Source of the DNA: a virus
Strand: one strand, 5' to 3'
IMG/VR virus record: IMGVR_UViG_3300045967_000162
Span: 1-25,481 of that record
DNA: 25,481 nucleotides
The translations under genes were made by a program, and so were the position numbers. Position 1 is the stretch's first letter. Every line of letters starts with the position of its first letter. Below the pieces are notes generated by a model. That model worked only from the letters and a program-made list of their open reading frames with translations, made no database searches and was not told the DNA's origin. Shown piece by piece: positions 1 through 25,481 of the stretch.

Positions 1-127
1 CGAGGGAGGACTGACCGGCGACGCTTTGGACGCCGCCGGCAAAGCGCTCTATCAGGCGCTCGCCGATTACTGTCCCGAAGCGCCGCGGCGGCACGCGCTA
101 AAAAAAATGGCCGAACTGGTCGCGCGG
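1..127. repeat. 127-bp terminal direct repeat, left copy
   Basis: Bases 1-127 are identical to 25355-25481. The repeat lies wholly inside the tail-assembly chaperone gene and reads in the same frame at both ends. Exact identity over an odd, k-mer-like length is what an assembler leaves when a circular or circularly permuted molecule is closed on itself. I infer a unit length of 25,354 bp. It is not a coding duplication or a transposon end. Confidence 0.95.
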
Positions 128-277
128 ATGGAACGCGCATCCATCGAGCAAATCGACGGCGCCGCGCTCGAGGACCTCACCTTACCGCCCAACGAATCGA
201 CGAACACGTCACCGAGCTTGCCGGCATACTCGGAATCGACCCCGGCCCCTTCACTTGGCGCCAACTTGAGCTCATGA
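1..277 (+). CDS. Tail assembly chaperone (gpG-like), C-terminal part continuing from the window end
   Basis: The frame is open from base 2 (codon GAG) and ends with TGA at 275-277. It is the continuation of the gene that starts at 25107. The segment to about base 180 looks like ordinary helical protein, with a MAELVARMERAS-type heptad stretch. The last 30 residues are Pro/Ser/Thr-rich, which suggests the region where the 0 frame becomes dispensable and the -1 frame takes over. The stop overlaps an ATG at 274 in the -1 frame (ATGA). A TTG at 26 could be taken for a start, but it is internal once the circle is closed. Confidence 0.75.
   Translation, partial: EGGLTGDALDAAGKALYQALADYCPEAPRRHALKKMAELVARMERASIEQIDGAALEDLTLPPNESTNTSPSLPAYSESTPAPSLGANLSS
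100..106 (+). other. Candidate -1 slippery heptamer A AAA AAA
   Basis: In the gpG frame the codons here read CTA AAA AAA ATG, so bases 100-106 form a canonical X XXY YYZ heptamer inside a run of eight A, in a genome that is otherwise very GC-rich. It shifts into exactly the frame that encodes the T-like block. Against it, the 0 frame still looks like good protein for about 25 codons beyond this point, whereas the -1 frame there is Arg-rich. Slippage could instead occur near 180-195. The same heptamer recurs at 25454-25460 in the terminal repeat. Confidence 0.4.
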
Positions 278-516
278 CCCGCGCCCATTTGCGCGCGGCA
301 TGGGAAACGACCGCGGCCTTGATGGCCCAACAATCTAACCTGCACCGCAAGAAAGGCGCCCGACTCACGACACCAAGGGAGATTATGCCACCCGCCCTTC
401 GAGCCCCCCGCACCCGCCGGCGCCAACCCCGACTCACCAATGAGCAATTTTGTCGAACGCTCCGACTCTTGATTCCACCCGGTATGTCTTTCAATGGCGA
501 GCCAAGCCGGAATTAG
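106..516 (+). CDS. T-like extension of the tail chaperone, reached by probable -1 frameshift (gpGT)
   Basis: The -1 frame downstream of the A-run is open to TAG at 514-516. Around bases 205-330 it encodes GIDPGPFTWRQLELMTRAHL followed by AAWETTAALMAQ and NLHRKK. This is the conserved block of T-like minor tail proteins, an Asp-Pro-x-Pro-Phe-Thr opening and a W-x-x-T-A-x-L-x-A helix. Between 106 and 273 the frame has no ATG, GTG or TTG, so the conserved block cannot be made from its own usual start. The first ATG, at 274, lies inside the block. Translation by -1 slippage from the gpG-like frame is therefore the simplest reading. The exact slip point is unknown, so the start given is only the first codon after the candidate slippery site. 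The end overlaps the tape measure start by 23 bases. Confidence 0.6.
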   Translation, partial: NGRTGRADGTRIHRANRRRRARGPHLTAQRIDEHVTELAGILGIDPGPFTWRQLELMTRAHLRAAWETTAALMAQQSNLHRKKGARLTTPREIMPPALRAPRTRRRQPRLTNEQFCRTLRLLIPPGMSFNGEPSRN

Positions 517-2302
517 AGCAGGCAGAAGCTACGTCGAGCTCTTCGCCGACGATTCCAGACTCATCAAGGGACTGCGCCAAAACGATAAGCGACTCGTCGA
601 CTTTGGCAAGAAAGTCAACGCGATCGGCGCGCAGATGGCCGGCGCCGGCGCCGCCCTGGCCGCGCCGCTCGCACTTGCCGCCCAGCGCTTCGCCAACGCG
701 GGCAGCGCGCTCCAAGATGCGAGCCAGCGCACCGGCGTTGCCGTCGAGGACCTTTCCTCACTCGGCTATGCCGCCGAGCAATCGGGCACGAGCTTAGAAG
801 CGCTTGAAAAGGGACTGACGAAGCTAGCTAAAGGCGGCGCCGCCGACCCCGCGGCCACCTTCGGCCGCTTGGCTGACCTAATCGCCAATACGCAAGACCC
901 CGCCGAGCGCACCCGCATTGCCCTGGAAGCCTTCGGCAAGAGCGGCGCCGAGCTCTTGCCGCTCATGATTCAAGGATCAAAAGGCATTGCCGCCCTCCAG
1001 GAGGAAGCCGACCGCCTTGGCATCACAATGTCGAGCGAAGACGCCGCCGCGGCCGAAACCTTCGGCGACGCGCTCTCCAAACTTTCCAAGGTAACCGACC
1101 GCGGTATCCAGAAGATCGGCGCCGCGCTCGCCCCCGCCCTGACCGACCTGGCCGACCGCTTCGCCGAGCTTGCCGCCGTCGCCGGCAAGTGGATCGAGGA
1201 CAACCGCGGCATCATCCAGACAGTTGCGATGCTCGCCGCCGGACTCGTCGCCGGCGGCGCCGCGCTCGCCGCCTTCGGCACCGCCGCCGCCGCGGTTGGC
1301 ACGACCCTTGGTCTCCTGGCAACCGGCCTGCAATTGGTCGGCGCGGCGATCGGCTTCCTTGTCTCGCCGATCGGCCTAGTGACCGCCGGCCTAGTCGGCT
1401 TAGGCGCGCTTTTCGTCACTCAGACCGAAGCCGGAAAGCAAATGGCGAGCGAGCTCGCCGCCGGCTTCGAGGGACTGAAAGCCGACGCCCTCACCGCCTT
1501 CGGCGGCATATCGGACGCCCTTGCAACCGGCGACATCGGCAAAGCCGCCGAGATTCTATGGTTGGCCCTGAAACTTCAATGGACCAAAGGCGTCAACTTC
1601 GTTCTCGGCAAGTGGAACGAAATCAAAGCCGCGGCGACGAACTTATGGCAAGACATCGGCTTCGCCATCGAGCGAACCATGATTGACACCGTTGCCAACC
1701 TCCAAAAATTCTGGAACGGCTTCAGGGACTTCTTTCTCGACATGCTCGACCGGCTTCTCGGGTTCTGGAAATCTTGGGTTGCGACGATCACCCTCCAATG
1801 GGGAGACATTGACAAAGCCGCTCAGGAGACAGAGCAGAAGATCGCCGCCCGCACCGCGGCCCGCAAAGCCGACAACGCCAAAATCACGGCCGAAGCCCAA
1901 AAGCAAAAAGACTTACTAGCCGAGGGACAAGCCCAAGTCACCGGCGATCGGCCGGCGATTGACACGCAGCCGCTCGCCGCCGAGCTCGAAGCCGCCCGCG
2001 CCGCCTTCGAGAAATCGGTAGGCGAAGCCAAGGAGAAGCGTATCGCGGCTGACCAAGCCAAAGCCGCGGCCGACGCCGAGCAAGCCAAGATTCCCGGCCC
2101 CGCCGACCTTTCGAAGGTAATGACCGAAACGCAGACCGCCGCCAAGGCGAGCGCCAGCGGCACGTTTTCCGCCGCCGCCGCCGCCGGCCTAGGCGCGACG
2201 AGTGTTCAGGAGCGCGCGGCCAAGGCGAGCGAAGAGACAGCGGCGAATACCAAATACTTGGTCGATACCGCCAAGCGCGGCCCCTTCGTTTTTCAACGGT
2301 GA
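494..2302 (+). CDS. Tail tape measure protein
   Basis: The protein has 602 residues. The N-terminal region is an alternating helical stretch typical of tape measures, with Ala-rich coiled segments (residues 30-65), an FGKSGAELLPL-type motif near residue 150, and long hydrophobic Ala/Gly/Leu/Val helices at about 240-310. The C-terminal third is a charged, Ala/Lys-rich coiled coil. Tape measures set tail length and thread the tail tube before DNA ejection. At about 0.15 nm per residue this one implies a short tail of roughly 90 nm. It follows the G/GT chaperone genes directly, which is the standard order. The ATG at 494 lies inside the end of the T-like frame, and no strong Shine-Dalgarno sequence is visible. 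Confidence 0.9.
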   Translation: MASQAGIRAGRSYVELFADDSRLIKGLRQNDKRLVDFGKKVNAIGAQMAGAGAALAAPLALAAQRFANAGSALQDASQRTGVAVEDLSSLGYAAEQSGTSLEALEKGLTKLAKGGAADPAATFGRLADLIANTQDPAERTRIALEAFGKSGAELLPLMIQGSKGIAALQEEADRLGITMSSEDAAAAETFGDALSKLSKVTDRGIQKIGAALAPALTDLADRFAELAAVAGKWIEDNRGIIQTVAMLAAGLVAGGAALAAFGTAAAAVGTTLGLLATGLQLVGAAIGFLVSPIGLVTAGLVGLGALFVTQTEAGKQMASELAAGFEGLKADALTAFGGISDALATGDIGKAAEILWLALKLQWTKGVNFVLGKWNEIKAAATNLWQDIGFAIERTMIDTVANLQKFWNGFRDFFLDMLDRLLGFWKSWVATITLQWGDIDKAAQETEQKIAARTAARKADNAKITAEAQKQKDLLAEGQAQVTGDRPAIDTQPLAAELEAARAAFEKSVGEAKEKRIAADQAKAAADAEQAKIPGPADLSKVMTETQTAAKASASGTFSAAAAAGLGATSVQERAAKASEETAANTKYLVDTAKRGPFVFQR

Positions 2303-2312
2303 GAACGCTCCC

Positions 2313-3098
2313 ATGCCGACAATTTGGGAACGCTTCGGGAGCCGCACCTGGAGCCAAGGCGATAACCCGAGCTTCGAGATTCTCTACGCCGTCGCCGGCA
2401 CCGATGATGAAACCGAGGTGCGAACGCTCGTCAATGCCACGGCGCCAACGAGTTACTTCGACCTGGCGCTCGAGGGAACGAGCGCCGAGCAGATCGGCCC
2501 CCTGGACTGGCACGCCACGGCCCGCTACGCCTATCCAGGTAGCGAGCCCGAATACACCTTCGAAATCGCCGGCACGTCCATTCACATAACCCACTCAATC
2601 GCGACCATCGCCACTTACCCCGCGCCCGGCTTCATCGCCCCCAACTTCCAGAATGGCATCAATGTCACTCACGAAGCCGTCGAGGGAATGGACCTTGAAT
2701 GGCCCGAATTTAGCTTCAGCGAAACGCATTACCTCGACGATGCGCTTATCACGCCGGCCTACAAGACGATCCTACGCAACCTATGCAAGTGCACCAATGA
2801 CGCCACCTTCAAATCATGGCCGACCGGCGAGGTACGCCTACTCGGCGTCTCCGGCTCGAAACGTGGCTCACTCGACAAGTGGGCGATGACCTACCGCTTC
2901 AAGGTATCGGAAAACGCCACCGGCCTCGTCGTTGGCCCGATCACCGGCATTGCCAAGAAAGGATGGGAGTATATGTGGGTACGGACGATGGAGTTTGAAG
3001 ACGCAAGCGCCAAGATGCTCGTCAAGCGTCCCGTCTGCGCGCTCGTCGAGCAGGTATACCCCAGCGGCGACTATTCCCTGATCGGCATCGGGACATGA
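2313..3098 (+). CDS. Conserved phage tail protein downstream of the tape measure
   Basis: The protein has 261 residues. I chose the ATG at 2313, 10 bases after the tape measure stop; a longer open frame upstream only overlaps the tape measure. Features seen include an NFQNGINVTHEAVEGMDLEW-type stretch, then TGEVRLLGVSGSKRG, and TGIAKKGWEYMWVRTMEFED near the C-terminus. I recall this arrangement from conserved hypothetical proteins that follow the tape measure in planctomycete prophages. No enzymatic motif is visible. By position it could be a distal tail or baseplate component. The exact role is unknown; that it is a virion tail protein is inference from synteny. The stop overlaps the next start as ATGA. 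Confidence 0.6.
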   Translation: MPTIWERFGSRTWSQGDNPSFEILYAVAGTDDETEVRTLVNATAPTSYFDLALEGTSAEQIGPLDWHATARYAYPGSEPEYTFEIAGTSIHITHSIATIATYPAPGFIAPNFQNGINVTHEAVEGMDLEWPEFSFSETHYLDDALITPAYKTILRNLCKCTNDATFKSWPTGEVRLLGVSGSKRGSLDKWAMTYRFKVSENATGLVVGPITGIAKKGWEYMWVRTMEFEDASAKMLVKRPVCALVEQVYPSGDYSLIGIGT

Positions 3099-3634
3099 GC
3101 AACGACCACGTTACGCCCGGCGACCCCATCACGATCCGCGCCGACACCTGGAACGCGCTCCTCGAAGGACACCGGCGAATGAACGCCGGCGAGCTCGCCC
3201 CTCCAATAGATCGCCCCCACCCGAGCGCCGATCTATTCTTCGTTCGAAATGACGCCGGCGCCGACCTGGCCCGCTTCGCGGTTGTAGGCTTGGGCGCGCC
3301 TTTATGGACCCCCGCCGCCGCGCTCGACGCCTTCAAACAATCAACTATCGTCATGACCGGCGTTAGCCCCACGACCGCGCACGCCGGCCGATTCGCCATT
3401 CTGAAGACGCCGGCGAAGACCGGCTCCATCGTGCCCGCAACCGCCTTCGGCGTTACCCAGGCCCGCATAAACCTGACGAGCACAACCCACACCTTCGCCG
3501 ACGTTGAAGCCGGAACTACGGCCCGGCTCCTATCATCCGCCACCGCCGGCGCCGCGGCGATTCTCTGGGCCGAAGGCACGACCGGCGAGGTATGGGCGGT
3601 CATTTCCATTGGCACCCGTTGCAGCTCGCCCTAA
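3095..3634 (+). CDS. Putative structural protein, first of two tandem paralogues
   Basis: The protein has 179 residues. From about residue 50 it matches the N-terminal half of the next gene block for block: a DLAR(F/Y)AVV segment, a TPA(A/S)(A/S)LDAFKQ segment, a GVTQ(A/V)R(I/L)N segment, and an ILW(A/T)EG-TGE-WA ending. It is mostly beta-rich and has no signal peptide or membrane helix. I recall similar single-domain proteins between tail genes in planctomycete phages but know of no assigned function. A tail or baseplate component is the likely role by position. It is coupled to its neighbours by ATGA upstream and TAATG downstream. Confidence 0.6.
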   Translation: MSNDHVTPGDPITIRADTWNALLEGHRRMNAGELAPPIDRPHPSADLFFVRNDAGADLARFAVVGLGAPLWTPAAALDAFKQSTIVMTGVSPTTAHAGRFAILKTPAKTGSIVPATAFGVTQARINLTSTTHTFADVEAGTTARLLSSATAGAAAILWAEGTTGEVWAVISIGTRCSSP

Positions 3635-4743
3635 TGGACCGCGCGCCATTCCAAAGCGTAGCACCCGGCGACCGGCTCGAACTTTCCGCCGCCGAATGGA
3701 ATGCCCTTCAGGAAACCGCGGCCCGCCAACTCGCCGGCGCGGCGCCCTCGAACTCGCAGCGCGGCCCCGCCGCCGGCGCGGCGAGCATGAAAAACGAAAG
3801 CGGAAACGACCTGGCCCGCTACGCCGTCGTTTCCTTTAGCGAACCTATCTTCACGCCGGCGAGCTCACTGGACGCCTTCAAGCAGCCTGTTTCCTTCCGC
3901 GGCATCGCACCCACAACACCCACGCTTGACCGCATCGCCATCACCCAGGAACCGATTGCGCCCGGCCAGATCGGCCGCGCCATGCTCACCGGCGTTACCC
4001 AGGTTCGTCTCAATGTCTTGAACACGGCGCACCGCTGCGCTCGAGCCACCGCCGCCAATACCGCCCGGCTCGAAAGCGCCGATAGCGGCCCGGCAACGAT
4101 CCTATGGACCGAGGGAGGGACCGGCGAACAATGGGCCCTTGTGCGACTCGCGACCCCCTGCGCCGCCCCGCCCGTTCCCGCGGTCCCTTGCTGCACCGCC
4201 GCCGGCTTACCGGCCCCCACATCGGTCACCCTGCACTGGACCTGGCCAACCGGCTCGGGCGCGACCCACACCTTCAACCAAGCCGCGGCCCGGTTCGCTA
4301 GTTGCGGTTGGCAACCCGCTAGTAACTTCGTCGCCGTCGCCGACCTGCCCCGCATCGGACTGGCCGGCGGCGCCACCCCGCCAGTTATCACCGATTGCGC
4401 CGCTTTCATCACGTCCAACCGACCGCCGACCAATGGCGTAGGTGTCCGCATCCATTGCCCGACCGCCTGGCCCGACCGCCTAACCTTCGAGATGCAGTTC
4501 CAGGGACCGGCCGCAAGCGTAATCCTGCGCTATTATTTCACCGAAAACGACTACCCCACGACCGGCACGCCCGACATCTACGGGCCGGTGATTTACCAGG
4601 AAGTCAAGACCCGGCTCCCGCAGCCCGGCCCGACCGAGTATGTTCGCGTTGCCATCGAGCTCGCCGACGGAACGTGCATCGTCGACCCGACGCTCGCCGA
4701 CTACGCCCTATGGGCTTCCGGCATTGCCGCCACCTGGCCTTGA
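3634..4743 (+). CDS. Putative tail protein, paralogue with an extra C-terminal domain
   Basis: The protein has 369 residues; I chose the ATG at 3634, whose A is the last base of the previous TAA. Residues 1-185 are a diverged copy of the preceding protein. After a Pro/Cys-rich hinge (CAAPPVPAVPCC) there is a new domain of about 170 residues, rich in Thr, Pro and aromatic residues and with several cysteines, including CHTAW-free segments such as LTFEMQFQGPAASVILRYYF. The pattern looks like a beta-sandwich carried at the tail tip. I infer a duplicated baseplate or fibre subunit whose second copy gained a binding module, perhaps the receptor-binding end. No catalytic motif is visible, and I have no family name for the C-terminal domain. 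Confidence 0.55.
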   Translation: MDRAPFQSVAPGDRLELSAAEWNALQETAARQLAGAAPSNSQRGPAAGAASMKNESGNDLARYAVVSFSEPIFTPASSLDAFKQPVSFRGIAPTTPTLDRIAITQEPIAPGQIGRAMLTGVTQVRLNVLNTAHRCARATAANTARLESADSGPATILWTEGGTGEQWALVRLATPCAAPPVPAVPCCTAAGLPAPTSVTLHWTWPTGSGATHTFNQAAARFASCGWQPASNFVAVADLPRIGLAGGATPPVITDCAAFITSNRPPTNGVGVRIHCPTAWPDRLTFEMQFQGPAASVILRYYFTENDYPTTGTPDIYGPVIYQEVKTRLPQPGPTEYVRVAIELADGTCIVDPTLADYALWASGIAATWP

Positions 4744-4753
4744 CCCCTTTTCG

Positions 4754-4936
4754 ATGCCAGTTCGCGTGGACGCCGCGCCGCCACGCCCCGCCGAGGTGCT
4801 CGCCATCATCGCTCGCGCTCGAGCTTGCCGGCATCGCCAACCTTGCGGTTGTTCGAACCGTTGCGACCTAGACCCGGCGCGGCCCCGCTATGTGAGCTTT
4901 GACGATTGCCGGCGATGCCCCCATTTGCCACTCTAA
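4754..4936 (+). CDS. Small Cys-rich protein, possible zinc-binding
   Basis: The protein has 60 residues. The ATG at 4754 lies 10 bases after the preceding stop. The C-terminal half carries CRHRQPCGCSNRCDL and then DCRRCPHL, that is seven cysteines and two histidines in about 35 residues, spaced like a small metal-binding knuckle. I recall very similar small proteins ending the tail module in planctomycete prophages. The role is unknown. It is the last plus-strand gene before a convergent block on the minus strand. The 37 bases after its stop hold no convincing terminator hairpin. Confidence 0.55.
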   Translation: MPVRVDAAPPRPAEVLAIIARARACRHRQPCGCSNRCDLDPARPRYVSFDDCRRCPHLPL

Positions 4937-4973
4937 ACCCCAAACTATCGGCGACCCACGTTGCTACGCCGGG

Positions 4974-5258
4974 TCACTCCACGCCCAGCTTCACCGCGAT
5001 CCGATCGAGCACCGCCCGGTTGTCCGCGGCCAGGCGCTCGAGGCGCTCGATATGCGACTTTTGATAGTTCGAATGTTGAGCGGCCAACGCGGCGACCGCT
5101 AGGAGCAGGAGCGCCGCGGCAATCGAGACCGCATAGTTTTGCCAGGCGCCCACGAGCCACGCCAGGAAGTCTACGATTCCCGCTTCGGCCCGAACGGCCC
5201 CCCTGGCCGGCGCTCCAGCACCGGCGGCGCCGGCATTCCCGGACAACTCCGTGCCCAT
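4974..5258 (-). CDS. Small membrane protein of the lysis cassette (holin- or spanin-like)
   Basis: The protein has 94 residues: a 30-residue Ala/Gly-rich N-terminus, one strong transmembrane segment at about 40-60 (IAAALLLLAVAALAA), and a charged helix ending HIERLERLAADNRAVLDRIA. The ATG at 5258 has a strong Shine-Dalgarno (GGAGGG about 9 bases upstream), so this start is well supported even though the first 88 bases overlap the upstream gene in another frame. A membrane anchor followed by a coiled helix fits a holin, an antiholin or an inner-membrane spanin. I cannot choose between these from sequence. It is the last gene of the minus-strand lysis operon. Confidence 0.55.
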   Translation of the reverse strand: MGTELSGNAGAAGAGAPARGAVRAEAGIVDFLAWLVGAWQNYAVSIAAALLLLAVAALAAQHSNYQKSHIERLERLAADNRAVLDRIAVKLGVE

Positions 5259-5482
5259 TGCGTCAATCCCTCCACCGCCCGCGCGACTTCGGCAATCGCC
5301 GCGCTATCATCCATTGACCGTTCAAGCTTCAAGCGCTCCAGTTCATGCGACCGCGCCGCGGCGACCGATTGAAAGTATCCCTGGACGACCGCCAGGAGCA
5401 CGACCGACACCCCGCCGCCGGCGAGCCCCAGCGCCCCCGCCCCCACCGAATCACCGGCGACCTGCGCCACGAGCCCCAGCAC
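5171..5482 (-). CDS. Small membrane/coiled-coil protein of the lysis cassette
   Basis: The protein has 103 residues from a GTG at 5482, which lies 1 base after the stop of the upstream gene and has a purine-rich GGAAGCGGGG before it. A TTG at 5509 would add nine residues. A hydrophobic Gly/Ala/Val stretch at about 15-40 is followed by a charged coiled-coil-like helix (ELERLKLERSMDD). The C-terminus is Pro/Arg-rich, overlaps the next gene by 88 bases, and may be shaped by it. By layout it resembles an i-spanin or accessory holin. The start is uncertain and the function is inferred from position. Confidence 0.5.
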   Translation of the reverse strand: MLGLVAQVAGDSVGAGALGLAGGGVSVVLLAVVQGYFQSVAAARSHELERLKLERSMDDSAAIAEVARAVEGLTQWARSCPGMPAPPVLERRPGGPFGPKRES

Positions 5483-5483
5483 C

Positions 5484-5693
5484 TTAGACCCCGCTTCCCA
5501 GAGAAGCAAGAAACCGAATCACTCCAATGACGACGACCGCGGCGATAACGATCCAAAACAGCGTTACGACCCATCGCGGAATCGCGACCCCCATCGCGCC
5601 GGCCCCAACGTAGACCGCCGCTACGACCGCAATCAGAATCACAAGCCAGATTGCCCAGCCCGCAATCGTCCGAGGCAGCTCAACGCCAGTCAT
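5484..5693 (-). CDS. Two-helix membrane protein, candidate holin
   Basis: The protein has 69 residues from the ATG at 5693, which overlaps the stop of the protease gene (ATGA) and has GGGGG upstream. A longer frame begins at 5789 but would lie inside the protease gene. Two transmembrane helices are clear, at about 8-28 (GWAIWLVILIAVVAAVYVGA) and 40-61 (VVTLFWIVIAAVVVIGVIRF), joined by a short Gly/Pro loop. Size, two-span topology and position next to a secreted-type protease fit a class II holin, which opens the inner membrane at lysis. This is inference from topology and context, because holins share little sequence. Confidence 0.6.
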   Translation of the reverse strand: MTGVELPRTIAGWAIWLVILIAVVAAVYVGAGAMGVAIPRWVVTLFWIVIAAVVVIGVIRFLASLGSGV

Positions 5694-6532
5694 ACAAGCC
5701 CCCGATCCGCCGTAGGCCAATCTCGAACCACGACCGGCGCCGAGTCGTCCGCAGGGTCCTCCCGCGGCGAGCGCACGACATACGCACAAAAGTTACTCTG
5801 CGCCAGGATATGCGCTTCAGATACCCAGAAGTACCCATCAAGCCCCCACGCCACTCCCCATGAATTCTGGCACTTAATGAGCCACCGTCCACCCGAGCGC
5901 TTCGCCCCCAAGCCGCCCGTCACCGCATGATTGCCTGGACCCGGACAGATGCCGCAACAACCGTCGCTATCGAGATGATCGAAACCCGGCCCCACGCACA
6001 CACTAAAATTGAGAAACCCGCCCACCTGGACGGCCGACATCAACTCTCCCCAGGAAACCGCGGCGAAGCCAATCTCAATCCGAAACCGCGGCGCCGCGGC
6101 ATGCGACTCGGCTGACAGCGCTCGAGGATCAATTGTCCCGTGCCGTACGAGCTCGTCCGGCGGCGCGCCTTGCTCTCGCATGAGCTCGAGCGCTTGCGGA
6201 ATGGACGCCCCGCGATCGATCCCGCCACAGAGAATCGAGTAGACGTACCAAGCCGAGAGCACCCGCGCCGGTTGTCCGGCCAACCAGCGCTCGAGCTCTA
6301 GCGAGCTTGTCGCCGCATGCCCCACGCAGGCGCCGTAAGAGCCTTGGTTCTTGACCGGCGCCGCTGTCTCGCTTGGCAACTCGAACTCCAACCAGCGCTC
6401 GCTTGGCACGACGAAAGGCGCCGGAGCCCCCAGCAGATTGACCGGCGCCACAATCGTCCCTAGCCGGCGAACCTGCCCCGACTGGTCAATGAAGCGCTCG
6501 AGTAGTGGCATGACCGATTGCCCCCACGACAT
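5690..6532 (-). CDS. Papain-like (C1-type) cysteine protease
   Basis: The protein has 280 residues. The papain signature is complete and in order: oxyanion Gln63 and nucleophile Cys69 in VKNQGSYGACVGHA, His202 in GPGNHAVTGG, and Asn223 in KCQNSWGVAWG. There is no signal peptide and no propeptide of normal length, only about 55 residues before the catalytic domain. The ATG at 6532 has GGAG upstream. A second ATG at 6511, with GGGGG upstream, would remove seven residues. It sits between a secreted Pro-rich protein and a candidate holin. Because no muralytic enzyme is recognisable, it is a candidate lysis enzyme that cuts peptide cross-links or envelope proteins. A virion protease is the alternative. 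The catalytic assignment is strong and the biological role is inferred. Confidence 0.85.
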   Translation of the reverse strand: MSWGQSVMPLLERFIDQSGQVRRLGTIVAPVNLLGAPAPFVVPSERWLEFELPSETAAPVKNQGSYGACVGHAATSSLELERWLAGQPARVLSAWYVYSILCGGIDRGASIPQALELMREQGAPPDELVRHGTIDPRALSAESHAAAPRFRIEIGFAAVSWGELMSAVQVGGFLNFSVCVGPGFDHLDSDGCCGICPGPGNHAVTGGLGAKRSGGRWLIKCQNSWGVAWGLDGYFWVSEAHILAQSNFCAYVVRSPREDPADDSAPVVVRDWPTADRGLV

Positions 6533-7025
6533 CCGACTCCATCGGCGACCGCATGACCTGGAGCACGATCCCCCGCTCGTCGACCAGCACGAGCACCGGC
6601 AAACCTTCCCGCTCCACGATCGGCGTCAGGCCCAACTCTCCCAGCTGCGCTTGATCGGAGCGCAGGAGCCGCCACCCCATGCCCGCGCGTTGCACCGCCT
6701 TGCGCACCGCCGGCGACCGCGCCAACTCCAATTGACCCGGCGTCGCCCGATCGGCATCGACCACATAGTACACCCAGGATTGCCGCTCTCCTGGAGCCGG
6801 AGCCGGAGCCGGAGCCGGCGGCAAGGGAGCCGGAGCCGGCGCCGGCGGCGCGGGAGGAGGAACGTAGGGAGGAACGTAGACTGGCAGCTCGCCGGGCGCC
6901 ACCGGCACGACGACCAGCATGACCGGCGGCGCCGCCAGAGGTGCACTTTGTTGGCACCGCCAGCACGCCGCCGCCGGCGTTGCCAAGAGGGAGGCAAACA
7001 CCAGTAGCCGAAGGCACAAAGCCAC
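6486..7025 (-). CDS. Secreted or lipid-anchored Pro-rich protein with possible thioredoxin-like C-terminus
   Basis: The protein has 179 residues from a GTG at 7025, supported by a strong GAGGGAGG upstream. Residues 1-20 form a signal peptide (ALCLRLLVFASLLATPAAA), followed by C21-W-R-C24. The Cys after Ala-Ala-Ala is a weak lipobox, so lipidation is possible but not clear. Residues 50-79 are a Pro/Ala repeat linker. The C-terminal 95 residues include GLPVLVLVDERGIVLQV, a strand pattern seen in thioredoxin-like folds. It overlaps the protease gene by 47 bases. A Pro-rich short lipoprotein next to holin-like genes also recalls an outer spanin, but the folded C-terminal domain argues against a simple spanin. 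Confidence 0.5.
   Translation of the reverse strand: MALCLRLLVFASLLATPAAACWRCQQSAPLAAPPVMLVVVPVAPGELPVYVPPYVPPPAPPAPAPAPLPPAPAPAPAPGERQSWVYYVVDADRATPGQLELARSPAVRKAVQRAGMGWRLLRSDQAQLGELGLTPIVEREGLPVLVLVDERGIVLQVMRSPMESDVVGAIGHATTRALH
6786..6855 (-). repeat. GGAGCC/GGCTCC coding microsatellite (Pro-Ala linker)
   Basis: The plus strand repeats GGAGCC and GGCGCC hexamers through this stretch. On the minus strand they encode the Pro-Ala linker of the secreted protein. It is a low-complexity coding repeat likely to vary in length, with no sign of a separate function. Confidence 0.6.
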
Positions 7026-7051
7026 GGCGCCTACCTCCCTCTTGCCGTTTC

Positions 7052-7095
7052 CCAGTTATGTCCCAGTTTTGTCCTAGTTATGTCCCAATTATGTC
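7052..7095. repeat. Four tandem 11-bp direct repeats between integrase and lysis operon
   Basis: Four head-to-tail 11-bp units read CCAGTTATGTC, CCAGTTTTGTC, CTAGTTATGTC and CCAATTATGTC. They are much richer in AT than the flanks. The array starts 5 bases after the integrase stop (minus strand) and ends 27 bases before the lysis operon start. An 11-bp period places each unit on the same helix face, which suggests cooperative protein binding, as at an operator or iteron. By position the regulated genes would be the lysis operon. No protein partner is identifiable. Confidence 0.75.
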
Positions 7096-7099
7096 CACC

Positions 7100-8035
7100 C
7101 TATTCCGCCCGCAACAGGAACCCCAGCTTTACCGCGGTTCGCTTGAGCTCGTCAATGTCTGTGTGCCGATAACCCGCTTGGGTCCGCGGCGAGGAATGGC
7201 GTAGTTGCCGCTGTAGTTCGAGCTCGCCCAAGCCGCCGACTTCGGCCAGCGTTGCCAGCGTATGCCGAAAGACGAGCAGCGTCACGCCCGGCACGCCGGC
7301 ACGCCGCCCCAACGCCTTCACTTCGTCGACGGCCCGACCACCTGGCCCGCCGCCCAACCAAGGCCGGCGCCGCCGCACCCCTGGAAAGAGCCAAGCCGAC
7401 CCACACTCCCGGCTCCACCCGCGGAGGACTTCGAGCACTGGCGCCGCCAGCGCCAGCCACGCGGCCGAGCTTGCCGTTTTCAAGACCCGCGCCCGGTTCG
7501 CTCGGATCGAGACTAGCCCCTCCACGAAATCGCAATCCCCGACTTCGAGCCCCAGCGCTTCCGACTTCCGCATCCCGGTATAGGCGAGCAGGTAGACGAG
7601 CGCCCGCCGCCGCCGCGCCCGCCACGTGACCGCTTCGGCGTCAGCTTGCGCCAGCACCCGCCCGAGCTCGTCCCGCGAGAGGTGTCTCCTGGAAGCCGCC
7701 GGCAAGTCGCCGGCAAGTCGCTCGCCTAACCAACGATCCGGCGAGCGCCACCGAAACGGCGAGCGCTCGAGCCCGCCGAACTCTTCGGCGTAGTGACACA
7801 CAGTACGCATCACCCGCAGGAGGGAGCGCACCGTTGCCGGCCGGCGCGGCCCGGCGAAGCGCTCGAGCCAGCGCGCGACCGCGGCCGGCGTCAGATCGGC
7901 CGCGGTCGCCAACTCGAGCGCGGCGAGCTCGCCGAGGACCTGACGCAGCTTGAAATACGTTGCCTTCCGTCGCAATGGCGGACGATAGAGCGCCAGCAGA
8001 TCCAAGCGCAGCGCGGCGAACGACACCGGCGCCAT
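7100..8035 (-). CDS. int: Tyrosine recombinase, phage integrase
   Basis: The protein has 311 residues from the ATG at 8035. A longer frame to 8137 runs into the att region and is not needed. An N-terminal SAM-like core-binding domain (about 5-90) is followed by the catalytic domain. Visible active-site residues are Arg156 in YTGMRKSEALGL, probably Lys186, Arg257-His258 in VFRHTLATLAE, His280 in QLRHSS, and the nucleophile Tyr289 in AGYRHTD. The first His of the usual H-x-x-R box is Leu254 here. The enzyme would integrate the circular phage DNA into the host chromosome. The tRNA-like att sequence lies 48 bases upstream, the usual int-attP arrangement. It makes the phage temperate, at least by potential. 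Confidence 0.9.
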   Translation of the reverse strand: MAPVSFAALRLDLLALYRPPLRRKATYFKLRQVLGELAALELATAADLTPAAVARWLERFAGPRRPATVRSLLRVMRTVCHYAEEFGGLERSPFRWRSPDRWLGERLAGDLPAASRRHLSRDELGRVLAQADAEAVTWRARRRRALVYLLAYTGMRKSEALGLEVGDCDFVEGLVSIRANRARVLKTASSAAWLALAAPVLEVLRGWSRECGSAWLFPGVRRRRPWLGGGPGGRAVDEVKALGRRAGVPGVTLLVFRHTLATLAEVGGLGELELQRQLRHSSPRTQAGYRHTDIDELKRTAVKLGFLLRAE

Positions 8036-8082
8036 TTGGGAACCCCCGTAAGATTCCCCAAACCCCCATCGGGAAGGATACG

Positions 8083-8145
8083 ACACCCGTAAAACGCTCG
8101 GTCTACGGAACCGAAGGTTTTTGGGTTCGAATCCCAACGGGTGTA
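8083..8145 (+). other. tRNA-Arg(ACG)-like sequence, probable attP core; cloverleaf without a D-arm
   Basis: Bases 8098-8114 form an anticodon arm (TCGGT, loop CTACGGA with anticodon ACG at 8105-8107, ACCGA). Bases 8121-8137 form a perfect T-arm (TTGGG, loop TTCGAAT, CCCAA). Bases 8138-8144 (CGGGTGT) pair perfectly with 8083-8089 (ACACCCG) as a 7-bp acceptor stem, and A8145 is in the discriminator position. Between acceptor and anticodon stems there are only 8 bases, so there is no D-arm, and the variable loop is 6 bases. Integrases commonly use the 3' half of a tRNA gene as att site, and this lies just upstream of int. I therefore read it as attP for a host tRNA-Arg gene. The matching 5' acceptor strand is unexpected. 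Confidence 0.7.
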
Positions 8146-8154
8146 TCGGTCACC

Positions 8155-8193
8155 CCCCCGCGGCAGGTTGTGGTAACATGACCGCCGCGGGGG
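8155..8193. repeat. 10-bp perfect GC inverted repeat next to the att site
   Basis: CCCCCGCGGC at 8155-8164 pairs with GCCGCGGGGG at 8184-8193, leaving a 19-base spacer. No T-tract follows on either strand, so it is a poor intrinsic terminator. It lies between the att-like sequence and the end of the replication operon. An integrase or accessory-factor arm site is possible, or a weak stop for minus-strand transcription. Confidence 0.5.
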
Positions 8194-8216
8194 TTCAACC
8201 GCCGGCGCGGGCGCTC

Positions 8217-8235
8217 GGAACTTGCTAGGTTGTCA
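8217..8235. repeat. 19-bp direct repeat, copy 1
   Basis: GGAACTTGCTAGGTTGTCA is found here and, without a mismatch, at 9987-10005. The two copies flank the two-gene replication block. This copy lies after the last replication gene on the minus strand and 182 bases upstream of the integrase start. A shared operator or promoter element is the likeliest use. A scar of module exchange is the alternative. Confidence 0.7.
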
Positions 8236-8249
8236 GAGCCCCGCGCCGG

Positions 8250-8561
8250 TTAATCCACCCCCGCCCACCCGCCTAGCTGCCGAAATTGCCGCGCCACCTG
8301 GAGCAGGCGGCAGCGATCCTCCACGAGCCGTTTCATAGTTCGCCGCCCCCACGCCTTCTGGGCCCGCCGCCCCCGCGGCACCGCAGTCTCGAACGTCGAG
8401 CACACCGAAATATCGCCGGCCCGTTGCTGGACGATGATCCGCTCGCCGAAGTAGAGCTCCGTCAAGAGCCCCTCGAGCGCGCCGCTCGCCGCCTCGTCGG
8501 CGAAACTCTCCATCCAACAAAGAAACATCCACCGCCACGCCTTTTGATCCGCTTCCGTCAT
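8250..8561 (-). CDS. Unknown small protein of the replication operon
   Basis: The protein has 103 residues. The ATG at 8561 overlaps the stop of the upstream replication gene (ATGA) and has AAGGGGG upstream; a longer frame to 8654 is only overlap. The N-terminus is Trp- and acid-rich helix (WRWMFLCWMESFADE), followed by GLLTELYFGERI and a basic C-terminus. I recognise no family. Coupling to the initiator-like gene suggests an accessory role in replication, in the position where lambda-like phages carry a helicase loader. It is far too short for P or DnaC and lacks a Walker motif. Confidence 0.5.
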   Translation of the reverse strand: MTEADQKAWRWMFLCWMESFADEAASGALEGLLTELYFGERIIVQQRAGDISVCSTFETAVPRGRRAQKAWGRRTMKRLVEDRCRLLQVARQFRQLGGWAGVD

Positions 8562-9958
8562 GACTCGCCCCCTTCCCTTGTTGCTTCCCGTTCCCGTTTC
8601 AACACTCTCTCCCACATCCGCCGCAACGCATGATCCGGCCCGTACTGGTCCCAATCGTGCCCCGCGGCGAGGACTTCCGCCGCCGGCTTTGCCCCCGGCG
8701 CCGCCGGCTCAATCGGATTGCCGCCGGCCCGCCGTTCGAGCTCGACACGCAGGCGATCGGCGAATTTCCGGCGGCGATCGCCCATAGGGACCGTGCGCCA
8801 GCCCCAGGCTTGCACGAGCGCCCATTGCCGCGCCACCGTATGGCCGTCGAGCTCGCGCCAACACTCGGGCGCATCCTCACGCGGCGCCGCCCCCTTCCGA
8901 AGCCACTCCGACTCCACCGCCTTAGGCCCTGGCCCCGAAGGCGGAAGCCCATTGACCCCCGCCGGCGTCGGCCGATCGGCGAGCGCCCGGCCCCGTTGGG
9001 CGATCGCCCACGATGGCCGCGCATGCCCCGTATCCACGACCGAACCGACAATATTAAGCAGCTCCGACCGCGCCTTCGTCCGCGCCAGAAGCGCGAAGGT
9101 ATTGCGCGCCGCCGCCCCCGTCTCGCCCAGCGCCGCACACAGCTCCGCGGCGAACTCCCCAGCGTCGGCGACGCCTTCCAGCCGCGCCACGAGCTCCGCG
9201 GCGCCCGGCATGCCCCTAGAACCGCCAGAATCGCCCGCCACGGCATCGGCCCTCCTGGAACGTGCCAGAACCCCACCCGCCGCGCGCAAAGCCCCTGGCG
9301 CCCCCAGAGCGAACCCCGAGGGACGATCCTCCCCAACGAACCCTGAACCCAGCCCGCCGCGGCGAGCGACCTCTTGTCGCTCGTCGCCGCGGCGCGGCGG
9401 TCGCGCGAAGTGGAAGCTTTCAGACGAAGAAGACGCCAGTGTCAGAGAAACACTGGCGTCTTCTTCACATTGGACGCTTCTTCTGTCTTTTCGCTCACAC
9501 CGCAAATGACGTGGGTGTGACACACTTTGGGCGCTTTGCGCAAACTTGGGACGAAAAAAACTGGAACAGTTTGCGTCTCTACTGACGTGGGTGTGACACA
9601 CCTTGGGCGTTTTGCGTCGACTAGGCGCAAGGTTCGGCCCCGGCGCCGGCACCCGCAGCACGCGCCGCCCGTAGCACCACCAACGCATGACCCACTCGGC
9701 TGCGACGAGCCACCGGAGCCACCGATCCCAGCGGCTTCGGCTCCACCCCAGGCGCCCGGCGAGCTCGCCGTTGGTGAGGTGCACCACGCCGCCGTCTTCG
9801 GCTTCGAGCAGGAGCACCGTTAGGACAGATAAGGCTTGCGGAGGAACCTGACCCACCGCCGCCCGCAGCACCCGCGCCAGGCGCTCGCCGCCCGGCGCAG
9901 GCGCACGCCCGGCCAACTCGCCGCCGCCGGCGAGCGCACGCGAAACGAATTGTGTCAC
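8558..9958 (-). CDS. Probable replication initiator with internal origin
   Basis: The protein has 466 residues from a GTG at 9958 with purine-rich AAGGGTTGAAGG before it. Residues 40-92 read as a winged helix-turn-helix: a VLTVLLLEA helix, LTNGELAGRLGWSRSRWDRW as the recognition helix, then the wing. A low-complexity middle section (about 110-245) has unusual Cys/His/Ser content because the DNA there carries repeats and a hairpin. The C-terminal section (about 250-466) is helical and contains W-rich segments (CWRELDGHTVARQWALVQAW). This plan, with a DNA-binding N-terminus, an origin within the gene and a C-terminal partner domain, is that of lambda O-type initiators. No polymerase or helicase motif is present. 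The role is inference from the domain and iterons. Confidence 0.6.
   Translation of the reverse strand: MTQFVSRALAGGGELAGRAPAPGGERLARVLRAAVGQVPPQALSVLTVLLLEAEDGGVVHLTNGELAGRLGWSRSRWDRWLRWLVAAEWVMRWWCYGRRVLRVPAPGPNLAPSRRKTPKVCHTHVSRDANCSSFFRPKFAQSAQSVSHPRHLRCERKDRRSVQCEEDASVSLTLASSSSESFHFARPPRRGDERQEVARRGGLGSGFVGEDRPSGFALGAPGALRAAGGVLARSRRADAVAGDSGGSRGMPGAAELVARLEGVADAGEFAAELCAALGETGAAARNTFALLARTKARSELLNIVGSVVDTGHARPSWAIAQRGRALADRPTPAGVNGLPPSGPGPKAVESEWLRKGAAPREDAPECWRELDGHTVARQWALVQAWGWRTVPMGDRRRKFADRLRVELERRAGGNPIEPAAPGAKPAAEVLAAGHDWDQYGPDHALRRMWERVLKREREATREGGES
9426..9466. repeat. Perfect 17-bp hairpin within the replication gene
   Basis: The arm 9426-9442 (GAAGAAGACGCCAGTGT) pairs without mismatch with 9450-9466, leaving a 7-base loop. 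It lies about 40 bases from iteron 1. A second, GC-rich, imperfect hairpin follows at about 9356-9395. No coding constraint explains a 17-bp perfect stem. Origin structure, such as a single-strand primase site or an initiator dyad, is the likeliest role. Confidence 0.8.
9507..9540. repeat. Origin iteron, copy 1 (34 bp)
   Basis: The repeat begins TGACGTGGGTGTGACACAC and ends TTTGGGCGCTTTGCG. It matches 9583-9616 at 32 of 34 positions. Inside it, GTGTGACACAC (9515-9525) is a perfect palindrome about a central A. The two copies are 76 bases apart, not a multiple of three, so they are read in different frames of the host gene. Their conservation must therefore act on DNA rather than protein. Confidence 0.8.
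9583..9616. repeat. Origin iteron, copy 2 (34 bp)
   Basis: This copy differs from 9507-9540 at two positions. The spacer between the copies holds an A7 run (9554-9560) flanked by an 8-bp inverted repeat, CGCAAACT at 9539-9546 and AGTTTGCG at 9568-9575. In this GC-rich genome that is a plausible DNA-unwinding element. Confidence 0.8.
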
Positions 9959-9986
9959 CCTTCAACCCTTGCCCGCCGCGCTGCGA

Positions 9987-10005
9987 GGAACTTGCTAGGT
10001 TGTCA
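9987..10005. promoter_or_regulatory. 19-bp direct repeat, copy 2, in the replication-operon leader
   Basis: The sequence is identical to 8217-8235. It sits 29 bases upstream of the initiator start on the minus strand, where an operator or promoter would be expected. The rest of the 206-base space between 9958 and 10165 holds no convincing gene. It includes an 8-bp palindrome GCCTAGGC near 10096 and a short AT-richer patch near 10020-10055. Confidence 0.5.
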
Positions 10006-10164
10006 CCGCGCGCGACTGAAAAGAAGGAAACCGACTACCCCCCTGAATAAAGCCGGCCTGGACACTCCCGAACTGTCTCGCCCTTCCTAGACCGCGCCTA
10101 GGCACAGAAATGCCCAAGCCAGCGCCGCGCACCCTATCGCCAACCTTCCCGCGTTGTCTAGAGA

Positions 10165-10527
10165 CTACTCGCCCGCCGCGGCCCCCTCGACATCGCCAGG
10201 CGCCACGTACCAACCCGGCGAGTCATGCCCGGCGCGGCCCCGGCAATAGAGCTCTTGCCCTTGGTTGGTCAAGACTCTATGCGAATGCCAGGTATCGCCC
10301 TGGCGCTCGCGAAGCGCCATCGCCGACCCGTGCCGCGGACACATCGGCAACCCATCGGCGTCACGTTGGTACTCGAGCGCCGGCCGCTCGAACCCGCCCA
10401 ATTCAAGGCGCCTGAAGACCCGGCCCAACGCTCCCGGCGTCAGACGCCGCAGATGGAATTCGAGCTCCACCGGGTAGCCGTTGACGCGCCCGTAAGTCTG
10501 GACCCGCAACCCATCGCCCGCTTCCAT
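10165..10527 (-). CDS. Conserved phage protein with zinc-ribbon-like motif
   Basis: The protein has 120 residues from the ATG at 10527 with AGGGGG upstream; longer frames overlap the divergent gene. The N-terminal half begins VNGYPVELEFHLRRL, the opening of a small alpha/beta domain. The second half has Cys63-P-R-His66 in LPMCPRHGSAM, then GDTWHSHRV, then Tyr-Cys95-Arg-Gly and DSPGWYV. I recall the pattern of CPxH, W-x-SH and YCRG followed by DSPG from small phage proteins encoded near replication or recombination genes. A structural zinc site made of these Cys/His residues is likely. The function is unknown, and single-strand DNA transactions are a guess from context. Confidence 0.6.
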   Translation of the reverse strand: MEAGDGLRVQTYGRVNGYPVELEFHLRRLTPGALGRVFRRLELGGFERPALEYQRDADGLPMCPRHGSAMALRERQGDTWHSHRVLTNQGQELYCRGRAGHDSPGWYVAPGDVEGAAAGE

Positions 10528-10573
10528 CGCGCACCCCCTGGAACCATAATGCACGCGCGGAGGCTTGCCGCTC

Positions 10574-10786
10574 ATGAGCCCAGCCGAGCTTGAACGCGCC
10601 TTCGAAGCCGCCCCCGTTCGCGACGTTGCCACAGCCCGCCGCCTTGGTATCGTATCGCATCACGCGCACGCTTTGGCGCGCACGATAGCCTTCATCCTGC
10701 CCGAATCGAATCCCGCCCGCGGCCAGGCGCTCGATGCGCTCTATGTCGCTTTCACGACCACGACACAGGCCCTCTACCGACGATGA
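10574..10786 (+). CDS. Small protein resembling Acb2-type cyclic oligonucleotide sponge (tentative)
   Basis: The protein has 70 residues from an ATG with a good GGAGG 10 bases upstream. The last 45 residues form two helices around a Pro-Glu-Ser turn: HAHALARTIAFILPES, then ARGQALDALYVAFTTTTQAL, then Arg-Arg at the very end. Acb2 and its relatives (T4 Vs.4 and short phage homologues) share this plan: a helix of small hydrophobics, P-x-S, an A-L-x-x-L helix and a terminal A-I-A-R-like end. They bind cGAMP-type signals to block CBASS. Resemblance is by eye only. The gene is transcribed divergently from the zinc protein and starts the accessory block that also carries an HNH gene. A small regulator is the alternative. 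Confidence 0.4.
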   Translation: MSPAELERAFEAAPVRDVATARRLGIVSHHAHALARTIAFILPESNPARGQALDALYVAFTTTTQALYRR

Positions 10787-10805
10787 GCATAAGGGGGAAG
10801 TCGCG

Positions 10806-11531
10806 ATGAACGAGCTGCTGCTAGAAGTCAAGCCGGATACGGTACCGATCTGGACATCACAATGTTATTACCGTGGCTTGTGGCGTCCAATCTCGTTTGC
10901 CATGCATCCTGATATTTATATAATGCGATTGGAAACGACAGATTGCCCAAAAGGCAAGGCTATCAAGCACTGTAATAGTGCCAACCCATGGGATTTGTGG
11001 CTGGAGTTTTCTGATATGATCCATCGACAATTGTATGAGTGCTACTATTTTGGCCTTACGATCAAACTGCCTGAATCGGCTCCAGATGAGATTCCTGAGT
11101 GCGTTTTGCCCCATCGTTTGCGCAATAGTGGGCGCAATGATCCCGATACGCCGCCCGCGGCGGTGTCACCAAAACCCCCCGACAAACCTCGACCCGGCCC
11201 GCCGATCCAGCTCGCCCTTGACTTCAAGGACGGCTCATTCTTTGCCGGCTATGGCAATGAATTCTCACGCCCGAATTTCTGGAAGCAGCGTCCCAAGAAG
11301 AGCGATGCCCATCAGCAATGGCTGTGGAAAGGAGTCATGAAACGTTGCGGTGGTGTTTGCGAGGCATGCGGCGAGAATCCGGCCAAGCTCCTGCACCATG
11401 TGACCTATGAGCGCTACGGCCACGAACTGCTTACGGATGTTCTCGGTGTTTGCCGCGAATGTCACGGCAAATTCCATCCCCAGAAGATCAAGCGGCCCGA
11501 CCACGGCTGCTACATGCAACGAGATTATTGA
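10806..11531 (+). CDS. HNH endonuclease with an uncharacterised, AT-richer N-terminal domain
   Basis: The protein has 241 residues; the ATG at 10806 has GGGGGAAG upstream. The HNH site is at 176-224: WKGVMKRCGG, Cys185-x2-Cys188, His197-His198-Val-Thr, Asp211, and Cys216-Arg-Glu-Cys219-His220. The two CxxC pairs make the structural zinc of the beta-beta-alpha fold, and His197 or His198 is the general base. Residues 1-100 are a Trp/Tyr/Cys-rich domain I do not recognise, joined by a Pro-rich linker (115-135). Bases 10846-11120 are visibly richer in AT than the rest of the genome, so that part was probably acquired separately. It could be a homing-type nuclease, a packaging-associated HNH or an exclusion nuclease. 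Its distance from terL argues against packaging. Confidence 0.75.
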   Translation: MNELLLEVKPDTVPIWTSQCYYRGLWRPISFAMHPDIYIMRLETTDCPKGKAIKHCNSANPWDLWLEFSDMIHRQLYECYYFGLTIKLPESAPDEIPECVLPHRLRNSGRNDPDTPPAAVSPKPPDKPRPGPPIQLALDFKDGSFFAGYGNEFSRPNFWKQRPKKSDAHQQWLWKGVMKRCGGVCEACGENPAKLLHHVTYERYGHELLTDVLGVCRECHGKFHPQKIKRPDHGCYMQRDY

Positions 11532-11535
11532 TGGC

Positions 11536-11565
11536 ACCGCGCCCGGCGTATTGCCCGGGCGCGGT
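11536..11565. terminator. Bidirectional hairpin between convergent genes
   Basis: ACCGCGCCCGG at 11536-11546 pairs perfectly with CCGGGCGCGGT at 11555-11565, an 11-bp stem with an 8-base loop. It lies 4 bases after the HNH stop and 11 bases before the stop of the converging gene. The following sequence is only mildly T-rich on the plus strand. A terminator serving both strands is the obvious reading. Confidence 0.75.
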
Positions 11566-11576
11566 CTTGCTTCAGC

Positions 11577-11888
11577 TCAGGCGCACTCCAGCACCTTCGC
11601 TCGCTCGGTAGTCGACAGGGACTCAACGCCGGCAAGCACATTGCCAACTCGCAGCCGCCGCAGCTCGCCTTCGAGCTTATGGCAGCGCTCTTGCAGCTCC
11701 AGATTCTCACGCAACGCGCGATGCAGCTCGCCGCCCTGCGCCCGCAATTCCTTGTCAACTTCGGCTTCAGCCGCCCTCATGGCGGCGATCAACCGTTGGA
11801 ACGTCTTGACCGTCCTGTCTTTGATCGGCAGCGTATCGCCGCGCAGCTCCAGCCCCGCGCGATGCAGCCCGTCTTCAATGATGCTCAT
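11577..11888 (-). CDS. Small coiled-coil protein
   Basis: The protein has 103 residues. The ATG at 11888 overlaps the upstream stop (ATGA). Residues 20-90 are one long predicted helix with heptads (LIAAMRAAEAEVDKELRAQ, then LHRALRENLELQERCHKLEG). There is no membrane segment, signal or catalytic motif. It is translationally coupled to a protein with features of phage/plasmid maintenance factors, so a partner in DNA binding or partition is possible. No family is recognised. Confidence 0.55.
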   Translation of the reverse strand: MSIIEDGLHRAGLELRGDTLPIKDRTVKTFQRLIAAMRAAEAEVDKELRAQGGELHRALRENLELQERCHKLEGELRRLRVGNVLAGVESLSTTERAKVLECA

Positions 11889-12565
11889 TCCGTCACCCCT
11901 TCCAAGAACGTCACCAACGCCGAAAGCGCGCCGATCAAACGCTTGACCGTCCGCGGATTCTCGTCATTGATGACCGCCCAACCATCCGCGGGAATGTCCC
12001 GCAGAACCGCCAGAACGGAGCGCTCAGCTCCAATCCTGTCTTCGAGGTAATCCAGGAGATTGCGCCCGCCGGCTTGCGGCGGCGGCGTCACGACCTTCGG
12101 CGCCGCGCCACGCTTCACGCCGAGATCCGCGTCGACGAAGCGCCGCACCGTAGCCGTCAACGTCGGCAGCTTGACGCCCCCATTCTTGGTGGCGCTCTTC
12201 ACGCTTTGCTCGATTGCTGCAATGGCCTTAGCTGCGACGCGCGCGGCTTGCCGCTTGTCGGGAATGCGCGTCAATTCGCGCACCGCTCTCTCAGACCATT
12301 GATACTGCACCCCAGGTGCAGTAGGCGCCGGCGGCAAACCGATCCTATAGTCCGCCGCCTTCATCAAGTGGTATACATGCCGTTCGGCGTACTCGAACTC
12401 GGCTTTGCAGAAGACCAGAAACGAATCGAACCCAGCTTCACGATAGAGCTCATCATCCCGAATTTCTCGAAGACTCATCCCCACATGATAGAACTCTTCA
12501 AGTCCCTTGCGAATGTCCCCCATGAGCTTTTCCAGGCGCGCTTTGCGCGCCATCACTTCACCCAT
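11885..12565 (-). CDS. Phage/plasmid maintenance-type protein (DUF3102/ParB-like N-terminus)
   Basis: The protein has 226 residues from the ATG at 12565. A GTG at 12568 is equally possible, and both are served by AGGGGGG upstream. Residues 10-75 show the pattern of a helical phage/plasmid domain often annotated as DUF3102 or near ParB: helix, VGMSLREIRDDELYREAGF, SFLVFCKAEFEYAERHVYHL, MKAAD. A second helical block (90-120, SERAVRELTRIPDKRQAARV) resembles the E-R-x-x-R-E-L-x segment that follows in that family. The remainder is linker and a C-terminal helix pair. I infer DNA binding in replication control, partition or lysogeny maintenance. The tandem repeat just upstream (12681-12761) is a candidate site for it. 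A CI-type repressor fold is not evident. Confidence 0.5.
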   Translation of the reverse strand: MGEVMARKARLEKLMGDIRKGLEEFYHVGMSLREIRDDELYREAGFDSFLVFCKAEFEYAERHVYHLMKAADYRIGLPPAPTAPGVQYQWSERAVRELTRIPDKRQAARVAAKAIAAIEQSVKSATKNGGVKLPTLTATVRRFVDADLGVKRGAAPKVVTPPPQAGGRNLLDYLEDRIGAERSVLAVLRDIPADGWAVINDENPRTVKRLIGALSALVTFLEGVTE

Positions 12566-12568
12566 CAC

Positions 12569-12951
12569 CCGGCCCCCCTAAGGTAGCGGCCCGCTCGCCC
12601 CATGCGAGCGCATCCAAAAAGCCGATATACTTGCCCCTGTCTCCACGTGCAAGCACATGATGCCCAAAGACATCCAATCCCCAGCCCGCGAATATGCCTT
12701 CATGATAACCCTACCACGACCAGCCCTCGAATATGCCTTCATGACAACCCTATCACGACCACATACAATCACAACAAGACCGTGGTTTTATACGTCAGAT
12801 GCCCCGCCCCTACCAATAGTGTATTTGACCGAAGAGGCGCGCCGGCGGTTTCTCACGCCCCATATCCCGCCGGCGCCAGCTTCGGCCGAACCTACCGTGG
12901 GTCCTTCCGGCGACCCCTAGACGCCCGACTGCCCGGGAACAAGGCGAAAAC
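12569..12951. promoter_or_regulatory. AT-richer divergent control region
   Basis: This 383-base stretch separates the minus-strand maintenance operon from the plus-strand packaging operon. It holds the 39-bp tandem repeat (12681-12761) and AT-rich promoter-like runs such as GGTTTTATACG near 12784-12794. I could not place a -35/-10 pair with good spacing. A GC-rich open frame from a GTG at 12819 to 12920 would encode 33 residues but lacks a Shine-Dalgarno sequence. A longer reading of the same frame from 12657 translates the repeat and does not look like protein. Confidence 0.5.
12681..12761. repeat. Two copies of a 39-bp tandem repeat
   Basis: Copy 1 starts CCAGCCCGCGAATATGCC at 12681 and copy 2 starts CCAGCCCTCGAATATGCC at 12720. 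Each continues TTCATGAYAACCCTAYCACG and then ACCA, with three differences in all. The copies lie between divergent operons, as an operator, iteron or partition site would. Confidence 0.8.
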
Positions 12952-14175
12952 TTGGATCGAGTCAATCAACCGCCAGCGCTCGAGGACCTGGACCCGCTTT
13001 TCTTGGAGCTCGCCGGCCTAACGCCGATTGGGCTTGCCGACCAAGAAACACTTACGCCCCGCACCGCTCGAACCCGCGCCCGGCACCGCTTCGCCCGTAT
13101 CCGCCAGCACGAGCAGATACGCACAGCCGTTCCCCAGCTCCCGCCCGCCGGCACGTCGATTCATGCCATATCGCAGACGCACTACGACTTCTGGCGCTGG
13201 GTCCCCCACCTATGCGAGCTCTTGGCCAAGCCGGCGACGTTGTGGGCTTCGACCTGGACGATGAACCGCCAGAACGTCGACGAGCTCGCTCAACTCCTGG
13301 ACGCCGGCACCCTGCGCGCGGCCCATGTTTTATGCGGCGTCTACTTCAAGCGCCGCAACACCGACGTTTACGGCGCCTTGGTCGAGCAGATACGCCGCCA
13401 CCGCCGCGGCGGCAGCCGCCTTGTGTGCTTCCACAATCATGCGAAGGTATTGCTCGTCGACGATGGCCGGCGTTACTTCACAATCGAGGGATCGGCCAAC
13501 CTATGCGAGAACTCGAACCTGGAGCAATCGACCTTGACCCACTCCCGGGCGCTTCACGCCTTCCACGTCTCTTGGATGAATGAAGCCTACGACCGCGCCG
13601 GCCGCGGCGCCGCCGGCCGCCTGGCCGAGCTCGCCGGCGGCGACGAGACCCCCGCGCCCGGCCACCCGCAGCGGCGCATCGGGCGCGGCGCCTGGAGCGC
13701 CACGCTTCGCGTCTTCGACCGCCGCCGCATTGCCCAATGGAAATCCGACTACCCCAGAGACCCCGCCGAGCTCGACCACTTCGCCGGCGCCATCGCCCTA
13801 GTAATCCGCGCCCGCCTTCCCAACATCCCGCCCGCCGCGGTTGTCACCTTCCCGCCGGCCGGCGCATCGGCCGCGCTCGAGCTCGATCAGGAGGAGCCCC
13901 CCGCCCACTACGCCGCCCTTGAGCTCGCCCGCGCCGTCGCCCGCCTTGTCGAACTCCCTTGCGTCGACTTGCTGCGCCGCACCGACACGAAAGACTGGCA
14001 ACACGGACCACAGGCGGCCATCAGGCAACGCCCGTTTAGCTTGAAAGCAGCGCCGCCGCCGGTTGTCATACTGGTCGACGACGTATTGACCACCGGCACA
14101 ACGCTTCGACTCGCCCGAGCGGCGCTCGAGCAAGCCGGCGCCACCGTCTACGCCTTCACGTACTTCGGCCGATGA
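12952..14175 (+). CDS. Fusion of a phospholipase D-like (HKD) nuclease domain and a ComF-like phosphoribosyltransferase
   Basis: The protein has 407 residues from a TTG at 12952 (AAGGCG five bases upstream; no ATG or GTG is available). Residues 70-215 form a PLD-like domain with one complete HKD motif: His163-x-Lys165, Asp170/171, then Gly180-Ser181-x-Asn183 and Glu191 (HAKVLLVDD, EGSANLCENSNLEQ). One motif per chain suggests a dimer, as in Nuc-type nucleases. Residues 245-407 are a type I phosphoribosyltransferase of ComF kind: LLRR then Q and R at 350-360, and the PRPP loop ILVDDVLTTGTT at 373-384, followed by the A-G-A-T-V-Y strand. The gene leads the packaging operon and overlaps the TerS start (ATGA). 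HKD-domain proteins near terminases are known to me from other phages; the fusion to a phosphoribosyltransferase is not. DNA-end processing or DNA modification is a guess. Confidence 0.75.
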   Translation: MDRVNQPPALEDLDPLFLELAGLTPIGLADQETLTPRTARTRARHRFARIRQHEQIRTAVPQLPPAGTSIHAISQTHYDFWRWVPHLCELLAKPATLWASTWTMNRQNVDELAQLLDAGTLRAAHVLCGVYFKRRNTDVYGALVEQIRRHRRGGSRLVCFHNHAKVLLVDDGRRYFTIEGSANLCENSNLEQSTLTHSRALHAFHVSWMNEAYDRAGRGAAGRLAELAGGDETPAPGHPQRRIGRGAWSATLRVFDRRRIAQWKSDYPRDPAELDHFAGAIALVIRARLPNIPPAAVVTFPPAGASAALELDQEEPPAHYAALELARAVARLVELPCVDLLRRTDTKDWQHGPQAAIRQRPFSLKAAPPPVVILVDDVLTTGTTLRLARAALEQAGATVYAFTYFGR

Positions 14176-14795
14176 AACACCCGACCACCCCGCCGCTTGA
14201 CCCCGAGTACATCAACCGCGCTATCCTCTTGCTCTGTAACGGCGCCACCGAGGGAGAAGCCGTCGCCGTACTCTCCAAGGCGTTGGGACTGGACCGCGCC
14301 GCCGCCGCGGCATTGCTCGCCGAAGCCCGCGCCAAGATCAGTACCGCCGGCCACTTCGACCCCAAAGCCGAAGCCGGCCGCGCCTACGTCCGGTTGAACG
14401 ACCTCTACCGGCGTAGCGTCTCCATTCATGACGCCAAGACTGCCCTAAGCGCACAACGCGAGCTCAATAAACTCATCGCGCTCTACCTGCCCGCTCGCAA
14501 TGACCCGCCAGCGGCGCCCGTCGACATCACGGCCGGCGCCGTCACTCTCTACTTGCACCCGCTCGGACTCGCCCCGGCGACCGCTTCGCCAGTCGAGCAC
14601 ATCCGGCTTGCCGCCCAGCGCATCATTGACGCCCCGCCCCCGCCCCCGCGCCCGCCCCCGCCACCCAGGAGCACGACCAATGCCGCCCAAGCAGATACCA
14701 GCCGCGCCACCCATGACGCTCGAAGAACTCGCCGAACTCGGACGCGCGATGCGAACCGCCCAACGAGCGTATTTCCGCCGCCGCACCGCGGCTGA
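14172..14795 (+). CDS. Terminase small subunit-like protein
   Basis: The protein has 207 residues; the ATG at 14172 overlaps the upstream stop. Residues 10-60 are a helix-turn-helix-like region (AVAVLSKALGLDRAAAAALL) of the type used to bind packaging sites. Residues 70-110 carry GRAYVRLNDLYRRS and ALSAQRELNKLIALYLP, a coiled oligomerisation segment I recall from small terminase or terminase-associated proteins of this phage group. The last 50 residues are a Pro run and a basic tail that overlap the next gene by 116 bases. Small terminases select viral DNA and regulate the large subunit. Assignment is by domain plan and by its position two genes upstream of TerL. Confidence 0.7.
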   Translation: MKHPTTPPLDPEYINRAILLLCNGATEGEAVAVLSKALGLDRAAAAALLAEARAKISTAGHFDPKAEAGRAYVRLNDLYRRSVSIHDAKTALSAQRELNKLIALYLPARNDPPAAPVDITAGAVTLYLHPLGLAPATASPVEHIRLAAQRIIDAPPPPPRPPPPPRSTTNAAQADTSRATHDARRTRRTRTRDANRPTSVFPPPHRG

Positions 14796-14889
14796 GCTCG
14801 ACGAAGCCCGCTCGCTCGAGCGCCAATTTGACCGCGCTTGCACGGCGATCCTCGAACCCCACCCCATGCCGCTTTTCCGAAGCACATAG
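14680..14889 (+). CDS. Small helical phage protein between terminase genes
   Basis: The protein has 69 residues. The ATG at 14680 lies inside the 3' end of the TerS gene but has a strong AGGAG 8 bases upstream, which makes it a real start. The sequence MRTAQRAYFRRRTAAELDEA then LERQFDRACTAIL is a helical hairpin with a Q-x-x-Y-F-x-x-R motif, known to me from many short phage hypothetical proteins next to terminases. The function is unknown. It ends 5 bases before the TerL start. Confidence 0.65.
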   Translation: MPPKQIPAAPPMTLEELAELGRAMRTAQRAYFRRRTAAELDEARSLERQFDRACTAILEPHPMPLFRST

Positions 14890-14894
14890 GGAAA

Positions 14895-17012
14895 ATGAGG
14901 ACCGCCAAGCCGCGCAAGTACCTCAGTCAGAAGGAAGCAAGCCGGCGCATTCACGCGGCCGACCGATCGGCCGCGCGCGACATCGCCCCCATCCCGCCCG
15001 TCAAGGACCCGATCCGCCGCGGCGAGGCGCGGCATTCGTTCCGCCGTTTTTGCGAGCTCTACCAAGCGACGGTTTACTACCTGCCCTGGAGCCCCGACCA
15101 CCTGCGCATGATCGAGCGCATTGAGGGTGCCGTACTCCGCGGCGAGCTCTGCGCCTTCGCGATGCCCCGCGGCAGCGGAAAGACTTCTCTAAGCGAAAGC
15201 GCCGTTATGTGGGCGACGCTCGCCGGCCATTGCGCCTACTCGCTCTTGATCGGCGCCGATCAGAGCGCCGCCGAGCGCAACCTAGCGTCAATCCATGCGA
15301 CCTTACTTTCCAACCCCGAGCTCGCCGGCGACTTCCCCGAAGTGATCTACCCCATACAGCGCCTAGAGGGAGTGCACCAACGACGTTTGCTCTATGAGGG
15401 AGCCCCCATCACCTATCGGCTCACCCGCACCAAGATGATCCTCCCGGACATCCGCGGCAGCGCCGCCGCCGGCACGGCGATTGAGACGATCGGATTATCC
15501 GGGCACATCCGCGGGCGCAAGCACACGATGCCCGATGGCCGCGCCATCCGGCCCGGACTCGTGCTATGCGACGACCCCCAGACCGACGAATCGGCCCGCA
15601 GCCCCACCCAATGCGAGCACCGCGCATCCATACTCGCCGGCGCCGTACTAGGGCTTGCCGGACCTGGCCAGAGCATTAGCGGCATCATGCCTTGCACCGT
15701 TATTCAACCCGGCGACCTGGCCGACCGCATTCTGGACCGCACCCGCCACCCCGAATGGCACGGCGAGCGCACGAAACTCGTCTACAGCTTTCCCACGTCG
15801 ACCAAGTGGGAAACCTACGCCGAGCTCCGCGCCGACAGTCTTCGCGCCGGCGGCAGCGGCGCCGAAGCGACCGCCTACTATCGGAAACACCGCGCCGATA
15901 TGGACCAAGGCGCCGCGGTCGCTTGGCCCGAGCGGCACAATCTCGACGAGCTTTCGGCCATTCAGCACGCCATGAATTTACGTCTCCGCGATGAGCTCGC
16001 CTTCTTCGCCGAGTACCAGAACGAACCCAAGATTGACGCGGCTTACGCCGCCGAGCTTACGCCCGAGCAGATCATGAGCCGCACGAGCGGCCGACCCCGC
16101 TTGACGGCGCCGCTCGAAAGTACCTTGCTCACCGGCTTCATTGATTGTCAGCAGGCGGCGCTCTACTACTGTCTCGTTTCCTGGACGCCCGACTTCACCG
16201 GCGCCGTTGTCGACTATGGCACGTACCCCGACCAGCTTACGCCCTACTTCACGCTCGATAGCCTGCGCCGCACGCTCGCCAAAGCCTTCCCCGCCGCCGG
16301 CATCGAGGGAGCGCTCTACGCTGGGCTCGACGCCCTGACGCAAGCGCTCATGACCCGGCCTATTCTGCGCGACGACGGAGCCGAGATGCGACCCGACCGC
16401 CTCTTGATTGACGCCAATTGGGCGATATCAACGCCGCTTGTCTACGCCCTGGCCCGCGCCAGCCCGCACGCGAACGCGCTCATGCCGAGCCACGGCCGAT
16501 ACATCGGCGCCAGCTCGCGGCCGATGCATGAATGGACCCGCAAGCCCGGCGACCGCCGCGGACTCAATTGGACCGTACCCGCCGTCGACCCCCGCCGCGC
16601 CGTCCGGCACGTCACCTTCGACACGAATTTTTGGAAGAGCTTCGCTCATGCCAGGCTTGCCGCGGCGATCGGCGACCGCGGCGCCTTGACGCTCTTCGGC
16701 AACGACCCCGCCGCCCATCGACTCTTCGCCGAGCACCTAGGCGCCGAGTACCGGGTTCCCACGACCGGCCGCGGCCGCGCCGTCGACGAATGGAAGGCCC
16801 GGCCCGACCGCCCGGACAATCACTGGCTCGATTGTCTCGCCGGTTGTGCCGTCGCCGCGGCGATGCACGGCGCCGCCCTACCCGGCCAGATTACTCCGCA
16901 GCCCCGCCGGCCGCGGCCGACCTCGAGCGCCGCCCCCGCGCCCGCCGCCGGCCCCTACCCGGCACGCCGCCCGCCGGCCAACCCGATCGGCCGATACTCG
17001 CCGCAACGCTAA
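14895..17012 (+). CDS. terL: Terminase large subunit
   Basis: The protein has 705 residues; the ATG at 14895 has GGGA just upstream, and a longer frame from 14838 only overlaps the preceding gene. The ATPase domain shows Walker A at 90-99 (MPRGSGKTSL) and Walker B at 222-227 (LVLCDD). The C-terminal RNase H-like nuclease domain has Asp417 in GFIDCQQA and Asp646 in DNHWLDCLAG as likely metal ligands. The last 50 residues are Pro/Arg-rich. It cuts concatemeric DNA and drives it through the portal into the prohead. At 705 residues it is long for HK97 types and nearer to gpA-type large subunits. The stop falls inside a 54-bp tandem repeat. Confidence 0.93.
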   Translation: MRTAKPRKYLSQKEASRRIHAADRSAARDIAPIPPVKDPIRRGEARHSFRRFCELYQATVYYLPWSPDHLRMIERIEGAVLRGELCAFAMPRGSGKTSLSESAVMWATLAGHCAYSLLIGADQSAAERNLASIHATLLSNPELAGDFPEVIYPIQRLEGVHQRRLLYEGAPITYRLTRTKMILPDIRGSAAAGTAIETIGLSGHIRGRKHTMPDGRAIRPGLVLCDDPQTDESARSPTQCEHRASILAGAVLGLAGPGQSISGIMPCTVIQPGDLADRILDRTRHPEWHGERTKLVYSFPTSTKWETYAELRADSLRAGGSGAEATAYYRKHRADMDQGAAVAWPERHNLDELSAIQHAMNLRLRDELAFFAEYQNEPKIDAAYAAELTPEQIMSRTSGRPRLTAPLESTLLTGFIDCQQAALYYCLVSWTPDFTGAVVDYGTYPDQLTPYFTLDSLRRTLAKAFPAAGIEGALYAGLDALTQALMTRPILRDDGAEMRPDRLLIDANWAISTPLVYALARASPHANALMPSHGRYIGASSRPMHEWTRKPGDRRGLNWTVPAVDPRRAVRHVTFDTNFWKSFAHARLAAAIGDRGALTLFGNDPAAHRLFAEHLGAEYRVPTTGRGRAVDEWKARPDRPDNHWLDCLAGCAVAAAMHGAALPGQITPQPRRPRPTSSAAPAPAAGPYPARRPPANPIGRYSPQR

Positions 17013-17110
17013 CTCGAACTTCGCCGCGCGACACATTAAATGCGGCCGACTGGCCAAAAGCGCTAACTCGAACTTCGCCGCGCGACACATTAAATGCGGC
17101 CGACTGGCCA
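17007..17110. repeat. 54-bp tandem repeat spanning the terL stop codon
   Basis: Copy 1 (17007-17060) and copy 2 (17061-17110) share 50 identical bases beginning CGCTAACTCGAACTTCGCCG. Each holds GCCGC/GCGGC arms around an AT-rich ACACATTAAAT core, then GACTGGCCA with the palindrome TGGCCA. The first copy includes the terL stop codon. A packaging (pac or cos) site, a transcript-processing hairpin or a recent duplication are the options. Confidence 0.85.
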
Positions 17111-17197
17111 GAGCGGGCTTAGGACCACTTGACCAGTCGCGGCCGCGCCGGGTCATGACTCCGGCCAATGGAGCAGCGTAGCAAGCGCCAGCCCCAT

Positions 17198-17294
17198 TCA
17201 AGCGCCAACTCTACCTAGCGGATACTGGGTCCCGCAATGCGGACACGTCACCGCTTCACAATCGAGCGCCGCCCCCACATCCGACACAATTCAT
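17198..17294 (-). pseudogene. Possible broken mini zinc-ribbon gene
   Basis: On the minus strand, ATG at 17294 opens MNCVGCGGG and stops at 17256. A +1 frame from 17287 encodes DCEAVTCPHCGTQYPL and ends at 17198. Removing one base from the five-C run at 17272-17276 joins them into a 31-residue zinc-ribbon-like peptide with Cys pairs 3/6 and 17/20. Either a real frameshift has broken it, the homopolymer is miscalled, or the match is chance. The 18-mer GCGCCGCCCCCACATCCG that covers the first knuckle is duplicated at 17305-17322. The rest of the 397-base gap 17013-17409 holds no other gene I can support. Confidence 0.3.
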
Positions 17295-17409
17295 GTTTCG
17301 AGATGCGCCGCCCCCACATCCGCTCATCAGACATGTCCAGCCCCCCGATTTTGGACTAGAACTCCCCCCGCCCAAAATCCTACAACCGTCTCACTCAGGA
17401 GCGCCCCCC

Positions 17410-17616
17410 ATGAATGAACCGACCGAACCGACGCCCGCCGAGCTCGCCCTGCTCGCCGCTCTCACGAGCCCGCAATCCGTCACTATCGACGGCAATAACA
17501 CCCAGACGCGGCCGATCGGCGACCTGATCGCCGCCGACAAGTATCTGCGCTCCCGCGCCGTCCGTTGCGGCATTGGCATTCGCACCTATAAGGTACTCGC
17601 CCCCGGCGTCCAATGA
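17410..17616 (+). CDS. gpW-like head-tail joining protein (tentative)
   Basis: The protein has 68 residues from an ATG with AGGAG 8 bases upstream. The pattern is a short N-terminal acidic arm, a helix (AELALLAALT), a beta-hairpin SVTIDGNNTQTRPIGDL and a helix AADKYLRSRAV. That is the helix-hairpin-helix plan of lambda gpW, which also lies between the large terminase and portal genes. gpW plugs the portal and accepts the neck. The similarity is in size, fold pattern and position. It is coupled to the portal gene by ATGA. Confidence 0.6.
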   Translation: MNEPTEPTPAELALLAALTSPQSVTIDGNNTQTRPIGDLIAADKYLRSRAVRCGIGIRTYKVLAPGVQ

Positions 17617-19232
17617 CTGACGCCCATATCCAGCTCATCGACTGGAGCGCCGAGCCCCGCCGGCCGGCCCCACCGCCCCCGCCGGCCCGCCGGCCGACGA
17701 GCCCCACCGCCGACCAGCGGCGCCGGCTTGCCGCCCGCTACGACGCCGCGGCCACGACCGCAGAGAACGCCCGGCATTGGGCCAACGCCGATCCGCTCTC
17801 GCCCAACGCGGCCAACTCGCCCGAGGTGCGGCGCACCCTGCGCAACCGCGCCCGCTACGAGACCGCCAACAACTCCTATGCCCGCGGCATTGTCCTGACG
17901 CTCGCCAACGCTGCGATCTCCACTGGCCCCAACCTCCAAGTTAAAACCCCCAATGAACCGCTCAATGACCAGATCGAATCCAGCTTCAATGAATGGTCCG
18001 AGCTCATCAACCTGGACGAGAAGCTACGCGTTATGCGGCAGGCGCGCGCCGTCGACGGCGAGACCTTCGGCTTACTCTTCACGAACCCCCGCATCGAGCA
18101 TGACGTTCAGCTTGACCTGCGCTTGATCGAGTGCGATCAGATCGCCGACCCCTACGGCGCCGCCCTCACGCCGCCCGACGGCCCGCGCCACGTCGACGGA
18201 ATCGACTTCGACACCTTCGGCAATCCGCTTACCTACTCGCTCTTGCATGAACACCCCGGCTCCACCAATGCGAGCAGCTATAACACCGGCGCCACGGCGA
18301 TTCCCGCGCGTTTCATGCTCCATTGGTATCGCCAAGACCGGCCCGGCCAGGCCCGCGGCGTCTCCGAGCTCACGCCGGCGTTGCCGCTTTTCGCCCTGCT
18401 ACGGCGATACACGCTCGCGACCGTCGCCGCCGCCGAGCTCGCCGCCGACTATGCCGCGGTCTTGGAAACCGACCAACCCCCGTCCGAGGACCAACCCTAC
18501 GGCCTACCGCCCGATGGCGAAGCCAAGTACGGCTATGGCACGACGACGCCCGGCTTGCCGATCGAGCCCCGGACAATGGCTTTCCTGCCCGAAGGCTGGA
18601 AGCTAAGCCAATTCAAAGCCGAGCAGCCGACGACCGCCCACCCCGCCTTCGTCGAGCAGACCTTGAATGAAATCGCCCGCTGTTTAGAGATGCCCTACGC
18701 CGTCGCCGCCGGCAATAGCTCAGGATACAACTACAGCTCCGGCCGACTCGACTTCCAAGTCTTCGGCCGCGCCATCGCGATCCTACGGCGCGAGCTCCAA
18801 TGCGCCGTCTTGCGGCGTATCTTCGAGTCTTGGCTCGACGAAGCCGCCACGATCGGACTGTTCCGCGGTCTGCCCGCCCGGTTTACGCCGATCCAATGGC
18901 ATTGGCCCAGCGTCCCGCACGTCGACCCCCAGAAGGAAGCCCAGGCCCAACAAATACGCCTTCTCAATCTGACAACGACTTGGGCCGATGAATGTGCCGC
19001 CGATGGTAGGGACTGGCAAACCGTCTTCGACCAACGCGCCCGCGAGGTAAAACGCATGACCCAACTTGGTATCACTTCCGCCGCCTTGCCCGAAGAGCGG
19101 CCCGAGTCAGCACCGCCCCCAGAGGAGCCCAACGTCCCGGATGACGCGAACGAAGAGCCCGACGCCGACCAGGAGGTGCCCGGCGAAGAGCCCGACGAGG
19201 AGATACCCGCCGATGCCAACGACGACGATTGA
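17613..19232 (+). CDS. Portal protein, lambda gpB family
   Basis: The protein has 539 residues. Conserved lambda-type portal features are visible: RARYETANNSYARGIVLTLAN near 80, a QARAVDGETFGLLF strand at about 145, LRLIECDQIADP near 170, the FMLHWYRQDRPGQARGVSEL segment near 232, and ARCLEMPYAVAAGNSSGYNYS at about 355. The C-terminal 50 residues are very acidic and Pro-rich. Twelve copies form the DNA channel at the capsid vertex and dock the terminase. It starts inside the stop of the gpW-like gene and overlaps the capsid gene by 20 bases. Confidence 0.92.
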   Translation: MTDAHIQLIDWSAEPRRPAPPPPPARRPTSPTADQRRRLAARYDAAATTAENARHWANADPLSPNAANSPEVRRTLRNRARYETANNSYARGIVLTLANAAISTGPNLQVKTPNEPLNDQIESSFNEWSELINLDEKLRVMRQARAVDGETFGLLFTNPRIEHDVQLDLRLIECDQIADPYGAALTPPDGPRHVDGIDFDTFGNPLTYSLLHEHPGSTNASSYNTGATAIPARFMLHWYRQDRPGQARGVSELTPALPLFALLRRYTLATVAAAELAADYAAVLETDQPPSEDQPYGLPPDGEAKYGYGTTTPGLPIEPRTMAFLPEGWKLSQFKAEQPTTAHPAFVEQTLNEIARCLEMPYAVAAGNSSGYNYSSGRLDFQVFGRAIAILRRELQCAVLRRIFESWLDEAATIGLFRGLPARFTPIQWHWPSVPHVDPQKEAQAQQIRLLNLTTTWADECAADGRDWQTVFDQRAREVKRMTQLGITSAALPEERPESAPPPEEPNVPDDANEEPDADQEVPGEEPDEEIPADANDDD

Positions 19233-21204
19233 CCCGCAAGCCCCGCCCCGCTCCGTCGAGCTCGTCGCCGCGGCGACGTTTGCCCCGCTTGAAGCCGCGG
19301 CGACCGAGGGAGCCCCCGCCCCGCTGCCCCGCTTCGAAATGGTTGCGTACACCGGCGCGCCTATGCGGCTCAAAGGCTGGCGCCACCCAACGATCGTCGA
19401 CCTGGACGGCGTTACGATCCCGACCCAGAACCGCCCGATACGCTTCGAGCACGACGCCCGCGCCGGCGTCGGCCACACCGATACTCTCACGATCCGCGAG
19501 GGACACCTTCACGCCACCGGCGTCATTTCCCGCGATACGCCCGAAGCCCGCGAAGTTGTTACCGCCGCCCGCAATGGCTTTCACTGGCAAGCCAGTATCG
19601 GCGCCGACGTTAGCGACTTCGAGCTTGTCCGCGCCGGCCACACCGTCGCCGTCAATGGTCGCGACTGGAAAGGCCCGATTTACGTAGTCCGCCGCGCCAC
19701 GATCGGCGAAATATCATTCGTCGACATCGGCGCCGACGGCGCCACGACGGCGAGCATTGCGGCCCGCGCCGATACAGAGCATGAGCCCGACCAGGCCGAC
19801 CTCCCCGCGCCGGCCGACGAGCCGAAGACATCGGGCGCCGTACTCGCCCAGCGCCGCGCGCTCGAGCACCGCGCCGAGCTCCGCGCCCGGTTGACCCGCG
19901 ATGCGCTCGCGATCCGCGGCGCTCGAGCCGACGATATCCAGGCACTCGCCGAGGAAGCCGACGCGCACGATTGGACCCCCGATCAGTACGAGCTCCGACT
20001 GCGCCGCACCGAACGCCCCAGCCCGCCGCCGATGCAGGGACGGACGGCCCGGCCCACGGCCCGTGTTCTGGAATGCGCCTTCTGCGAGACCGCCGGACTC
20101 ACCCCGGCCCAACTCGAGCGCCACTTCGACCCGCTTACGATCGAAGCCGCCGGCACCCCCGAATTCAAAGGGACCGGCATCACCGAGCTCGTCTACGCCA
20201 CGATCGGCGCCGCCGGCCGATATGCCCGCCCCGGCCGCATCAACAACGACATCATCCGGCTTGCCCTCGACGCAAACAACGCGATCCAAGCCAGCGGCAT
20301 CGGCTTCTCGACAATCTCGCTCACCGGCATTCTCACGCCAGCCTTGAATAAGATCATGCTGGCCAGTTACACCGCCGAGCCCATGACCGCCTTGCTCATC
20401 ACGAGCTCATCCAACGCCCAAGACTTCCGCCCGAGCTCGCTCTACCGGCTCACCGGGTCCGGCCCCTTTCTTAAGGTGCCGCAAGATGGCGAGCTTAAAC
20501 ACTTGCAGCTCGTCGAGGAATCCTATTCGCAACAAGTCGAAACCTATGGCCGCATTGTCGCGCTCACTCGGCAAATGCTCGTCAATGACGACCTGGACGC
20601 CTTGACCCAGATTCCCCGCATCATGGGGCGCTCGAGCGCCCTGACGATTCAAAACGCCGTTTACGAGCTCTTGCTCTCGAACCCCGGCACGCCGGCGCTC
20701 TTTAGCGTCGCCCACAACAACTTGCTCACCGGCACGACGAGCGCTCTCTCCATCGAGTCATTGGGCTTGGCGGAAACGCTTTTCTTGAAACAGGTAGACG
20801 CCGCCGGCCAACCGATCATGTTGACGCCCCGCTACTTGCTCGTCCCACCCGAGCTCAAAGCCAAAGCCGAGCAGCTCATGAAGTCGCTCGACTTGAACGA
20901 AACGACAACCGCCGGCAAGCCCGCGCCCGCCGGCAACCCCTTCGCTGGCCGTTACGAGGTAATCGTCTCGCCCTGGCTCTCGAACAGCGCCATCACCGGC
21001 TCGAGCGCCACCGCATGGTATCTCCTGGCCGACCCCATTTTGGGAGGTGTCTTGAACATCGCCTACCTGCGCGGGAACCGCTCGCCCCTAATCGAGACCG
21101 GCGCAACCGACTTTGACACCTTGGGCATTCGCTGGAGAGGCTATTTTGACTTCGGCGTCGGAGTACTCGACTACCGCGCCGGCGTCAAGGCAGCCGGCGT
21201 CTAG
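19213..21204 (+). CDS. Prohead protease fused to the major capsid protein
   Basis: The protein has 663 residues. I chose the ATG at 19213, inside the portal 3' end, rather than longer frames from 19066. Residues 40-180 are a prohead-protease-like domain with likely His80 in RPIRFEHD and Ser128 in FHWQASIGA. A charged helical linker (185-280) resembles a scaffold or delta domain. Residues 280-663 are the capsid protein: GTPEFKGTGITELVYATIG, a TRQMLVNDDLDAL segment and MLTPRYLLVPPELKAKAEQL, similar to Mu gpT-type major head proteins. The linker would be removed by the protease on maturation, leaving a shell protein of about 380 residues. Such fusions occur in other phages. Domain calls are strong and the cleavage site is unknown. 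Confidence 0.88.
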   Translation: MPTTTIDPQAPPRSVELVAAATFAPLEAAATEGAPAPLPRFEMVAYTGAPMRLKGWRHPTIVDLDGVTIPTQNRPIRFEHDARAGVGHTDTLTIREGHLHATGVISRDTPEAREVVTAARNGFHWQASIGADVSDFELVRAGHTVAVNGRDWKGPIYVVRRATIGEISFVDIGADGATTASIAARADTEHEPDQADLPAPADEPKTSGAVLAQRRALEHRAELRARLTRDALAIRGARADDIQALAEEADAHDWTPDQYELRLRRTERPSPPPMQGRTARPTARVLECAFCETAGLTPAQLERHFDPLTIEAAGTPEFKGTGITELVYATIGAAGRYARPGRINNDIIRLALDANNAIQASGIGFSTISLTGILTPALNKIMLASYTAEPMTALLITSSSNAQDFRPSSLYRLTGSGPFLKVPQDGELKHLQLVEESYSQQVETYGRIVALTRQMLVNDDLDALTQIPRIMGRSSALTIQNAVYELLLSNPGTPALFSVAHNNLLTGTTSALSIESLGLAETLFLKQVDAAGQPIMLTPRYLLVPPELKAKAEQLMKSLDLNETTTAGKPAPAGNPFAGRYEVIVSPWLSNSAITGSSATAWYLLADPILGGVLNIAYLRGNRSPLIETGATDFDTLGIRWRGYFDFGVGVLDYRAGVKAAGV

Positions 21205-21246
21205 ACCCACACAGACGAACCCCCATGAGAGGAGTAGCGGCCCCCA

Positions 21247-21576
21247 ATGGCGACGACCACGTTTCTACACGAGGGAGAGGCGCTCGACTACATCCCGACG
21301 GCCGACACCCCGGCCGGCACGGTTGTTGTACTGGGCGAGCTCGTCGGCGTTACGCGCGTGGAGATCAAAGCCAATGCGCTTGGCGCCCTTCACACCGAGG
21401 GAGTTTACATCGCGCCCAAAGCTAGCGGCGCTCTCACGGCCGGCGCCAAGGTTTATTGGGACGACACCGCCAAGGTAATCACGACGACCGCCACCGCCCC
21501 CAACAAACTCGCCGGCCACGTCGTGAAAGCCGCGGCGACCGGCGATACGACCGTATGGGTACGCTGGAGCCAGTAG
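21247..21576 (+). CDS. DUF2190-like capsid decoration protein
   Basis: The protein has 109 residues. The ATG at 21247 follows GAGAGGAG. The fold pattern is a compact beta barrel: [31 protein letters not shown], a central [20 protein letters not shown] and a closing strand [11 protein letters not shown]2190 proteins are encoded directly after the major capsid gene in many phages and stabilise the shell. Position and length both fit. Confidence 0.85.
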
Positions 21577-21583
21577 CCCAACA

Positions 21584-23218
21584 GTGCAAGCGACTTACCA
21601 GGCGTTGAACTACGTCAGGCAGGTACTCGCGAGCGCCTACACGTCGGCTAGCGGCGTCATGCTCGTCCCCGATGGCGCCGCCTTCGGCGCGCCCACGCCC
21701 GCGGCCCCGCTACTCTTAACCGCCTATCGCGCCGACGCGCCAACCGCCCCGCTTTGGAACGCTCAAGTCATTGGCCGGACTGGCAACGCCTTGGCGATCG
21801 GCGCAGTCACTTGGGGTGAGACCGGCGATTTGGCCGCCGGCGACCTGATCGCGCTGGCGCCCGCGGCCGAGCTCTTCGAGGACCTGAAAGCCGCGGCGAA
21901 CTCCAAAGCCGAGGAGGCGCACATCCACGATGCCGCGGCGATCACTTCCGGCTTACTCGCCCCCGCTCGGTTGGGCGCCGGCGCGCCCGCCGTCGATAAC
22001 TTTCTCCGCGGCGACAGCTCTTGGGCGCCCGGAGTGTCAGGCCCCGAGGGACCCGCCGGCCCCGAGGGCCCCGAGGGACCCGCCGGCCCCGAGGGACCCG
22101 CCGGCCCCGAGGGACCGCAGGGACCCGCCGGCGCGGAGGGCCCCGAGGGACCCGCCGGCCCCGAGGGACCCGCCGGCCCAGGTGTCCCCATTGGCGGCGC
22201 AACTGGTCAAGTACTGACCAAAGCGACCGCCACCGACTTTGATACCACCTGGCAGACGCCCACTGGAGGAGGAGGAGGAGTTACCGACGGTGATAAAGGC
22301 GACATCACCGTCTCGAGCGCCGGCGCAACTTGGATGATTGACCCCGCCACCGTAACGCTCGCCAAGATGGCCGACCTGCCCGCATGTGCCATCATCGCAC
22401 GCGCCCCCAACACGGCCGGCCCGCCGGCGAGTTTGGCGAGCAGCGCCAATGGCCAGGTGTTGACCCGCGCCGCCGACGCGCTCAGTTGGGGTTCTTTGGA
22501 TCTAGCCAGCGCCGCCGCAGTTTCGGGAGTACTGCCGACTACTAACGGTGGCACCGGCCTGAGCGCCTACACCAAAGGCGATCTCGTCGCCGCCGCCAAT
22601 GGCACGACCTTGCTCCAATTGTCCGCCGGCACCAATGGCCAGATCCTCCGCGCCAACTCCGCGAGCCCGCTCGGACTGCAATGGGTCGACGGGGGTTCCC
22701 ATGTTCTGTTTTTCGCTCAGAACACCGGCCTGACCGTTCAGAACACGACGACCGAATCAAGCCTTGTCGCAACCGGCGCAGGAAGCCCCACCGTCGCCGC
22801 CGCCAAGCTTGTCGTTAATGACGTATTTCGGTGGCGTATTGGCGGTTATTTCTCTTCACCCGGTACTAGTCCGGGCACCGCAATTCATAGGTTGCGGATC
22901 AATGGCACGCAAGTACTCAGCACAAACGCGCAGACGATCCCGACCGGCGTCAATCAACTCCACTGGTCGATCGAATCGTGGATGACCATTCGCACGGTCG
23001 GAAGTAGTGGGCAAGTCGTAGGCAACATGCTCGTGATTCTTGTGGGCGGCACGTCGACCACGATCGCCCCCCGACTCTGGGCGACCGTGCCGCCGGTCAC
23101 AATTGATATGAGTACATCGATTACTTTCGATTACACGATCGAAATGAGTAGCGCCCTCGTTACCAATATCTGGCAGTCGACAAACGGCACCCTCGAGCGC
23201 TTGCGAGTGCTGGCATGA
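21584..23218 (+). CDS. Collagen-like fibre protein
   Basis: The protein has 544 residues from a GTG at 21584, 7 bases after the previous stop. An N-terminal domain (1-150) is followed by sixteen Gly-X-Y triplets at 153-200 (mostly GPEGPA), encoded by near-identical repeats at 22040-22183. Next come fibre repeats of the kind [18 protein letters not shown] and [16 protein letters not shown] (about 205-365), and a beta-rich C-terminal domain. Phage collagen-like segments form trimeric stalks. The gene lies between capsid decoration and neck genes rather than after the tail, so the fibre could be attached to the capsid or neck. The C-terminal domain is the likely binding end; its target is unknown. 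Confidence 0.8.
22040..22183 (+). repeat. Collagen-type Gly-X-Y coding repeat
   Basis: Nine-base units built on GGCCCCGAGGGACCCGCC repeat in register with sixteen Gly-X-Y triplets. Slippage would change the stalk length in steps of three residues. The repeat also makes the complementary strand look like a collagen ORF, which is an artefact. Confidence 0.85.
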
Positions 23219-23676
23219 ACACCGCCCCGCTACTGGCGCTTACGCTCGCCGAGCTCCCCGGCGCGATCGAGCTCCCGCCCGCCGCTTGTGGTGTCGACAT
23301 CATGGACACCGCCGCCTTATGGCTGGCCGCCCAACTCCAGGCCCACGCGAGCCGGCCGGTTGTCTATGTCCGCGGCGCTACTCAACTCTCACTCTGCGCA
23401 ACCCCCGGCCGCTCGGAAGTCGCTACCGAGGACTTCGGCGCCGCCTTTCGCATCACCTATACCGACCGCGATTACTTGATTCCCGCCGACCGCCTCAGAA
23501 TTGGCGGCAGCCCCACCCTACCCCAGGCCGGCGACACGATCCGCGAGACGATCGCCGGCGAGCTTCACGAATTCGAAGTAATGGCCGACCCCGGCCTACC
23601 GCCTTGGCGTTACTCCGACCCACACCACCGCCTCTTGCGGGTCCACACCAAGCAAATCGCAGGCGCTCCGGCATGA
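23215..23676 (+). CDS. Head-tail connector (head closure-like) protein
   Basis: The protein has 153 residues; the ATG at 23215 overlaps the upstream stop. Features include [19 protein letters not shown], an [19 protein letters not shown] strand pair and [25 protein letters not shown]-type segment followed by P-x-x-GD-x-I is characteristic, in my memory, of head-completion proteins encoded between capsid and tail genes. It would close the portal channel and present the tail-docking surface. There is no catalytic motif. Confidence 0.65.
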
Positions 23677-24116
23677 GCTCCATTATCGACCTAGCGGACG
23701 CAATTACCGCCCACATTAACGCCCTGCCCGAGCTCGTCGGCCAACCGGCGACCCGCCGCCTCTACCTACCGACCTGGAGCGTCGACGAGCTCGCCGAGCT
23801 CCGCATTGCCGTTGTCCCGAGCGCGCAGACCATCACACCCCTGGACCGCCACTGCGATACCTTCGAATACCGCATAGAAGTCGCCATTACCCAGCGCCTT
23901 GACCCGCTCGAAACCGCCACGGCCGACGCCCTCATGATGCTCGTCGAGGAGATTCTCGACGCCTTCCGGCCCGGCACGCTGGAACAATACTTCGGCCTTC
24001 GCTGTATCGAGGTGCAAAACGACCCGCTCTACGATCCGCGCTTGCTCGAAGCCGAGCATGTTTTCAATTCGCTTATTACGCTCACCTACGGAGCGGCCAG
24101 GGAGCGCGGCGAATGA
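23673..24116 (+). CDS. Neck/tail terminator-like protein
   Basis: The protein has 147 residues from the ATG at 23673 (ATGA overlap); a longer frame from 23286 is antigenic noise from the preceding gene in another frame. The pattern is helix ADAITAHINALPEL, strands LRIAVVPSAQTITPLD and YRIEVAITQRLDPLE, a long helix ADALMMLVEEILDAF and final strands FNSLITLTYGA. That alpha/beta plan matches minor tail terminator proteins. The slot between head closure and the gp10-like protein also fits. The assignment is by fold pattern and order. Confidence 0.6.
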   Translation: MSSIIDLADAITAHINALPELVGQPATRRLYLPTWSVDELAELRIAVVPSAQTITPLDRHCDTFEYRIEVAITQRLDPLETATADALMMLVEEILDAFRPGTLEQYFGLRCIEVQNDPLYDPRLLEAEHVFNSLITLTYGAARERGE

Positions 24117-24547
24117 TTGGAATGCGAGCCCGCGGCTTCACCACAAAACACTTCACGACGCCCCAGGTATTGACCGCCGTCGACAAGGGAACCCGCCGCG
24201 CCCTTTTCCAGTATGGCGGTTATGTTCGAACCGTCGCCCGCCGCTCGATGAAGCCCGGCAAGACTCCCGCGCCGCCAGGCCAACCGCCGCGGGTCCATAC
24301 CGGCGCCTTGAAGAATGCCATTGTCTTCGCCGTCGACATGACGCGCCGCAGTGTAGTGATCGGCCCCGAGCTTGCGTCGAGCCGCTCGAACGCGCCCGCG
24401 GCCCTCGAGCGCGGCGAGCGCTCGAGACTCACGACCCGCCGCGGCCAACGTATGATCCGAATCCAGCCCCGCCCCTACATGGCGCCCGCCGCCGCCGCCG
24501 GCAACGCCAGGCTCCCCGAATTCTGGAGCAATACCATTTCCCGTTAA
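24113..24547 (+). CDS. HK97 gp10-like tail completion protein
   Basis: The protein has 144 residues from an ATG overlapping the previous stop. Diagnostic stretches are GGYVRTVARRSMKPGKTPAP, PGQPPRVHTGALKNAIVFAV (the P-x-x-HTG-x-L-x-x-x-I block of gp10-like proteins), then RPYMAPAAAAGNARLPEFW. The family joins the completed head to the tail. It is basic and lacks membrane or signal features. Confidence 0.75.
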   Translation: MIGMRARGFTTKHFTTPQVLTAVDKGTRRALFQYGGYVRTVARRSMKPGKTPAPPGQPPRVHTGALKNAIVFAVDMTRRSVVIGPELASSRSNAPAALERGERSRLTTRRGQRMIRIQPRPYMAPAAAAGNARLPEFWSNTISR

Positions 24548-24561
24548 GAGGAGCGCCGCCA

Positions 24562-25098
24562 ATGGCCATCGAACAGATTCCGCTCGGACTGGAATGTCGG
24601 CTGTATCACAACACGTCGACGTACGCCACGCCCACCTGGAAGGAATTCAAGTACGTCCGCGATAACACGCTGGGCCTCGAATCCGGCGAAGCCGACGTCT
24701 CCAGCCGCGCCAACGCCGGTTGGCGCGCCACCGTCCCCACGCTTCACGATGGCTCACTCGAATTCGAGCTCTTGGACAAGCGCACCGTCACCGCCGGCGA
24801 CGATGTGGAGATTCTCCAAGACGCTTGGCTGAACCGCACCCCGTTGGAAATGGCGGTCATGAATGGCCCCATTAACAGTGTGAACTCCCGCGGCCTTCGA
24901 GCCGCCTTCAACGTCATGACGTTTTCCCGCGGCGAAGCGCTCGAAGAGGGAGTCGTTTACTCTGTCAGTTGCAAAGTCGCCCAGAGCGACAACCCGCCAG
25001 AATTCATCGTCGGCGATGTTACTTGGACTCCAACGCTACTCACGGCCCAAAGCGCCAAGAGCGGCGAGGGAGCCCCCAGCCCCGGCGCCGCCGCTTGA
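24562..25098 (+). CDS. Major tail tube protein
   Basis: The protein has 178 residues; the ATG at 24562 is preceded by AAGAGGAG. Longer frames to 24058 only overlap the gp10-like gene. Key stretches are LECRLYHNTSTYATPTWKEF near the N-terminus, WRATVPTLHDGSLEFELLDK in the middle and a final beta strand PPEFIVGDVTWTPTLL. These fit a siphovirus tail-tube beta-sandwich. It lies directly before the tail-assembly chaperone, the standard order. It polymerises around the tape measure to make the DNA conduit. Confidence 0.8.
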   Translation: MAIEQIPLGLECRLYHNTSTYATPTWKEFKYVRDNTLGLESGEADVSSRANAGWRATVPTLHDGSLEFELLDKRTVTAGDDVEILQDAWLNRTPLEMAVMNGPINSVNSRGLRAAFNVMTFSRGEALEEGVVYSVSCKVAQSDNPPEFIVGDVTWTPTLLTAQSAKSGEGAPSPGAAA

Positions 25099-25106
25099 GC
25101 CCCCCG

Positions 25107-25481
25107 ATGCGCACCTTCCAGGATGCCGCCGGCCGCACTTGGGCGCTCTCTGTTAGCGTCACGAGCTTACGCACCGTCCGCGATCGCCTTGGACTCGACT
25201 TGAACCGAGTCATTAGCTTCGAGCCGACGAATGAGAAAAACCCTTTCCCGTACGTTCAGACATTCTTCGCCGACTCCATCGCCGTCGCCGACGTGCTTTG
25301 GGTCCTCATCGAGCCCCAAGCCGCCACCGTACATAAGATCGGCCAGGAAGCCTGCGAGGGAGGACTGACCGGCGACGCTTTGGACGCCGCCGGCAAAGCG
25401 CTCTATCAGGCGCTCGCCGATTACTGTCCCGAAGCGCCGCGGCGGCACGCGCTAAAAAAAATGGCCGAACTGGTCGCGCGG
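25107..25481 (+). CDS. Tail assembly chaperone (gpG-like), N-terminal part, cut by the window end
   Basis: The ATG at 25107 lies 8 bases after the tail-tube stop, and the frame is open to the window end. Joined across the 127-bp repeat it continues to the stop at 275-277, giving 174 residues. The protein is mixed helical, has no membrane segment or signal peptide, and ends in a Pro/Ser-rich tail. Position is the main evidence: in lambda-like and HK97-like siphoviruses the gene between the tail tube and the tape measure is the chaperone that coats the tape measure during tail assembly. A second, overlapping T-like frame follows in -1 register, as in lambda G/GT. The assignment rests on synteny and the T-like extension rather than on a motif in this part. 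Confidence 0.75.
   Translation, partial: MRTFQDAAGRTWALSVSVTSLRTVRDRLGLDLNRVISFEPTNEKNPFPYVQTFFADSIAVADVLWVLIEPQAATVHKIGQEACEGGLTGDALDAAGKALYQALADYCPEAPRRHALKKMAELVAR
25355..25481. repeat. 127-bp terminal direct repeat, right copy
   Basis: This is the exact copy of bases 1-127. The reading frame that starts at 25107 runs off the window here and continues without interruption at base 128 once the ends are joined. That continuity is the best internal evidence that the ends are artificial. Confidence 0.95.

Follow-up and report, generated by a model that had tools for sequence, protein, structure and literature searches.

This locus raises the question of whether a phospholipase D (PLD)-like nuclease and a ComF-like phosphoribosyltransferase (PRTase) are really joined in one phage protein, and what such a protein could do at the head of a packaging operon. 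The window, that is the whole stretch of 25,481 nt that was analyzed, carries on its plus strand an open reading frame (12952-14175) of 407 codons, which is uninterrupted from a TTG start with AAGG upstream. The GC content at codon positions 1/2/3 was 0.70/0.51/0.81 for the whole frame, 0.62/0.47/0.82 for the PLD part and 0.74/0.52/0.80 for the PRTase part. Because these values resemble those of the large terminase gene (TerL; 0.67/0.55/0.81), both halves of the fusion look coding. The two domains are separated by a linker (residues 221-250; 13612-13701, plus strand), which is of low complexity, shows a third-position GC of 1.0 and was modeled with low confidence. At its 3′ end, the gene shares an ATGA stop/start overlap with the next gene (14172-14175, plus strand), as the first-pass annotation had reported. 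The PLD-PRTase fusion in one polypeptide is genuine. An exact 127-base direct repeat was found at the two ends of the record (1-127 and 25355-25481), 127 being a common assembly k-mer length. It is probable from this that the record represents a complete genome, either circular or circularly permuted, of about 25,354 bp. A chimeric assembly of the fusion was considered, but the frame is intact, codon-position GC agrees, the two genes are joined by ATGA and the terminal repeat is present, all of which argue against it. Two tandem 39-nt repeats, arranged head-to-tail and 92% identical, were found some 190 bp ahead of the fusion gene (12681-12758, plus strand); they could be a TerS/cos-proximal or an operator site.

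The source is a small temperate phage. The fusion gene is followed on the plus strand by a putative small terminase (TerS, 207 aa; 14172-14795), a gpA-type TerL (14838-17012; Pfam GpA_nuclease 1.2e-14, PHROG terminase 2.7e-27), a lambda-family portal protein (17613-19232; Pfam 2e-55), a 712-aa fused prohead protease and major capsid protein recognized by Pfam and PHROG (19066-21204, overlapping the portal gene), and head-tail genes. TerL of this phage showed 54-58% identity to many viral contigs. The gene after the fusion had been named small terminase in the first-pass annotation. This name is supported by its position and by homology to genes that lie between PLD and TerL elsewhere: it is related to the gene that immediately follows PLD in L085, L087/L088, L090 and L104, and more weakly in L091, L093 and L094/L095. 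Neither PHROG nor Pfam gave a direct family match. The genes to the left of the fusion gene encode a tape-measure protein, a papain-like protease, an integrase and a weak HNH candidate; as the genome is probably circular or circularly permuted, the tail genes would run past the right end of the record into its left end. The HNH candidate is a 265-aa frame (10734-11531, plus strand) whose C-terminal third weakly matches HNH endonucleases (PHROG 1.2e-5). Its GC content is below that of its neighbors, and it may be an HNH gene that was acquired recently and lies ahead of the packaging genes. The papain-family cysteine protease (5690-6532, minus strand; Pfam PF00112, 2.4e-6) is located near the integrase, and a lysis function or an inserted host gene was considered for it.

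The fold and active site of the N-terminal half were then examined. Homology, AlphaFold and Foldseek assigned residues 40-220 (13069-13611, plus strand) to a PLD-superfamily nuclease domain related to phrog_20533/phrog_16945. PHROG 20533 was matched at 9e-10, and homologues were found with E-values down to 3e-39, those from phages sharing at most 41% identity. Pfam PLDc_2 (PF13091) gave 13.1 bits for the fusion and 24.4 bits for the relative L149, the gathering score being 27 bits, and the PDB held no sequence-level match to this half. The AlphaFold model reached a pLDDT above 90 over most of the domain (about residues 50-220), in agreement with the PLD-like nuclease proposed earlier. When this model was searched with Foldseek, the restriction enzymes SauUSI and BfiI and phosphatidylserine synthases were matched, as was a viral protein named NucT-like nuclease.

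The active-site stretch, H163-x-K165 ... E179-G-S181-x-N183 ... E191, is encoded at 13438-13524 (plus strand). H163, K165, E179, S181, N183 and E191 were unvarying in 44/44 diverse homologues, so that loss of catalytic residues, looked for as evidence against the site, was seen in none of them. An intact HKD site including Asp170/171 had been claimed. H163, K165, D170, D171, S181, N183 and E191 are all present in the fusion protein, and the five residues other than the aspartates proved invariant, but neither aspartate is conserved: K, E, A and Q predominate in the column of Asp170, and the Asp171 column varies too. E179, on the other hand, is invariant and had not been listed. The canonical signature is quoted as HxK(x)4D(x)6GSxN (PMC5714352); here D170 is not conserved and the spacing to GS is 9, not 6. 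The missing conserved Asp excludes the canonical signature, not membership of the PLD superfamily. In BfiI, the catalytic residues are H105, K107, N125 and E136, and the Asp of the canonical signature is not among them (PMC4081073). Because HxK...N...E is invariant and the Asp is not conserved, the predicted PLD active site resembles that of BfiI rather than canonical HKD. The single HxK per chain implies a homodimer, judging from the BfiI/NucT family.

The C-terminal half carries a ComF-like PRTase domain at residues 271-402 (13762-14157, plus strand; Pfam and ComF profiles), of which residues 322-398 are best supported. Its PRPP loop, VILVDDVLTTGTT (residues 372-384; 14065-14103, plus strand), is intact as previously described and fits the ComF pattern DDxxTTGxT. 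Pfam Pribosyltran matched this half at 1.3e-5, just under the cut-off. A first ComF profile gave 75.6 bits over residues 271-402 and was partly circular, so a second one was assembled from sequences chosen independently of the fusion protein. The independent profile scored 43.7 bits versus at most 6.8 bits for 200 shuffles, which bears out the ComF-like second domain of the first-pass annotation, and with the PRPP loop masked the remainder scored 12.2 bits. In whole genomes, the best PRTase matches were ComF proteins of Planctomycetota and Verrucomicrobiota. TIGR00201 gave 19.3 bits against a cut-off of 233.55, which was missed as well by all 59 Planctomycetota genomes searched. The profile evidence thus indicates that residues 271-402 are a ComF-like PRTase domain related to ComF, probably acquired from a host. 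PyrR or APRT identity was rejected because their matches were weaker than that to ComF, and the PADLOC identity ShosT/PsyrT was rejected because the ShosT match (1.7e-6) covers the PRPP motif only.

Several ComF features are altered in this half. The four-cysteine N-terminal zinc finger is absent, with the PLD domain and the linker in its place. The RG(F/Y)N-type PPi-loop arginine is also absent, the fusion having EEPPAHYAAL there, and several Planctomycetota ComFs are likewise without it. The early part of the PRTase domain and the PPi-loop region have diverged; both the PRPP loop and the flexible loop with its Q have been retained. An Arg shared by polyvalent and ComFC-like PRTases after the second strand was not seen at the aligned position, where the alignment is weak. 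AlphaFold, run with a six-row alignment, gave a pLDDT of 44 for this half, a value too low for the model to be used, and Foldseek returned orotate PRTase only at a non-significant E-value. The earlier view that a single polypeptide with two domains opens the packaging operon is upheld.

Further fusions were searched for. No second fusion was among the matches listed when the whole protein was scanned against viral and genome collections and compared by tblastn with phages and plasmids. A scan with the TerS protein gave no near relative of the phage. Scans with the PRTase half alone gave, among the matches listed, distant viral PRTases only, none beside a PLD gene. The best 80 TerL relatives had no PLD, and in 392 Planctomycetota and 388 Verrucomicrobiota genomes PLD and ComF matches occurred on separate proteins only. 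None of the other PLD proteins of the family survey (91 distinct) had a PRTase domain, and separate but adjacent PLD and ComF-like genes, suggested earlier as something to look for, were seen in no locus examined. Among the sequences searched, the PLD-ComF fusion is therefore found only in this phage. The literature search found no described PLD-PRTase fusion either, as had been stated, nor any biochemical or genetic study of the PLD family, and the work on phage PRTases (PMC5512222) contains neither "phospholipase" nor "PLD".

In contrast to the fusion, the PLD half has many relatives, and we were particularly interested in their gene neighborhoods. The survey comprised 91 distinct PLD proteins/loci among the matches listed, from scans seeded by short conserved patterns. 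These homologues are stand-alone proteins, mostly of 200-240 aa. TerL was recognized in 76 of the 91 loci, and in all 76 it lay downstream on the same strand (0 on the opposite strand), usually at a distance of 0.2-1.7 kb; among the loci with at least 3.5 kb downstream, 60/67 had TerL within 3 kb. The TerLs beside PLD fall into at least four types, in clusters without detected mutual similarity at the BLAST cut-off used: gpA-type (two clusters), Terminase_3-type, the L085 type and a 570-aa Bacteroidota-phage type. Many of the 91 phages are related and the locus counts are not independent; the spread over TerL types is a stronger argument than the counts. Moreover, a TerS homologue directly follows PLD in several phages, and in L185, a contig of a Verrucomicrobia MAG, the PLD gene lies between a TerS-like gene (phrog_57, 7e-8) and a TerL-like gene. 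Judging from these neighborhoods, the PLD half belongs to an uncharacterized family of phage proteins encoded within the packaging module. The PLD gene was absent from 45/45 loci of the closest TerL relatives with at least 3.7 kb upstream (among the best 80), and it is therefore an accessory that moves between packaging modules. Gene position by itself does not prove a packaging role of PLD.

Two neighbors in these loci were recorded separately. The 570-aa protein downstream of PLD in L149 (1982-3691) and 40 similar loci of Bacteroidota-type phages had no Pfam or PHROG match, and is probably an unlisted TerL family, as assigned from motifs alone. A ParB-N plus N6/N4 DNA methyltransferase-type protein was encoded directly upstream of PLD in L187, L192, L212, L213, L100, L139 and L182, and in these seven relatives a modification/nuclease pair in the packaging module is possible.

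The explanation that we favor, at about even chances, is a dimeric PLD nuclease of the packaging module that acts with the terminase, with the ComF-like half as an accessory binder. The PLD half would form a homodimer with one shared active site, as in BfiI and NucT, and this dimer would cut DNA via a covalent phosphohistidine in a metal-independent manner. Together with TerS and TerL, the predicted nuclease would act on phage DNA during packaging, possibly by cutting or trimming cos or termini or by clearing ssDNA or branched structures, in a role analogous to that of the HNH proteins of HK97-type cos phages. The ComF-like half may bind nucleotide, PRPP or ssDNA and thus guide or regulate the nuclease. 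Such binding or sensing is more likely than catalysis of base transfer, because ComFC binds ssDNA without shown PRTase activity and nucleotide sensing has been proposed for phage PRTases. The earlier proposal that both activities act jointly on one DNA end or base is unsupported, as are DNA modification and nucleotide salvage: among the sequences searched the PRTase half was seen in this phage only, RGFN is lost and ComFC is without shown PRTase activity. Against the favored explanation counts the weak HNH candidate at 10734-11531 in the same genome, an HNH protein being the more usual packaging partner. The seven ParB-methyltransferase neighbors, which would also fit a restriction-like role, the single fusion with its low-confidence PRTase model and the absence of the PLD gene from the 45 loci of the closest TerL relatives count against it as well.

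The methyltransferase neighbors would fit a different task, in which the PLD nuclease destroys unmodified host or rival-phage DNA, a methylase or packaging partners protect the phage's own DNA, the PRTase half senses nucleotides and the operon is shared for timing only. The closest solved folds do include the restriction enzymes SauUSI and BfiI, the ParB-N6/N4-methyltransferase gene does lie directly upstream of PLD in 7 relatives, and PRTases occur in phage conflict proteins (PMC5512222), to which the weak PADLOC ShosT match (1.7e-6, motif only) may be added. However, no methyltransferase was recognized among the larger ORFs of the 25,481-nt window, and most PLD loci are missing one while TerL linkage is nearly constant, and we regard this task as unlikely. 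It is quite improbable that the protein is instead packaged into the virion head to act when DNA enters the next host, in the manner of the PRTase polyvalent proteins. Its gene is within the head/packaging module, and phage PRTase domains have been described chiefly in polyvalent proteins, in particular together with MuF head proteins and from Proteobacteria and Verrucomicrobiae (PMC5512222), but the fusion protein showed neither MuF nor another domain for virion association, the PLD relatives have no second domain, and the PRTase half resembles bacterial ComF more closely than it does the viral PRTases that were found.

The fusion could also be neutral or degenerate, with a host comF fragment captured in frame behind an ordinary phage PLD gene and contributing nothing. 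That it is a single case, that the N-terminal PRTase part and the ComF Arg motif have diverged and that the linker GC3 is 1.0 would be expected under this explanation, to which we nevertheless give little credence: retention of the PRPP loop and of the flexible loop with its Q, together with an ordinary codon-position GC in the PRTase half, argues for purifying selection. Least credible, and very doubtful, is breakdown of host DNA by PLD coupled to recycling of the bases with PRPP by the PRTase half. Two points favor it: the PRPP loop is intact, and purine salvage is a process in which the PLD nuclease NucT is implicated (PMC5714352). On the other hand, the protein has no ComF RGFN motif and is diverged in the PPi-loop region, PRTase activity was not shown for ComFC (PMC9005727), all PLD relatives are without a PRTase, and the position in the packaging module suggests late expression.

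Of the earlier interpretation as a whole, the two domains, the conserved PLD site and the ComF-like second domain are retained, and catalysis by Asp170/171 and the joint chemistry are not supported. In many unrelated phages the predicted PLD nuclease is a separate gene in the same place, whereas here it is fused to a piece of ComF, a protein of bacterial DNA uptake. The tie of the PLD family to the packaging module is a more general and testable result than the single fusion, as a nuclease family with an invariant active site is almost always found just upstream of TerL in phages of several bacterial phyla. If true, a PLD role in packaging would mean that HNH proteins are not the only accessory packaging nucleases and that a second type exists, with metal-independent covalent chemistry; such a role could be tested in cultured Flavobacterium phages. 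The ComF-like fusion links the PLD family to the competence protein ComF. A wider idea, which we hold with considerable doubt, is that a NucT-like nuclease and a ComF-like domain form a functional pair for DNA ends in packaging, in which the ComF-like half grips ssDNA or senses nucleotides and the PLD family is a metal-independent class of accessory packaging nucleases beside HNH.

Among known systems, the nearest are proteins of phrog_20533/phrog_16945, from Flavobacterium phages 6H and laban6-1 and, annotated as "endonuclease", from Bacteroides phage BT-TP2, which have the same PLD domain and the invariant residues. In contrast to the fusion, they are stand-alone proteins of about 198-235 aa without a PRTase. 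In 6H and laban6-1 the PLD gene lies shortly before a terminase-like gene, as in the fusion phage, whereas in BT-TP2 it follows the portal gene, with the terminase about 6 kb upstream. The HNH protein gp74 of HK97 is likewise a phage nuclease in the packaging module beside the terminase and stimulates cos cleavage by TerL (PMC9410871); the analogy is of position only, as fold and chemistry are unrelated and the fusion has no HNH motif. With the phage polyvalent PRTases, proposed to make or sense nucleotide at DNA entry, the fusion has in common a PRTase in a multidomain protein of a portal-terminase phage (PMC5512222). The fusions described there are with MuF and other domains, whereas the PRTase here is ComF-like and not of the mobile-element PRTase group.

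The PLD half has the single HxK, the conserved N and E and the PLD fold in common with BfiI, Nuc and NucT (PMC4081073; PMC5714352), although there is no sequence-level PDB match and the nuclease activity of the fusion is predicted. BfiI also combines its nuclease with a second, DNA-binding domain, which is B3-like and unrelated to the ComF-like domain (PMC4081073). Residues 271-402 have the PRPP loop and the flexible-loop pattern in common with ComF/ComFC, but differ from them in having no zinc finger and no RGFN, in being joined to a nuclease and in scoring far under the TIGR00201 cut-off. ComFC of H. pylori binds ssDNA and PRPP, its ssDNA binding survives mutation of the PRPP loop, and PRTase activity was not shown (PMC9005727). 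NucT is implicated in transformation as well as in purine salvage (PMC5714352), and a shared ssDNA substrate of the two halves is therefore attractive, though unproven. NucT-like and ComF-like proteins are each implicated in DNA handling in H. pylori natural transformation (PMC5714352; PMC9005727).
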